A stretch of DNA of 64,000 nt. It comes from Oscillospiraceae bacterium. Lineage in GTDB: Bacteria > Bacillota > Clostridia > Oscillospirales > Ruminococcaceae. Of the stretch, positions 1-64,000 are shown in pieces. The stretch covers positions 133,464-197,463 of the forward strand of contig JAJQGJ010000012.1 in the NCBI GenBank assembly GCA_021200565.1, written 5' to 3'. A program made the position numbers and the translations under genes. Numbering within the stretch: the first letter of the stretch is position 1; each line of letters begins with the position of its first letter. The notes beneath the pieces are model-generated. The model was given only the letters and a program-made list of their open reading frames with translations. It was not told the origin of the DNA and searched no databases.

Positions 1-501
1 GAGCCCGAGCCCGAGCCCGAGCCGGAGCCCGAGCCGGAGCCTGAGCCCGAACCGGAGTCCGAACCGGAGTCCGAACCGGAGCCGGAGCCTATTCCCGAGA
101 CCGAGACCGAGCCGAAGATCATGGAACAAGCTTCCGAAGACCCGGACAGCTCTCTTCATGAAGAGCTGCAGAGGCTTTTAGAAAAGCTTGACAACATGGA
201 GCGTGCTGTCGATTCTCTCGAACAGGCGAGAAATGCTGCAAGCGAATCAGAAAGCGAAGCCGGATTCAGCTATGAATATGACGACAGGTATTTTGCTGAA
301 GAGGAAACCCCGGCATACAAGTATCCCGAGTTATACAAGAAGCCGCAGAAGACGGCAACCAAGAAGACAGTCAGAAAGACCACCAAGAAGAAAAACGATC
401 ACACCGTCAGCGTCAACACCCGTACCCTCCTGCAGGTCGGTGCAATCGTTGCGGCTACCGCAGCGGCAGTAAAACTGCTCGACAGGAGAGACGACGATTA
501 A
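1..501 (+). CDS. Hypothetical protein, C-terminal part (truncated by left edge); Glu-Pro/Glu-Ser repeat region then Lys-rich segment and hydrophobic C-terminus
   Basis: The frame of ORF 121..501 stays open to base 1 (EPEPEPEP...EPESEPE...), so ATG 121 is probably internal. Confidence 0.75.
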   Translation, partial: EPEPEPEPEPEPEPEPEPESEPESEPEPEPIPETETEPKIMEQASEDPDSSLHEELQRLLEKLDNMERAVDSLEQARNAASESESEAGFSYEYDDRYFAEEETPAYKYPELYKKPQKTATKKTVRKTTKKKNDHTVSVNTRTLLQVGAIVAATAAAVKLLDRRDDD

Positions 502-535
502 ACGCTAAGCGAATTTCGGAAAGGCAATACCATTT

Positions 536-1921
536 ATGAACGAATTCACACAAGAGAATGAAACTATAGAGGCAGCTGAAGCCGCTTCTCCTGAGGAGAC
601 GCCCACTTTGAATACTCCTGAGGAAGCTGTTGAAGCCGTCGCAGAGAAGCCGCCTAAGAAAAAGAAAGCCCGCCACGAGCAGTCGGTCGAGGATGAACTG
701 AGAGAGCTCGCATATATGGAAGCCGCAGACCTCGACTATCTCCCGAAGCCGATTACAAAGACAAGAGGAAATGGTCATCCGTTTATATTCAGCTTCTTAT
801 TCTTCCTTGTTCTCTTCATAGTCCTCTTCTTCGTCACGGCTAACGGCGTTTTCGGCAAGGGCTGGATCAAAAATATGATAAACGGCACCGGAAACTTCCA
901 GTCGTTCACCATTCCTGTGGTTCAGCACGAGGAGCTTGAGGAAAAGTACTATCAGGAGGACGGCAGATACACCGTCGAGGGCGTTGCACTCACCTGCACA
1001 CCGTCAATAGTCACCATTGAGGCTTACACCGGAAACACAATTTTTGCGTCCTACTCTCAGGGCTCAGGAATCATCATGACCTCCGATGGCTACATCATCA
1101 CAAACGCACATGTCATCGAGGATGCGAATCTGACAATCATCGTCCGCCTCAGCGACGGAACGGAATACAACGCAACCGTCATCGGAAGCGATTCGAGGAC
1201 GGACCTTGCGGTTCTCAAAATAAATGCCACAGATCTCACTCCCGCTCAGTTCGGAGATTCAGACCAGCTTGAACTCGGCGAACAGGTTGTTGCCTTAGGC
1301 TCCCCTGCCGGTCTTGAAACGACAGTCACTACCGGTATCGTTTCGGGACTAAACCGCATGATAAGCGTTGAATCGGACAACATAAGCATGGAGTGCATAC
1401 AGATCGACGCTGCAATCAATCCCGGCAACTCGGGCGGCGCTCTTGTCAACATGTGGGGGCAGGTCGTCGGCATCACCTCATCGAAGCTTGAAGCCGTTGA
1501 GTATGACAACATCGGCTTTGCAATCTCCATCAACGCTGCAATTCCGATTATAGAGCAGCTCATCGAGAACGGCGCAGTCTTAGGCAGACCCAAGGTTGGC
1601 ATCAGCTTCTACGCCGTCTCGGAGACAATGGCAAGCATCTATGGTCTTCCCGCCGGTCTTTACATCGCCGCTATTGACGAAACCTGCGACATTTCGAACA
1701 CAGATTTGCAGATTGACGACGTCATCACCGAAATGAACGGCATCGAAGTCACGTCTGCAGACGATGTCTATGCGATAATCTTCGAGCTTTCCCCCGGAGA
1801 CGAAATGACCGCCACCGTTATGAGAATGGACGACGACGGCAACTGGAATGAATTCGAGATAACCTTCAAGCTTGAGGAAGACACGAGCAGCTCGATTCAG
1901 GCGGTAACGGAGGAAGAGTAA
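536..1921 (+). CDS. HtrA/DegP-like S1C trypsin-like serine protease with N-terminal TM and C-terminal PDZ
   Basis: TNAHVIEDA (His), DLAVLKI (Asp), NPGNSGGALVN (Ser) catalytic motifs; single N-terminal TM; PDZ-like tail. Confidence 0.93.
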   Translation: MNEFTQENETIEAAEAASPEETPTLNTPEEAVEAVAEKPPKKKKARHEQSVEDELRELAYMEAADLDYLPKPITKTRGNGHPFIFSFLFFLVLFIVLFFVTANGVFGKGWIKNMINGTGNFQSFTIPVVQHEELEEKYYQEDGRYTVEGVALTCTPSIVTIEAYTGNTIFASYSQGSGIIMTSDGYIITNAHVIEDANLTIIVRLSDGTEYNATVIGSDSRTDLAVLKINATDLTPAQFGDSDQLELGEQVVALGSPAGLETTVTTGIVSGLNRMISVESDNISMECIQIDAAINPGNSGGALVNMWGQVVGITSSKLEAVEYDNIGFAISINAAIPIIEQLIENGAVLGRPKVGISFYAVSETMASIYGLPAGLYIAAIDETCDISNTDLQIDDVITEMNGIEVTSADDVYAIIFELSPGDEMTATVMRMDDDGNWNEFEITFKLEEDTSSSIQAVTEEE

Positions 1922-1931
1922 AAAATAACTG

Positions 1932-1960
1932 TTGACAAATCAACAGCAGTGGGGTATAAT
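1932..1960 (+). promoter_or_regulatory. Sigma-70/A consensus promoter TTGACA-N17-TATAAT, probably driving the antisense RNA of the type I TA locus
   Basis: ttgaca 1932-1937, tataat 1955-1960, 17-nt spacer. Confidence 0.85.
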
Positions 1961-1966
1961 TAAGAC

Positions 1967-2090
1967 AAGAAAGCGGAACTGCGGTAACAGTTCCGGCTCG
2001 ACCTCATATGTGCGGGTTTGCAGACCCAACACTAAATTTGGAAATCAGCCGTCCTTATTACTTCAGATTCGGGCGGTTATTTCTTTTTAT
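1967..2090 (+). ncRNA. Putative antitoxin antisense RNA of a type I toxin-antitoxin locus
   Basis: Downstream of the perfect promoter; overlaps the 3' end of the minus-strand toxin ORF; ends in a wobble-paired stem agccgtcc...gggcggtt followed by a T-rich tract. Confidence 0.65.
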
Positions 2091-2169
2091 TCCCGATGGT
2101 TAAATCGAGAATACCAAAGACAATGACCGCTATCAGATTAAGTAGTGCGAGCACTTCTAAAATCGTCAT
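2077..2169 (-). CDS. Small hydrophobic peptide, holin-like type I toxin (MTILEVLALLNLIAVIVFGILDLTIGNKKK)
   Basis: 30 codons from ATG (2169) to TAA (2077); G-rich Shine-Dalgarno upstream; one hydrophobic helix with Lys-rich tail typical of Firmicutes type I/holin-like toxins. Confidence 0.75.
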   Translation of the reverse strand: MTILEVLALLNLIAVIVFGILDLTIGNKKK

Positions 2170-2232
2170 GCAAGTCACCCCCCTCAGTTTATCGAAGGTC
2201 AAACCGCTTTATACACTTTCTTGTCGAGAACA

Positions 2233-2261
2233 ATTATAACACATAAACCGACTGCTGTCAA
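2233..2261 (-). promoter_or_regulatory. Consensus promoter for toxin mRNA (TTGACA-N17-TATAAT on minus strand)
   Basis: tgtcaa 2256-2261 and attata 2233-2238 on the + strand; 17-nt spacer. Confidence 0.85.
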
Positions 2262-2289
2262 CTAAGTAAATCAAAGAGGAGATAACCTT

Positions 2290-2418
2290 ATGAACAATAC
2301 AACTCCCGAAACTCCAAACGCTACTACCCTCGACGCTATGGAATCTGCCGAGAAAGGCGAAGACATTTTCGGACCATTTGAGGATATCGAAAGCCTAATG
2401 CAAGAACTCAACAAATAA
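2290..2418 (+). CDS. 42-aa protein resembling the C-terminal toxin-binding part of RelB/DinJ-type antitoxins; possible remnant
   Basis: MNNTTPETPNATTLDAMESAEKGEDIFGPFEDIESLMQELNK; Shine-Dalgarno agagga upstream; terminator immediately downstream. Confidence 0.55.
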   Translation: MNNTTPETPNATTLDAMESAEKGEDIFGPFEDIESLMQELNK

Positions 2419-2420
2419 TA

Positions 2421-2451
2421 AAATCCCAAACCTCACGGTTTGGGATTTTTT
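2421..2451 (+). terminator. Rho-independent terminator
   Basis: AAATCCCAAACC-tcac-GGTTTGGGATTTTTT. Confidence 0.9.
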
Positions 2452-2523
2452 CAAATGAATAATTGACAAAATATGTGAAAGCCGATATAATAAAGGTTAA
2501 AACAACGTTAAGGAGATGACATT

Positions 2524-3534
2524 ATGGACTACGATTACGCATATGACAAGCATGGCGATCGTGTATACGTCGGTGACGCTGACAAAAAAGAAGAATATTT
2601 TTGTCCCACATGTGGCGGGAAAGTTATACCAAGACAAGGCAGTATCAACGAGTGGCATTTTGCTCATGCAAAAGGAGAGTGCACCGACTCTTGGCATTAT
2701 GACATGTCGGAATGGCATAAACGGATGCAAGGGTATTTCAAGCCAGAGCACAGGGAAGTTGTCGTTGAATTTAATGGTAAAAAGCATAGAGCCGATGTGT
2801 TGAAAGATAATACAGTCGTTGAATTTCAACACAGTCCTATCTCTGCGGATGAATTTTTTGAAAGAAACTCTTTCTACACAAAAGCCGGTTATCGTGTGGC
2901 TTGGGTGTTTGATGTAGCAGATAAGCTAAATAGACAGATAAAATGTGCTGATCCCAATCATTTTAACACTTTTCGGTGGTCAGACCCTGCAAGATTCTTG
3001 ACAGTTGCGCCCGCTCCCCATAATAAAAGCATTACTAACATAAGCATCTGTTTTTGCTTTACAACTGAATTCGGAGATGATGGCACTCATGAGGATGGAG
3101 GAATCTACAAAGTACTTTGGGCAACGCCAGACTATAAGCGTTTTAAAATAAATGATAGCTGTTATATTGATGCTGAATTAGGTCCTGATATGAATATGGA
3201 TTTGTTTTTCTACACTCCTGAACAGTGGTTACAGTTTTATGCTAAAAATCTGCCAAAGTATGAAATAAAAAATTGCGGGTTTAAAGGTAAGCGATATGAA
3301 AGCTATCAATGTCCTGTGTTACATGATTGGACAAAAATCAGCAACTGTGATTATTGTCGGTACTGTGGACTAATCGACGAGTTTCATCCGACAAAAGAAA
3401 AAAGCGGGTGGCATATATACTGTTGCTATCCAAAGGTAATTAGAGAAAGTGAGGAGGGTTATGAGGAAATGTCAGATAGCCCTAACTTTCAGTGTGCACC
3501 AGCAAAAAGAATCAATAGAGAAAGCAAATGGTAA
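2524..3534 (+). CDS. CoiA-like competence/nuclease family protein with zinc-finger cysteines
   Basis: CPTCGGK...WHFAH N-terminus, KKHRADV...VVEFQHS nuclease-like core, further Cys/His motifs at the C-terminus. Confidence 0.75.
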   Translation: MDYDYAYDKHGDRVYVGDADKKEEYFCPTCGGKVIPRQGSINEWHFAHAKGECTDSWHYDMSEWHKRMQGYFKPEHREVVVEFNGKKHRADVLKDNTVVEFQHSPISADEFFERNSFYTKAGYRVAWVFDVADKLNRQIKCADPNHFNTFRWSDPARFLTVAPAPHNKSITNISICFCFTTEFGDDGTHEDGGIYKVLWATPDYKRFKINDSCYIDAELGPDMNMDLFFYTPEQWLQFYAKNLPKYEIKNCGFKGKRYESYQCPVLHDWTKISNCDYCRYCGLIDEFHPTKEKSGWHIYCCYPKVIRESEEGYEEMSDSPNFQCAPAKRINRESKW

Positions 3535-3545
3535 CATCAACAGAT

Positions 3546-3575
3546 AAGCCCCGCCGCTTGGCGGGGCTTACTATT
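3546..3575. terminator. Bidirectional-looking terminator between CoiA-like gene and hom
   Basis: AAGCCCCGCC-gctt-GGCGGGGCTT. Confidence 0.8.
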
Positions 3576-3586
3576 TTCATTTGTCT

Positions 3587-4837
3587 TTACAGCAATCTTA
3601 TCTTCTTCATCAGCTTACAGCTCTCTGTGAGCTTATTGAGCCTCTCGTCGATTTCGCTCTCGACCATGGTTGGGGTGATGAAGGCGAGCTCGTGCTGGGA
3701 GCGCTGCTTTCTTGGGATGAAGTCGACGTAGCCGAAGAGGTTGGTAATTTCCGACTTTAAGCTGTCTGCATCCTGATTATCGGTGCGGATTCTTGCATAG
3801 ACGCTGACCTCGGCGGTCTTGTAGGGACGGATGAAGTCGCTCGACTCGCTCTCCTCCCAGTTGAGGGAGATGATGTCCTTGCCCTCATGCTTGGCGGCAT
3901 CGATGATGTCTCCGACTACTGCCGAGGCAGTCGGGAACTTGCCAGCTCCTCTGCCATAGAAGAGGCAGTCGCCTACTGCATCGCCGGTCACCATGATGGC
4001 GTTGTAGACGTCGTTGACGCTCGAAAGAGGGTTGTTGACGCTGACGAGCCTTGGGCAGACGGTTGCGACAATGCCGGTTTCAGTGTTCTCGATAAGCCCG
4101 ATAAGCTTTATTGCGTAGCCTGCGCTCTCGGCATACTCAACATCATCAAGGGTGATCTCACGGATGCCGGAGCAGTGGACATATTCGGGATAGATATGCT
4201 TGCCAAATGCCAATGAACCTAAAATGCAGAGCTTTCTTGTGGCATCGTGACCGTCAACGTCGGCTGACGGATCTTTTTCGGCATAACCGAGCTGCTGAGC
4301 CTGGGAAAGAGCCTGATCAAATGAGCGCTGATCGTAAATCATCTTCGTTAAGATATAGTTGGTGGTGCCATTGAGAATTCCCGCAATGCGGCTGAATTTA
4401 TTGGCGGCGAGGCACTGGTGAAGTGGTCGGATAATCGGGATTCCGCCGCCGACGCTCGCTTCGAAGAGATAGTTGCAGTTATTTGCTTTCGCAATCTTAA
4501 GGAGCTCTGCACCGTGGGTGGCGACGAGCTCTTTATTGGATGTAACGACGCTGACGCCCTTACTGAGAAGCCTTTTCGTGTAGTCATAGGCAAATGTCTT
4601 CCCGCCCATGACCTCTGCGACGACCTTTATCTCCGGATCATTATAAATATCATCAAAGTTCTTAGTGAATTTAGACTCGAACGGGCTGCCCGGGAAATCT
4701 CTTAAATCGAGAATATACTTGATGTCGAGCTCCCGCCCGCAGCGCTTCTCGATGACGTCCTTATTCTGATAAAAAAGCTCAACGGTTCCCGAGCCAACGA
4801 CTCCGAAGCCCATTACTGCTACTTGTGTTACTGCCAT
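3587..4837 (-). CDS. hom: Homoserine dehydrogenase
   Basis: VAVMGFGVVGSGTVEL NAD-binding motif; GGGIPIIRPL; GILNGTTNYILTKM; DPSADVDGHDATRKL; C-terminal ACT-like region. Confidence 0.95.
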   Translation of the reverse strand: MAVTQVAVMGFGVVGSGTVELFYQNKDVIEKRCGRELDIKYILDLRDFPGSPFESKFTKNFDDIYNDPEIKVVAEVMGGKTFAYDYTKRLLSKGVSVVTSNKELVATHGAELLKIAKANNCNYLFEASVGGGIPIIRPLHQCLAANKFSRIAGILNGTTNYILTKMIYDQRSFDQALSQAQQLGYAEKDPSADVDGHDATRKLCILGSLAFGKHIYPEYVHCSGIREITLDDVEYAESAGYAIKLIGLIENTETGIVATVCPRLVSVNNPLSSVNDVYNAIMVTGDAVGDCLFYGRGAGKFPTASAVVGDIIDAAKHEGKDIISLNWEESESSDFIRPYKTAEVSVYARIRTDNQDADSLKSEITNLFGYVDFIPRKQRSQHELAFITPTMVESEIDERLNKLTESCKLMKKIRLL

Positions 4838-4866
4838 TGTTTTTTCCTCCGAAAATGTATTTACGG

Positions 4867-4935
4867 AACCTCTCAGTCAGCTTCGCAAAGTTCGCTTGCG
4901 GACTTCTACGCTCACCCTTGTAAAGGGGAGCCAAC
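4867..4935. repeat. Intergenic repeat of the CTCAGTCAGC...AAGGGGAGCC family
   Basis: cctctcagtcagcttcgcaaag...ttgtaaaggggagcc; related copies elsewhere in the window. Confidence 0.6.
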
Positions 4936-4955
4936 TGTGCTCCTGCATAAAAAAA

Positions 4956-5441
4956 TCATCGACCATATGAAGTGCCAGCACGAATCACGCCGTCAATTCC
5001 TGAGAGCTCCTCGCAGATGGTGGCGGCGTTATAGTCGCCGTCATCGAAGCGGACGGTGACGGTTGCTGTGGCGGCGGAGTCTATGGGAATGTTCTGATTC
5101 ATGGTCAGGATATTTGCGCCGTGGCTGTAGAGGCACCGGAGCACCTCGCTGAAAACTCCTGCACGGTCACACAAGGTGAGGTAATAGGTGACAATCCGGG
5201 AGCCGAAGCCGTCGCTGTAGTTGAAAGCAGAATCCTTGTATTTATAGAAAGCACTTCTCGAAATGCCGACAGCCTGGCAAGCCTCAGATGAGGTTTTGCA
5301 CTCGCCGGTTGCGAGAAGCTTCTTCGCCTCTATTACCTTAATAATTACATCCGGCAGGACATCAGCCCTGACAACAACATATTTTTCGCCCAAGTCCACA
5401 TCAGTCACCTTCTTGCCAAAGAGTTCTCGCTGCAAATACAA
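4956..5441 (-). CDS. ACT domain-containing protein, UPF0735/PheB-like
   Basis: YVVVRADVLPDVIIKVIEAKKLL...SRSAFYKYKD plus C-terminal ACT domain. Confidence 0.85.
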   Translation of the reverse strand: MYLQRELFGKKVTDVDLGEKYVVVRADVLPDVIIKVIEAKKLLATGECKTSSEACQAVGISRSAFYKYKDSAFNYSDGFGSRIVTYYLTLCDRAGVFSEVLRCLYSHGANILTMNQNIPIDSAATATVTVRFDDGDYNAATICEELSGIDGVIRAGTSYGR

Positions 5442-5545
5442 CTGTATTCAGCATGAATACAATAACATACTTTCGTGAGTTTGTCAAGGGTAAAAAGCAG
5501 AAAAGTCGGCTGACGCCGACAATCTGATTGAATAAAAGAACTTTT

Positions 5546-5613
5546 GTAGGGGCGGATATTATCCGCCCGAAAAGATATGCGATCAGGGGCGGGCGGATAA
5601 TATCCGCCCCTAC
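5546..5613. repeat. Palindromic repeat GTAGGGGCGGATATTATCCGCCC...GGGCGGATAATATCCGCCCCTAC
   Basis: Paired inverted modules; related copies at 30889, 56333 and 57747. Confidence 0.85.
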
Positions 5614-5615
5614 AG

Positions 5616-6380
5616 TTAGAGCACGAACAATCTTTTTGCATTCTCCTCCGTTTTCACAACCAATTCTTCATAGCTCATGCCCAAAACCTCTGCCGCTTTT
5701 CTTGCGGTGTATTTGATCATTGCGCTGTCGCATATCTTGCCTCGGTGGGGTTCGGGAGACATGTAGGGGCAGTCGGTCTCGAGGAGGTATCTGTCTATTG
5801 GGATGGATTTCAGAACTTCGACAGATTTTTTGGCATTTTTGAATGTCAGAACTCCCGTGAAGCTTATATACATGCCGAGGTCTATTATCTCCCTCGCCGT
5901 TTCAACAGAGCCGGAGAAGCAGTGCATGACTCCCTTTGGCTTCAGCTCCCTGAGGATTTCCATGCAGTCGCCGGTGGCGTCACGGCAGTGGACTATTACC
6001 GGAAGCTCCAGGCTGTTTGCGAGCTCGACCTGTTCCCGGAAAGCCTTTATCTGAGCCTCACGGTCATAGCCTTCATAGTGATAGTCAAGCCCGATTTCGC
6101 CTATAGCCTTTGCGTTTCCGGAAATTGCAAGCTCACGAAGCCGTTCGATATAACCGTCAGTAGCATCATAAAGATTTTCCGGATGGATTCCAACGGCGGT
6201 GTAGTATTTCGGGTATTTCTCAGCCATTGAAACGCCGAATTCCGAGGACTTGAAGTCGGTTGCGGCGTGCATTATTCCCGAAATATTCAGCTCGAATAGT
6301 GCGGGAATCAGGTAATCTCTAAGACCATCGAATTTCAGGTCGTCATAGTGTGAGTGGGTGTCGAATATATGTGAAAGCAT
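5616..6380 (-). CDS. tatD: TatD family DNase/metal-dependent hydrolase
   Basis: FDTHSHYDD, GEIGLDYH, PVIVHCRDA, LETDCPY(M)SPEPHRG; start set at MLSHIF after GGAGG. Confidence 0.93.
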   Translation of the reverse strand: MLSHIFDTHSHYDDLKFDGLRDYLIPALFELNISGIMHAATDFKSSEFGVSMAEKYPKYYTAVGIHPENLYDATDGYIERLRELAISGNAKAIGEIGLDYHYEGYDREAQIKAFREQVELANSLELPVIVHCRDATGDCMEILRELKPKGVMHCFSGSVETAREIIDLGMYISFTGVLTFKNAKKSVEVLKSIPIDRYLLETDCPYMSPEPHRGKICDSAMIKYTARKAAEVLGMSYEELVVKTEENAKRLFVL

Positions 6381-6526
6381 GATTTCCTCCGAAGATTTTG
6401 ATATGGATATTATAGATGAAATTGGGGTGGGTGTCAATAAGCAGGGGCGGATATTATCCTTAAGAAAACTCTCCCTTGCCTTTTTCGTGAAACTATGCTA
6501 TTCTATAGTCAAAGGGAGGTCGTTTC

Positions 6527-7339
6527 ATGAATACTACTGAAATAAATAAAGCCGCTATAGTCGGCTTGGGAAATATGGGCGGAGCGATTCTTTCGGGAAT
6601 AGTTTCGGGAGGAATCCTGCCGGCTGAGAATATATTTGGCGCAGACAAGTCGGATGTCTGCCGGGCTAAGGCTGAAAAGCTCAGAGTAAAAGCTTTTTCC
6701 GAGGCGAAAGACGCCGTATCTGACGCAGATTTGGTTATCCTCGCCGTCAAGCCGCAGTCGCTTGAGGCTCTGATGGCTGAGATAGGCGAAGTGAAGAAGT
6801 CGGCAGTTATCGTCTCAATACTCGCCGGAAAGAAGATTCATACACTTGAGGACTATTTCGGGAGCGACTCAAAGATAGTCAGAGTCATGCCGAACACTCC
6901 GGCACTCGTCGGAGTCGGTATGAGCGGAATCTCGAGCAATCTGAACGTTTCGGACGAAGAACTTGAGACTGTTGTCGGGATTTTCTCATCGTTCGGGAAG
7001 GCAGCTGTAGTTGATGAGAGCCTTATGGACATCGTCACCGGAATCAGCGGCTCCGGTCCTGCATACGTCTACATGTTCATTAACGGACTCATCAAAGCTG
7101 GAATCGAAGGCGGCATGGATGAAGCTGCCGCAAAGCTATTTGCCGCTCAGACGGTCAAGGGTGCGGCTGAGATGGTTCTTGAGAGTGACATCTCCCCAGA
7201 GCAGCTGAAAATAAACGTCTGCTCCCCCGGCGGCACCACTATTGAAGCGGTGAAGGTGCTGGAAGAGCAGGGATTTGAAGATATTATTGTGCAAGCGGTT
7301 GAAGCGTGTGCGGAGAAATCGAAGTTGATGGGGAAATAG
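6527..7339 (+). CDS. proC: Pyrroline-5-carboxylate reductase
   Basis: IVGLGNMGGAIL, RVMPNTPALVGVGMSG, SGSGPAYVYMFI, SPGGTTIEAV. Confidence 0.95.
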   Translation: MNTTEINKAAIVGLGNMGGAILSGIVSGGILPAENIFGADKSDVCRAKAEKLRVKAFSEAKDAVSDADLVILAVKPQSLEALMAEIGEVKKSAVIVSILAGKKIHTLEDYFGSDSKIVRVMPNTPALVGVGMSGISSNLNVSDEELETVVGIFSSFGKAAVVDESLMDIVTGISGSGPAYVYMFINGLIKAGIEGGMDEAAAKLFAAQTVKGAAEMVLESDISPEQLKINVCSPGGTTIEAVKVLEEQGFEDIIVQAVEACAEKSKLMGK

Positions 7340-7500
7340 TCGCCCTACGGGCGACGCTGCTCGCCTACAGCTCGCAGCACCTCTCAGTCAGCCTTACGGC
7401 TGACAGCTCCCCTAAGCGTAGGGGAGCCAGTAGTGCTCCATCAAAAAAGGCTCCCCTGTCAAGGGGAGCTGTCGCCGCAGGCGACTGAAAGGTGCGCCGA
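7340..7500. repeat. Composite palindromic repeat (CTCAGTCAGCC..CTCCCCTAAG...AAGGCTCCCCTGTCAAGGGGAGCTGTCGCC)
   Basis: Inverted modules; related copies at 4867, 15656, 37724 and 63494. Confidence 0.75.
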
Positions 7501-7520
7501 CCAAAGGGAGGCGCGTCTGC

Positions 7521-8738
7521 TCAGTCCGTATACGCCACCGCCAGCACCTGCAAATCGCACTTGACGGTGTCGCCATAGGCGGTGAATTCGACTCTGAATT
7601 CTCCGCTTTCTTCGGCTCTATAGAGGATGCCGACGGATGGGCACATCCAGCCGCTCTCGTCATACTCGTTGAATATCTCACTGTTGACAAGCTCACCGTT
7701 GAAGTAGACCTTTACTTCAAGAGTTCCGTATTCCGAACCAGAAGAGGTCGGGTATACTACATAGGCATTTGTGCCGGTGAAGGTGAAGACGAGCGGGTCG
7801 TTTGAGTCGTCATAGGTCTTTGTCCAGCCGTCTGAATAGTGGAAGCCGGTGCTCTTTTCTTTCCATGAGCCAAGATCTTCTGCTTCATAGTTCGAGTGCT
7901 GGAGCATATGGGCGTTCTCGTAGGTGCAGGAATAAAGCGCATCGGGAATTGTGATGTCGGCTTCGCTGCCGTCGAGGCGGTCAATCTCGTCAAAGAAGTA
8001 GGCGATGAACTCGGCTACAACTGCGTTGCCATCGGCGTTCGGATGGGTGTAGTCGTCCGAAAACTCGCTCCACTCGAGGGCTTCGTTATCGAATAAGTAG
8101 GTTATGCCGTCGGCATAGCTTATCATCGGCAGGTCATAGTACTCGCCGATTTCTTTTTTCCAGTCCTGAGAGGTCCAGCCCTCCTCCATCCTAGCAAACA
8201 GGAGGATTACAGCCGGCTGGGATTCGCACTCGAGGCAGTCACGGATTAGGCTTTCGAATGCATCGTAATACTCGCTGTCGCTTCCGTCGTTGACGGCGAA
8301 TTCGATGAAAACTATGTCGGGGCTATATGCCTCTACGTCATCTTCGAATCTTAGAGCTCCCAAGGTTGACGGAGTTCCGCTTATTCCGGAATTGTAGTAG
8401 TGGACGTTATCTCCGCTTCCCTTTCCGAATTTCTCCTGGAAATAGGTGAACGAGCGGTAGGCATAGCAGGTCTCCAAGCCGTCGCCCTCGGTTATAGAGC
8501 CGCCGATGTAGACGATGTTGCAATCTTCGCCGCTCTCGGCTTTCTCGATTGCGTTCTTGAGGCGATAGGTGTTGCCGGTCTGGGCCAGCGAGATTATTTT
8601 TGCGTTGTTGAGGTAATCTTCATAGGTTTCGGGATTTTCAATAGTTTCAAGAGCCACTGAGGTATCATCCTTTCCGCAGGCTGAGAAACAGCTGCACACA
8701 AGGCATACTGCCAGAATTAAAGATAAGATTTTCTTCAT
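7521..8738 (-). CDS. SGNH/GDSL hydrolase family lipoprotein
   Basis: Lipobox CLVCSCFSAC; YIGGSITEG block I; IVFIEFAVNDG; DYTHPNADG. Confidence 0.85.
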   Translation of the reverse strand: MKKILSLILAVCLVCSCFSACGKDDTSVALETIENPETYEDYLNNAKIISLAQTGNTYRLKNAIEKAESGEDCNIVYIGGSITEGDGLETCYAYRSFTYFQEKFGKGSGDNVHYYNSGISGTPSTLGALRFEDDVEAYSPDIVFIEFAVNDGSDSEYYDAFESLIRDCLECESQPAVILLFARMEEGWTSQDWKKEIGEYYDLPMISYADGITYLFDNEALEWSEFSDDYTHPNADGNAVVAEFIAYFFDEIDRLDGSEADITIPDALYSCTYENAHMLQHSNYEAEDLGSWKEKSTGFHYSDGWTKTYDDSNDPLVFTFTGTNAYVVYPTSSGSEYGTLEVKVYFNGELVNSEIFNEYDESGWMCPSVGILYRAEESGEFRVEFTAYGDTVKCDLQVLAVAYTD

Positions 8739-8756
8739 GCTGAATCCTTTCTATAG

Positions 8757-8792
8757 AAAATGCGGCTACTGTTATGCAGCCGCATTTGGTTC
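8757..8792. terminator. Stem-loop AAATGCGGCT...AGCCGCATTT, probable terminator
   Basis: Inverted repeat between convergent and tandem gene ends. Confidence 0.6.
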
Positions 8793-8811
8793 TATATATT
8801 CGTAATTGTAA

Positions 8812-8886
8812 CTATCGGTTGATGCTACATCATCAGTTGATAATACATCATCAGTTGATGATACAATTATCAGTTGATAATTGTCT
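8812..8886. repeat. Array of about four 18-bp palindromic units (ATCATCAACTGATGATGT on minus strand)
   Basis: Minus strand: ATTATCAACTGATAATtgt / ATCATCAACTGATGATgt / ATTATCAACTGATGATgt / AGCATCAACCGATAGTt. Confidence 0.8.
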
Positions 8887-10015
8887 TCTCAGTTTCCTTG
8901 TCGAAGAGGTGGATTCTGTTGGCGTCAAGAGCGCAGGTGATAACATCCTGAGGTCTTGCAGTCGAACGGTTGGAAACACGAGCAGTGAGGTTGATGCCCT
9001 CGCAGGTGAGGTAGAGATAGGTCTCAGCACCCATCATTTCGGCTACGTTAACGGTTGCTTCGATGATACCGGTCTTAGCGGAGGAGATGAACATCTCTTC
9101 ATCATGGATGCACTCGGGACGAACGCCACAGATGATTTCCTTGTTGAGGTAAGGAGCCAAAGCTTCTTCATTTACCTTAGCCTCGGGAAGCTCGATGTAG
9201 AACTTTCTTCCTCTGGTTTCCTTGGTGTCTTCAGAACCGAACTCAACGTTGTACTTGCCATCAATCTTGATGAGCTTACTGTCGATGAAGTTCATCTGAG
9301 GAGATCCGATGAATCCAGCAACGAAGAGGTTGCAAGGATATGAATAGAGGTTCTGAGGAGTGTCGACCTGCTGAATGAAGCCGTCCTTCATAACGACGAT
9401 TCTGTCAGCCATGGTCATAGCCTCGGTCTGGTCATGGGTTACATAGATAAATGTGGTTCCGAGTCTCTTATGGAGCAATGTAATCTCGGTTCTCATCTGA
9501 GCACGGAGCTTAGCATCGAGGTTGGACAACGGCTCGTCAAGAAGGAAGACCTGAGGCTCACGAACGAGTGCACGACCTAAGGCAACACGCTGTCTCTGAC
9601 CGCCGGACAAAGCCTTCGGCTTTCTGTCGAGGAGGTGGGAGATGTCGAGGATTCTTGCTGCTTCCTCAACCTTACGGGCAATCTGATCCTTAGGAGTCTT
9701 TCTGAGCTTAAGACCGAATGCCATGTTCTCGAAAACTGTCATATGAGGATAAAGAGCATAGTTCTGGAATACCATTGCGATGTCTCTGTCCTTAGGAGCA
9801 ATATCGTTGACCAATCTGTTGCCAATGTAGAGCTCGCCGTCTGTGATTTCCTCAAGACCTGCAATCATTCTTAAGGTGGTGGATTTGCCGCATCCTGAAG
9901 GTCCTACAAAGACTATAAATTCCTTGTCCTTAACCTCGAGGCAGAAGTCAGATACAGCGACAACGCCGCCGGGGTATTTCTTGTAAATATGCTTTAGTGA
10001 TAAGCTTGCCATCAA
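8870..10015 (-). CDS. ABC transporter ATP-binding protein, UgpC/MsmX/MalK-type sugar importer ATPase
   Basis: GPSGCGKST Walker [28 protein letters not shown]-terminal TOBE region. Confidence 0.95.
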
Positions 10016-10160
10016 AAGGCCTCCTCGCCGAATTTTTAAAACTTGCTAATCCCTTGAATTAGCTACTGTGATAATTATACTATATTGAGACCGGGTTTAC
10101 AAGACGGCGTTTTCACCAAAGTTTCCGGTGCGTTTTTATGCAAATTGACTATAGGCTTTG

Positions 10161-10886
10161 TTAGAAAATTTGTTTGCAGGAAATAAGTGATTTAATCTCA
10201 TTTTCTTCCAAAAGTCTTGCTTTTCCCTCATCCAATTCCTCGTCCAGGATGGCTCCGCCGATCTGTATTCTCTTGAGATATATAACTGAATTCCCAGCTG
10301 CCTCAAACATTCTCTTTATCTGGTGGAACTTGCCCTCATGGAGCGTCACGAAGCACTCTTTCGGGCTTAATATTTCAAGCTCGGCTGGCAGGCACTTCTC
10401 GCCACCGTCAATCGTCATGCCACTTGCAAAAAGCTCGCAAACGCTGTCCGAAACTGGCTTTTCAAGCCGGACAAAGTATTTCTTCGGAACGTGGCTGACA
10501 GGAGACAGCATCCTGTGCGCCAGCTCGCCGTCGTCGGTTAATAGCACGAATCCGACGCTGTCCTTGTCCAGCCTTCCCGCCGGAAAAAGCCCCTGCCGTC
10601 TGAGCTCTTCTGGCAGAAGCTCCATGACCGTTGGCGTTATCTTATCCCGGACTGCGCAGACAACCCCAGCAGGTTTATTCAGCATTATGTACAGATGCTC
10701 ACGATATGTGACTCTCTCGCCAGAAACGGCTACTACCGACTTCTCAGGATCAAGCTTATAGTCATATTTCTTCACGATCACTCCGTCGACGGTCACCAAG
10801 CCCTTTTTCAGGAGCTCTTTGGCACCGGTTCTCGAAATTTTGGGGAGCTGCCCTGATAAAAATTTGTCGAGTCGCATCTCTGGCAT
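10161..10886 (-). CDS. RsuA/RluB-type rRNA pseudouridine synthase
   Basis: N-terminal S4 domain (MRLDKFL...), PAGRLDKDSVGFVLLTDDG, EGKFHQIKRMF. Confidence 0.92.
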   Translation of the reverse strand: MPEMRLDKFLSGQLPKISRTGAKELLKKGLVTVDGVIVKKYDYKLDPEKSVVAVSGERVTYREHLYIMLNKPAGVVCAVRDKITPTVMELLPEELRRQGLFPAGRLDKDSVGFVLLTDDGELAHRMLSPVSHVPKKYFVRLEKPVSDSVCELFASGMTIDGGEKCLPAELEILSPKECFVTLHEGKFHQIKRMFEAAGNSVIYLKRIQIGGAILDEELDEGKARLLEENEIKSLISCKQIF

Positions 10887-10887
10887 T

Positions 10888-11595
10888 TTAATCTTCCTCT
10901 TTTAATAGTATCTCAGCCACCTTCGCCATGTCCGGAGCAAGAAGAACATGATCGGCTTTAGGAATCGGCTCATCCGGCGAGATGTCGGATTTTATATACA
11001 AAGTATGAAGTCCCGCCGACTTGGCTCCCGCAATATCGCATATGCCATCGTTTCCAACCATGATGGTGGTGCTGGCATCAATCTGGTGCTTTTCAATGAG
11101 CTTACTGTAGAATTCCAGGTCTGGCTTTTTGCAGTTGTGGTCGGACGAGATGAAGATGTCGTCGAAAGAGAACCAGATTCCAAGATATTTCAGCTCATAC
11201 TCGGTGAAAATCCGCTGTGCGTTTGAGAGGAGATAGACCTTTCTGTCACTTTCTCTGAGCTTATCAAGCATATCTTTTACACCGTCATAAAGCCTCAGGT
11301 GTCCGATAGAAAGAATCCGGAAGAACTGACCGGCATTCATAGCCAATGCGTCGTCGGCATGGACGCCTTTTTCCAAAAACAGCTCCTTGAAGACATGCTC
11401 TATCTTGATTTCACGGAACTTGGCTTCGAGATCACTTACTATCCGGAAATAACCGCTCTTAAGCTCTTCAGGAGGGTAGCTTGCCCCCTGGAAGCTGTAG
11501 AATAAAGAAAGCTTTTCCCATAGCTCCGGTTTGGTTTCGTCAGTGCGGATGTCGCAGAGAGTTCCGTAGAAGTCGAATATACAGGTTTTATACAT
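10888..11595 (-). CDS. HAD family hydrolase
   Basis: FDFYGTLCD motif I, LSNAQ motif II, KPDLEFY, MVGNDGICDIAGA. Confidence 0.9.
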   Translation of the reverse strand: MYKTCIFDFYGTLCDIRTDETKPELWEKLSLFYSFQGASYPPEELKSGYFRIVSDLEAKFREIKIEHVFKELFLEKGVHADDALAMNAGQFFRILSIGHLRLYDGVKDMLDKLRESDRKVYLLSNAQRIFTEYELKYLGIWFSFDDIFISSDHNCKKPDLEFYSKLIEKHQIDASTTIMVGNDGICDIAGAKSAGLHTLYIKSDISPDEPIPKADHVLLAPDMAKVAEILLKEED

Positions 11596-11608
11596 CTTTT
11601 ATCACCGT

Positions 11609-12067
11609 TTATGTTGTGGTCTTGACAAGCCCCTGCATGAAGCCGCCGAGCTCGGTGCAGCAGACGTCGCCGGCAATGAGCACTCCGTCACAAATCATGA
11701 GATTTACGACAATGTTGTCTTCATCGCCATAGTTATAAATTTCATAGGTATAGATTTCAACCAGACAGCCTTTATAGCCGTTCAAATCCAAGCCTTGCTC
11801 TAATTGCAGGTCGTTATACTGGTTATAGACGTCGTTCCACTCTTCAGGTATGATGACGCTCCGGACATCTATTGCAGATTCCGACGTCTCCCAGCCCAAA
11901 TCGTGCAGGAATTCAAGCTGTGAAGCTTCATCCGGAAGCGAGATGGTTTTACTTCCGCCATAAAACCTGTTGAAAAGAAACACCGCCACGAACACCAAAA
12001 GCAGTGCCACGAGAATATAGCCGAGTATTTGCACCGCTTTTTTAACCTTGACCGTCTTGACAAACAT
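11609..12067 (-). CDS. DUF4830-like membrane-anchored protein
   Basis: N-terminal TM; LEFLHDLGWE...I..VIIPEEWNDVYNQYNDLQ..QGLDL..YKG. Confidence 0.7.
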   Translation of the reverse strand: MFVKTVKVKKAVQILGYILVALLLVFVAVFLFNRFYGGSKTISLPDEASQLEFLHDLGWETSESAIDVRSVIIPEEWNDVYNQYNDLQLEQGLDLNGYKGCLVEIYTYEIYNYGDEDNIVVNLMICDGVLIAGDVCCTELGGFMQGLVKTTT

Positions 12068-12135
12068 ACTTATCCCTCCGAAAAGTTGTCTTTTGGTGCA
12101 TTATATGTTTGTCTTCGGCAAGTTAGAAGCAAAAA

Positions 12136-13890
12136 TCAGTGTGCGAACTGGCTGTTGTAAAGCTCATAATAGAAGCCGTGCTTCTCAAGAAGCTCCTCAT
12201 GCTTGCCCTGCTCGATTATGTGACCGTCCTTCATGACGAGTATCAGGTCGGCACTCATGATTGTAGACAGTCTGTGAGCGACTATGAAGGTGGTCTTCCC
12301 CTGCATCAGCTTCTCGAATGAGCGCTGTACCCTGAATTCGGTCTTGGTATCTATCGAGGAAGTAGCTTCGTCTAAAATCAGCATAGGAGGCTTTGTAAGC
12401 ATAACTCTTGTTATGCAGAGAAGCTGCTTCTGACCGGCTGAAAGGTTGCCTCCCTCTTCGCCAATCGGAGTGTCGTAGCCCTGAGGAAGACGCCTGATGA
12501 AGCTGTCGGCATGGGTGGTCTTTGCAGCAGCTATCATCTCATCGTCTGAAGAGTCAGGCTTGCCGATTTTAAGGTTGTCTCGTATAGTTCCGGATTTAAG
12601 CCAGGTGTCCTGCAAAACCATTCCGTAGTTTTCACGGAGGCTGTGGCGGGTGATGTCACGGATGTCGCTGCCCTCAACCGAAATCGAGCCGCTGTCTACA
12701 TCGTAGAAGCGCATGAGAAGGTTGATGAGAGTCGTCTTCCCGCAGCCCGTGGGACCGACGATGGCGATTCTCTGACCGGCTTTTACAGAGAGATTGAAGT
12801 TCTCGATCAAACTTGTATCGGGCGAATAGGAGAAGGAAACGTCCCCAAGCTCGATATTGCCCTTGACGTCTGAAAGCTTCGGAAGCCCTTCATCCGACGG
12901 CTGAGGCTCAGCTTCGATAAGCTCAAAGATTCTTCCAGCGCATGCGATTGCGTTCTGAAGCTCGGTTATGACGCCGCTTATCTCGTTAAAGGGCTTGGTG
13001 TACTGATTAGCATAGCTGAGAATGCAGGTCAAGCCTCCGACTGTTACTGTTCCGGCAACCACCGAAAGAGCGCCGGCAAGACCGACTGCAGCATAGACAA
13101 CTGCGTTTACAAATCTGGTCGACGGATTTACAAGTGAGGAGTAGAAGATGGCTTTCGATGAGGTTTCTGTCAGGTCATCGTTAATCTTTTTGAAGCGCTC
13201 GTGGCTTCGCTCAGTATAGTTATAAGCCTTGACCGTCTTTGCGCCGCCAACCATTTCGTCGATGAGTGCGGTCTGACTGCCTCGGATCTCCGACTGCTTC
13301 TTGAAAAGATTATATGTCGACTGCGCCAGGAACTTGGCAACGAACAGCGACAGCGGCGTCAGGACAACCGCAATCAGAGTTATCTTCCAGCTTATCGAGA
13401 GCATGAATAAAAGCGTGCAGACGATGGTGGCGATACCGGTGAAGAATTGCGAGAAGCCGAGTAGCAAGCCGTCGGCAAGCTGGTCGACATCGGAGATGAC
13501 TCTCGAAACAAGGTCGCCGTGCGGATGGGAATCGATATATTTGAGCGGCAGATTCTCAATTTTTAAGAAAGCTTTCTCTCTTAGATCCCTAACCGTCTCA
13601 TAGGTGATCCGGTTATTGATGACGTTCATGATCCACTGGAGGAGTGCCGCCACGAGTGCGGTTACTGCGGCTTTCAGAAGAAAGCTTAAGACCATCCCGA
13701 GGTCGACGCCGTTTTCTGTGATATAATCGATAGCGTCTCCGAAAAGAATCGGGACATAGAGCGTAAGTACTACAGAAGCCGCCGCCAAAAGAATTGACAG
13801 TACAAGAAGAACGCTATACTTCCTAATAAACCTGAGAAGCTTCTTTAATGTCTGGGAAGCCGTTCCGGCAGTTACTTTTTCTTTACTCAT
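12136..13890 (-). CDS. ABC exporter, fused permease/ATPase
   Basis: TM domain, GPTGCGKTTL, LSAGQKQLL, LILDEATSSID. Confidence 0.95.
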   Translation of the reverse strand: MSKEKVTAGTASQTLKKLLRFIRKYSVLLVLSILLAAASVVLTLYVPILFGDAIDYITENGVDLGMVLSFLLKAAVTALVAALLQWIMNVINNRITYETVRDLREKAFLKIENLPLKYIDSHPHGDLVSRVISDVDQLADGLLLGFSQFFTGIATIVCTLLFMLSISWKITLIAVVLTPLSLFVAKFLAQSTYNLFKKQSEIRGSQTALIDEMVGGAKTVKAYNYTERSHERFKKINDDLTETSSKAIFYSSLVNPSTRFVNAVVYAAVGLAGALSVVAGTVTVGGLTCILSYANQYTKPFNEISGVITELQNAIACAGRIFELIEAEPQPSDEGLPKLSDVKGNIELGDVSFSYSPDTSLIENFNLSVKAGQRIAIVGPTGCGKTTLINLLMRFYDVDSGSISVEGSDIRDITRHSLRENYGMVLQDTWLKSGTIRDNLKIGKPDSSDDEMIAAAKTTHADSFIRRLPQGYDTPIGEEGGNLSAGQKQLLCITRVMLTKPPMLILDEATSSIDTKTEFRVQRSFEKLMQGKTTFIVAHRLSTIMSADLILVMKDGHIIEQGKHEELLEKHGFYYELYNSQFAH

Positions 13891-13908
13891 AATTTCAGCT
13901 CCCCTTTC

Positions 13909-15642
13909 TTACGAATTCTTGATCTGCGACTGATAGAGCTCGAGATACTCAGGACAGCTCGAAAGCAATTCTTCATGAGTTCCCAAGCCTACCATGATAC
14001 CGTCTTCAAGCATCATAACCCTATCAGAATGCATGACGGTTGAAACTCTCTGCGAGACTGTCAGGACTGTCGGGTGGTAATTAAGGCTGGATATTGACTT
14101 GCGGAGTGCCGCATCGGTTGCAAAGTCGAGCGCCGACGAGCTGTCATCGAGTATTAGAATCTTTGGCTTCTTGACAAGAGCCCGGGCGATTGTGAGACGC
14201 TGAACCTGTCCTCCGGAAAGGTTCTTTCCGCCCTGCTCAATCATGCTGTCTAAGCCTTCAGGCTTTGCCGCAACGACGTTTTCAGCCTGTGCTTCGCTGA
14301 TAGCTTCCATAATTTCATCATCAGTTGCGTTTTCATTGCCGAATCTGATGTTGTCCCGGATGGTTCCGGAGAAGAGGCTTGAGCGCTGCATGACTACTGC
14401 AACATTATCCCTGAGTGCTTCCTCATCCCAATCCCTGACGTCGACGCCCTCGACCTTGACATAGCCGTCGGTGGCGTCATAGAATCTCGGAACCAAGCTG
14501 ATAAGCGTTGTCTTGCCGCTGCCGGTTGAGCCGATTATTCCTATCTTCTCGCCGTTCTTAACTTTGACAGAGATATTTTCGAGCGAATCGGCAGCCGCTC
14601 CCGAATATCTGAACGAAACGTCGCTGAGCTCAACCGCATATTCGCTTTCAGCCGACTTTTCGCCGGTGTAGCTTCCGCTGACCATTGATGGCTGAATCTC
14701 TAATACTTCTTCGACTCTTCGGGCACATGCAAGGCTCTTCGTGACGCTTATAATGAGGTTTGCAAGCTTTACGAGCTCGACCAAAATCTGCGACATGTAG
14801 TTATAGAGTGCTATAACAAGACCCTGGGTGAGAACACCGGTGCTGACCTTGACTGCGCCTGTGTAGATGAGTACGACTATTCCGATATTTACGATTGCAT
14901 AGGTCATCGGATTCATGACGGATGAAATCTTTCCGACAAACTTCTGTGATTTCGCAAGAGCGTTGTTCTTCTCGTTAAAGTCCTCGGTTTCCTCTTCCTC
15001 CATGCAGAAAGCTCTCACAACTCTTGCGCCGGTGAGGTTCTCTTTCGTTCTGAGCAGAACGGCGTCAAGCTTTTTCTGAACCGCAGTGTAAAGCGGGATG
15101 GTTCCAAGCATGATTCCGAAAACGACAACAGAAAGAATCGGGATGACTGCAACAAAGATGAGCGCTGCCTGTGCATCAACTCTGAACGCCATGAAAGTAG
15201 CGCCGAAAACGACCATCGGCGAGCGCATGAGAAGCCGAAGCGTCAGATTGACGCCCGTCTGGATCTGATTCAGGTCACTTGTGAGGCGGGTGATCAAGGT
15301 TGAAGTGCCGAGCTTATCTATTTCCGTGAACGAGAGCGACTGGATGTGATCAAAGAGAGCCTGTCTCACAGCTCCCGTGAAGCCGACAGAGGCTTTTGCA
15401 GAGAAATACTGCGCCATCAGTGTGCTTGCCAAGCCGCATGCTCCGAACAGGACAAGTATTCCGCACATCTTATAGATATACGGCTTGTCCCCAGCCGGAA
15501 TGCCCGTGTCGACAATTTCTGCCACAACGAGCGGCACCATAAGTTCAAATATGACCTCGATAATCTTAAACAGAGGCGCACACACCGCCTGTAATTTGTA
15601 GCCCTTGAAATATTTAAAAAGCTTACTCATGCTATCCTCCAA
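13909..15642 (-). CDS. ABC exporter, fused permease/ATPase (heterodimer partner)
   Basis: TM domain, GSTGSGKTTL, LSGGQVQRLTIARAL, LILDDSSSALD (degenerate Glu, as in heterodimeric exporters). Confidence 0.95.
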   Translation of the reverse strand: MEDSMSKLFKYFKGYKLQAVCAPLFKIIEVIFELMVPLVVAEIVDTGIPAGDKPYIYKMCGILVLFGACGLASTLMAQYFSAKASVGFTGAVRQALFDHIQSLSFTEIDKLGTSTLITRLTSDLNQIQTGVNLTLRLLMRSPMVVFGATFMAFRVDAQAALIFVAVIPILSVVVFGIMLGTIPLYTAVQKKLDAVLLRTKENLTGARVVRAFCMEEEETEDFNEKNNALAKSQKFVGKISSVMNPMTYAIVNIGIVVLIYTGAVKVSTGVLTQGLVIALYNYMSQILVELVKLANLIISVTKSLACARRVEEVLEIQPSMVSGSYTGEKSAESEYAVELSDVSFRYSGAAADSLENISVKVKNGEKIGIIGSTGSGKTTLISLVPRFYDATDGYVKVEGVDVRDWDEEALRDNVAVVMQRSSLFSGTIRDNIRFGNENATDDEIMEAISEAQAENVVAAKPEGLDSMIEQGGKNLSGGQVQRLTIARALVKKPKILILDDSSSALDFATDAALRKSISSLNYHPTVLTVSQRVSTVMHSDRVMMLEDGIMVGLGTHEELLSSCPEYLELYQSQIKNS

Positions 15643-15655
15643 AATGATTAGTGAT

Positions 15656-15930
15656 AGTGTCGCCTACGGGCGACGACTTCGCTTTGCGAAGTCGGCAAGT
15701 TCGGCGTTGCCGAACTTGCACCCCTCCACCACCGGCTTCGCCGGCGGTCCCCCTCCCCTTGACAGGGGAGGCTTAGATTTGCGTAATTATGGCTCCCTCT
15801 GTCTAGAAGTTCGCTTGCGAACTTCGGGAGCTGGCACGAAGTGCCTGAGGGGTGCTATTTTCGCCACAGGCGAAAATAGCAAGTTTGGCGAAGCCAAACT
15901 TCACGGTTTCAAAATGCCGTTCGGAACCGA
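15656..15930. repeat. Composite intergenic repeat block (several palindromic modules)
   Basis: cgaagtcggcaagttcggcgttgccgaacttg; ccaccggcttcgccggcgg; ccccttgacaggggaggc; gaagttcgcttgcgaacttc; ttttcgccacaggcgaaaat; aagtttggcgaagccaaactt. Confidence 0.8.
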
Positions 15931-15947
15931 ACGGCATTCTTAAATTC

Positions 15948-17615
15948 TTATTCTACACTGATGATGTAGTAGTACACCGGCTGTCCGCCATTGATGACGT
16001 TGATGTCGAGGCGTGAACCGAACTTTTCTTCAAGCTTCGCTCTCAAGGCTTCCGCTTCCGATTCCTTGACGTCCTTGCCGTAGATGACGGATATAAACTC
16101 ACTGTCCGGCTTGATGAGACGCTTCGTGAGGCGATATGCTGCCTTGACTGCGTCCTTCTCGACAAGTGAAAGCTTGCCGTTATCCATGGCGAGTATCTCG
16201 CCCTCGTGAATCTCGACGCCGTCGAATTCGCTGTCACGTGCAGCAAATGTGACCTGTCCGGTCTGGACACGCTCAAACGCCTTGGTCATTTCGGTGCTGT
16301 TGGTGTTATAATCGGCTGTCGGGTCGAACGCAAGTAGTGCCGAAAGTCCCTGAGGAATTGTCCTTGTCTGGAGAACGCATACCTTTCTGTCTGCCAATTT
16401 CACAGCCTGCTCAGCTGCCATGATGATATTCTTGTTATTTGGAAGAACGAAAACAGTTCTTGCAGGAGTTGCCTGGATAGCAGCCAAGATGTCCTCAGTA
16501 GACGGATTCATCGTCTGCCCGCCTCTGACTATGCAGTCGGCGCCGGCATCCTTGAACATAGCTTCAATTCCCTCGCCTGTTGCAACGGCTACGAAGCCAT
16601 AATCCTTCTCGGGAGGAACGGATTTATAGACCTTATTCGAGCTCGAAACGGTTACCTTTGTCTTGTCATCCTTCTTTGCCTCGTGCTGATAGCGCATGTT
16701 CTCGATTTTTGGCAGTGTCATCGAGCCGAATTCAAGACCCTTTTCAACTGCAAGACCGGGATTATTTGTATGCACATGGACTTTTATAATCTCATCGTCC
16801 TCAACAACCACAACGCAATCGCCGATGGATTCAAGATATGCCCGCAGTTTTAAAGCATTGCCGGTCTGCTTAACGTCCTTCTTGACTATGTACTCGGTGC
16901 AGTAGGTATAGTGAATCTCGTCCTCAAAGCTTCCGACTACGGATGCATAAGTCTCGATTGTGACCGCCTCAGCCTGCTTCTTCTGTGTCTCGTCAGGAAC
17001 AATTCCCTCGCCCTTGAAGACCTGAAGCATGGCTCTGAAAATCATGCAAAGTCCCTTACCGCCGGCGTCTACTACTCCGGCTTTCTTTAAGGTCGGAAGT
17101 AAATCGGGTGTGGTGTCAAGGACTCTTTCCGCCTCGACGCAGACCTGCTCCCAGAATGAAACGAGATCTTTTTCTGAGCCGGCAAGCTCTCTTGCCTTGA
17201 CTGAAGCAAGCCGGGCAACCGTTAAAATAGTTCCCTCTGTCGGCTTCATAACCGCCTTGTAGGCTCTCTCGACACCCTTTTCGAGCGACTGTGTCATAAG
17301 CTCAATATCGGCTGTCTCCTGCCCTGCAAGCGCCTTGTCGAAGCCCTTGAACAGCAGAGATGTTATTACTCCTGAATTTCCTCTTGCGCCTCTTAAAAGC
17401 CCGGAAGCCATTACTTTGGCTACTTGCGCCACAGTGACATCATCAGCCATCAGCTCAAGCTCTTTTCTGGCGTTGGAAAGTGTCATCGACATATTGGTGC
17501 CGGTGTCGCCGTCGGGAACGGGAAAGACGTTCAGCTCGTCAATCGACTTTTTGTTGTTTGAAATGCAGTTTGAGGCGCTTACAAAAGCGTCCCTCAGCAT
17601 ACTACCTGTTATCAT
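15948..17615 (-). CDS. DAK2 domain (DhaL/FakA/YloV-like) fatty acid kinase-type protein
   Basis: NVFPVPDGDTGTNMSMT, RGARGNSGVI, GVVDAGGKGL. Confidence 0.92.
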   Translation of the reverse strand: MITGSMLRDAFVSASNCISNNKKSIDELNVFPVPDGDTGTNMSMTLSNARKELELMADDVTVAQVAKVMASGLLRGARGNSGVITSLLFKGFDKALAGQETADIELMTQSLEKGVERAYKAVMKPTEGTILTVARLASVKARELAGSEKDLVSFWEQVCVEAERVLDTTPDLLPTLKKAGVVDAGGKGLCMIFRAMLQVFKGEGIVPDETQKKQAEAVTIETYASVVGSFEDEIHYTYCTEYIVKKDVKQTGNALKLRAYLESIGDCVVVVEDDEIIKVHVHTNNPGLAVEKGLEFGSMTLPKIENMRYQHEAKKDDKTKVTVSSSNKVYKSVPPEKDYGFVAVATGEGIEAMFKDAGADCIVRGGQTMNPSTEDILAAIQATPARTVFVLPNNKNIIMAAEQAVKLADRKVCVLQTRTIPQGLSALLAFDPTADYNTNSTEMTKAFERVQTGQVTFAARDSEFDGVEIHEGEILAMDNGKLSLVEKDAVKAAYRLTKRLIKPDSEFISVIYGKDVKESEAEALRAKLEEKFGSRLDINVINGGQPVYYYIISVE

Positions 17616-17638
17616 CGTTCAGCACCAATCCTTTTTAT

Positions 17639-18010
17639 TTAAGATTCCATGCCGTCAACAAAGACGTTAATTTTCTTTATCTCAATGCCCGTTTCGCTCT
17701 CGACGACATAGCGGACTTTGTTCACGATGCTGTCTACAATAGCGTTTACGTTGATGCCATAGGTCACACAGATGTGGAGGTCAATCGACATCTTATTCTG
17801 GTTTTCACTGTCTTTTCTTGCGGGAGTGTAGATTCTGACGCCGTTGTCGATTCCACCCAAGCCCAGAAGATTGGTTTTTACGCCCTGTCTGGCTCCTACC
17901 GGGCTCATTCTGACAACTCCGAAGCAACTTGTTGCGGCGTGACCGATAAGCGAGGTGAGATATGAATCGGTCATGGCTATCGTTCCCAGGTGATTCTCAA
18001 TCTTTATCAT
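17639..18010 (-). CDS. Asp23/Gls24 family protein (YloU-like)
   Basis: SLIGHAATSCFGVVRMSP...IDLHICVTYGINVNAIVDSIVNKVRYVVE; partner of DAK2 protein. Confidence 0.88.
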   Translation of the reverse strand: MIKIENHLGTIAMTDSYLTSLIGHAATSCFGVVRMSPVGARQGVKTNLLGLGGIDNGVRIYTPARKDSENQNKMSIDLHICVTYGINVNAIVDSIVNKVRYVVESETGIEIKKINVFVDGMES

Positions 18011-18068
18011 TAAAAAGTACCATCCCTTTCATCAGGATTTTTCTGCGGATGCCGTAAGGCAGACGCAT

Positions 18069-18626
18069 TTACTCATAATACAAAGCTATGATACCACATT
18101 CCTGCGATGATTTCAAGAGTATTTCGCCCGAAATTTCGCCGACTGACGAAAATAACGGCAGCCATGCGCAACAATCATAAGAATAAATGTCGTTATAAAG
18201 GTCTATAAGACCAACTTTTTCACCTGCCACAGTCAATATTCCGCTAAGCTCCTCCGACTGAATCTCAAGAAGCTTATCTGGGCTTGCTTCCGAAAATACA
18301 ACCGGAGTTCCCATATATATGTCTGGGCTGTGCCAGAGATAGTCAAGGTAGGGCTCTATATTCATGCTTCCCGAAAAAGCTATCAGCTCCGTGTCGCCTA
18401 AGAAAATCTCTTTTCCGGTTTTCAGTGACAGCTCTTCCTCAGCCTCTGAAAGCGAATCACACTCAAAGGTGTAGACTTCAATTTCGTTTTCAGGGGAGAA
18501 GGTCTGATATGATATGGTGCTTTCGCCTATTCCGATTGCAGTTACAACGAGGCGTTTCTGGACATCGGAGCTTTCGCAGCCTGTAAGAAGAAGCATAGTA
18601 GCGACTATCAGAGCGAGTTTACGCAT
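18069..18626 (-). CDS. Ger(x)C-type spore germination lipoprotein, unusually short
   Basis: Lipobox LLLTGC; ESSDVQKRLVVTAIGI N-terminal GerAC motif; follows GerA and GerB genes. Confidence 0.75.
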   Translation of the reverse strand: MRKLALIVATMLLLTGCESSDVQKRLVVTAIGIGESTISYQTFSPENEIEVYTFECDSLSEAEEELSLKTGKEIFLGDTELIAFSGSMNIEPYLDYLWHSPDIYMGTPVVFSEASPDKLLEIQSEELSGILTVAGEKVGLIDLYNDIYSYDCCAWLPLFSSVGEISGEILLKSSQECGIIALYYE

Positions 18627-19672
18627 CTTCTCACTCCCCTTTCTATCATTAGTATCAGCGGCAAGGCTACTCCTAAAAGCAGTATTCCGCCAGTTTTGAT
18701 TACGAGTGCAACTTCTCCATTGAAATCGATATTGAGATTATAGGCTGCGATTCCGGCTGCCAGAGTTATGGCAAGCGTGATGATTTCGCCCTTTCTGCCA
18801 TTCATGCTTTCGCTCGCTATGAAGAGATAAATTCCGCAGACCAAAGCTGCATTCATACACCAAACGAACATGTTGACGGCATCGAAGCTCATTATGAAGA
18901 CGGTTCTTGCATATGCTCCGAGTGCCAAAAGCGGATAGCCAAGGATGTCAGAAAATCTTCCGAGCACTAATATTATCAGCAGAGCAAGCAGTTCGAGCAT
19001 GACAAGCTTGAATATAAGATACCCTCCTGCCGCTTTCTTTGCGCCGTCCTTCGAGCCGTTGAGATGGGTTCCAAGAACGACCAGCATCGGGAGCCACCAG
19101 CTTGAGGACAAATCCCTTACGGCATAGTCAAGAATTGCCGGAAAGTCGTTTCCGGTTATCGGGGTGAGGTTTGACATGTTGAACGTCCCCTCGCTCACGG
19201 ATGCCATCGAGACAAAAAGCGCTATGAAAATCCAGAATACCACCGTGCCCGCTCTGGCTAAGGCTTCTATTCCAAGATGTGCGCAGTATGCGGCGGCTGC
19301 TGCTAGTATCACGATAACCGCAATCGGGCTGATGACTTTTCGAAACTCTGCGTGCATGAATTCTGCGATATACTTGATTGTTCCGGCGGCGATATAGAGA
19401 AAATAGAGGCTATATAGAGCTCTTAAGAAGGCATAGACCCGCTTTGAGCCGTGGGAAAGCTCTTTCAAAATATCGCTGCCGTTATCGATAAGAATCAGCG
19501 CCGGGAGCGACAGGGCGGCTTCTATGAGAGTTGTCAAAAGAAGCGTTGGGAGCATGAAGCTGCCGACTGAGAAGTCGTCAGAGTGGAAGACCATTGTGTG
19601 CATTATCCGGGCGAGGATGAGAAGGATAAACATCTGCCCTGAGCTTATCTTTGCCGAGATTTTTCGGTTCAT
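18608..19672 (-). CDS. GerAB/ArcD-type spore germination permease
   Basis: Multi-TM amino acid permease-like protein starting KISSGQMFILLILARI, in gerA-B-C order. Confidence 0.9.
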   Translation of the reverse strand: MNRKISAKISSGQMFILLILARIMHTMVFHSDDFSVGSFMLPTLLLTTLIEAALSLPALILIDNGSDILKELSHGSKRVYAFLRALYSLYFLYIAAGTIKYIAEFMHAEFRKVISPIAVIVILAAAAAYCAHLGIEALARAGTVVFWIFIALFVSMASVSEGTFNMSNLTPITGNDFPAILDYAVRDLSSSWWLPMLVVLGTHLNGSKDGAKKAAGGYLIFKLVMLELLALLIILVLGRFSDILGYPLLALGAYARTVFIMSFDAVNMFVWCMNAALVCGIYLFIASESMNGRKGEIITLAITLAAGIAAYNLNIDFNGEVALVIKTGGILLLGVALPLILMIERGVRRCVNSL

Positions 19673-21120
19673 TCTTCCCTCCCTGAGCCGTTCAGGCTTT
19701 CAACCGTCAGCTTCTGCTTCTGCATCTTCTTGTATCCCGAGCGCCAGAGAAGATCACGGGTTGCCTTCATCGTAAACGGTGCCACCGGTGAGAGGTACGG
19801 GACATTAAGGCAGTCGCTTGCGGAGGCGTTAACAAGAATCACGAGCGCGAAAACTGCCATTCCGAAAAAGCCAGCCAAGCCTCCGGCGAAGACTCCGATA
19901 TAGCGAAGAATTGTCAGCTGCGGATTGAGGCTTGGGAGGACGAATGAGCAGGTTGCAGTGATTCCGATTATTATGAGGAGCGGCGAGGAGATAAGCCCGC
20001 TTGTGACTGCTGCGTCGCCTATAACGAGCCCTCCGACTATCGAAACGGCACCTCCGACAGCTTTCGGAAGCCGGAGTCCGGCTTCACGCATGATCTCGAA
20101 AAGCGTCACCACTATCAGCATCTCGAGCATCAGTGGAAAAGGCGTGTCCTCCTCTGACGAGATAAGGTTGGTCATGATTGTTTTTGCAAGGATTTCGGGA
20201 TGGTGGATGGTTGCGGCGAGGTATATTCCCGGAAGAAAGCCGGCGGCAAGAAACGAAAGATACCGAAGAAGCCTCTGCAGGAAAGCAAAATAAGGCTTCT
20301 CCTCATAATCGTCAACCGCCTGGAAGTTCTCCATGAAAAGCGCCGGACAGACGACGGCAAACGGCACGCCGTCTATTAAAACTGCGATTCTGCCCTCGTT
20401 TATCTTTGCCGCTAAGGTGTCAGGTCTTTCAGTGGTCGAGCAGCCGGAGAAGAACGAGCCGGGGCTGTTCGAAAGAAACGGCTCGAGGCAGCCGGTGCCG
20501 GAAATCAGGTCGAGCCTGATTTCACTGAGGCGGGAGCGAACCTCATCAACAAGGCTTTCGGGAGCTTTGCCTGAGATGTAGACTATTGCGAGCTCGGTCT
20601 GGCTGATTTTGCCGGCTTTCATAGTTTCGAACCGAAGAAGTGGGCTCTTGATCCTGCGGCGGATGAGGGACATGCTGGTTTTCAGGTTGTCGGAGAAAGC
20701 CTCCATGCAGCCCTTGATGTTATTCTCGGTTGTCGGCTCTGAGATGCTTCGGGTCTTGAAGCCCTGTGCGCCGAACGCCACTCCCCTCTTCTCGCCGTTT
20801 ATCAAAACCACTGCAAATCCGGAGCAGAGGCGCTCGGAAACGTCAGAACAGGTTCGAAGCGGCTTACTCTCAGTTGAGAACAAGCCTTTGCGCATTAAGA
20901 AGCTGTAAATATCCGACGGCTGGGCTAAAAGCTTTTTAAAATCCATAAGAGGCGAAAAGAGCATTTTTGAGAGGTCGCCTGATGAAGTCATCCCGTCAAG
21001 AGTCAGAACGGCGCACTTTATCCCGGATGCTTCAAAGCGGACTATATTCAGATCATCAGAATTGCCGAAAAGTTCACGGATTTCCTTTAAAGAGCGTTCT
21101 AAATTCTCGCTTAAATTCAT
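19669..21120 (-). CDS. GerA-type spore germination protein (GerAA/SpoVAF family)
   Basis: GRIAVLIDGVPFAVVCPALFMENFQAVDDYEEKPYFA, LLRYLSFLAAGFLPGIYLAATIHHPE. Confidence 0.95.
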   Translation of the reverse strand: MNLSENLERSLKEIRELFGNSDDLNIVRFEASGIKCAVLTLDGMTSSGDLSKMLFSPLMDFKKLLAQPSDIYSFLMRKGLFSTESKPLRTCSDVSERLCSGFAVVLINGEKRGVAFGAQGFKTRSISEPTTENNIKGCMEAFSDNLKTSMSLIRRRIKSPLLRFETMKAGKISQTELAIVYISGKAPESLVDEVRSRLSEIRLDLISGTGCLEPFLSNSPGSFFSGCSTTERPDTLAAKINEGRIAVLIDGVPFAVVCPALFMENFQAVDDYEEKPYFAFLQRLLRYLSFLAAGFLPGIYLAATIHHPEILAKTIMTNLISSEEDTPFPLMLEMLIVVTLFEIMREAGLRLPKAVGGAVSIVGGLVIGDAAVTSGLISSPLLIIIGITATCSFVLPSLNPQLTILRYIGVFAGGLAGFFGMAVFALVILVNASASDCLNVPYLSPVAPFTMKATRDLLWRSGYKKMQKQKLTVESLNGSGREE

Positions 21121-21226
21121 TCTATCACCCTTTCATTTCTGATTAGTTTTTGCAGAGAAGCGCCGGATATTCGGAGGCTTCCTGGCAAAAATATACCCAA
21201 GAATCACTGAAAGGATCAAAGCAGCC

Positions 21227-21904
21227 ATGCTCATAGTTTTCATAAGAGGAATTCTTGTCTACTTCCTCGTCATATTCGCAACCCGGGTTATGGGTAAAAG
21301 ACAGCTTGGCGAGCTTTCGCCGTCCGAGCTCGTCATCACAATTCTCATTTCGAACATAGCCACCCTTGCAATGGAAGACCCGGAGGCTTCGCTGATAACA
21401 GGAGTAGTTCCAATCCTGACTCTTGTCTGCCTCGACATCTTAGCCTCTTTTGCGGCGCTCAAATCAAGAAAGCTAAGGCATGTCATTTCCGGCAGACCGA
21501 AAGTCATAATTTCCGGAGGGAAACTCAACCAGTCGGTCATGAAAGAGCTTCGGTTCACGGTTGACGACGTCTGCTCGGCGCTCAGGAACAGCGGAGTTTT
21601 CGACATCGATGAGGTGCAATATGCGGTTGTAGAGACAACCGGAACTATAAGCGTTCTGCTGAAAGCCGGGAACCGTCCCGTAACCCAGGAGACAATTATC
21701 ACTCCCGATGAGACGGGTGACCCGCCGCAGGTTCTTATTTCTGATGGCGACATCATCGCAAGCGGCATGAGCGGCGCAGGGCTTGACGAAAAGGAGCTCA
21801 GAAAAGAGCTGAAGCGGAAGCACCTTGAGCCGGGAGATGTTCTTCTTTGCATGCTTCGCCCGGACAAGAGTCTTTATATAATCCCGAAGGAGGCTGAAAA
21901 GTGA
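21227..21904 (+). CDS. DUF421 (YetF-like) membrane protein
   Basis: FATRVMGKRQLGELSPSELVITILISNIATLAMED. Confidence 0.93.
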   Translation: MLIVFIRGILVYFLVIFATRVMGKRQLGELSPSELVITILISNIATLAMEDPEASLITGVVPILTLVCLDILASFAALKSRKLRHVISGRPKVIISGGKLNQSVMKELRFTVDDVCSALRNSGVFDIDEVQYAVVETTGTISVLLKAGNRPVTQETIITPDETGDPPQVLISDGDIIASGMSGAGLDEKELRKELKRKHLEPGDVLLCMLRPDKSLYIIPKEAEK

Positions 21905-22269
21905 AAAGGATTCTTATCAGCATCATAATAATTGCCGCCATCATTGCGGCAGGGTGCTTCGCAATCGCAGGAATTGAGGCGGAAAATGCCAAAATCTATG
22001 GAGCTATTGAGGAGGTTCTTAATTCCGAAAGTGAGGAAGAGGCTGCGGCGGCTGTCGAAGAGCTTGAGGATGCCTTCAGGGAGTATTCGAAACGGCTTTC
22101 CTGCATTGTGGATGAGGATATTTTGGAGGAGATGGAGGGAGCAGTCTGCATGCTCAAGCCGATGCTGCAGTCTGATTCGGACGAATTCACGGCGCAATGC
22201 GAGCTCATCCGCTCATATGCAAAAAGAATCCTCGATCGGGAGATTCCCAGCCCCGGGAGGATACTATGA
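21901..22269 (+). CDS. DUF4363-like protein
   Basis: Overlaps the YetF-like gene; N-terminal TM plus helical region typical of DUF4363. Confidence 0.7.
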   Translation: MKRILISIIIIAAIIAAGCFAIAGIEAENAKIYGAIEEVLNSESEEEAAAAVEELEDAFREYSKRLSCIVDEDILEEMEGAVCMLKPMLQSDSDEFTAQCELIRSYAKRILDREIPSPGRIL

Positions 22270-22401
22270 TTAAGCTTAAGTTAAAAGAAAGCGAAGTTAA
22301 AATTCGTGATTTTCTGTTGCAAAAGTCCTGAAAATATGCTATAATTACTTCAGGATAAATATCACAAGGCAGTGACCTACTCTACTGGAGGGATGACTAT
22401 C

Positions 22402-22848
22402 ATGAAATGCCCGTTCTGCGGTTATGACGACACCAAGGTTATCGATTCACGCCCGAGCGATGAGAAGATTCGCCGCCGCAGGGAATGCTCCCAGTGCGGC
22501 AAAAGGTTCACGACCTATGAGGTTGTCGAGAAGCCAGTTCTGATGGTCATCAAAAAAGATGGCAGCTATGAGCCGTTCATGAGAGGCAAGGTCATCGTCG
22601 GCATCACATCAGCCACCAAAAAGCGTGCTATAAGTCCCGAAACCATCGAGCACATTGTCGACGACATCGAAAACCGTCTCGCAAACGAGATGAGAACCGA
22701 GATAACAACTGCCGAAATTGGCGACAGCGTACTTTCAGCCCTCAAGGACATCGATCTTGTGGCGTATGTCAGGTTTGCGTCTATCTATAAGGAGTTTGAC
22801 GACCCGGAAAGCTTTGTCAAGGTCATCACAGAGCTCAGCGAAGGATAA
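22402..22848 (+). CDS. nrdR: Transcriptional repressor NrdR
   Basis: MKCPFCGYDDTKVIDSRPSDEKIRRRRECSQCGKRFTTYE. Confidence 0.97.
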   Translation: MKCPFCGYDDTKVIDSRPSDEKIRRRRECSQCGKRFTTYEVVEKPVLMVIKKDGSYEPFMRGKVIVGITSATKKRAISPETIEHIVDDIENRLANEMRTEITTAEIGDSVLSALKDIDLVAYVRFASIYKEFDDPESFVKVITELSEG

Positions 22849-22853
22849 ATATT

Positions 22854-22882
22854 TCCCGCAGAAATACTGCGGGATTTTTTTA
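22854..22882 (+). terminator. Rho-independent terminator after nrdR
   Basis: CCCGCAgaaatacTGCGGGATTTTTTT. Confidence 0.85.
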
Positions 22883-22981
22883 TGGAAACTGTTGACATGA
22901 AGTGGCTATTTAGATATAATAGCTTTAGAAGCTTTTAGGAATGTTTCTTAAAAATGATTTTACATGAAAGGATGACTTTAA

Positions 22982-23137
22982 ATGAAATATGTATGTTCAG
23001 TATGCGGTTATGTTTATGATGAGGAATTGGGAGATCCCGACAACGGAATAGCTCCCGGCACAAAGTTTGAAGATCTCCCTGAAGATTTCACCTGCCCTCT
23101 TTGCGGAGTCGGCAAGGATATGTTTGAGGAAGAATGA
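22982..23137 (+). CDS. Rubredoxin (51 aa, below ORF-track cutoff)
   Basis: [51 protein letters not shown]; two CxxCG knuckles. Confidence 0.97.
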
Positions 23138-23138
23138 C

Positions 23139-23188
23139 CCCTCCACCGGCTTCGCCGGTCCCCCTCCCCTAAGCTTAGGGGAGGCAAT
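23139..23188. repeat. Palindromic repeat ccaccggcttcgccggtcccc...ctaagcttag
   Basis: Two perfect hairpins; similar block at 15738. Confidence 0.65.
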
Positions 23189-23202
23189 AACCTCAAGAGA
23201 GG

Positions 23203-24411
23203 ATGAAAAAATTGTATTGCATAAGAAATGTAACCCCCGATCTTCTCTGGGTCGGTGGAGATGACAGGCGGCTCGCTATGTTTGAGGGCGTCTATTCGGT
23301 GCCGGATGGGGTTTCTTATAATTCTTATCTTCTGTTAGATGAGAAAACAGTGCTTTTTGACACCGTTGACCATGCAGTTGAAAAAGTATTCTTGGAGAAC
23401 GTTGAGCATGGCTTGGGCGGCAGAAGCCTCGACTATCTCGTAATTCACCACATGGAGCCTGACCATTCTGCCACCATGAAGGCAATTCTCATGATGTACC
23501 CCGACGTGACTGTTGTCTGCAACAAGAAAATTCAGGGGATGATAAACCAGTTCTTCGGCGAAAATGTCGTCAAGAACTATCACCTTGTCGGCGAGGGAGA
23601 CACTCTCGAGACGGGTAAGCACAAGCTCTCCTTCCTGATGGCTCCGATGGTTCACTGGCCCGAGGTTATGGTGAGCTACGATTCGACGGACAAGATTCTC
23701 TTCTCGGCTGACGCTTTCGGCACTTTCGGAGCGCTCAACGGTGCACTCTTTGCCGATGAGGTCGACTTCTTCGGGGATTATCTCGGTGAGGCGAGGAGAT
23801 ACTACACAAATATTGTCGGAAAGTATGGCACTCAGGTTCAGGCTCTTCTCAAGAAAGCCGCTGCTGTCGAAATAGACATGATTTGCCCGCTCCACGGCTT
23901 TGTCTGGAGAAGAAATATCGGCGACTATATCGAGAAGTACCAGCAGTGGTCACTCTATGAGCCGGAGGTCACTGGCGTTATGATCGCCTATGCTTCCGTC
24001 TACGGCAACACCGAGAATGCCGCCAATATCTTAGCATGCAAGCTCCGTGAAAAGGGCATCAGGACAAAAATGTTTGACGTTTCGGTGACTGCTTCCTCTG
24101 AGATAGTTGCTGCGGCGTTTGAATACAGCCACCTTGTTTTCGCATCAACCACCTACAACGCCGGAATATTCATCAGCATGGACGAGCTTCTTCGGGACAT
24201 CGCTTCGCATAATCTTCAGAACAGAACCGTTGCATTCATAGAGAACGGCTCCTGGGCTGCCACCAGCGGCAAACTTATGCGTGAAATTATCGGCGGGCTC
24301 AAGAATATGAACATCCTTGAGAGCACAGTTTCCATCAAGTCGTCCCTCAAGGAAAGCCAGCTCAGTGAGATTGATGCTCTTGTTGATGCCATTGCCGAAA
24401 CGATTCAGTAA
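23203..24411 (+). CDS. Flavodiiron protein (FprA-type A flavoprotein)
   Basis: HHMEPDHSATM diiron motif, SADAFGTFGAL, C-terminal flavodoxin IAYASVYGNTENAA; downstream of rubredoxin. Confidence 0.95.
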   Translation: MKKLYCIRNVTPDLLWVGGDDRRLAMFEGVYSVPDGVSYNSYLLLDEKTVLFDTVDHAVEKVFLENVEHGLGGRSLDYLVIHHMEPDHSATMKAILMMYPDVTVVCNKKIQGMINQFFGENVVKNYHLVGEGDTLETGKHKLSFLMAPMVHWPEVMVSYDSTDKILFSADAFGTFGALNGALFADEVDFFGDYLGEARRYYTNIVGKYGTQVQALLKKAAAVEIDMICPLHGFVWRRNIGDYIEKYQQWSLYEPEVTGVMIAYASVYGNTENAANILACKLREKGIRTKMFDVSVTASSEIVAAAFEYSHLVFASTTYNAGIFISMDELLRDIASHNLQNRTVAFIENGSWAATSGKLMREIIGGLKNMNILESTVSIKSSLKESQLSEIDALVDAIAETIQ

Positions 24412-24417
24412 TTAGTA

Positions 24418-24457
24418 AAGCCTACGGTTGTAAAATTGCAACGGTAGGCTTTTTTAA
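24418..24457 (+). terminator. Rho-independent terminator
   Basis: AAGCCTACGGTTG-taaaatt-GCAACGGTAGGCTTTTTT. Confidence 0.9.
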
Positions 24458-24458
24458 A

Positions 24459-24494
24459 TAATTACGCATTAAGCATTACGAATTACGCATTAAA
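24459..24494. repeat. ATTACGCATT-type short repeat (also 37602, 41539, 62046)
   Basis: attacgcattaagcattacgaattacgcatt. Confidence 0.75.
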
Positions 24495-24495
24495 T

Positions 24496-25251
24496 TCAGT
24501 ACGGACTATCAAACTCCGCTTCGGCTTTCTCTACCGCTTCTTCAAGCGTCATGCCGGTGAAGTTCTGGGCTCCTAAGTATCTTCCCGACTTCTTGTCATC
24601 GACGAAGACGCCGACCACTGCGCCGGGGATTGCACTTTCTGGTGCATTCGGGGCATAAGGACCGCCTAAGTCAGTACGGCACCAGCCGGGGTCCGTCAGA
24701 TTAATCATGACATTCGTGCCCTGAAGCTTCGAGCCAAGGTCGATTGTCACCTTGTCAAGAGCCGCTTTGCTTGCAGAATAGCCAGCCTGCTCGGGCTCAA
24801 GCCTGATGCCGCTGGTGGTGTTCAGGATTCGCCCGAAGCCTCGCTCAATCATCTTCGGCAGGAAGTGATAGCAGATCATGATGGGCGAAACGGTGTTTAT
24901 AAGAAAGCTCTCGGTGTAGTCTGACACAGGAGTTTTACAGTAATCAACCCGATAGGCAATCTGAAGCCCAGCATTGTTTAGGATGAGATCAACCGGCGTG
25001 CCACGCTCGTCTATTTCATGAAGCATAGCCTCGACTTCATCTGGCTTCGAGAGCTCAGCAGCCACTGAATAAGCATCGACTCCCTTTGCCTTGACTTCTT
25101 CAAGAAGTCCCTCGGTGTGTTCAAGTTTTCTGCTGTGAAGAATGAGATTGCAGCCCTGCTCCGCTAAGAAGAGCGATACAAGCCGTCCGATTCCTCTGCT
25201 CGAGCCGGTCACAAGTGCCCAGCGATTTTTTACGTTTACCATCTGCTTCAC
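24496..25251 (-). CDS. Short-chain dehydrogenase/reductase
   Basis: ALVTGSSRGIGRLV, LILNNAG, SAGYSASKAAL-type YxxxK motif. Confidence 0.92.
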   Translation of the reverse strand: MKQMVNVKNRWALVTGSSRGIGRLVSLFLAEQGCNLILHSRKLEHTEGLLEEVKAKGVDAYSVAAELSKPDEVEAMLHEIDERGTPVDLILNNAGLQIAYRVDYCKTPVSDYTESFLINTVSPIMICYHFLPKMIERGFGRILNTTSGIRLEPEQAGYSASKAALDKVTIDLGSKLQGTNVMINLTDPGWCRTDLGGPYAPNAPESAIPGAVVGVFVDDKKSGRYLGAQNFTGMTLEEAVEKAEAEFDSPY

Positions 25252-25254
25252 CTT

Positions 25255-26043
25255 TCATTTCTGTTTCGAAATTATCCCGCTTTCGGCTATTATATTCATA
25301 TTTCCGGCTACTACTGATGTCTTTTCGAGGGACAGCCTGACTTCCTGACCGGAAAGATTGACTAAGCTTCCGCCGCTTTCTTTTAGTATGAGTGCTGCCG
25401 CAGCATAGTCCCATGGCGAAAGCGTCGCCTCGAAATAGAGCCCCGCCCTGCCGCATGCGACGTGGCAGATGTCGAGAGCTGCAGAGCCCATCCGTCGGAT
25501 GTCCTGGCATTTTCCGAAGACTTTTCTCAGCAGTTCAAACGTCAGATCCGTGAGCTCCGGATTATATGGAGCCGTCCCGAAAAGGACGATTGAATTGCCA
25601 AGAGGCGCATCGCTCACATGGATCGGCTTGCCGTTCAGCAATGCATCCTCGCCCGCTTTAGCCTCAAAAAATTCATCGGCATTCGGGTCGTAAACTGCGC
25701 CGTAGAAAGGCTCGCCGTGCTTGTACCAGGCGACGGAAATCGCACAGTTGCCCATCTGGTGGATGAAATTTGTGGTGCCGTCAATCGGGTCGATGATAAA
25801 TGTGTCATCGGCTTTTATGTTGCCCTTTTCCGCCGACTCCTCCGAAACGAACTCCGCACCGGGAACAAGCTCCGAAATGGCAGCAATAAGCCTCTCCTGA
25901 ACCTGCCTGTCATACTGAGTGACAAGGTCTTTCGCCGAGGTTTTCTCGGTGATCTGAAGGTCAGCGGCAGAGAGGATTATCTTGGAGGTAGAAAGGATGG
26001 TGTGGCGGAGGGAGGAAATTGTGAAGAACAGTGATTCTGACAT
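25255..26043 (-). CDS. Inositol monophosphatase family protein
   Basis: FVSEESAEKG, IDPIDGTTNFIHQ, LSPWDYAAAALILKESGG. Confidence 0.93.
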   Translation of the reverse strand: MSESLFFTISSLRHTILSTSKIILSAADLQITEKTSAKDLVTQYDRQVQERLIAAISELVPGAEFVSEESAEKGNIKADDTFIIDPIDGTTNFIHQMGNCAISVAWYKHGEPFYGAVYDPNADEFFEAKAGEDALLNGKPIHVSDAPLGNSIVLFGTAPYNPELTDLTFELLRKVFGKCQDIRRMGSAALDICHVACGRAGLYFEATLSPWDYAAAALILKESGGSLVNLSGQEVRLSLEKTSVVAGNMNIIAESGIISKQK

Positions 26044-26080
26044 AGTTGTTTCTCCCGAGTAAAATTCCCTTATTTATTCA

Positions 26081-26815
26081 TTACTCACTATACAAAAACG
26101 TCTCAAACCTCTTCAGCTTAAACCGATTGATCCTGTTCAGCCGGTCAATTCTTGCCTTGGTTTCCGGCTCGGGCTCGATTCCTTCACGGATATACTCATC
26201 AAGCTCCTTATAGGTGAAGCCTAGGTTATCCTCATCGGTCTTGCCGCAAAGACCGTCAAGCGGCGGCTTTTCAACGAACTTTTCGGGAAGCCCCAAGTAC
26301 CTTCCGATAGCCTTGACCTCCTGAACGGTGAAATTGGAAATCGGTCCGAAATCCCCTGCGCCGTCGCCATAGAGCGTCGCATAGCCGACCCAGTCTTCAG
26401 ACAGATTACAGGTGTTGGCAACTCTGCCGTTATTACTCTGCGCAACGGCATAAAGAACGGTCATCCTGACTCTCGGAGGAATATTGGTGGAGGTTGCAAC
26501 AGACGGTTCAAAGCCGAGAGACTTCTTGAGAGCCTCGACAGTCTCGCCGATGTTGACTTCAATACTGCGAATACCGAGTATCTCGCAGAGCTCCCGTGAA
26601 TACCCGATGTCGAACTGCTCTCCCTGCGGCATAAGAACGCCTATGACACGCTCTTTTCCGAGAGCCTTGACGAGGAGTGCAGCCGTTACCGAGCTGTCCT
26701 TTCCTCCGGAAATGCCTAAAACTGCGTTGCAGTCGGGACCATTCTTAGAGAACCAGTCTCTGATCCATTCAACGCAGGCTTCTGCCGCTTTTGAAGCTGT
26801 GAATGTGTATGACAT
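26081..26815 (-). CDS. nadE: NH3-dependent NAD synthase
   Basis: LGISGGKDSSVTAAL PP-loop; GYATLYGDGAGDFGPIS. Confidence 0.93.
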   Translation of the reverse strand: MSYTFTASKAAEACVEWIRDWFSKNGPDCNAVLGISGGKDSSVTAALLVKALGKERVIGVLMPQGEQFDIGYSRELCEILGIRSIEVNIGETVEALKKSLGFEPSVATSTNIPPRVRMTVLYAVAQSNNGRVANTCNLSEDWVGYATLYGDGAGDFGPISNFTVQEVKAIGRYLGLPEKFVEKPPLDGLCGKTDEDNLGFTYKELDEYIREGIEPEPETKARIDRLNRINRFKLKRFETFLYSE

Positions 26816-26895
26816 GATAAAATCCCCTTTGTGATGCGTACCCTCTCTGTCAGCTTCGCTGACATCTCCCCCAGAGGGGGAGACAAGTTACTATT

Positions 26896-27189
26896 CTACC
26901 AAAGAAATTGCGAGAGGAAAAATGCCGATATTGCTAATTGCAAACCGAACGCTATGATGTTTATAGCCCAAAAATACCAGTGCTTCGTTTTGTGGCGGAA
27001 GAGGTGCATTCCGAGTAGTGCTCCTGCTGCTCCGCCGATGAAGCCTAAAGTGAGAAGAGCTTTTTCGCTGATGCGCCACTCTCCTCTCTTCGCACGTCTC
27101 TTATCGATGCCATACATCACGAAAGTAGCGAAGCTCATCAACAGAAGATAGCCAAAATACATCAGTACGAAAAAGCTCTCATAAATCAT
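26896..27189 (-). CDS. DUF1294 membrane protein
   Basis: MYGIDKRRAKRGEWRISEKALLTLGFIGGAAGALLGMHLFRHKTKHWYF. Confidence 0.92.
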   Translation of the reverse strand: MIYESFFVLMYFGYLLLMSFATFVMYGIDKRRAKRGEWRISEKALLTLGFIGGAAGALLGMHLFRHKTKHWYFWAINIIAFGLQLAISAFFLSQFLW

Positions 27190-27190
27190 A

Positions 27191-28402
27191 TTACTTGTTC
27201 TCCGAAACTACTGCGAGGGTGTCACGGGCGATAAGAAGCTCCTCATTTGTGGGAACGATCCAGACCTCAACCTTAGAGTTCTCAGTGGAAATCTTCACGA
27301 GCTTGCCACGGGTGTGGCTGTTGAGCTCTTCGTCGATCTCGATGCCCATATAGCTCATGTCCTTGCAGACTCCGCCTCTTACTTCCGAAGAATTCTCGCC
27401 GATACCGCCGGTGAAGAGAATAGCGTCGAGACCGTTCATTGCAGCAGCATATCCGCCGATATACTTCTTGATCTGGTATGTGAGAATATCGAGGGTGATC
27501 TGTGCTCTCTCGTTGCCCTCGGCTGCTGCTGCGCAGATTTCACGGTTATCGGAGCCAACTCCGCTCATGCCTAAGAAGCCGGACTTCTTGTTCATATACT
27601 CGCTCATCTCGTGAGCTGAGAAGCCGTGCTTTTCCATGACATAGGTGACAGCCGATGGGTCAACGCTTCCGCATCTTGTGCCCATGAGAAGACCGTCCAA
27701 AGGCGTGAAGCCCATTGTGGTGTCAACCGACTTTCCGCCATCAACAGCGGTGATGGATGAGCCGTTTCCGAGGTGGCAGGAAACTATCTTGAGTTCTGAT
27801 AAAGGCTTGCCCATAGCGTCGGAAAGAGCCTTGGTTACGAATCTGTGAGAGGTGCCGTGGAAGCCGTACTTTCTCACCTGATAATTCTTATAGTCCTCAT
27901 AAGGAAGACCGAACATATAAGCCTTCGGGGGCATTGTCTGGTGGAAAGCGGTGTCGAAGACTGCAACCTGGGGAGTGCCGGGAGCCAAGACCTTCTTGCA
28001 CGCACGAAGTGCGAGTGCATTCGGATGATTGTGAACAGGTGCGAGCTCAGACAGAGCATCGATGTCCTCGATGACCTTGTCGGTGACTAAAGTTGTCTCC
28101 TTATAGAGCTCGCCGCCGTGAACAACTCTGTGTCCGACAGCACTGATTTCGCTCATAGAGTCAATAACCTTGCCCTCGCCGGAGGTCAAGACCTCAACAA
28201 GCTTCTCGAAAGCTTCCGTGTGGGTGGGGAAACTGACATCTTCACTGATTTCAACGCCCTTTGAGGGAACCTTATGGGAAAGATGTCCGTCAATTCCGAT
28301 TCTGTCGCAGTTGCCCTTTGCAAGAACCGATTCATCATCCATATTGAGAAGCTGATACTTAAGTGAAGAGCTTCCCGCATTTACTACCAATACTAAATTC
28401 AT
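27191..28402 (-). CDS. ackA: Acetate kinase
   Basis: MNLVLVVNAGSSSLKYQLL, FDTAFHQTMP, HLGNGSSITAVDGGKSVDTTMGFTPL, FTGGIGENS. Confidence 0.97.
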   Translation of the reverse strand: MNLVLVVNAGSSSLKYQLLNMDDESVLAKGNCDRIGIDGHLSHKVPSKGVEISEDVSFPTHTEAFEKLVEVLTSGEGKVIDSMSEISAVGHRVVHGGELYKETTLVTDKVIEDIDALSELAPVHNHPNALALRACKKVLAPGTPQVAVFDTAFHQTMPPKAYMFGLPYEDYKNYQVRKYGFHGTSHRFVTKALSDAMGKPLSELKIVSCHLGNGSSITAVDGGKSVDTTMGFTPLDGLLMGTRCGSVDPSAVTYVMEKHGFSAHEMSEYMNKKSGFLGMSGVGSDNREICAAAAEGNERAQITLDILTYQIKKYIGGYAAAMNGLDAILFTGGIGENSSEVRGGVCKDMSYMGIEIDEELNSHTRGKLVKISTENSKVEVWIVPTNEELLIARDTLAVVSENK

Positions 28403-28492
28403 AAATAACTTCCTTTCGGTTTGAAGTATTATTTCCATAAAAATTATACAATATGAGGCGGGAAAAATCAAGAGAAAGTGCGGATTTCGCAG

Positions 28493-28981
28493 TTATTTTT
28501 CGTATCGGATAAAGTAGCAGTCGTCGTCTTCCCGATACTCCGTTTTTCTGAACCCGTGCCGCTCATAGAAACGAGCCGCACCTTCGTTGTCCTCGTGAAC
28601 CCCGAGGGCAATCGGTCGGACGCCGTATTCGTCATAAATCGCCTTTATTACCGTCTCAAGGACATAACCGCCGATGCCGAGATTACGATAGCAGTTGTCG
28701 ATGATGAAGTTCATAAGCCTGTAGAAGGGCTGTTCGCTCATTTCCGGCGGGTCGGTCTCCCACGGTATCGCCTCGCCCAGAAGAATCACGCCGATATAGA
28801 CATCATCGCAAATAATCGCATAGGTGTGCCCGATGCAACCGTGTTCCAAGCCGTACTGCGTATACTCCATAATGGTGTCCATATCGTCGACCCAGTCCTC
28901 GCTGATGTCCTCCCGGTGGATGGCTTTCACCCTATCTATATTCTCGGGCGTGAGGTATTCAAGTTTTAATCTCTGGTTCAT
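28493..28981 (-). CDS. GNAT family N-acetyltransferase
   Basis: NLGIGGYVLETVIKAI...ALGVHEDNEGAARFYERHGFRKTEY. Confidence 0.9.
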   Translation of the reverse strand: MNQRLKLEYLTPENIDRVKAIHREDISEDWVDDMDTIMEYTQYGLEHGCIGHTYAIICDDVYIGVILLGEAIPWETDPPEMSEQPFYRLMNFIIDNCYRNLGIGGYVLETVIKAIYDEYGVRPIALGVHEDNEGAARFYERHGFRKTEYREDDDCYFIRYEK

Positions 28982-30057
28982 GTCGATATTTTAAACTCCC
29001 TCGAAAATTCGGAGCGATAGCTCCCCTGCTCCGCTCTTGCGAAGTGCCATAGCTTTGAAGCCCGCTCTGTGAGCTCAGCGTTCCGTTCAGATATTTTTGA
29101 AAGCTCCACAAGCGAAGTCGAAACGGATATAGTGCCCGACTTCTTGATTTCGCCCAAGAGATCAATACCCGCTTGATTGGCAGCTAAGATTCTTGCGTAT
29201 GGTGGCTCAGTGGCGGTTTCGCCTGCTCTGATTCCAAGAGCCGCTTGCAGGACTTCACGGCGAACTCTGGCGTGGGTGACGTTTCGGGTTTTCACGAGAG
29301 AGTAGAGCTCGTCCAGATTTGAGGCTTGCATAGCATATTTTTCAATTCTCGGGTTGCCCGAGTCCTGAAACGCTGCAAGGCTTAGAATAAGCTTATCAAT
29401 ATTTTCTATGAAAGATAAATCCGTAGGCACTTCTGGAACGAATTCTGAAATGTCCTCACTGTTCCGTAGCATCTCCCGGATTTTCATAGCTGAAACAGTA
29501 TCGGCAAGCTCGAGACTATCATGCGAAATGTTTCTCTGAACAGTAAAAGGCTCTATGCCGGTATTTTTAAGTTTACGGATATATTCTATAGCGAGAGTAT
29601 TGTTTGCGCCGCTTAGTATATCATCTCCGAGTAACCTTGCAGTCGCCTGCGGATAAGTGAGCCCGTCCGACATAAGAGCCTTGATTTCAGAGGGATTAAT
29701 GCTGTCAATAGCATCGGCACAGGCTTGAAGCCTCCGGACATCTCCGCACTCGGAGCCGAAAGAGAGCGCATCCACACAACCGAGCCGTGAAAGTATGCTC
29801 ACACCTGCCCGGGCGAAATCCTCAGCGCTCGAGAGCGAATAGGGCATCGGGAGCTCCAGAACCAGGTCAACGCCATTCTGAACGGCTGCTCTTGCCCTTG
29901 ATCCCATATCACAGATGGCGATGTCGCCTCGCTGGACGATATTCCCGCTCATCACGGCTATTATCCGGTCATAGCCGGCTTCACGGGTAGCCTGAATCTG
30001 GCGGATGTGTCCATTGTGGAACGGATTATATTCGGCAATGATGCCGGCAGTTTTCAC
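28978..30057 (-). CDS. TmcAL/YlbM-like nucleotidyltransferase (tRNA-Met cytidine acetate ligase family)
   Basis: GIIAEYNPFHNGHIRQI, MSGNIVQRGD, SGANNTLAIEYIR. Confidence 0.93.
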   Translation of the reverse strand: MKTAGIIAEYNPFHNGHIRQIQATREAGYDRIIAVMSGNIVQRGDIAICDMGSRARAAVQNGVDLVLELPMPYSLSSAEDFARAGVSILSRLGCVDALSFGSECGDVRRLQACADAIDSINPSEIKALMSDGLTYPQATARLLGDDILSGANNTLAIEYIRKLKNTGIEPFTVQRNISHDSLELADTVSAMKIREMLRNSEDISEFVPEVPTDLSFIENIDKLILSLAAFQDSGNPRIEKYAMQASNLDELYSLVKTRNVTHARVRREVLQAALGIRAGETATEPPYARILAANQAGIDLLGEIKKSGTISVSTSLVELSKISERNAELTERASKLWHFARAEQGSYRSEFSREFKIST

Positions 30058-30887
30058 GCTTCCTCACTCCTAATATAGTCAAATAGGAACAGCTGGGCGA
30101 TGCCCTCGATGCCTTTGGTGCACTCCGGAAGACCGTCGGGATAATACTTTGCGACGGCCCGCTTGATCCAGACGTCCACCGGGAACGCCTCCATGAAGCC
30201 TAAGCCATAGAGAAGCGTGCAGTCGGCTACTTTATTGCCGACCCCGCAGATGCGCATAAGCTCTTTCTTGGCGTCGGGATAGGACATTTTGCGGCAGGCT
30301 TCAAGCGAAATCTCGCCGGATGAGACCATCTTTCCGGCATCAACCAAGTATCTTGCCCGGTAGCCAGAATGAAGGAACTGCAGGCTTTCTGGCGTTTCGA
30401 GCGCCAGCTCTTCTGCCGTCGGAAAGCCGTCGAAATGCTCAACAAGTCTCGCAAGTATGCTCTTGATTCTTGGAATATTGTTATTCTGAGAGATTATGAA
30501 GGCGATAAGCCCTTCCCACGGATCCTGCCGAAGAATCCTGAGACCCTCGCACTTTTCACAGGCGAGCTTCAGGGTGGGATCCTGGCTCAACCTTTCCCGA
30601 ATTTCTCCCCAATCGGTGCCGAGATCGAAATAGTCATACCAGACATTTCTGAACTCGTCCTCGGTGGTATTCTCAAAGAGAATCCCGTCGTCATTCTCAG
30701 ATATGTATAGCTCACGGTTGACATAATAGCCGTGATACCTGCCGTCGCCTATACATTCCCACCTGAATGCCTGCCCGCAATCAAGAGTCTTCCCTAAATT
30801 CAGGTGGTCGACTTTGACGAGAACGCCGGCGGCTGTAGACTTATATGTTATGTTTTCGACTTTTTGTTTTAACATTCTTTTCACCAC
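30054..30887 (-). CDS. 8-oxoguanine DNA glycosylase/DNA lyase (HhH-GPD)
   Basis: DCGQAFRWE, FIISQNNNIPRIKSI, LMRICGVGNKVADCTLLYGLGFMEAFPVDVWIKR. Confidence 0.93.
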   Translation of the reverse strand: MVKRMLKQKVENITYKSTAAGVLVKVDHLNLGKTLDCGQAFRWECIGDGRYHGYYVNRELYISENDDGILFENTTEDEFRNVWYDYFDLGTDWGEIRERLSQDPTLKLACEKCEGLRILRQDPWEGLIAFIISQNNNIPRIKSILARLVEHFDGFPTAEELALETPESLQFLHSGYRARYLVDAGKMVSSGEISLEACRKMSYPDAKKELMRICGVGNKVADCTLLYGLGFMEAFPVDVWIKRAVAKYYPDGLPECTKGIEGIAQLFLFDYIRSEEA

Positions 30888-30888
30888 T

Positions 30889-30978
30889 TGTAGGGATGGA
30901 TATACAGGTTGCTCCGCAACCTGCCCGCCCGTTTTCTCGGAAGCACACGTTTTCGGGCGGATAATATCCGCCCCTACA
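30889..30978. repeat. GGGCGGATAATATCCGCCCCTAC-type palindromic repeat (diverged left half)
   Basis: gtagggatggatatacaggttgctccgcaacctgcccgcccg...ttttcgggcggataatatccgcccctac. Confidence 0.75.
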
Positions 30979-30980
30979 TA

Positions 30981-31670
30981 TTATGCGTCCCTGCCTGTCA
31001 GGAATTTTATCGCCCTCTCAATCGAATCCCTTGAGTTGCCCCAGTCGGCATCCGGTCCTGAGTTGCGGTAGTCATACATCGAGCAATAGTGGGAGACGTC
31101 GTCATAGAGTTCATTGCAGTATTTTCCAGCAAGGTCGATGCAGGTTGAGATGAATGTGGACTGATATTTCTTATTCAGGTCGCTCTGGGCTTTACTGATG
31201 AGCAGGTCGCAGTCGTGCATGCAGATAAAGGGCTGCTCCGAGAAGAGCCTTCTGAAATCCTCAGAGTTTTCATACATGTCGAAGACAGTGACCATAAGCC
31301 GTTCCATTCCCCAGTCGACCTTGGAACAGACAAAGCAGGAATGGTCATACTCGCCGATGGCTTTACTCTTCTTCGAGTTGGAAGCGAAGAGCCCTTTCTT
31401 CTCGAAAACGTCGTGGTTGATGGTTTCAAGGTGAGTCTGGAGCATGAGAGCGAGCGAAAGGCGGTTCTTCTGTTTAAGCATCATATTATAGTGCTCACGG
31501 CAGAAGCCGAGGCGGTTGGTTTCGATTCTGACGTCTGGCTCCATCATTGCTGCGCCCATTATGTACTCAATAGTCCGTTTTTCGAGCATTTCCCGCATGG
31601 TGCAGATAGGACACCCGCACTTCGGCTCGAATATTTCATTTATCGGTATGGTTAATATGCTTTCTCGCAT
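30981..31670 (-). CDS. DUF6062-like cysteine-containing protein
   Basis: CGCPICTMREMLEKRTIEYIMGAAMMEPDVRIETNRLGFCREHYNMM. Confidence 0.75.
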   Translation of the reverse strand: MRESILTIPINEIFEPKCGCPICTMREMLEKRTIEYIMGAAMMEPDVRIETNRLGFCREHYNMMLKQKNRLSLALMLQTHLETINHDVFEKKGLFASNSKKSKAIGEYDHSCFVCSKVDWGMERLMVTVFDMYENSEDFRRLFSEQPFICMHDCDLLISKAQSDLNKKYQSTFISTCIDLAGKYCNELYDDVSHYCSMYDYRNSGPDADWGNSRDSIERAIKFLTGRDA

Positions 31671-31773
31671 AGCGATGCCTTCTTTCGGGGGGATTTGATT
31701 ATATTATAGAATATTTACGGGGAGTTTGCAAGTGGCTGAACTTGTATTCTCCCCAAATTCACAGTAAAATAAA

Positions 31774-31801
31774 TGTAACGCACCGGGCAAAAACCGTGTC
31801 T
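31774..31801 (+). promoter_or_regulatory. Putative ECF-sigma promoter TGTAAC-N15-CGTGTCT upstream of the sigma gene
   Basis: tgtaac 31774-31779; cgtgtct 31795-31801. Confidence 0.55.
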
Positions 31802-31826
31802 ATATAGGTGAAAGGGTGTGAGAGCT

Positions 31827-32384
31827 TTGGATGACAATGCTATTATCGAACTATACTGGGTGCGTTCTGAGAGTGCTATTGACGAAACTGACCGCAAGTA
31901 TGGCGGGTATCTGAGTACCATCGCCTACAACATTCTTCATAGTTGGGAAGACTCGTCGGAGGCGGTCAACGATACATATCTTCGGGCTTGGGACAGCATG
32001 CCTCCCGAAAGACCGAATATCCTGTCCGCATTTCTCGGAAAGATTACCCGCAGGATTTCTCTCAACAAGCGAAGAGACCAAAGAGCCGAAAAGCGTGGCG
32101 GCGGGGAGATTGATTTGGTTTTAGATGAGCTCGCAGAAAGCTTGCCATCAAAGTCTTCCGTTGAAGAGGAAGTCGACGCAAAAGCTCTCACCGAAACACT
32201 TAACAGATTCTTAGGAAGCCTCAAAGAAGCCGAGCGAGACATGTTCCTAAGGCGTTACTGGTACATGGATTCGATTAAGGACATCGCCGAAATGTTAGGT
32301 TGCGGGGAAAGTAAGGTCAAAACGACGCTCTTCCGCACCCGCAAAAAACTGCTTGCAACCATAGAAAGCGAGGGATTAATATGA
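31827..32384 (+). CDS. ECF-type RNA polymerase sigma factor
   Basis: Region 2 DSSEAVNDTYLRAWDSMP..RP...FLGKITRRISLNKRR; region 4 FLRRYWYMDSIKDIAEMLGCGESKVKTTLFRTRKKL; TTG start at 31827 has better SD spacing than GTG 31818. Confidence 0.9.
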   Translation: MDDNAIIELYWVRSESAIDETDRKYGGYLSTIAYNILHSWEDSSEAVNDTYLRAWDSMPPERPNILSAFLGKITRRISLNKRRDQRAEKRGGGEIDLVLDELAESLPSKSSVEEEVDAKALTETLNRFLGSLKEAERDMFLRRYWYMDSIKDIAEMLGCGESKVKTTLFRTRKKLLATIESEGLI

Positions 32385-33625
32385 AGCCGATTGACGTTAT
32401 ATACGCCCTGAACGACGTTGACGATGAATACATCCTCCACGCCATGAACCCGAGCCGTAGGAGGGTTGTAAGCATAAGAAGAGTGATCATTGCGGCTATT
32501 ATAGTTATCCTCGCTGTGGTGTGTGCAACAAGCATTTATTCCAGTAAAACATTCAGATATGGTATTAAAACTGCTACCGATGACCCTGTTGATTCTGCTC
32601 TGAATTACCTTGAAAGTCTGGCTGATGAGGATTATGTATCGACAATAGAGGTATACGGCGGCATGATTTACGACCAGAGAACGGCTGAGGTTCTCGAATA
32701 TTGGGATAACACAGTCGATGAGCGTGATTGGAACGAAGACAACTTTGTTGTCGTCTATACTGAGTATTACGTCGAGTACGTTCACGACATGGTGCCTCTC
32801 AACGATGGTTACACTGCAAGGACATTTTGGATGGAATATAACGAAGCAACCAATGCCTGGTATTACTACGACGGCATGAGTGGAATTCCGTTCCTCGGTA
32901 TCTTTGAAGAAGACGGTTTAGGTCACAATGGTTGGACAAAGGACGACGTCGCCGCCTACAATGCCGCAACAGCATATCTTGAAGAAAACTTCTCCGATGT
33001 CGAGATTTGCGGGTACAAGCTTGATCACTCAAAGACCGTGGCAGTTATTGACGATTATCCCGAGCTTGCCGAAGAGCGTGACTGGCGTTGGACGCAATGG
33101 ACGACATACGACTACACTTTCTACGTTGTCTATGCAGAATACTATGCCGACTATGAGTACTCGGCTGTATGGCTCTGGATGGAAAAAGATGCTGAAACCG
33201 GTGAGTGGTCTTGCTACAAGGCAGATACAGAAGCAGAGCTCGAGTATGTGTATGTGACTCGTGAAGCTCCTCCAGGGCAGGATGAAAGGGCTTTGGAAGC
33301 GGCGACCCAAGCTATAAAGGCTTTGGCTGAAGATGAAAGCATTGAAAGCGTCTGTATGTACGGTTCGAAGGTCGACAGCGACCAGACACGCCTGGTGCTT
33401 ATCGACGATTCAAATCCCCTTGCCGAGGAGCGAGGCTGGAGCAGAGTTTACAAGACCTTCTATGTCATCTATGCCGAGTATCAGATCAGATACACTAACG
33501 GTGGAGCCGACGGTGTAATAGCTTACCTCTGGATGGAAAGAGATACGGAAACCGACGAGTGGTCGTGTTACTCTATAAAAGACATTACGGCGACCAAGTC
33601 GAGATTCTTATATAAGCCGATATAA
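32381..33625 (+). CDS. Membrane protein with three extracytoplasmic repeat units; likely sigma-factor partner/anti-sigma
   Basis: 4-bp overlap with the sigma gene; short cytoplasmic N-terminus, one TM (VIIAAIIVILAVVCA), three units with (V)ERDW..F.VVY.EY..Y..W and TG/TDEWSCY. Confidence 0.75.
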   Translation: MKPIDVIYALNDVDDEYILHAMNPSRRRVVSIRRVIIAAIIVILAVVCATSIYSSKTFRYGIKTATDDPVDSALNYLESLADEDYVSTIEVYGGMIYDQRTAEVLEYWDNTVDERDWNEDNFVVVYTEYYVEYVHDMVPLNDGYTARTFWMEYNEATNAWYYYDGMSGIPFLGIFEEDGLGHNGWTKDDVAAYNAATAYLEENFSDVEICGYKLDHSKTVAVIDDYPELAEERDWRWTQWTTYDYTFYVVYAEYYADYEYSAVWLWMEKDAETGEWSCYKADTEAELEYVYVTREAPPGQDERALEAATQAIKALAEDESIESVCMYGSKVDSDQTRLVLIDDSNPLAEERGWSRVYKTFYVIYAEYQIRYTNGGADGVIAYLWMERDTETDEWSCYSIKDITATKSRFLYKPI

Positions 33626-33815
33626 GGCGAAAGGCGCCAAAAAATACTCCCTGTATACCCTCATTTTCAACTTTCCTGTTGAAAAGTCGGTTGAAAGTGT
33701 TGAAAGTTGGAACTTTAATTAAGCTTTCCTGTTGAAAACTCCGTTTAAAAGTTGAGAAATCGGCGGTAAACCGCCATTTGGTTTTAAACCGAACATAAAA
33801 GTCCCAATTTACTTA

Positions 33816-33836
33816 ACGTATATTTAAAATATACGT
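33816..33836. repeat. Perfect 10-bp inverted repeat ACGTATATTT-A-AAATATACGT
   Basis: Read directly from sequence. Confidence 0.8.
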
Positions 33837-33951
33837 CCGAAATTTAAGATGCACCAAATCCATATTTTTCAAGATGTCGGATTTAAGCGGGTTTTGTCGG
33901 TTTGACTTTGCCCGTTTAAAAGTCCGTTTTTGAATAACTTTAAATCCCCGA

Positions 33952-33980
33952 CCCGCAGTTTTGCGGGCTTTTCTTTTTTT
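33952..33980 (+). terminator. Rho-independent terminator
   Basis: CCCGCAgttTTGCGGGcttttcttttttt. Confidence 0.85.
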
Positions 33981-34137
33981 GAAGGGAGAAATTTAGTACT
34001 GATATGCAACCCAGATGCATACTCTTTTTTAAGTGTTTTTACTTCCCGAAAAATGCAAAAAATATTTGAAAAAGTGCTTTTATTTGCGACGTACATGTGA
34101 TATAATAGCTTTGTATAAATATATGAGGGGTCAGAAT

Positions 34138-35001
34138 ATGGACAGAAATAACAATTTCCGTAAAAATAACAGCCATGGCGGCGATAAGAGATATAATAAC
34201 AAGAAGTCTGATAATAAGAAGCCTGAAAAGCGTGACAAGCGTGAGGACATTAACGAGGATGAAGACTACCCTGTCGAAATGATTGTCGGGCGAAATCCGG
34301 TCATCGAGGCTCTCAAGGCTGAGAAGCCTATTGACACAATATACATCGATAAAGAAGCCACAGGCTCTATCTCGGTCATAGTGAAGCTGGCAAAAGAGAG
34401 TAATATTGTCACAAAGCAGGTCAGCCATGAAAAGCTCACGGCGATGTCACGGATGACCAACCACCAGGGCGTTGTGGCAATGGGAGCATGTGCAAAGTAT
34501 GTTGAGATTTCGGATATACTTGAGCTTGCGAAATCCCGTGGTGAAGACCCGTTTGTCATCATCTGTGATGAAATAAACGACCCACATAACTTAGGAGCTA
34601 TCATAAGAACAGCAGAGTGCTCGGGTGCACATGGAATCATAATTCCGAAGAGGCGTTCGGCATCACTGAGCGGAACCGTCTATAAGACTTCTGCAGGAGC
34701 TGCAAGCTGGCTGCCGGTGGCGAGGGTTCCCAATATTCCGGCGGCTATCGACGAGCTCAAAGAAAACGGCGTCTGGATTTACGGGACGGACGCCAAGGGC
34801 GAGCAGTATGACAAGGCGAATTTAACCGGTCCCATAGGGCTTGTAATCGGTTCCGAGGGCGAAGGGATGGGACGCCTGGTCAGCGAAAAGTGCGACTTCA
34901 TGCTGAGCCTGCCGCTTAAGGGCAAGGTCAACTCCCTCAACGCTTCTGTTGCGGCTGGAATATTTATGTATGAGGTTCTCCGCCAGAGGTCAGTAAAGTA
35001 A
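34138..35001 (+). CDS. rlmB: 23S rRNA 2'-O-ribose methyltransferase, RlmB-type SpoU/TrmH
   Basis: IVGRNPVIEAL; DPHNLGAIIRTAECSGAHGIIIPKRRS; GLVIGSEGEGMGRLVSEKCD; NSLNASVAAGI. Confidence 0.93.
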   Translation: MDRNNNFRKNNSHGGDKRYNNKKSDNKKPEKRDKREDINEDEDYPVEMIVGRNPVIEALKAEKPIDTIYIDKEATGSISVIVKLAKESNIVTKQVSHEKLTAMSRMTNHQGVVAMGACAKYVEISDILELAKSRGEDPFVIICDEINDPHNLGAIIRTAECSGAHGIIIPKRRSASLSGTVYKTSAGAASWLPVARVPNIPAAIDELKENGVWIYGTDAKGEQYDKANLTGPIGLVIGSEGEGMGRLVSEKCDFMLSLPLKGKVNSLNASVAAGIFMYEVLRQRSVK

Positions 35002-35044
35002 TACCTGTTTCAAGTTTATATACAAATAATTTCCGGAGGTCAAA

Positions 35045-37600
35045 ATGTCTGATAAAAATTTATCTGTCGAGGATATACTCGAAGAATATGCAAGTAAAGC
35101 AACCGGAAAGTCGTCCGGAAGCGTGTCTGAGGATTCGTTTGACCTCGACGCTATCCTGAGTGGCACTTCAAAGCCTGCAGCCTCTAGAAAAACCGAGGTC
35201 ATCGAGGATGTTTTAGAGGTCGGCGACAACAGCTTCGTTTTCGACCCGTCAAGCCTTGACGAGGTTATCGCTTCAACCGAAGCTCCTAAGCCCCGCTATC
35301 CCTTTGAGACGGCTGCTGTCACAGAGCCGACAGCCGAAATTCTGTCAAAAGAGCCGGAAGAAGACCTTGCCGGAGAGCTTGACATCCGTCACGGAAGCGG
35401 CACTACGAAAGGCACCGTCGAGATGGAAAAGGTTCTCGAAAGGAATCAGCCTAAGCCAGCTCCAGAACCTCAGCCGGAGCCCAAGCCTCAGCCTCAACCT
35501 CAGCCGGAGCCAAAGCCTCAGTCGGTGAAAAAGTCATCCTCTGTTGAACCGGAAATCCGTCCGATAACCGGTCAAAACGCCGATGAGATGATAATGCAGG
35601 ATCTTCTCAAGCTCAAGAGCGAGCGTGGGACTCCGAAGCCCAAGAGACAAAATGTCGACCCGGTAAACCGTGCGTCGATTGAAGATATAGACCTCGGGAT
35701 GGAAAAGAAGATCATCCCGAATACAGAGGTTGGTCTTGACGAAAATGCAACCGAAGAGGAGCGTCTTGCCTATCTGAACGCAAAGCGCCGTGAAAGGGTG
35801 AAGCAGTTTATCGCCGAATCGGAGGAAGAGGAAAAGCCGGATAAAAAATCCGTCGAGGACTTCGAGAGCTTCGATCAGGCTCAGGCTATGGCGAAGAGTA
35901 TATCAAGCCTCAAATCAAGCCTCGTTGTCCGGCTGTGTGCGCTTGTTATAGCATCGCTCCTGTCAGTGTACATAACGATTGCAACTGATATGGGGCTCTC
36001 GCTCATTCCGATTCTAACACAAGCTACCTCATATGTCTTCGCAAACGTTATTTTAGGGCTTGTTGCCTGCTTTGTTTCCTACACTGTAATATCCGTCGGG
36101 CTCAAAAAGCTATTCACCATGAAAGCTGACAGCGACAGCCTTGCGGCAATTTCGATGATATTCAGCCTTCTTTCAGGAGTTGCGCTTCTTGCCGACTCGC
36201 AGGTTGTCGAGATGAAGCTTGCAAACGTCTACATCAGCGTTTCGATAGTCGGGCTTCTCATAAACACCATCGGAAAGCTTCTTATTGTCACGAGAACCGA
36301 GCGCAATTTCCGTTACATTTCCGGCGGATATTCAAAATACGCCGCAATGCATATCGACGACGAGGACGTTGCAAGTAAGTTCACAAAAGGTGCTCTCACC
36401 GACTTCCCTTCCCTTTCGACATCCCGCAAGACCGAATTTGTAACAGATTTCATCAAGAACAGCTACTCTGCTGATATTACCGACTCGTTCTGCAAGATTT
36501 ACGTTCCGATTGTCACTGTCATTTCGATTTTAGTAGGCGTTATCGCTGCGTTCAGGTATCCGATTGAAATAACCGACACGGCAGGAAGAATCTACTACGC
36601 ACTTTCCTGTGCAGCCGGAGCCATGGCGCTCTGCTCGGCTATGGGAATGATGCTCGTCACTAACATCCCTCTTGCAAAGGGTTCGAAGAAGTATCTCCAG
36701 TCATCGGCTGTAATGCTCGGCTATTCGGCTGTCGACAAATTCTCCGACACCAACTCGGTTCTTATTGACGCCGTTGACCTCTTCCCTGACGGAATGGTCG
36801 AGATTGTCAACATCAAGCCGGTGAGAAAGACTCCAATCGAGGATGGCATCCTCTATGCTGCTTCCCTCTGCTGCCAGACCGAGAGCATTCTCAGACCTGC
36901 ATTCTACAAGACCATCAAGGGCAAAACCGAAATGCTCTATCCGGTTGAGAGCTACATCTATGAAGACGGCTTGGGCCTTTCCGGCTGGATTGAGAATCAG
37001 CGTGTCCTGTTCGGAAACAGAACCCTCATGGAAAGCCATTCTATCGAAGGTCTTCCGACACTTGAAAAAGAGGCATCCTATGCCAAGGGCGACAACATCG
37101 TCTATCTCTCGATAGGCGGAGCTCTGGCTATGATATATGTAGTGAAGCTGAAGGCGTCGCTCTCCGTTTCGAGAGCTCTTAAGGACCTCGACAAGCAGGG
37201 CATCACAGTTATACTTCGCTCAGTCGATTCGCTTTTGAGCATCACCAAGCTTTCGGAGCTCTTCGGAGTGAAGCCGACAATATTCAAGCTCCTGCCGTTC
37301 AGGTATCATTCGGACTATGACGCACAGACCTCATATGTCGCTTCGATGTCCTCGCCGATGATCTATTCGGGCAGATTCTCATCTTTGGCAATGCTCCTCT
37401 GCGGCACCAAGCGACTCCAACGCTCGGGAGCAGTCGGCGTCACAATCCAAGCGCTTGCATCAATTATAGGCGTAATCCTCGCCGTGATATTCTCAATAGT
37501 AGGCTCGTTCGGAGGAACGCTTACAGCAACGGTAGTGCTGGTCTACAGCCTTATATGGACGCTGATCACAGCTGTGGTGCAATCAATATCAAGAACATAA
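35045..37600 (+). CDS. Large membrane protein with degenerate P-type ATPase architecture (predicted pseudo-ATPase) and long disordered N-terminus
   Basis: N-terminal Pro/Glu/Gln repeats; VPIVTVISILVGV; GLGLSGWIENQRVLFGNRTLMESHSIEGLP; ALKDLDKQGITVILRS; lacks DKTGT, TGE, HP and GDGxNDxP motifs. Confidence 0.7.
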   Translation: MSDKNLSVEDILEEYASKATGKSSGSVSEDSFDLDAILSGTSKPAASRKTEVIEDVLEVGDNSFVFDPSSLDEVIASTEAPKPRYPFETAAVTEPTAEILSKEPEEDLAGELDIRHGSGTTKGTVEMEKVLERNQPKPAPEPQPEPKPQPQPQPEPKPQSVKKSSSVEPEIRPITGQNADEMIMQDLLKLKSERGTPKPKRQNVDPVNRASIEDIDLGMEKKIIPNTEVGLDENATEEERLAYLNAKRRERVKQFIAESEEEEKPDKKSVEDFESFDQAQAMAKSISSLKSSLVVRLCALVIASLLSVYITIATDMGLSLIPILTQATSYVFANVILGLVACFVSYTVISVGLKKLFTMKADSDSLAAISMIFSLLSGVALLADSQVVEMKLANVYISVSIVGLLINTIGKLLIVTRTERNFRYISGGYSKYAAMHIDDEDVASKFTKGALTDFPSLSTSRKTEFVTDFIKNSYSADITDSFCKIYVPIVTVISILVGVIAAFRYPIEITDTAGRIYYALSCAAGAMALCSAMGMMLVTNIPLAKGSKKYLQSSAVMLGYSAVDKFSDTNSVLIDAVDLFPDGMVEIVNIKPVRKTPIEDGILYAASLCCQTESILRPAFYKTIKGKTEMLYPVESYIYEDGLGLSGWIENQRVLFGNRTLMESHSIEGLPTLEKEASYAKGDNIVYLSIGGALAMIYVVKLKASLSVSRALKDLDKQGITVILRSVDSLLSITKLSELFGVKPTIFKLLPFRYHSDYDAQTSYVASMSSPMIYSGRFSSLAMLLCGTKRLQRSGAVGVTIQALASIIGVILAVIFSIVGSFGGTLTATVVLVYSLIWTLITAVVQSISRT

Positions 37601-37601
37601 C

Positions 37602-37634
37602 AATGCGTAATTCGTAATGCGTAATGCGTAATTA
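37602..37634. repeat. GCGTAATTCGTAATGCGTAAT short repeat
   Basis: aatgcgtaattcgtaatgcgtaatgcgtaatt. Confidence 0.75.
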
Positions 37635-37723
37635 ACTGCCGGAGGCAAAGTTTTAGCTTTCGGCAGAATTTTTTAGATGGATGCAATAATTCGATCAGGA
37701 AAAGTGTATTATAGGTAGAAACC

Positions 37724-37768
37724 ACTCAGTCGCCTACGGCGACAGCTCCCCTTATCAAGGGGGAGCCA
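37724..37768. repeat. CTCAGTCGCCTACGGCGACAGCTCCCC-type repeat
   Basis: cactcagtcgcctacggcgacagctccccttatcaagggggagcc. Confidence 0.7.
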
Positions 37769-37793
37769 TAACTGCGAAAGGAGAACTTTTACT

Positions 37794-39158
37794 ATGAAAA
37801 GAATTTTATCCACAATATTAGCAATAACCATGCTTTTATCCCTCACCGCCTGCGGCTCGAAAGAGAACGATCCGGAGGTGACCACAGAGGCTACTCTTGC
37901 GAGTGAAGACACTTCGGTCACCACTTCCATAACTGAGGACGAAGCCGTGCCCGGCAGTGTTACTGTCGAGAAGGTAGATATTGTTGCGGTGTTTGAAGGG
38001 GTTTACTCCTACACCGAGAGAAATTTCGACACCAGGAGCTACGAATCAAACGGCGGAACCGGATATACCCTCGAAAACGACCAGTATGTCGACATCTATG
38101 AATATGATTCCGAAGAAGCTGCCGCACAAGCCGCTTCTCAGTTCGACGCCAGCGGAACAACATTTTATGGCAGCGACGACACCATCACCGAATACGAATA
38201 TGTCTACCCCGTCCACTTCTGGCTGAACGGCTCGAGCATCGTCTTCTACTGCTCCGAAACCGGTGAGTTCCTGCAGGACTTCAACGCAATCCTCGGCACA
38301 GAATTTGCAGGCTCTGGAAGCGACTACTACAGACCAGCCTATGCAAACGAGCTTATCTATTCGCTCTGGGACGCCGGCTACAACGTCAGCCCGAAATATT
38401 GCCCCGGCTCAGGTCAGGACTATCTCAAGGAAACTGTCAGCGAATGCATGCTGGCTGTCTCGAATGGCGATGTTATCTATCTCTACGAATATTCAGACGA
38501 ATATGAGGCGCTTGACGAGGCTTCGAGATATTCGGCGACCGCCAGCTTCTATTCAGGCGAAAGCTTCACAATCGGAATCGATTACGCAAGCCCGGTGCAC
38601 CTGTTCGTGCATGATAACGTTATCGCCCAGTATTGCTCAAGCTCCGGCGAGCTGCTCGATGCTATCTCCTCGGTCTATGGCTACCAGTTTGCAGGCGCCG
38701 ACTATGACTATGACGGCGAGAAGCCCTGGTATGCCACCGGCACAGTCGACTATGACTACTATACCGTCCCCGCCGAATCCGACGGCGGATTGTCCATATT
38801 CCCGCAGTCAGTCGTCATCCGCTCGCAATATGAGCTCGATACAACTCACGATGTCCTTGACCTCGAGATTTCCGACAATGTCGACACCACCTGGGCACTC
38901 CTGACAGCGAAGTATACGGACGAGTGGTTCAAGGAAAACGACCTGATTCTCGTTCTTCTGGAAGAACCGAGCGGCAGCATCAACCCCTATGTGACCGACG
39001 TCACAAGGGACGAAAACCGCAACTATACCATCTATATAAATGACGACTACCCCGAAGTCTTCACCAATGATATGGCGTATTGGTATGTCTTAGTTGAGAT
39101 TACCGGGACGAAGGTTAATCCGAATACGCAGGTGGAGATTGCTTCGAGTAGGGGGTAA
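37794..39158 (+). CDS. Hypothetical lipoprotein with internal duplication
   Basis: Lipobox LLSLTAC; two related units (YIYEYDSEEAA..YPVHFWLNGSSIVFYCSETGEFL / YLYEYSDEYEA..SPVHLFVHDNVIAQYCSSSGELL). Confidence 0.75.
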   Translation: MKRILSTILAITMLLSLTACGSKENDPEVTTEATLASEDTSVTTSITEDEAVPGSVTVEKVDIVAVFEGVYSYTERNFDTRSYESNGGTGYTLENDQYVDIYEYDSEEAAAQAASQFDASGTTFYGSDDTITEYEYVYPVHFWLNGSSIVFYCSETGEFLQDFNAILGTEFAGSGSDYYRPAYANELIYSLWDAGYNVSPKYCPGSGQDYLKETVSECMLAVSNGDVIYLYEYSDEYEALDEASRYSATASFYSGESFTIGIDYASPVHLFVHDNVIAQYCSSSGELLDAISSVYGYQFAGADYDYDGEKPWYATGTVDYDYYTVPAESDGGLSIFPQSVVIRSQYELDTTHDVLDLEISDNVDTTWALLTAKYTDEWFKENDLILVLLEEPSGSINPYVTDVTRDENRNYTIYINDDYPEVFTNDMAYWYVLVEITGTKVNPNTQVEIASSRG

Positions 39159-39225
39159 CCTAAAGCCACAGCAAATCGACATAAAAACCGCTCGCACAGG
39201 TGTACGGGCGGTTTATTTATGTCAA

Positions 39226-39978
39226 CTATATCAAACTCAACTGCTCATCTTTGGAATTGTTATTTTCTGAGTTCTCCATTTCTGTCAAAGACGTTATGTC
39301 TGCTTTGCTATCAGAGATTTCAAGACCCCAACTATCCCATCCGGAATAATTTTTCCTTGCAAACAATTCTATTTTCTTTTGACTTGGAAACATTCTTGTT
39401 ATCCCTTCTATCACTTGCTCCGGCTTTTCGCTATGCTCACCACGATGAACTGAAACCAACTGACGCACATTCATCGCACCACGTGGCGAAGGGAATCGTC
39501 CCTTCTTGAATGCGAGTACAAACTCTGTCTGCGATAACGTGTAACGCCCCGGATTATGCACTTGCTTATCCCAGACAAATGCAACTGTTTTATATTCAAA
39601 CCCCCATGCTGTTCCGAGTTCTATTGAATTTTCAAGCTGTGGTCCCGTGGTCCACATAAACAATATACAATCATCTGCAGAAATGGAGTTGACATCAAGC
39701 TCTTTAAGCTCACTTAGCTTTAACGTCGGATATTTAAAATTAGCGGCACTAATAAATATATCTCGCTCAAATCCTACATTCACGGTTTTGATGCTTGTTT
39801 TGTCATATTGCATCTTTCCACCATAATCCCACGGCGGGTCAGCATATATTACATCATACTTATCAGCAGGTAATGCAGGATATTTTTCCTTAAGAGGATT
39901 TATCTTATTTCTTCTCTTAGCTTCAGGATTATATTTGGAATAACCACTTATTGAAACCGCAATATTTTCTTTGCGCAT
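39226..39978 (-). CDS. MT-A70 family DNA adenine-N6 methyltransferase, MunI methylase-like
   Basis: YDVIYADPPWDYGGK; CILFMWTTGPQLENSIELGTAWGFEYKTVAFVWDKQVHNPGRYTLSQ; HSEKPEQV. Confidence 0.9.
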   Translation of the reverse strand: MRKENIAVSISGYSKYNPEAKRRNKINPLKEKYPALPADKYDVIYADPPWDYGGKMQYDKTSIKTVNVGFERDIFISAANFKYPTLKLSELKELDVNSISADDCILFMWTTGPQLENSIELGTAWGFEYKTVAFVWDKQVHNPGRYTLSQTEFVLAFKKGRFPSPRGAMNVRQLVSVHRGEHSEKPEQVIEGITRMFPSQKKIELFARKNYSGWDSWGLEISDSKADITSLTEMENSENNNSKDEQLSLI

Positions 39979-40054
39979 GCAGAACCCTCCTTTGCACTAA
40001 ACATATTATACACAATATTCGTTTCAAAGTCAATTACAAGTCACAGCCATTTGT

Positions 40055-40085
40055 GACTTATAGTCCGTTGACTCGAATACGAGTC
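40055..40085 (+). promoter_or_regulatory. C-box operator pair for restriction-modification controller protein
   Basis: GACTTATAGTC (40055-40065) followed by GACTCG-AATA-CGAGTC (40070-40085), just upstream of the controller gene. Confidence 0.75.
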
Positions 40086-40126
40086 AATGTGCTATACTGG
40101 ACAATAATAATGCTTAGAGGTGGCAT

Positions 40127-40333
40127 ATGATTAAAAAAGAATTCGGTGAGCGTGTGCGCAAATTACGGACTGAAAAACATCTGAGTCAGGAGAAATTTGC
40201 ACTTAGTATAGACATGGATCGAACATACCTTGCCTCCGTTGAAAGTAGGAAGCGTAATATTTCCATTGAGAACATCAGCAAGATTGCAGGTGGCTTAGGA
40301 ATTACGTTAGAAGAATTGTTTAAAGGTCTATAA
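40127..40333 (+). CDS. XRE/HTH controller (C) protein of restriction-modification system
   Basis: 68 aa; FGERVRKLRTEKHLSQEKFALSIDMDRTYLASVESRKRNISIENISKIAGGLGITLEELFKGL. Confidence 0.9.
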   Translation: MIKKEFGERVRKLRTEKHLSQEKFALSIDMDRTYLASVESRKRNISIENISKIAGGLGITLEELFKGL

Positions 40334-40344
40334 GGGGTGATTTC

Positions 40345-40977
40345 ATGGCAACCAATGAACTTCGTAAAAGGACAAACTGGCAAACAATAAGTGGCGCAAA
40401 AGCTTTAAAAACCGAAGAACTCTTTCAGATTTCTCTGCAAAGCGCTCTGGATGCGGTGTTTCCTGGCAAATTTCTTGTAGAAAGGCATCCAAAGGATTTT
40501 GGCGACATATATTCTACATATCCATTGCCAGACTCCGTTTTGGATAAAATCTACAATGTCGATGTCCAAGAGAAAAAGTCGAATGGCAAAGCAAAATATG
40601 AATGGGGTATCTCAATGGACTTTGCTATAAGAAATTTAGATAACAATAAGGTGCTGTTTGGAGAAATCAAAAGACAGGATGGCTGGGTAGAAACAACAGA
40701 CATGCAGGCAGGTCGTGGCAATGCTCATGAAAGAAGCTGTAAGTACTTTACACCAGGATTGATGAGATTATTACGCCAAACAAGTGGACTTTCTGAGGAA
40801 ATACTTCCATTTTGGCTTGTTATCGTCGGCGACATAACAAGAGATCCTCGCAGAAACAGAGAGATCGCATATTGGTTCCAAGAATATACAAGTAACTACT
40901 ACATGTGGCGTGATACAAATGATGTCAGTGATTTATTGGATTTCTTTGAGAATAGCCTTTTGCCTTATTTGTTGTAA
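40345..40977 (+). CDS. Type II restriction endonuclease, MunI-like (predicted CAATTG specificity)
   Basis: LFGEIKRQDGWVETTDMQAGRGNAHERSCKYFTPGLMRLLR; DFAI...EIK catalytic motif; recalled similarity to R.MunI. Confidence 0.85.
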   Translation: MATNELRKRTNWQTISGAKALKTEELFQISLQSALDAVFPGKFLVERHPKDFGDIYSTYPLPDSVLDKIYNVDVQEKKSNGKAKYEWGISMDFAIRNLDNNKVLFGEIKRQDGWVETTDMQAGRGNAHERSCKYFTPGLMRLLRQTSGLSEEILPFWLVIVGDITRDPRRNREIAYWFQEYTSNYYMWRDTNDVSDLLDFFENSLLPYLL

Positions 40978-41066
40978 TGCTTCCAGATTTTTGCATCATT
41001 TCACATAATCAGTTGACATCCCGTCAAAAATAGTATATAATGATAGCAGCGTGAGGAGGTGGACGG

Positions 41067-41534
41067 ATGGCTAAATCAAGTGGCGAGAGAGTTATTGCCG
41101 AGAATCGGCAGGCTAGGCACGAATACTTTGTTTTGGAGGCTTTGGAAGCTGGCATTGAGCTTGTCGGCACTGAGGTCAAGTCCATTCGTCTGGGCGGCGT
41201 TAACCTGAAGGACAGCTGGTGCGAGATTCGGGACGGGCAGATTTATGCCATCGGTGTGCACATCAGTCCTTACGAAAAGGGCAACATCTTCAACCGTGAT
41301 CCTCGGCGTGACCGCCGGCTTCTCATCCACAAATCGGAAATACGGCGGCTTTTCGACAAGGTCCGGCAGGAGGGCTTGACGATTGTCCCCTTAAAGCTCT
41401 ACTACAAAGGCTCACGAGTCAAGATGGAGATAGGGCTCTGCAAGGGCAAAAAGCTCTACGACAAGCGTGACGACATGGCGAGAAGGCAGACGGAGCGGGA
41501 TATTGAGAGGGTTCTCAAGGAACGGAATCAGTAA
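41067..41534 (+). CDS. smpB: SsrA-binding protein SmpB
   Basis: IAENRQARHEYFVLEALEAGIELVGTEVKSIRLGGVNLKDSW; adjacent to tmRNA. Confidence 0.97.
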   Translation: MAKSSGERVIAENRQARHEYFVLEALEAGIELVGTEVKSIRLGGVNLKDSWCEIRDGQIYAIGVHISPYEKGNIFNRDPRRDRRLLIHKSEIRRLFDKVRQEGLTIVPLKLYYKGSRVKMEIGLCKGKKLYDKRDDMARRQTERDIERVLKERNQ

Positions 41535-41538
41535 ATTT

Positions 41539-41572
41539 AATGCGTAATGCGTAATTCGTAATGCGTAATTAT
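41539..41572. repeat. GCGTAATTCGTAATGCGTAAT short repeat
   Basis: taatgcgtaatgcgtaattcgtaatgcgtaatta. Confidence 0.75.
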
Positions 41573-41574
41573 TG

Positions 41575-41926
41575 GGGGGCGTAAAGGTTTCGACGGGGAT
41601 TCAGACGGCGAATAAGCGAGTAGAGAATGCACTGATCTCTTTAACCTGTGCAAATTTTCAATTTTAAACGACAATAATAGTTTAGAATTGGCTGCTGCCT
41701 GACAGCGGCCCGTCCTGCCGATGAGTACTGCGGCATCGGTCTGGGCGTCGATTAGCAGTGAACGTTTCACGGGAACTCCGTTACCCGTGGGATGAATGAA
41801 CGGATACTGGACACCTGAGCCTGCTTGTCGGCGCTCCTGTCCGGGAATTTAAAAGATAAGCTACACTCGTAGAAAGTTTTCCTGAAGAGTTTTCGGACAT
41901 GGGTTCGATTCCCATCGCCTCCACCA
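41575..41926 (+). ncRNA. ssrA: Transfer-messenger RNA
   Basis: 5' GGGGGCGTAAAGGTTTCGACGGGG; tag reading frame ...NDNNSLELAAA*; 3' GGTTCGATTCCCATCGCCTCCACCA; acceptor stem pairs. Confidence 0.96.
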
Positions 41927-41963
41927 ATAAGAATGCCCATCTTCAGATGGGTATTCTTATTGG
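41927..41963 (+). terminator. Stem-loop after ssrA
   Basis: AATAAGAATgCCCATCttcaGATGGGtATTCTTATT. Confidence 0.75.
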
Positions 41964-42102
41964 TAGGTGACAGGTTGAGAAGCCCTGTGAAGATTGCCTC
42001 ATTAAAAAATACCATTTTCGATAAATCACATACCAATACAAATAGAAGAAGTTTCGACCCGGAGGCAATCTTCCGAAGTTCGCTTGCGAACTTCTTGGTT
42101 CA

Positions 42103-42122
42103 GATTCCCATCGCCTCCACCA
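42103..42122 (+). repeat. Duplicate of tmRNA 3' end (att-like direct repeat)
   Basis: GATTCCCATCGCCTCCACCA identical to 41907-41926. Confidence 0.9.
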
Positions 42123-42130
42123 ACTAAGAA

Positions 42131-42157
42131 AAAGTCCCCTGAATTGGGGATTTTTTC
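42131..42157 (+). terminator. Rho-independent terminator-like hairpin
   Basis: AAAGTCCCCtgaattGGGGATTTTTTC. Confidence 0.7.
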
Positions 42158-42176
42158 AAATAGGAGCTTAACACAT

Positions 42177-42686
42177 ATGCCATTTCCCAACATAGACCAG
42201 CCTGATATAATCGAAATTGAACCAGGACTTCGGCTTAAGAAGTTCGACTGGAATATTGACAAAATGCTTGAGGGCTATCACGACCCGGTTGTATATCAGA
42301 ACTCGGAGGGCATTTTCGACCAGGACAAGATTCCCGACATGGATTACATAAAGAGTATGTGCCGCTATCTTGATGGTGCCGGAGAGCTTTACTTTATCCA
42401 AGTGCTTGAAAACGGAGAATATTGCTCCGTCGGAGATGTCACCGTGAAGCCGGAGAATCCGCCGATTGCTATCTGGGTTGAAAATTACCGGGGTGTTGGC
42501 ATCGGCTCCAAAGTAATGAAAGTAGTTATAAGCCGACTGTCAGCCCTAGGCTACAAGAAAATCACCGGTAGCACCGTCTGCAAATGGAACACAGCTTCGC
42601 AGAAAATGCACGAGCGATTAGGCTTCACCCGTACGGGAGAGACGGATAGGGATTATATTTATGAGTATGTAATTGCAGATGAATAA
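42177..42686 (+). CDS. GNAT family N-acetyltransferase
   Basis: VGDVTVKPENPPIAIWVENYRGVGIGSKVMKVVISRLSALGYKKI...WNTASQKMHERLGF; SD GGAG upstream of ATG 42177. Confidence 0.88.
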   Translation: MPFPNIDQPDIIEIEPGLRLKKFDWNIDKMLEGYHDPVVYQNSEGIFDQDKIPDMDYIKSMCRYLDGAGELYFIQVLENGEYCSVGDVTVKPENPPIAIWVENYRGVGIGSKVMKVVISRLSALGYKKITGSTVCKWNTASQKMHERLGFTRTGETDRDYIYEYVIADE

Positions 42687-42687
42687 T

Positions 42688-42720
42688 AAAAGCAGGTCTC
42701 ACCAGAAACCTGCTTTTTTC
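42688..42720 (+). terminator. Rho-independent terminator
   Basis: AAAAGCAGGTctcaccagaaACCTGCTTTTTTC. Confidence 0.85.
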
Positions 42721-42733
42721 TTTGCCTTATTTA

Positions 42734-45538
42734 TCAATCTTCGCCGAGCTTTAGAGCCTTGTTGATATTGATCGACTTGACAAGTCTTGCGATTATCAGG
42801 AAGCCTACTATGAGCATTACGCCTATGATGCAGTAGAGCTTGATGTAGTCGCTGCGGGAAGCTGCCACGACGAACGGCGGGACCTGGTCGGTGACGTTGT
42901 AGAGAACCTGGAATAGCGGAACGAAGAGGTCTGAGGCTATTCCGCCGATTATAATCGCAAGGAATATCGAAACTCCTGAGACGAGAACCTGCTCATAGAT
43001 GAGCATCGAGACTATTTCTCCAAACGACATACCCATTGCCCTAAGGATACCGAACTGGAGCGTCCGCTCCTTGATCGAGAGAATCCAATAGATGAGGAAT
43101 CCGATGAAGCACATCGCCATTATCGTGATGAAGCCGAGTGTAAGCGCTCCATTGACGCCCTGAAGAATAGGATCGGTCTTTGAGGAAGTGATGAGCTGGG
43201 AGGCAACGTCGAGCCTTGTTAAGGTGATTCCGGCATCCTCAACCGATTGATAGAGATCGGCGATGACAGCGTCATCAGAAAGGCTCATCCAGACTTCATA
43301 CGGCTCAAGGCTAGTCTGAATCGAGACGTAGTTATAGTTCATGATGATGAAGTCCTGATACTCGCCATTCGAATTCTTGTCGAGCGGATTGAATGTCGGC
43401 CAGTAGTCGACAACTGCGACTACAACCGCTTCAAACCAGTCGTTCGAGCCCCACTTGACCTCGACAACGTCGCCTAATTGCACTCCTGTCTTGTCCTGAT
43501 AGGACTGAGAGACGATGATGCCGTTGGTGCATTCACTGAGAGCGTTTATGTAATAGTTGATGTGAACCGGCAGCAGATCATCACGGAACCAGCAGACCTC
43601 AGCAAACTGCTCGGGAACTATAGCCATGATGTCAATTCCCGTCTTGGTGGAGTCATTGTATCTTACCTGTGCGTTTTCTCTGTTGAGAACCGGTGTCGCA
43701 ACCTCGACGCCGTCAAGGTCTTCATAGATGAAGTCGGGCTCGGTGTACTGCGCCTCGGTTTCCTCCTCGCCTTCGTCATTTATGACTGTGACACGGGAAT
43801 ACTTCCACGACTCCTCAAGCACCGCATCGGCACCTAAGTTATATGAAATTCTGTCCTCAGTGTTCTTGTTGATGGCACGGGCTGTGTTTGCCGAGAAGAT
43901 TCCGAGAGCTACTGTCAGCATCAGGAATATCATTATGAACGACTCACGCCCGGAGGATGAGCGGCTCAGGTTATTCATAGAGATATAAGCCGCCGGCGAC
44001 CAGTGCTTTCTGCCGATACGATAGATAAGTCGGATGAAATATGGATAGAGCCGGACGCAGAAGAGTGCGCAGCCCAGGATGAACACAGTTGAAGCTGCAA
44101 ACATAAGCGGATTCATCGTTGCCGACGTGTCGGTCACGCCCTGGCTGATGAGCACTTCCTCCTGGTAGTTGTGCCAGAGAAGCCATGCAACCGTTACGAC
44201 TATCATTATGATGTCGAAGTAGCCTCTCTTCCAGAGCGGCTTTTTCTGACCATGGGCTTTCGACTGCTTGTGCTCGACTATTGTCGTGTTGGAAGCCTTG
44301 ATTGCCGGTCCCAGGGCCGTAAGGAAGAAGACGGCAACCGCTATGAACGAATAGAGGAAGGCAGCCAGCGACAGCTTTGTTGAAAGAGCAGTTCTGTTGA
44401 CGAATTCGAGGAAGCCGTTAGAAACGCCGATAATCCGGCAGAGAAGCAATCCCACAAACGGTCCCACAATTCCGGCTGCGCCGCCGAGGATAAGCGTTTC
44501 AAGAGCATAAATCTTCACAATCTGCCAGCGTGATGCGCCACGGGATTTGTACATTGCAATCTCGTTCTTTTCCGATTCGATGTGGAGCTGGGAAACCATG
44601 TAGAGATAGAAGACCAGCATCAGCACTACCGGAATGTCGAGCATCAGCATGATATAGCGGAGCTGCGAAGCTTCGTCGGCATAGTCCTGCAAAACCTCAA
44701 GTGCGGGAACGGAGAATGTGCAGTTTTCGCTCTTATAAAGCTCCTTCTGGTTTTCAAGAGTTGCAACCAAAAGCTCGATGCCGTTCATGTCCATATTCTG
44801 ATAGTCGATTATGAACGTGCACTGAACCTGACCGAGGGTTACAACGCCGGTCATAATGACTTCGTCTGTAAGCGTTGTGAAGTCGCAGAAGAAGGTGTTG
44901 TCGTATTCTGTCAAGCCCTCCGACCAATATGTATCGGTGTCGCTTGCGGATTCGAATGTGCCGACAACGACTATCTTGACGGTGTCGCCGGGATTAAGGA
45001 TATTTGTAACCTCATATTCCTGATTGAGCACAAGCTGCGCCGTCTGCAAAGCCGCCTCGGTGCAGATAACCTCATAGCAGCCGTCTTCGTTCATTCCCGA
45101 CTCAAACATTCTGCCGCTTGTTATCGTGATATGATCGCCTATGTCGGTCATGCCGCCCAGTTTCAGAAGCGACAGGTCCTCCGACTCGATGCTCGAAACA
45201 TACAGATATGAGTCGGACGTGAAGCATTTATAGGTCAGAAACGGCACCGAAAGGTTATTGAACCTGTTTGCCGCAGTCTGATAGACATTATAGACAGTCG
45301 AACGCTGCTTCGAAATGCTCGTGCCGCTTACGATGGTTTTCGATACGGAATAGATGCCGGGATATTCGTCGTTTTCCGACTGGTACTCCTGCATGTCTTT
45401 TATAAGCATTCTCTGCAGTGAGCCCTGCATATATATCGGGATGGCACTTGTCATGGCGGTTGCCATGATGAATCCGACTAAGAGGCAGATGACCATCCAC
45501 TTTGTGTTTTTCATTTTTCTTATGAGTAACGTCAGCAC
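42734..45538 (-). CDS. FtsX-like ABC transporter permease (large)
   Basis: Multiple TM segments, EKNEIAMYKSRGASRWQIVKIYALE and LQFGILRAMGMSFGEIVSMLIYEQ FtsX signatures. Confidence 0.9.
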   Translation of the reverse strand: MLTLLIRKMKNTKWMVICLLVGFIMATAMTSAIPIYMQGSLQRMLIKDMQEYQSENDEYPGIYSVSKTIVSGTSISKQRSTVYNVYQTAANRFNNLSVPFLTYKCFTSDSYLYVSSIESEDLSLLKLGGMTDIGDHITITSGRMFESGMNEDGCYEVICTEAALQTAQLVLNQEYEVTNILNPGDTVKIVVVGTFESASDTDTYWSEGLTEYDNTFFCDFTTLTDEVIMTGVVTLGQVQCTFIIDYQNMDMNGIELLVATLENQKELYKSENCTFSVPALEVLQDYADEASQLRYIMLMLDIPVVLMLVFYLYMVSQLHIESEKNEIAMYKSRGASRWQIVKIYALETLILGGAAGIVGPFVGLLLCRIIGVSNGFLEFVNRTALSTKLSLAAFLYSFIAVAVFFLTALGPAIKASNTTIVEHKQSKAHGQKKPLWKRGYFDIIMIVVTVAWLLWHNYQEEVLISQGVTDTSATMNPLMFAASTVFILGCALFCVRLYPYFIRLIYRIGRKHWSPAAYISMNNLSRSSSGRESFIMIFLMLTVALGIFSANTARAINKNTEDRISYNLGADAVLEESWKYSRVTVINDEGEEETEAQYTEPDFIYEDLDGVEVATPVLNRENAQVRYNDSTKTGIDIMAIVPEQFAEVCWFRDDLLPVHINYYINALSECTNGIIVSQSYQDKTGVQLGDVVEVKWGSNDWFEAVVVAVVDYWPTFNPLDKNSNGEYQDFIIMNYNYVSIQTSLEPYEVWMSLSDDAVIADLYQSVEDAGITLTRLDVASQLITSSKTDPILQGVNGALTLGFITIMAMCFIGFLIYWILSIKERTLQFGILRAMGMSFGEIVSMLIYEQVLVSGVSIFLAIIIGGIASDLFVPLFQVLYNVTDQVPPFVVAASRSDYIKLYCIIGVMLIVGFLIIARLVKSININKALKLGED

Positions 45539-45573
45539 TTGAGTTCCCTCCTTGGGCTAAGATGGTCTTCTTT

Positions 45574-46629
45574 TTAGCGGATGATTACCTCGTCTCCCTC
45601 TTCGAGACCGGAGGTTATCTCAATAAGTGAACCGCTCTGAAGCCCGGTTTCAACCGCAACCTGAACTCGCTCGTTGTCCTTGAACACATAGACAACTTCC
45701 TGACCGTTTACTGTTTTTATGAGGTTCGCAGAGATTACAATGACGTTCTCCCTGCTGTCTAAGATGAGAATTGTGTCGGCATTGTTACCGACTGCCGATG
45801 ACTCGGGGATTTCACCCGTAAATGCAACTACAACATCTTCGGAAGTCTCGCCCAAGATCGCTTCGCCCTCATCGTCATAGAGAACGCCCTCGGTTTCCTC
45901 GTCCCACTGCTCGCCGCTCGTGTTGGAGACGATGATGCCGTCGTAATATTCGCCGTCGTATCTTATCTGGATTGACCTGCCGATCAGGAATTCTGACTTC
46001 TCGCTCGAGGGAGAAATCTTGATGTACAGGTCGCCCGTGTCGATGATTGTGGCTATAGTGCTGCCTGCCGAAACTGTCTGACCGGGAGAAACGGTTTTGA
46101 CATAAGAAATGGTGCCGCTGACCGTCGCATAAATCTTCGAGGCTTCCTTTTCGGCATAGAGCTTGTCAAGATCAATCTGCAAAAGATCTACATCCAGCTG
46201 CTCCTTAGCCTTGACGGTTTCGGAGCTTCCCTCTTCGATTGCAATCTGAACCTCAAGCTCCTCACGCTGCATTTCGAGCTCCATTATGTATATCTCTTCG
46301 TCAAGCTCAGTAGTTTCGAGCTCTGCAATAAGGTCGCCCTCCTGGACTTCATCGCCAGCAGAAACGTATACCGCCTTGATGGTTCCGCCATAGGAGGCAA
46401 AATAGACATTCTCTTCCGTTCCGGAAGCTATGGTTCCGGCAGTGGTGACCTGCTTGGTTATATTCTTCTTGGTTGCGGTGGTGGTGGTATATGAAACCTC
46501 GCTTGCCTTGACAACCGGCGGATCAAGATACTCCTCTTCCTCCGGCAGGAAATAACAGCCGCTTAAAGACAGGCACATCGCTGTCGCAGTAGCAAGTCCG
46601 AACAAAGCCTTTCTTATATTTATATTCAT
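45574..46629 (-). CDS. MacA/HlyD-like periplasmic-adaptor-type efflux protein, lipoprotein
   Basis: Lipobox LSLSGC; VYVSAGDEVQEGDLIAELET; ISYVKTVSPGQTVSAGSTIATIID; SGLEEGDEVII. Confidence 0.9.
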   Translation of the reverse strand: MNINIRKALFGLATATAMCLSLSGCYFLPEEEEYLDPPVVKASEVSYTTTTATKKNITKQVTTAGTIASGTEENVYFASYGGTIKAVYVSAGDEVQEGDLIAELETTELDEEIYIMELEMQREELEVQIAIEEGSSETVKAKEQLDVDLLQIDLDKLYAEKEASKIYATVSGTISYVKTVSPGQTVSAGSTIATIIDTGDLYIKISPSSEKSEFLIGRSIQIRYDGEYYDGIIVSNTSGEQWDEETEGVLYDDEGEAILGETSEDVVVAFTGEIPESSAVGNNADTILILDSRENVIVISANLIKTVNGQEVVYVFKDNERVQVAVETGLQSGSLIEITSGLEEGDEVIIR

Positions 46630-46761
46630 GGTAAATCCTCCTATATAGATCGCTATCATAAATTATATCAGATTTTTCGGACAGTTACAATAGAAAACGT
46701 CCCAAAGATGAGCTCTTCGGGACGTAATATTTTTTGAGATATTTTGTGTACAAACTGTGAA

Positions 46762-48360
46762 TTATTTTGTCACCGTTTCCGAGCAATTATAGAACAATAT
46801 CCACTCCTGCTCTGACATGTAGTCGGTGCAGAGCTCATTGTCGTCGGTTATGGTATAGCTGCCGCTGAAGACGGAGGCGAAGAGCCAGTAGGCGTTGTCC
46901 TTCTTTATGTTTGCTGGGCTCGGGAGAACGTTACATTCACTAATTGCTATCGGCTTGTCGGATGAAAGCTCCATCATGCGGACTAAAGCCGTCACGTGGC
47001 TCTGGTTGTCCCAGGCGCCGAGGCTGAAATCGTAGACGTCGAGCGAGATTATGTCGCAGTAGTCGTCGCCGACGTACCAGTCAACATCCTGTGCGTTCCA
47101 TATCCAGATGATATTGTCGAGCATGTAGTAATCTGTCAGGCGGTTGTAGATGAGCTGATATAGCCATATGTAGGATTCAAGGTCTTCTCCCCACCAGAAT
47201 TCGCCATTACCGGCTTCCGGAAGCGGGCGAAGCATGACCGGGATGCCTAAGTCACTAAGCTTTGAAAGCTGCTCTGCAATGAGGTCAATTCCCTCAATGA
47301 TCTCACAGCATTCTTCGCTCACTCCGCCGGTGCTGAGAAGCTCTGTGACCTTTTCAATGCTCATGTGCGCCACATCATGAGTGGTCACGGCATTCGAAAG
47401 CGAAAAGCCTGATTCCTCAAGATAACAGGAGCCGTTCATGGTCCAGTACCAGGAATAGCCGATGATTCCGCCGCTCTGGTAGTAGTCGATTGCAAGTTCG
47501 ATGTCGCCGGTGTCGACTCCTGCGGAGTAGCCGGAAAGCTCGCCGAGCCTGATTAACGGATACTTTCCCGTGACAGCCGCCACGGCATATATTTCGGCAT
47601 TACTGCCTTGCGAACACTGCTGAGCCGTCAGTACGCTCTCGCCATACATTTCGCAGAGATCCTTATAGAGAGCTGCAGTCGCCTCAGTCGCTCCGGAATT
47701 TGAGAGAACTCCGCTGACGCTGTAGTCGAGCTCGCTGAGATCTTCGGCATTTTCAAGCAGGAAGAAATCAAGATCAACCTCTCCCGATAAATCGGAAATC
47801 GTGACGGATGATGTGTCGGGAGAGAGATAGATGTTTTCAAACTTGATCGATTCGAATTCTCCTGAGCCGGATGTCGTGAACGTTCCTCTTGCCAGCCCGT
47901 CGACATAGAGAACACCCTCCACTGGCTCATCGGAAGAGAGGCAAACAGTCACGTCATAGTGCTGCGCCGACGGAATATTAAGAATAACCGTCAGCGTGCT
48001 GTCAGGCAAAGAAAGCCCGGTGACATAGCCGGTTCCCGAGTAGCCCTCGTGAGAGGACATAGCGACAGTGTAGCCGTCCATGGTTCCATCCTCAGCTTCG
48101 TAAATGACACAGCAGTCTGTCGGATTATAGGCGACTTCGCTTATCTCCGCCTCGGCATGAGTGGGAAGCACAGCTGGCTCGGTGAGCTCCGTGACGGTTT
48201 CTTCGGTAGGAAGAGTTTCGGTCACATCCTCAGTCGGGATTGTAGCGGCGGTCACTTCATCCTCGGTGACAATTTCTTCAGTTTTTCCGGTGTCGGTGCA
48301 GGCGGTCATCGAAAGAAGCAGAATAAAAGCCGTCAGCACCGAAAGTGTTCGCTTGAGCAT
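46762..48360 (-). CDS. Glycoside hydrolase family 26 (beta-mannanase-like) lipoprotein with CBM35/CBM6-like module
   Basis: YEAEDGTMDGYTVAMSSHEGYSGTGYVTGL; GIIGYSWYWT; VMLRPLPEAGNGEFWWG; DIISLDVYD; PIAISECN. Confidence 0.85.
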   Translation of the reverse strand: MLKRTLSVLTAFILLLSMTACTDTGKTEEIVTEDEVTAATIPTEDVTETLPTEETVTELTEPAVLPTHAEAEISEVAYNPTDCCVIYEAEDGTMDGYTVAMSSHEGYSGTGYVTGLSLPDSTLTVILNIPSAQHYDVTVCLSSDEPVEGVLYVDGLARGTFTTSGSGEFESIKFENIYLSPDTSSVTISDLSGEVDLDFFLLENAEDLSELDYSVSGVLSNSGATEATAALYKDLCEMYGESVLTAQQCSQGSNAEIYAVAAVTGKYPLIRLGELSGYSAGVDTGDIELAIDYYQSGGIIGYSWYWTMNGSCYLEESGFSLSNAVTTHDVAHMSIEKVTELLSTGGVSEECCEIIEGIDLIAEQLSKLSDLGIPVMLRPLPEAGNGEFWWGEDLESYIWLYQLIYNRLTDYYMLDNIIWIWNAQDVDWYVGDDYCDIISLDVYDFSLGAWDNQSHVTALVRMMELSSDKPIAISECNVLPSPANIKKDNAYWLFASVFSGSYTITDDNELCTDYMSEQEWILFYNCSETVTK

Positions 48361-48369
48361 TTTAAAACC

Positions 48370-48963
48370 TTACTTAGCTGAATTCCGATTGTAGCCCGGG
48401 ATGCGTTTCAGAGCCGGGACAATAGCCGTCACAAGCACAGAAGCCGCAACGATTTTTATGAGATCAACCCCCAAAAACGGGATGACGCAATATGTGAGAG
48501 CCACTGCCAGAGTGTTTCCGGAAACGAAGCAATACCATGCGGTTCCGAAAACGTAGAGAACAGCGGTGCCAATTATCATTCCAACAGGATACTTTGCGAC
48601 AGAGAGAATCCCCTTGAGGCTCCACTTGCCGTCTTCTTTCCTATATGCCACCTGAATCCTGTCGGCGAAAAGACCGATGATGAGTGCCAGAGGGATATAG
48701 CCGATTATGTAGCCGCCGGTTGCGCCTGCAATCTTCTGAAGACCACCTGAGTAGCTTGAGAATACCGGAAGCCCGATCATGCCCAAAAGGATGTAGATCG
48801 AAACTGCAATGGTTCCTCTGTATGCGCCAAGTGTCGCCGCAGTGAAATAGATTGCAAATGTCGCCAATGTTATCGGAATGGGACCAATCTGCACGCTCAT
48901 CGGAGCGAAAATGCAGATGATTGCTGCCGCAACCCCAATAAATGTGATGTCTCTTACTTTCAT
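48370..48963 (-). CDS. bioY: BioY family biotin transporter
   Basis: FAPMSVQIGPIPITLATFAIYFTAATLGAYRGTIAVSIYILLGMIGLPVFSSYSGGLQKIAGATGGYIIGY. Confidence 0.95.
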   Translation of the reverse strand: MKVRDITFIGVAAAIICIFAPMSVQIGPIPITLATFAIYFTAATLGAYRGTIAVSIYILLGMIGLPVFSSYSGGLQKIAGATGGYIIGYIPLALIIGLFADRIQVAYRKEDGKWSLKGILSVAKYPVGMIIGTAVLYVFGTAWYCFVSGNTLAVALTYCVIPFLGVDLIKIVAASVLVTAIVPALKRIPGYNRNSAK

Positions 48964-49109
48964 GTTAAATTCCTTTCTTGTCTGTGTTTTGTCAGTGCAA
49001 GGCTTAAGCCCTATACTAAGCCTGCACAAAGATAATATCATTTTTTGTCGTTATTGTCAAGGCGGACAGTTTTCCGGTGTATTGCATTCGAATGTGAAAA
49101 CGAAAGCAA

Positions 49110-49140
49110 AGAAAAACCACCCTCTCGGGTGGCTTTTCAT
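49110..49140 (-). terminator. Rho-independent terminator (minus strand)
   Basis: GAAAAGCCACCCgagaGGGTGGTTTTTCTTT read on minus. Confidence 0.8.
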
Positions 49141-49446
49141 TTATTCTTCAACCCAGTATTTGTAAACGCTCGGGCACCGATTCTCTTTGACCGCCGCTCT
49201 CAGCTCTACAAAGCATCCGCATTCACGGCAGAGACCGTTTTCAAGGCTCGGGCAACGCCGGCAGAGGTCGAGGCGCTCAGCATATGCCTGCTCGCTTGCA
49301 CGCTCGTCGTCGGGAATTGCGGCGATGAGGTCTTCGACCTTCTTATAGAGACCGTCTTTGTCGATTTCAGCAAGCAAACAGCGCTTACAGACCGGTCTGC
49401 CTTCTAAAGTCAGCATAGCTTCAGCTCTGCTGTTAGCACAGCTCAA
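49141..49446 (-). CDS. DUF6171-like cysteine-rich small protein
   Basis: CKRCLLAEID...LCRRCPSLENGLCRECGCFVELRAAVKENRCP. Confidence 0.75.
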   Translation of the reverse strand: MSCANSRAEAMLTLEGRPVCKRCLLAEIDKDGLYKKVEDLIAAIPDDERASEQAYAERLDLCRRCPSLENGLCRECGCFVELRAAVKENRCPSVYKYWVEE

Positions 49447-50902
49447 TCGCCAGAACGGAGCACTTGGGAAGTGTGAACTTGAGGCTCTCGCCGTCGAGCT
49501 TCACGTCGGTGAACTCTTCCGGCTTGACAGCGTCAGGATTATCGAAAGTGTTGCAGGTGTCATACTTAGCGGTGAGAATCTTTGCAGCCACGGTCTTATA
49601 ATCAGTTCTCGGGAGAACACAGTCGATGTCGAAGTCTTCTTCAAGAGACGCATTGGAAATTGTGATATGGAGCTTGCCACTTGCGTCGACAGAAACCGAC
49701 TGTGAAACTGCCGGGAGGTATCTTCCATCAAGAATCTGCTTGTTTTCAATGTGCGAGTAGACGAGCGTCGACTCCATGTGGTCCTTGTACATGTCAAAGA
49801 CGTGGTATGTCGGGGTCTTGACCATTCTTTCGCCCTCAGTGAGGACTACAGACTGGAGGACGTTGACCATCTGTGCGATGTTAGCCATCTTCACTCTGTC
49901 AGAGTGCTCGTTGAAGAGGTCCAAGTTGATTGCCGCCAGGATTGCGTCTCTCATCGAGTTCTGCTGATAAAGGAAGCCGGGGTTGGTGCCTTCAATGACG
50001 TCAGTCCAGATTCCCCATTCGTCTACGACGAGACCGACCTCCTTCTTGATGTCGTATTTGTCCATGGTTGCACCGTGTCTGTTAAGCAGCTCCTCCATGT
50101 ACCATGTGTTGGCGATTGTTGAATAGTACTCATCCTTGGAGAAGTCAACCGATGAGCCCTTCTTGCCCCAGTCACCTGTCGGGATGGTGTAGTAGTGAAG
50201 CGATAAGCCCTTCATCTGGAAGTAGCCATAGCTTCTGCGCATGAGGGTGTCGGTCCAGTTGTAGTCAGCTGCATTCGGTCCGCAGGCAATCTTTCCGCCG
50301 TGACCGATGAACTGCTGGAACTGCTTGTAGAGATCCATATAGTAGTCGGGGCTCATTCCGCCGCCGCAGCCCCAAGATTCGTTGCCGATGCCGATATACT
50401 TGACCTTCCAGGGCTTCTCTCTGCCGTTCTTCTTTCTGAGGTCGGTCATTGGAGAGGAATTTGAAGAAGTCATATATTCAACCCACTCTGCCGCTTCCTG
50501 AACGGTTCCTGAGCCGAGGTTTACTGCAACATAGGCGTCGCAGCCGATAAGCTCGCAGAAGTCTAAGAATTCGTGAGTGCCGAAGCTGTTGTCTTCAGTG
50601 ACTCCGCCCCAGTTGGTGTTTACAATTTTGCGGCGTTCCTCAGGACTACCGATGCCGTCCTTCCAGTGGTATGTATCTGCAAAGCATCCTCCCGGCCAGC
50701 GAAGAACCGGAACCTTCAGAGCCTTGAGAGCCTCGACAACGTCCTTACGATAGCCATTGATGTTCGGAATCGGGCTGTCCTTGCCGACATAGATTCCGCC
50801 ATAGATGCATCTTCCGAGATGCTCAGCGAAGTGACCGTAGATTTCTTTGTTGATCTTGCTCATTTCGTTTGTACGGTCGATTGTCATTTTAAGCTGTGAC
50901 AT
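49433..50902 (-). CDS. Alpha-N-arabinofuranosidase (GH51)
   Basis: IYGHFAEHLGRCIYGGIYVG; LRWPGGCFADTYHWKDGIG; GNESWGCGG; DEWG. Confidence 0.95.
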   Translation of the reverse strand: MSQLKMTIDRTNEMSKINKEIYGHFAEHLGRCIYGGIYVGKDSPIPNINGYRKDVVEALKALKVPVLRWPGGCFADTYHWKDGIGSPEERRKIVNTNWGGVTEDNSFGTHEFLDFCELIGCDAYVAVNLGSGTVQEAAEWVEYMTSSNSSPMTDLRKKNGREKPWKVKYIGIGNESWGCGGGMSPDYYMDLYKQFQQFIGHGGKIACGPNAADYNWTDTLMRRSYGYFQMKGLSLHYYTIPTGDWGKKGSSVDFSKDEYYSTIANTWYMEELLNRHGATMDKYDIKKEVGLVVDEWGIWTDVIEGTNPGFLYQQNSMRDAILAAINLDLFNEHSDRVKMANIAQMVNVLQSVVLTEGERMVKTPTYHVFDMYKDHMESTLVYSHIENKQILDGRYLPAVSQSVSVDASGKLHITISNASLEEDFDIDCVLPRTDYKTVAAKILTAKYDTCNTFDNPDAVKPEEFTDVKLDGESLKFTLPKCSVLAIELC

Positions 50903-51141
50903 TGAGTAATCCTCCTTGAATATAAAAGTCATAATTTTCCGTAAGGTTGCCCCCGCAACCTGATAAGCATATTTTACACTCAAAAGAGGTCGGTTGTCAA
51001 TAGAAATTGATTGACCGATGCTGATGAGTTTGTTGATGGATGGTGATACGAAGCGGCGTAAACTAATCTTTCAAACCCCTTGCAATCTCCGCCTTAATGT
51101 GCTATCATAATCACTGAACTTAAAAACTATCGCAATCATGA

Positions 51142-52752
51142 ATGGAGGATTCGGCTTTGGCTGATCTTGTTAGCGAAATCAACAGGCGGAGGACGTTCGC
51201 CATTATATCTCACCCGGATGCGGGTAAAACCACCTTGACCGAAAAGCTTCTTCTCTACGGCGGAGCTATTGCCCTTGCAGGCTCGGTGAAGGGAAAGAAA
51301 ACCGACAGGCATGCGGTTTCCGACTGGATGGAAATCGAGAAGCAGCGTGGAATCTCGGTCACAAGCTCTGTCATGCAGTTTGAATATGAGGGCTTCTGCA
51401 TAAATATCCTGGACACTCCGGGACATCAGGACTTCTCGGAGGACACCTACCGCACTCTGATGGCAGTCGACTCGGCTGTCATGGTCATCGACGCTGCAAA
51501 GGGCGTTGAGAACCAGACGAGAAAGCTCTTCAAGGTCTGTGTCATGCGGCATATCCCTATTTTCACCTTCATCAACAAGCTTGACAGAGATGCAAAGAAC
51601 TCTTTTGATTTGCTCTCTCAGATTGAGGACGAGCTCGGGATCTCGACTTGCCCGATGAACTGGGCGATAGGCAGCGGCGTTGACTTCAAGGGGATTTATG
51701 ACCGTGAGCGCAAGAAGGTCATCACCTATTCCGCAAACGGCGGTCAGCACGAAGTCGATTCCCGAGAGCTTGACATAGATGACCCGAGCCTTAAATCAGT
51801 CATCGGCGAGATAAATTACAACCAGCTGATGGAGGACATCGAGCTTTTAGACGGTGCGAGCGATGAATATGACCCGGAAAGAGTTGCAAGAGGCGAGCTG
51901 TCGCCGGTCTTCTTCGGCTCAGCATTAAACAACTTCGGCGTCGAGCCGTTCTTAGAAGGCTTCTTAAAGATGACGAGCCCGCCGCTTCCGAGAAACGGCG
52001 ACAAGGGAACGGTCAGCCCCACCGACGACTACTTCTCGGCTTTCGTCTTCAAGATTCAGGCGAATATGAACAAGGCGCACAGGGACAGGCTGACGTTTAT
52101 GAGAATCTGTTCCGGAAAGTTTTCGAGGGACATGGAGGTCTGTCACGTCCAAGGCGGAATGAAGAAGATGCGGCTTTCACAGCCTCAGCAGATGATGGCG
52201 CAGGAACGAGAGATCATCGACGAGGCTTATGCCGGAGACATCATCGGAGTTTTCGACCCAGGAATCTTCTCAATCGGCGACACAGTATGCTCTCCCGGTC
52301 ATGAGATCCGTTTCGACGGAATCCCGACATTTGCGCCGGAGCACTTCGCCAGAATCAGGCACAAGGACACAATGAAGCGCAAGCAGTTCGTCAAGGGTGC
52401 AACTCAGATCGCCCAGGAGGGCGCAGTCCAGATTTTCCGTGAGCCGGACACCGGTATGGAGGAGGTCATCGTCGGCGTCGTCGGAATGCTTCAGTTCGAT
52501 GTCTTCGAGCACAGAATGAGAACCGAGTATGGAGTTGAGCTCATCAGCGAGTCGCTCCCATATCAGTACATCCGTTGGATAGACATGGATGACGGCACCG
52601 TCGATCCGAAGAAGCTGAATCTGAGCTCCGACGCCAGAATCGTCGAAGACTTCCACGGTAACCCGCTTCTCTTGTTTACAAGCGAGTGGAACATCCGCTG
52701 GGCACTCGAAAAGAACGAAGGACTCAAGCTCAAGGAGTTCAGTAAGAATTAA
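51142..52752 (+). CDS. prfC: Peptide chain release factor 3
   Basis: ISHPDAGKTTLTEKLLLYGGAI; DWMEIEKQRGISVTSSVMQF; DTPGHQDFSEDTYRTL. Confidence 0.97.
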   Translation: MEDSALADLVSEINRRRTFAIISHPDAGKTTLTEKLLLYGGAIALAGSVKGKKTDRHAVSDWMEIEKQRGISVTSSVMQFEYEGFCINILDTPGHQDFSEDTYRTLMAVDSAVMVIDAAKGVENQTRKLFKVCVMRHIPIFTFINKLDRDAKNSFDLLSQIEDELGISTCPMNWAIGSGVDFKGIYDRERKKVITYSANGGQHEVDSRELDIDDPSLKSVIGEINYNQLMEDIELLDGASDEYDPERVARGELSPVFFGSALNNFGVEPFLEGFLKMTSPPLPRNGDKGTVSPTDDYFSAFVFKIQANMNKAHRDRLTFMRICSGKFSRDMEVCHVQGGMKKMRLSQPQQMMAQEREIIDEAYAGDIIGVFDPGIFSIGDTVCSPGHEIRFDGIPTFAPEHFARIRHKDTMKRKQFVKGATQIAQEGAVQIFREPDTGMEEVIVGVVGMLQFDVFEHRMRTEYGVELISESLPYQYIRWIDMDDGTVDPKKLNLSSDARIVEDFHGNPLLLFTSEWNIRWALEKNEGLKLKEFSKN

Positions 52753-52765
52753 ATTTTCGGATAAG

Positions 52766-52801
52766 AAAACCGGCAGGGCGTAGGCTCTGCCGGTTGGTTT
52801 T
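52766..52801. terminator. Rho-independent terminator
   Basis: AAAACCGGCAGggcgtaggcTCTGCCGGTTggTTTT. Confidence 0.85.
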
Positions 52802-52818
52802 ATGCTGTCTGGTTGAAG

Positions 52819-53616
52819 TTATGCTGATTTTTTGAGCATATAGGCTTTGGCTTCGGATTCGGACACCCCGAATTGTTCAATAACATCTTTCAAAATTTTG
52901 TCATCTGAAACTCCATAATATCTTGCAGACTTAATAAATCCGAGGATTTCCGAATCATTCCTCATATCTTCCATCAATTTGCACATTTGAGTGATACCTC
53001 CTTCTGCTTCTTTGAAGTGCCGGACACGGTTGGCGAGGACGTCATAATACATATCGTCTGCCGAAGTGCACTTGAAATCATGCACCAGCTGCCCCAAACG
53101 TGTCGATTCGTCTTTATTTTCTCCGTTTACAAAAATTATATGCTTCTCGTCACCTAAGATGTGACCGGTTTCTACATCCTGCATCATATAGTGATGCTTC
53201 GGGCGACTATCTCCGATTGTGTCTTTCTCCGTGAAGAAGATGACGTAAGTCGGAATCAGTTTCTTATAATCCTCGCCCTCAGGGAGCAAAACTGTGTCCA
53301 TCATGCTGCTGTTGTATCTTGCACGAAGTGGCAGATCACCTTTGTCCTGACGCTGAACCTCAATGTCGTAGGCGTTGCCTTTGCTGTCCATAGCCATTAT
53401 GTCAAGCTTGACCGAATGACCTTCGATGCCCTTGATTTCACGCTGTCCGACCACTTTTGTAACGACCATGTCATCTCTGTCGAAAATGATATTCAGAACC
53501 AAAGCCGTTACTTCAGTGTTGCCGTCGAAAACTTCTTTCAGAAAATCATCGTCGAAAATACGAAGCTTCTTGATTCTTTCCAAGTCCTGCTGATGCAGGA
53601 GCTCCTGATCGGTCAT
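52819..53616 (-). CDS. Rpn/PD-(D/E)XK nuclease family (transposase-like) protein
   Basis: LRIFDDDFLKEVF...GIEGHSVKLDIMAMDSKGNAYDIEVQRQDKGDLPLRARYNSSMMDTVLLPEGEDYKKLIPTYVIFFTEKD. Confidence 0.88.
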   Translation of the reverse strand: MTDQELLHQQDLERIKKLRIFDDDFLKEVFDGNTEVTALVLNIIFDRDDMVVTKVVGQREIKGIEGHSVKLDIMAMDSKGNAYDIEVQRQDKGDLPLRARYNSSMMDTVLLPEGEDYKKLIPTYVIFFTEKDTIGDSRPKHHYMMQDVETGHILGDEKHIIFVNGENKDESTRLGQLVHDFKCTSADDMYYDVLANRVRHFKEAEGGITQMCKLMEDMRNDSEILGFIKSARYYGVSDDKILKDVIEQFGVSESEAKAYMLKKSA

Positions 53617-53702
53617 GCTCTTCACGTCCTTTTTCTCTTCTGTGCTTATATTGTAACATAAAATCAGCGCATAAGCAAGCATTATTTTCCCCTACAAACA
53701 GC

Positions 53703-53731
53703 GACGTCGACAATCTTTCGATTGCCGACGC
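53703..53731. repeat. Hairpin cgtcgacaatc-ttt-cgattgccgacg
   Basis: Near-perfect inverted repeat with mismatched A/C. Confidence 0.6.
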
Positions 53732-53779
53732 ACTAAAAAATGTGGAAGGGCTGAAAAGCCGCAAAACAAGCTGTTTTAT

Positions 53780-54022
53780 GATGAGATTTCCGGAAGCAAG
53801 CTGAGCCGCACCAAGTCATGCCGAGCAAACACATCGGGCATCAAAAAATTCCGACCGACAGTTCCGGAAGGAATTCTCAAATCGTCCCTCGCAGAGCTAT
53901 AAGCTCAACATCCTAAGCGAAGGTGGCATTTTTCGAAGAAAAATGCACTACCCCCCACGAAGGAAGGCTATTCCGACAATCCGTGCACCATCCGACGCCG
54001 TCTGGAGCAGTTCTCATCTTTA
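53780..54022 (-). ncRNA. Candidate structured ncRNA, class unknown (6S-like closed rod is one possibility)
   Basis: Minus-strand promoter TTGCAT-N17-TATTAT (54052-54057 / 54029-54034); RNA termini close as GATGAGA...TCTCATC; several internal hairpins; no ORF. Confidence 0.5.
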
Positions 54023-54028
54023 AAGACT

Positions 54029-54057
54029 ATAATATCACATCCCGGTTCGAAATGCAA
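54029..54057 (-). promoter_or_regulatory. Promoter for candidate ncRNA
   Basis: TTGCAT-17-TATTAT on the minus strand. Confidence 0.55.
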
Positions 54058-54234
54058 GCCTTTTTTACAAATTTCAGTATGAAATTTTTAACTATTCATG
54101 GTAAAATTAGTGCAGCCCCTGCCAATAAATAATAACTCTCTCAAACAGGCGATTTTTCTTGCTTTTTAAGCTTAAATGTGATAACATGTTTTTATACCAA
54201 CTGATTTCGTCAAGGAAAGGAGCTGCGACCATCT

Positions 54235-55632
54235 ATGCTTCATGAAAGCCATGAAAAAGAAGCTGTTCCGCACAGATTCGAGCCGGAACACAGAGTCCGT
54301 CCGGCAAAGCCGTTTTCAAGAACCAAGCAGATTATGCTCGGATTCTTAGTCATAATTCTGATAGGCTCTCTTCTTCTTATGCTTCCGGTTTCGACAAAAC
54401 CAGGTCAGACAACCGAATATTCAGGCGCACTCTTCACCTCAGTTTCGGCTACATGCGTCACCGGGCTCGTTGTTTATGATACATACACCCACTGGACCAT
54501 CTTCGGTCAGCTTGTCATACTCCTGATGATTCAGATTGGCGGTCTGGGGCTCATAACCATAACCAGCTTCGCCATGATAATTCTCCGGCGGCGGATAGGG
54601 CTCAATTCCCGGGAGCTCATCCGGGAGAGCCTCAACACTCCTCAGCTTCACGGAAGCGTGCGGCTCGTGAGAACCATCATCCGTGGAACGCTCCTTGTTG
54701 AAGGAATCGGTGCGCTTCTTCTCTCGATAAGATTCATTCCGGAGTTTGGTTTCTTAAGAGGCGTCTACTATGGAATCTTCCACTCGATCTCAGCATTCTG
54801 CAACGCCGGCTTCGACCTGATGGGGTATCAGGGCGAATTCTCCTCGCTGACTGCCTACACTACCGACCCGCTTGTCTCAATAGTCATCATGCTTCTGATT
54901 CTCATCGGCGGCATCGGCTTCCTCGTCTGGGACGACATCTTAGTCAACAAATATCACTTCAGAAAATACCGACTCCAGACAAAGGTTGTTCTCGTGATGA
55001 GCGCTATCTTAGTCTTTGGCGGCGCTGCGCTATTCTTCATTTTTGAATACTCGAATCTTATGTCGGATATGAATCTCGGAGAGAAAATCTTGGCGTCGTT
55101 CTTTGCTTCCGTCACGCCGAGAACTGCCGGCTTCAACACCATAAGCCTTTCCGAGATGACAAACGCAAGCAAGCTCCTGACAGTTCTGTTCATGTTCATA
55201 GGAGGCTGCCCCGGCTCGACTGCCGGCGGCGTCAAGGTCACCACTATTGCGGTCATCTTCCTCTACATAAAGTCATATTTACTTCACACAGAAGACTGTG
55301 TCGTTTTCAACCGCAGGCTCGACAAGGACGCCATGAAGCGTGCGAGCGTCATCATCTTCATAAACCTTTCCTTAGCCCTCGTCATGCTGTTCGTCATAAT
55401 GGCGACGCAGGATTTCGAGCCGCTCGACGTTATGCTTGAGGTCTTCTCGGCAACAGGAACAGTCGGGCTTTCGGCGGGAATAACTTCGTCACTCAATGCC
55501 GTTTCGAGAACGGGAATCATGATACTGATGTATTTAGGAAGAGTCGGAAGCCTGACGTTCGCAATGTCTCTGACAGAAAAGCGGACCACCGGCGTTGTCC
55601 GCTATCCAGAAGAAAAAATAATTATCGGGTAA
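54235..55632 (+). CDS. TrkH/KtrB family potassium transporter
   Basis: SATCVTGLVVYDT selectivity loop; FHSISAFCNAGFDL; TPRTAGFNTI; GGCPGSTAGGVKVTT. Confidence 0.95.
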   Translation: MLHESHEKEAVPHRFEPEHRVRPAKPFSRTKQIMLGFLVIILIGSLLLMLPVSTKPGQTTEYSGALFTSVSATCVTGLVVYDTYTHWTIFGQLVILLMIQIGGLGLITITSFAMIILRRRIGLNSRELIRESLNTPQLHGSVRLVRTIIRGTLLVEGIGALLLSIRFIPEFGFLRGVYYGIFHSISAFCNAGFDLMGYQGEFSSLTAYTTDPLVSIVIMLLILIGGIGFLVWDDILVNKYHFRKYRLQTKVVLVMSAILVFGGAALFFIFEYSNLMSDMNLGEKILASFFASVTPRTAGFNTISLSEMTNASKLLTVLFMFIGGCPGSTAGGVKVTTIAVIFLYIKSYLLHTEDCVVFNRRLDKDAMKRASVIIFINLSLALVMLFVIMATQDFEPLDVMLEVFSATGTVGLSAGITSSLNAVSRTGIMILMYLGRVGSLTFAMSLTEKRTTGVVRYPEEKIIIG

Positions 55633-55645
55633 AGGAGACACAACC

Positions 55646-56308
55646 ATGAAATCAATGCTTATAGTAGGTCTTGGAGACTTCGGGCACTACCTCTGCAGGG
55701 AGCTTATGCAGTTCAAAAATGAAATTATGATTATCGACAAGGACGAGACCGCCCTGGAAGACCTCACCGGTCTTGTCACGAGCAGCCTCATAGGCGACTG
55801 CACCCGTGAAAGTGTCCTTCGGAGTATAGGCGTCCAGAATTTCGACATCTGCTTTGTCTGCATCAGTGGAAACTTCCAGGCAAATCTTGAGATCACGAGT
55901 CTTCTTAAGGACCTTGGAGCGAAGTATGTCGTCAGCCAGGTGAGAAGTGAATCTCACTCAAAGTTTCTCTTAAGAAACGGTGCGGATGAAGTCATCCACC
56001 CGAACAAGGTCTCTGCCAAGCGTGCCGCAGTCAACTACTCAAGTGACCGTGTGCTCGACTACCTGGATCTCGGCGACGGCTACTCCATCTATGAAATCGC
56101 CCCGATGAAAGAGTGGATCGGAAAGAGTATCATCGATTCGGACATCCGGGCAAGATACGATATGTACATAATCGGCATCGTCTCCTCAGATGAGGTTTCA
56201 AACTACATGCCCAGCCCGCAAACGGTCATCGAAGCCAGCGACCACCTGATGGTATTGGCACATGAGTCGACAATGGCGAAGGTTATTGCGAAGAGGGATA
56301 AGGATTGA
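55646..56308 (+). CDS. TrkA/KtrA family potassium uptake regulator (RCK)
   Basis: MLIVGLGDFGHYLCREL; IGDCTRESVLRSIGV; C-terminal TrkA_C. Confidence 0.95.
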   Translation: MKSMLIVGLGDFGHYLCRELMQFKNEIMIIDKDETALEDLTGLVTSSLIGDCTRESVLRSIGVQNFDICFVCISGNFQANLEITSLLKDLGAKYVVSQVRSESHSKFLLRNGADEVIHPNKVSAKRAAVNYSSDRVLDYLDLGDGYSIYEIAPMKEWIGKSIIDSDIRARYDMYIIGIVSSDEVSNYMPSPQTVIEASDHLMVLAHESTMAKVIAKRDKD

Positions 56309-56332
56309 CGTGCACGTCCTGCGAGCGGCAGC

Positions 56333-56360
56333 TGTAGGGGCGGATAATATCCGCCCCTAC
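56333..56360. repeat. TGTAGGGGCGGATAATATCCGCCCCTAC palindrome (minimal copy)
   Basis: Perfect palindrome in the trkA-MATE intergenic region. Confidence 0.9.
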
Positions 56361-56390
56361 TGACCATTAATCACTAAAAGAGGAACTTTC

Positions 56391-57842
56391 ATGTCACAAG
56401 ACTCAAAGAAAGCAGAATTATTCGAGCGCACGCCGATTCCTAAGGCGATTCTCACTATGGCTGTGCCGACGGTGCTGTCGAGCCTCGTTATGGTCATATA
56501 TAACCTTGCGGATACATATTTCGTAGGATACTTGAACGACCCGATTCAGAATGCCGCTGTCACTCTGGCAGCGCCGGTGCTTTTGGCGTTCAATGCTGTC
56601 AACAATCTGTTCGGAGTCGGTGCCGGTTCTGCTATGAGCAGAGGCTTGGGCAGGAAGGATTATGACGACGTCCGGCGTTCAAGCTCGTTTGGGTTCTATG
56701 CAGCTCTTTTCTGCGCTGCGATGTTCTCGCTTCTCTGCACCGTCCTGCGCACGCCGCTGCTGAATATTTTGGGAGCTGAAAACTCAACCATCGACGCCAC
56801 ACGGAGCTATCTCTTCTACACAACCACCTGCGGTGCAATTCCGGCAATCTTAAACGTCGTTATGGCGAATTTCGTCAGGGCTGAGGGTTCGACGCTTCAC
56901 GCAAGCATCGGAACGATGAGCGGTTGTCTTCTAAATATCATTTTAGATCCGATATTCATCCTGCCGTTTGGCTTGGGCATGGGAGCGGCGGGAGCCGGGC
57001 TTGCGACATTTATCTCGAACTGCTTCGCCTGCCTCTATTTCTTTGTCCTGCTGTTCGTAAGGCGTGGGAAAACCTACGTCTGCATAAGTCCTAAGATGGC
57101 GAAGCCGACAGGGGCGATTGCAAGAGAGGTCTTCACCGTCGGAATTCCTGCCGGAATCCAGAATTTACTCAACGTCACCGGCATGACCGTCTTAAACAAC
57201 TTCACCGCCGCTTTCGGCACAGAGCCAGTTGCGGCGATGGGAATTGCCTACAAAATAAATATGATCCCCATGTATATCGGCATGGGAATCTCTCAGGGCA
57301 TTATGCCGCTTGTCGGGTACACCTTTGCAAGCAAGAATATAAAGCGCATGAAGGAGTGCATCTACTTCACAGCAAAAATCACCCTTGCGATTCTTTTCAC
57401 AATGGCTGTACTCTGCTTTGCGTTTGCGCCCGGGCTAATCCGGCTCTTTATCAATAGCGATTCGGTCATCGACTATGGCACAAGGTTCCTTAGAGGCATG
57501 TGCCTTGGAATCCCGTTCTTGGGATTCGATTTCCTCGGCGTCGGAGTCTATCAGGCTTGCGGAAAAGGTCACATCAGCCTCAGCTTTGCGTTGGCAAGAA
57601 AGGTGGCTCTTGAGATACCTGCGCTGTTCATCCTGAACGCCGTTTACCCACTCTATGGGCTCGCATATGCCCAGCCGATCACGGAATTTATACTGGCGAT
57701 TGCGGCGGCTATTGTTCTTAGAAAATTGATAAAAAAAAGCGGAATTGTAGGGGCGGATATCATCCGCCCGCTATTCAATCCGCAGGGTTTCGGGCGGATA
57801 ATATCCGCCCCTACATTTTTCTATTTATTCCACTATTTTTAA
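56391..57842 (+). CDS. MATE family efflux transporter; C-terminal tail encoded within a palindromic repeat
   Basis: LADTYFVGYLNDP, GVGAGSAMSRGLGRKDYDDV; tail ...SGIVGADIIRPLFNPQGFGRIISAPTFFYLFHYF. Confidence 0.93.
   Translation: MSQDSKKAELFERTPIPKAILTMAVPTVLSSLVMVIYNLADTYFVGYLNDPIQNAAVTLAAPVLLAFNAVNNLFGVGAGSAMSRGLGRKDYDDVRRSSSFGFYAALFCAAMFSLLCTVLRTPLLNILGAENSTIDATRSYLFYTTTCGAIPAILNVVMANFVRAEGSTLHASIGTMSGCLLNIILDPIFILPFGLGMGAAGAGLATFISNCFACLYFFVLLFVRRGKTYVCISPKMAKPTGAIAREVFTVGIPAGIQNLLNVTGMTVLNNFTAAFGTEPVAAMGIAYKINMIPMYIGMGISQGIMPLVGYTFASKNIKRMKECIYFTAKITLAILFTMAVLCFAFAPGLIRLFINSDSVIDYGTRFLRGMCLGIPFLGFDFLGVGVYQACGKGHISLSFALARKVALEIPALFILNAVYPLYGLAYAQPITEFILAIAAAIVLRKLIKKSGIVGADIIRPLFNPQGFGRIISAPTFFYLFHYF
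57747..57815. repeat. GTAGGGGCGGATATCATCCGCCC...GGGCGGATAATATCCGCCCCTAC repeat
   Basis: Same family as 5546-5613; overlaps the 3' end of the MATE ORF. Confidence 0.9.
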
Positions 57843-59594
57843 CCCCAACTCTTTGAGTTGAACTTCATCAACCTCTGTCGGGCAGTTGCTCATGAGTTCG
57901 CTGGCATTCTGAACCTTCGGGAAGGCTACTACGTCTCTTAGGCTGTCGGCGTCGCAGAGAAGCATTGCAAGTCTGTCAAGTCCCATTCCCAAGCCTCCGT
58001 GCGGCGGTGCGCCGTATTTATAGGCGTCAACTAAGAAGCCGAACTTGGCGGCTATCTCCTCATCAGTCATGCCTAAGGCTCTGAACATGTGCTCCTGGAG
58101 CTCTCTATCAGTAATTCTCATCGAGCCGGAGCAGAGCTCAACGCCGTTGAGAACCAGATCGTAGCACTTTGCTCTGACATTGGCAGGATCAGTGTCGAGA
58201 TACTCAAGGCACTCGTCAAGCGGCATCGTAAACGGATGGTGCATAGCGTCCCAGTGCCCGGTTTCGTCGTTATACTCGAAGAACGGCATCTCGACGATCC
58301 AGAGGAGGTTATATTTGTCTTTCGGAATGATGTCCAGCTTCTTCGCACAGATAAGCCGGAGAGCTCCCAGAGTCGGGAGTACAATTTTATCTTTATCAGC
58401 GACGATGAGAACCACGTCGCCTTTTTCTGCGCCCAGGGTGGTCAGGATGCTGTCTAATTCGCCATCTTTGAGGAACTTCGCAAACGAGCAGTTCGGGGCG
58501 TCCTCAACCCATCTTATATAGGCAAGCCCCTTGGCACCGATGCCCTTGGCATGCTCGGTGAGCTTGTCTATCTCTTTTCTTGTGTATACTGTTGCGCCGT
58601 TCTTCACGACAATCGCTCTGACCGAGCCACCCATTTCGAAAGCATTCTTAAAGACAGTGAATTCGCAGTCCCTGACAGTTTCGGAAAGATCCTGAATCTC
58701 CATTCCAAAACGTGTATCCGGCTTGTCGGAGCCGTAGCGGTTCATGGCATCCTTATATGAAAGCCTCGGAAGAGGAGTTTCGATGTCTACGCCCTTTATC
58801 TCCTTGAAAAGCCGCTTCATGAAGCCTTCGGTGATCTCCAGGATGTCGTCAACGTCTACAAACGACATCTCAAGGTCGATCTGTGTGAATTCCGGCTGTC
58901 TGTCGGCACGGAGGTCTTCATCTCTGAAGCATCTTGCGAGCTGAATGTATCTATCGAGTCCTGCGATCATCAGAAGTTGCTTGTAAATCTGCGGCGACTG
59001 CGGGAGGGCATAGAAGCTGCCTTTATGGACTCTTGAGGGAACTAAGTAGTCACGTGCTCCTTCGGGAGTCGAGCGGATCATCATAGGCGTCTCGATCTCG
59101 ACGAAGCCGTTTTCATAGAAATATTCCCTCGCTATTTTCGCAATCTCGTGGCGGGTAATCAAATTCTTAGTGAGCTTCTCGCTTCTTAAATCGAGATAAC
59201 GATACTTGAGCTTCAGCTCATCATTGACTTTATCCGAATTCGAAACCTCAAAAGGCGGCGTTTGAGCCTTGGAGAGGAGCTTGAGCTCTGAAACACGAAT
59301 CTCATAAGAGCCGGTTTTTATCTCCTTATTGATACTTTCTCTCGGAGTGACAATTCCCTTTGCCATAACGACATACTCGTTGCGAAGAGTCTCCGCCTTT
59401 TCGAAGACGTCTCTCGGGGTGTCATCGCCGAAAGCGAGCTGAACCAAGCCGGTGCGGTCCCGGAGGTCTATAAAAATAAGATTTCCAAGGTTTCTTACTC
59501 TCTGAACGAAGCCACCTACTACCACTTCAGCTCCGCCCTCAAGCGGAATTTCAGCGCAATAGTGGGTTCTGCGCATGTTTCCCATTGTGTCCAT
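57825..59594 (-). CDS. aspS: Aspartyl-tRNA synthetase (Asp or Asp/Asn)
   Basis: RDRTGLVQLAF; YRYLDLRSEKLTKNL; RYIQLARCFRDEDLRADRQPEFTQIDLEMSF; GGLGMGLDRLAMLL. Confidence 0.97.
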   Translation of the reverse strand: MDTMGNMRRTHYCAEIPLEGGAEVVVGGFVQRVRNLGNLIFIDLRDRTGLVQLAFGDDTPRDVFEKAETLRNEYVVMAKGIVTPRESINKEIKTGSYEIRVSELKLLSKAQTPPFEVSNSDKVNDELKLKYRYLDLRSEKLTKNLITRHEIAKIAREYFYENGFVEIETPMMIRSTPEGARDYLVPSRVHKGSFYALPQSPQIYKQLLMIAGLDRYIQLARCFRDEDLRADRQPEFTQIDLEMSFVDVDDILEITEGFMKRLFKEIKGVDIETPLPRLSYKDAMNRYGSDKPDTRFGMEIQDLSETVRDCEFTVFKNAFEMGGSVRAIVVKNGATVYTRKEIDKLTEHAKGIGAKGLAYIRWVEDAPNCSFAKFLKDGELDSILTTLGAEKGDVVLIVADKDKIVLPTLGALRLICAKKLDIIPKDKYNLLWIVEMPFFEYNDETGHWDAMHHPFTMPLDECLEYLDTDPANVRAKCYDLVLNGVELCSGSMRITDRELQEHMFRALGMTDEEIAAKFGFLVDAYKYGAPPHGGLGMGLDRLAMLLCDADSLRDVVAFPKVQNASELMSNCPTEVDEVQLKELGLKIVE

Positions 59595-59596
59595 AG

Positions 59597-60898
59597 TTAT
59601 CCCTCAATTCCTTCTAATTCAAACATATCGTCGAGCAGTGTCGGCACAAAGCCGTTTTTGAAATCTTTAAGATTTACCGCCGTTTCAGTGCCGGTTCTCA
59701 TATTCTTAAGTTTTGCCTGTCCCGATTCGATCTCGTTGTCGCCTAAGACGCAACAGAACTTTGCACCGACTTTATTGGCGTATCTCATCTGGGGCTTAAG
59801 CCCTCTGCCTACTATATCGAACTCGGCTGAGTAGCCCTCTGTTCTTAATTCCTGGCAGAGCTTTGACGCCACCTCATAGGCTTTCTCGCCCATCGGAGCA
59901 AAATAGATGTCGGGAGTATTGGGATCCAAAAACTCGACTCCCTCGCCCTCCATCGTCATTATGAGCCGCTCAAGACCCATTCCGAAGCCTAGTGCCGGCG
60001 TCGGCTGTCCTCCAAGAGAAGACACAAGACCGTCATACCGCCCGCCTCCGCAGACGGTTCCCTGGGCACCGATTCCGTCATAGATGAACTCGAAAACGGT
60101 TTTTGTATAGTAGTCAAGACCTCTTACAATCTTCGGGTTGACAACGTATTCAATATTATAGGAGTCCAAAATCGACTGGAGCTTTTCGAAGTGCCCACGG
60201 CAGTCGTCACAGAGATAATCAAGTATCACCGGAGCATCCTTTGCAATCTCAGAGCACTTTGGCACCTTGCAGTCAAGAAGCCTCATCGGGTTCTTATCAA
60301 GTCTTTCAAGACAGGTCTCGCAAAGCTCCTCTTTTCTCTGGGAAAAGTACTCAACAAGCGCTTCCTGATACTTTTTTCGGCACTCAGGACAGCCGATTGA
60401 ATTTATATTGAGCCGAACGTTCTCGATTCCGCATGTCGAAAGGACTTCACGGGCAAGCATAATGACGTCGGCATCGGCATATGGTGAAGATGTGCCGAAC
60501 ATCTCAACTCCGAACTGGTGGAATTCCCTGAGTCTTCCCGCCTGTGGCTTTTCGTGGCGGAAGCAGGGAGTGATATAATAAACCTTTTGCGGGAAGCCCT
60601 CATTCATGAGCCCATTCTCGAGCATCGCTCTAACGACTCCGGCTGTTCCCTCAGGCTTTAAGGTGAAGGTGTGCTCGCCCTTTGAAGAGACGGTGTACAT
60701 CTCTTTTGTGACGACGTCGGAGGTGTCTCCGACAGAACGGACAAAAAGCCCGGTTTCTTCAAATGCAGGAGTTCTTATCTCCCGGAATCCGAAACGCTCG
60801 GCGCAGTCACGTGCTGCCTGCTCAACCGTTCGCCACTTGTTTGAAGCGGCAGGAATCATATCCTGGGTTCCCTTTGGTCTTTGCACTGAAAGTGCCAT
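59597..60898 (-). CDS. hisS: Histidyl-tRNA synthetase
   Basis: RPKGTQDMIP; FTLKPEGTAGVVRAMLENGL; CFRHEKPQAGRLREFHQFGVEMFG; VRGLDYYTKTVFEF; GFGMGLERL. Confidence 0.97.
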   Translation of the reverse strand: MALSVQRPKGTQDMIPAASNKWRTVEQAARDCAERFGFREIRTPAFEETGLFVRSVGDTSDVVTKEMYTVSSKGEHTFTLKPEGTAGVVRAMLENGLMNEGFPQKVYYITPCFRHEKPQAGRLREFHQFGVEMFGTSSPYADADVIMLAREVLSTCGIENVRLNINSIGCPECRKKYQEALVEYFSQRKEELCETCLERLDKNPMRLLDCKVPKCSEIAKDAPVILDYLCDDCRGHFEKLQSILDSYNIEYVVNPKIVRGLDYYTKTVFEFIYDGIGAQGTVCGGGRYDGLVSSLGGQPTPALGFGMGLERLIMTMEGEGVEFLDPNTPDIYFAPMGEKAYEVASKLCQELRTEGYSAEFDIVGRGLKPQMRYANKVGAKFCCVLGDNEIESGQAKLKNMRTGTETAVNLKDFKNGFVPTLLDDMFELEGIEG

Positions 60899-60917
60899 AA
60901 TTTTTCCTCCTTGATTT

Positions 60918-61003
60918 TACAAGCTTCTTCTGATAAAAAGAGGCGGCAATTCCTCAGGTTCGGGACGACTGCCGCCGTAGTACCATCCTGATTCCCGGGC
61001 TGG
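60918..61003 (-). promoter_or_regulatory. T-box-like antiterminator/terminator leader upstream of hisS (no room for complete Stem I outside mgsA)
   Basis: Minus: GAATCAGGATGGTACTACGGCGGCAGTCGTCCCGAACCTGAGGAATTGCCGCCTCTTTTT; alternative stems TCAGG/CCTGA and GGCGGCA/TGCCGCC. Confidence 0.5.
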
Positions 61004-61393
61004 TCAGGGGATTCTGTAGTCGAGGTCTCCCCTATCTAATGCCATGATCAATGCATCGGCTGTAGCGATATTTGTCGCCACGGGAATGTTATATACGTCG
61101 CAAAGCCTGAGAATATCTCTTTCATCCGGCTCGCTGACTTTCCGGTTAATGGGGTCTCTGAAGAACATAAGCAGATCAATCTCATTGCATGAGATTTTTG
61201 CGCTTATCTGTTGGCAACCGCCCTGAGAACCGGCGAGGTATTTTTCAATCTTTAGTCCTGTTGCTTCGGCGACTTGTTTTCCGGTAGTGCCAGTAGCACA
61301 GAGGTTGTGTTTTCCCAAAATTCCGCTGTATGCAGTACAGAACTGAATCATGAGTTCTTTTTTGGCGTCGTGAGCTATGAGAGCGATATTCAT
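61004..61393 (-). CDS. mgsA: Methylglyoxal synthase
   Basis: MNIALIAHDAKKELMIQF; LCATGTTGKQVAEATGL; GSQGGCQQISAKIS; LLMFFRDPI. Confidence 0.96.
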   Translation of the reverse strand: MNIALIAHDAKKELMIQFCTAYSGILGKHNLCATGTTGKQVAEATGLKIEKYLAGSQGGCQQISAKISCNEIDLLMFFRDPINRKVSEPDERDILRLCDVYNIPVATNIATADALIMALDRGDLDYRIP

Positions 61394-61545
61394 AGGCTAC
61401 CCCCTTAATAATATTACGGCATAAACCGCTTCTTATAGCATATCACATTATAACCAAAAAGTCAATCACTTTTGACGTAATATTTTGGTTAAATATTATA
61501 CCGCATTTCAGGGTGAAAGCCAAAATTTAAATGTAAAGCCGTTTC

Positions 61546-62034
61546 TCAGCCGCTTACTCCGAGCCCATCGTCGCCTATTCCATACATAGCCTCGAACTCG
61601 TCACGGTTGATGCCGTCCTCCCAGAGGATTTCAACCTCTTCCTCGTCCTCGTCGACTGTTGTGGTTGTTGCGGCAGTTGTTGTAGATTCGGTTGTCGTAG
61701 CCTTGGTAGTTGTGGTTGCGGCTGTTGTGGTGGAGGCTGTTGTGGTAGAGGCTGTTGTGGTAGCCTCGGTTGTAGCTTCTGTAGTGGTTGTTGTAGCTTC
61801 AGTTTCAGAAGCCTCGGGAGCGGTTGTGACAGCTGGCTCTTCGGTTTCCTCGGTCACTTCCGCTTCATCTGGCAGTACATCAGTCACATCCTCAGTTGCA
61901 ACCGTCACCGGCAGCTCTGCAGGAGTTATGTCATCAGTGACGTCGCCAGTTGTGACCGCATCGCCGTTTCCGCCGCATGCGGCAAGCATTAGTGCCGCCA
62001 TGACAGCGAGCACAATCAAAAGCGCTTTCTTCAT
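61546..62034 (-). CDS. Lipoprotein with Thr/Ala/Glu-rich low-complexity region
   Basis: Lipobox ALMLAAC; TTTTTEATTEATTTASTTTASTTTAATTTTKATTT. Confidence 0.8.
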   Translation of the reverse strand: MKKALLIVLAVMAALMLAACGGNGDAVTTGDVTDDITPAELPVTVATEDVTDVLPDEAEVTEETEEPAVTTAPEASETEATTTTTEATTEATTTASTTTASTTTAATTTTKATTTESTTTAATTTTVDEDEEEVEILWEDGINRDEFEAMYGIGDDGLGVSG

Positions 62035-62045
62035 ATTTTCACCTC

Positions 62046-62080
62046 ACGAATTACGCATTATGAATTACGAATTACGCATT
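62046..62080. repeat. ATTACGCATT short repeat
   Basis: acgaattacgcattatgaattacgaattacgcatt. Confidence 0.75.
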
Positions 62081-62170
62081 CAAAGTATATTTGATTTCCT
62101 TGCAGGAATACTATTAAAACATAACACGCCCCGCTTTGGGTTTTAAGCGGAGCGCGATCAAAGCGTTTTA

Positions 62171-62416
62171 TCAGCCGTTAAGCTTCTTAGCGAGCTGGGA
62201 CTTTTTCCTTGCCGCCTTGTTCTTGTGGATGATTCCCTTAGCAGCTGCCTGGTCAACCTTCTTGGTTGCAAGCTTTACTGCTGCGGCTTTTTCCTCACCC
62301 TCAGCTGCGTCGACCTTCTTGATAGCAGTCTTGAGTGCGCTCTTGGTAGCCTTGTTCTGAGCAGCCTTCTTCTCGTTTACCAGAACTCTCTTCTTGGCAG
62401 ACTTGATATTTGCCAT
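62171..62416 (-). CDS. rpsT: 30S ribosomal protein S20
   Basis: [40 protein letters not shown]...[20 protein letters not shown]. Confidence 0.97.
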
Positions 62417-62564
62417 AAGACACCTCCTTAGTTAATATTCTGCGGGAGCTTCCGCAAGCGGGTTTAACCCGCAGAGCAAACTTAGTTGGATATTGGTGCA
62501 CGACTGAGAGAAAGTGCAGACCCCAGGGGTTAATGACTCCCCGACTATTCAACAAGTATCATAT

Positions 62565-62587
62565 ATGACCAGTGGTCATGTGACCAC
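62565..62587. promoter_or_regulatory. Overlapping inverted repeats ATGACC-AGT-GGTCAT and GTGGTCA-TG-TGACCAC, operator-like
   Basis: Perfect IRs in the rpsT-gpr divergent intergenic region. Confidence 0.5.
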
Positions 62588-62670
62588 ATAATCACAAGCT
62601 ATAATATACCACTACTTGCCCGAAAATGCAAGTGTTTTTTTCGATTTTTCTTTGGAAAAGAGGATTTTTT

Positions 62671-63495
62671 ATGATTTTTCAGCCCGAAATTAAGAGAACC
62701 GACCTCGCAATGGAGCTTTCAGACAATCTACCGGAGGGAGTTGAGATAAAAAGCGGCAGCTCAGGCGGCTTTTCAGTCACTGATATATGTCTCAAAAACG
62801 AATCCGCCGCACGCTCTGTTGGAAAAGCCGTCGGAAGATACCTGACCCTCGAGCCACGTGACAGCTTCGAAATGATCCCGCAGGATGCTGATGAATACTC
62901 TATGACTCTCTCGGAAAAGCTCCGGGAGCTTCTTGGAAATGCCGGTTCCGTCTTCGTTGCCGGACTCGGAAACGAATGCATCACTCCTGATAGCTTAGGT
63001 CCGAGAGTCGTTTCTCACATATTTGCGACCCGCCATATTCCAACCGATGCGCCAGAGCTCGACACCGAGGGTTTGGGACTCGTTTCCTGCGCCGCTCCGG
63101 GAGTCATGGGTCAGACTGGAATTGAGACGTCGGAGTTCCTTGGTTCGCTTATCTCGAAGGTTTCACCAGACGCAGTCATCGTCATCGACGCCCTCGCCTG
63201 CCAGGATCCCCGGCACCTGGGGCGCACAATCCAGCTCACCGACGCCGGAATCTCTCCGGGAAGCGGTGTCATGAATTCAAGAAGCGAGGTCTCAAGGAGA
63301 ACTCTCGGCATCCCCTGCGTCGCCATCGGCGTCCCGACAGTTGCAGACGCAGGAACAAAAGATGAACCGCTGATGGTGACACCAAAAAACATCGACAAGC
63401 TGATTTCGACATGCGCAATGATTATTTCGGGAGGGATAAATAAGTGTTTGCATGCGGGATTGACGATGGGGGAATTGAGGCTTTTGACGGCGTGA
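62671..63495 (+). CDS. gpr: GPR germination protease (spore endopeptidase)
   Basis: TDLAMELSDNLPEGVEI; VFVAGLGNECITPDSLGPRVVSHI; GVMGQTGIETSEFL; VIVIDALACQDPRHLGRTIQLTDAGISPGSGVMNSR. Confidence 0.96.
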   Translation: MIFQPEIKRTDLAMELSDNLPEGVEIKSGSSGGFSVTDICLKNESAARSVGKAVGRYLTLEPRDSFEMIPQDADEYSMTLSEKLRELLGNAGSVFVAGLGNECITPDSLGPRVVSHIFATRHIPTDAPELDTEGLGLVSCAAPGVMGQTGIETSEFLGSLISKVSPDAVIVIDALACQDPRHLGRTIQLTDAGISPGSGVMNSRSEVSRRTLGIPCVAIGVPTVADAGTKDEPLMVTPKNIDKLISTCAMIISGGINKCLHAGLTMGELRLLTA

Positions 63496-63625
63496 ACCTC
63501 TCAGTCAGCTGCGCTGACAGCTCCCCTTAAAAAGGGGAGCCAGTGGTGCTACTCACAAAAAGGCTCCCCTGTCAAGGGGAGCTGTCTCGCAAAGCGAGAC
63601 TGAGAGGTGCCGCGAGCCGAAGGCG
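63494..63625. repeat. Composite CTCAGTCAGC..CTCCCC..AAGGCTCCCCTGTCAAGGGGAGCTGTC..GACTGAGAGG inverted repeat
   Basis: Long inverted repeat with nested hairpins; same family as 7340-7500. Confidence 0.8.
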
Positions 63626-63651
63626 AGCGGCGTCGCACAAAGTGCGACAAA

Positions 63652-63682
63652 AACAACCGCCCTGTAAGGACGGTTGTCTGAA
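63652..63682. terminator. Terminator-like hairpin AACAACCGCCCTgtaAGGACGGTTGT
   Basis: Inverted repeat near the minus-strand ORF end. Confidence 0.6.
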
Positions 63683-63692
63683 TTATTCTTTA

Positions 63693-64000
63693 TCACGTCT
63701 CCGCATCCGGGTCATATGCTGCGATGGATTCGTTCAGAGCGTTGACGTAATATTCAAGCTGCTCGTTATACGTCTCCTTGAGCTGTGCCCAGGTGGTGGG
63801 TTCCTCTGCGTAGGCAATGCCTTCGTAGTTATAGATTACCGCATAGAGCTTGTCGCCATAGCCTTCATAGTAGGTGATGACAACCTTGTCGATCTGAGTC
63901 GTCAGGTTGTAGCACTCATCCCACATCTCGAGCATTTCCTCAGTCCAGAGATATGTTTCCTCAAGCTGAACTCTGTCGATGTCGACAACTGTCGGATCGA
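63693..64000 (-). CDS. Hypothetical protein, C-terminal part (N-terminus beyond right edge)
   Basis: Frame of ORF 63693..63935 stays open to base 64000 (DPTVVDIDRVQLEETYLWTEEMLEMWDECYNL...). Confidence 0.7.
   Translation of the reverse strand, partial: DPTVVDIDRVQLEETYLWTEEMLEMWDECYNLTTQIDKVVITYYEGYGDKLYAVIYNYEGIAYAEEPTTWAQLKETYNEQLEYYVNALNESIAAYDPDAET

Follow-up and report, generated by a model that had tools for sequence, protein, structure and literature searches.

The open reading frame at positions 35045-37600 (+ strand) of the window, the whole 64,000-nucleotide stretch of DNA analyzed here, encodes an 851-residue protein that is related over the full-length fold to P1B-type (CopA-like) ATPases and, judged by its motifs, is almost certainly a catalytically dead enzyme. 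It begins with an ATG codon, closely preceded by a ggagg ribosome site, and it is under strong purifying selection. Taken as a whole, the data are best explained by a P1B-type pseudo-ATPase of single origin, inherited vertically, that acts as a scaffold or regulator and recruits through its tail; we regard this reading as probable, with some reserve. The gene, its upstream neighbor and the parts of the protein are laid out as follows.

34033..35001, + strand: rlmB, 23S rRNA (Gm2251) methyltransferase (TIGR00186, 5e-73).
35045..37600, + strand: pseudo-P1B-ATPase, 851 aa (profile matches, models, motif alignment).
35060..35095, + strand: N-terminal peptide LSVEDILEEY, residues ~6-17, predicted to form a helix within a flexible tail (consensus [FY]S[VIL][DE]DIL.E[FY]).
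35102..35869, + strand: acidic linker rich in Pro, Glu and Gln, residues ~20-275, disordered apart from two better-ordered helices (pLDDT, composition, dN/dS).
35870..36319, + strand: helices MA, MB (kinked platform), M1 and M2, residues 276-425 (DSSP on the models; hhalign to canonical P1B).
36320..36475, + strand: truncated actuator (A) domain without TGES (segment length; TGE counts).
36476..36700, + strand: M3-M4, residues 478-552, with CPC replaced by SAM in the window protein (CPC Cys 3/72 and 0/72).
36749..36796, + strand: P-domain segment at the place of DKTGTLTxG, reading DAVDLFPDG, residues 575-583 (family signature [DE][LI]FPxG).
36959..37024, + strand: N-domain core with the nearly invariant glycines G644 and G657 (49/50 and 50/50).
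37220..37230, + strand: P-domain segment at the place of TGD, of which the Asp (D728) alone is retained (Asp 70/72, Gly 0/72).
37280..37375, + strand: shortened end of the P domain, GDGxND hairpin deleted (72/72; length of segment 745-800).
37376..37597, + strand: M5-M6, residues 778-848, with the conserved W838 (DSSP; W838 39/50).

Homology to P1B ATPases begins at about residue 290, with the MA/MB/M1/M2 helices. The NCBIfam CopA model (PRK10671) matches residues 477-751 (E 1.9e-14), a single-sequence phmmer search recovers LpCopA 3rfu (E 3.6e-16), and the family profile matches the same LpCopA entry with E 6e-35. Alignment by hhalign to three canonical P1B ATPases encoded by the same genome gave 99.7% and E 2e-25 over 528 columns, broken by two large gaps, at the A domain and at GDGxND. 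The AlphaFold (AF2) model of the core has a pLDDT of 89.7 and a pTM of 0.85. Its best PDB match in Foldseek is LpCopA 4bbj (E 5.6e-20), followed by ATP7B, HMA4, ZntA and KdpB; whole-model TM-scores were modest (0.55) and the rmsd high, as expected from the differing domain arrangement. The eight-helix P1B topology, including MA and MB, is present in the models and in the hhalign alignment. The match extends over the P, N and membrane domains and places the protein in the P-type ATPase superfamily by descent and by fold. The original prediction had read the P1B order of elements from about residue 290, and PRK10671, LpCopA, hhalign and Foldseek bear this out far beyond chance; the stretches of sequence that it cited do occur in the protein. 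The profile match to the P and N domains, whose absence had been named beforehand as telling against the idea, is significant, and the confident model overlays on the P1B fold rather than on an unrelated one. Neither the window protein nor any one of 48 orthologues in the alignment matches a Pfam P-type model (E1-E2_ATPase and others) at E 0.01. In a tree, one branch with a support of 100 parts 46 pseudo-ATPase from 18 canonical sequences; the former group largely by family, their inner order being unsure owing to long branches.

Motif losses were counted in an alignment of 72 orthologues with canonical ATPases, and residue conservation in 50 diverse members of the family. The Lys, Gly and last Thr of DKTGT are each found in 0/72 orthologues; the Asp aligns in 44/72 and in 22/50 diverse members, and is kept in the genus of the window (D575) but not family-wide. 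The His of SEHP is absent throughout (0/72). At the TGD site the Gly is gone (0/72) and the Asp remains in 70 of the 72. The hairpin that holds the Mg-binding motif GDGxND is deleted in every orthologue (72/72), and segment 745-800 has a median length of 56 aa against 87-91 in canonical ATPases. The Gly and Glu of TGE are aligned in three orthologues each and the Ser of TGES in none (0/72), while the A-domain segment 418-488 is roughly half-size (median 71 aa against 136-139). The two Cys of the CPC metal motif in M4 persist in 3/72 and 0/72, the family having mostly hydrophobic or small residues in their place. These counts agree with the prediction that DKTGT, TGE, SEHP, TGD and GDGxNDxP are absent or replaced, all five catalytic motifs being gone; orthologues, in which it had asked for a check, share the losses (the DKTGT Lys, the SEHP His and GDGxND are lost in 72/72). 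The genome's own canonical P-type ATPases, examined as a control, retain their motifs, apart from one in which the frame read does not contain the exact DKTGT string (L005) and one that is cut by the end of the locus (L003). An alignment artefact is ruled out: the strings themselves are absent, bar stray TGE or TGD triplets, the alignment counts agree, and the own-genome controls keep the motifs.

Like the CopA-type P1B-1 ATPases (LpCopA 3rfu/4bbj, ATP7B and L001 of its own genome), the pseudo-ATPase has the fold and the order MA-MB-M1-M2-A-M3-M4-P-N-P-M5-M6, and it shares with them the N-domain glycines and the TGD Asp. Unlike them, it lacks DKTGT, TGE, SEHP, GDGxND and CPC, has an A domain of half the size and no heavy-metal-binding domain, and carries a terminal peptide on a long disordered tail. 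With all the known motifs lost, autophosphorylation and dephosphorylation as in P-type ATPases are not expected, and on the strength of its motifs the protein should neither phosphorylate itself nor carry metal. Some nucleotide binding is possible, however, as the TGD Asp is retained together with the two glycines that bind ATP in the N domain of CopA-type ATPases (G644 and G657, which we take to correspond to G1101 and G1149 of ATP7B).

Selection on the gene was estimated from seven close relatives (L025-L031). The dN/dS ratio is 0.010-0.046 in the P/N domain, 0.011-0.043 in the A-domain remnant and 0.07-0.17 in the tail. The protein thus combines loss of catalytic residues with purifying selection, as is expected of a pseudoenzyme, and a decaying pseudogene is ruled out by the dN/dS values and by order-wide conservation in single copy. 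Among the diverse members, new residues are strongly conserved. The signature [DE][LI]FPxG stands at the place of DKTGT, with an acidic residue at 578 in 40/50, F580 in 42/50 and P581 in 41/50; K591 is found in 40/50 (Lys or Arg in 46/50), G644 in 49/50, G657 in 50/50 and D728 in 48/49, and F620, P671 and W838 are conserved in 44/50, 42/50 and 39/50, respectively. Such constancy could mean that the enzyme was remodelled and that [DE][LI]FPxG, K591, Y702 and D728 now make up a HAD-like site of a new kind, with a different activity (phosphatase, or binding and release of nucleotide). The acidic residue at 578, the Phe-Pro pair, the basic residue at 591, D728 and the two glycines all fit that proposal, and some members have DxD at the signature site, like HAD phosphatases. 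We nevertheless consider it unlikely: HAD motif IV (GDGxND) is deleted in 72/72 orthologues, the position of the nucleophile is Asp in just 22 of 50 diverse members, and the new invariants are mostly hydrophobic or structural.

The membrane core offers another possibility, that the protein still moves something without ATP as a channel, carrier or lipid scramblase, and the retention of all eight helices speaks in favor of it. Against this, no strongly conserved Cys, His, acidic or polar ligand-type residue was found inside M3-M6 among the diverse members, and CPC is lost. Within the genus, moreover, M5-M6 are among the less conserved segments, and constraint is strongest in the P/N and A parts. 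We therefore judge residual transport improbable and prefer a scaffold or regulator built on the retained fold.

A full-length match was found in 234/247 genomes of the order and in 183/187 good genomes, nearly always in single copy. A search for rlmB in the remaining four good genomes found none, so the locus was probably not assembled. Named relatives are Oscillospiraceae, Ruminococcus and Ca. Faeciplasma records, and the order surveyed is probably GTDB Oscillospirales. In 274 genomes from other orders of the class, no pseudo-ATPase was found; there the profile meets canonical CopA alone, at 1e-40 or weaker and mostly at positions 234-522. Strong matches in a sample of the phylum were confined to genomes of the order. 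We propose a single origin of the family before the order diversified, followed by vertical, single-copy inheritance next to rlmB. The gene is broken by one in-frame TGA in one genome (L059 in G057) and split by a frameshift in another (L011/L034 in G013), which suggests sporadic breaks or assembly errors.

This distribution bears on the idea that the pseudo-ATPase regulates the canonical copper ATPase of the same cell in a pseudoenzyme-enzyme heterocomplex. A pseudoenzyme can regulate an active paralogue (PMC5201418), and a canonical P1B ATPase is also present in 117/119 genomes of the order. Most bacteria own such an ATPase, however, so that finding the two together says little. In genome G411, which has the pseudo-ATPase, the best TIGR01525 match is just 8.8e-46, far below that of other genomes, and the gene adjoins rlmB rather than a copper ATPase. 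Regulation of the copper pump is accordingly improbable, and a scaffold or regulator with cytosolic partners remains the preferred reading.

The rlmB gene ends 43 nt upstream of the pseudo-ATPase on the same strand, and it lies directly upstream on the same strand in 43/47 loci across the order, a position whose conservation the original prediction had named as a check. In the four other loci, rlmB is adjacent but the frame is split by the TGA (L059), the sequence stops at a contig end (L065), or a different gene is upstream (L057 and L077). Downstream genes vary, an EF-G-like GTPase being next in 10 loci. A promoter and terminator scan of the operon gave results no better than shuffles. The window RlmB has a basic Asn/Lys/Arg-rich N-terminal extension of ~80 residues (34033-34300). 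Elsewhere in the window there is a type II restriction-modification pair (39226-40977), composed of an MT-A70 methyltransferase (PF05063, 1.1e-18, - strand) and a MunI-type restriction enzyme (PF11407, 2e-49, + strand). An ECF sigma factor gene is followed by an overlapping gene for a membrane protein without a Pfam match (31818-33625), which is probably an anti-sigma factor.

Adjacency of this kind could indicate that the pseudo-ATPase recruits RlmB, or the assembly of ribosomes, to the membrane. In addition to the order-wide linkage, the basic extension of the window RlmB would suit the acidic tail of the pseudo-ATPase, and the EF-G-like GTPase points in the same direction. Many RlmB orthologues of distant families (~250 aa) lack the extension, however, and in L057 and L077 the gene is away from rlmB. 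We hold a link to RlmB or the ribosome to be very improbable; the adjacency may be merely shared transcription of two core genes.

The scaffold reading instead draws on the tail, which comprises ~275 low-complexity residues with a Pro-Glu/Gln run at ~136-158, in keeping with the disordered N-terminus with Pro-Glu-Gln repeats that had been predicted. The linker contains 55 D+E, 35 K+R and 26 P in 256 residues. In the full-length model, pLDDT is below 50 over most of the linker, helices at 179-194 and 237-259 reach ~77-85, and a weak helix lies at 8-19 (pLDDT 54-62). The pattern [FY]S[VIL][DE]DIL.E[FY] occurs in the tails of 28/50 diverse members, mostly close to the N-terminus; shuffled tails would give 0.5. 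Several of the remaining members have near variants. In a considerable share of the divergent families the peptide is either degenerate or absent, and three members were scored as tail-less, one or more of these being a split gene. DNA-pattern searches, those of its own genome included, found the peptide at the N-terminus of no other gene, and when residues 1-38 were used as query in a translated search the pseudo-ATPase gene was the sole match; on these searches, we reject the idea that the peptide is widespread among the proteins of these genomes. A further Pro-Glu-repeat protein is cut by the start of the window; its C-terminal part lies at 1-500 and has a hydrophobic stretch close to the end.

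We suggest that a P-type pump became a membrane-anchored scaffold or regulator, in which the eight-helix core was kept along with the folded P and N domains. The long disordered cytosolic tail would serve as a tether, and its N-terminal amphipathic peptide ([FY]S[VIL][DE]DIL.E[FY]) would capture a cytosolic partner. The pseudo P/N lobe, with its new invariant residues, may be a second docking surface that binds the captured partner or a second one. The regulatory or scaffolding membrane role of the original prediction has a well-supported premise, a conserved and almost certainly dead pseudo-ATPase (72/72 losses); the role itself is a proposal that we would put at even or slightly better, and recruitment of a cytosolic partner through the tail is conceived in the same way.

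KdpB, in the KdpFABC complex, is a P-type ATPase that acts within a complex and is not itself the transporter; it retains the catalytic motifs and hydrolyses ATP. The pseudo-ATPase differs in lacking these motifs, and no partner subunits were recognised beside its gene. A closer parallel in sequence loss is PfGCbeta, an apicomplexan guanylate cyclase with a degenerate P4-ATPase domain from which most signature residues are absent (PMC6592433). Both proteins have the P-type ATPase fold and have lost most of its signature residues, but PfGCbeta is eukaryotic, of P4 type and fused to a cyclase, whereas the pseudo-ATPase is bacterial, of P1B type and free-standing. The iRhom pseudoproteases are likewise a membrane enzyme fold that lost catalysis and became regulatory (PMC3149277); their fold is unrelated, and the likeness is an analogy of evolutionary route alone. 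Degenerate P-type domains are already known from apicomplexan guanylate cyclases, and what appears new is the bacterial family: no report of an inactive bacterial P-type ATPase family was found in the open-access literature, an absence that is weak evidence.

A partial match is usually enough for a P-type ATPase to be annotated as a pump, and this pseudo-ATPase family is near-universal in one order of gut bacteria yet missed by Pfam. A pump may have been converted once, before the order diversified, into a non-pump core component of a near-indispensable, order-specific membrane complex, which would make this the first free-standing, order-wide bacterial family of P-type pseudo-ATPases; we advance this tentatively, at a little under even confidence. 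As a natural experiment, the family allows one to ask what use a P-type fold has when ATP is not involved, and through the new invariants and the tail peptide that question can be put to a direct test. The family also suggests that these gut bacteria have a core membrane function so far unrecognised.
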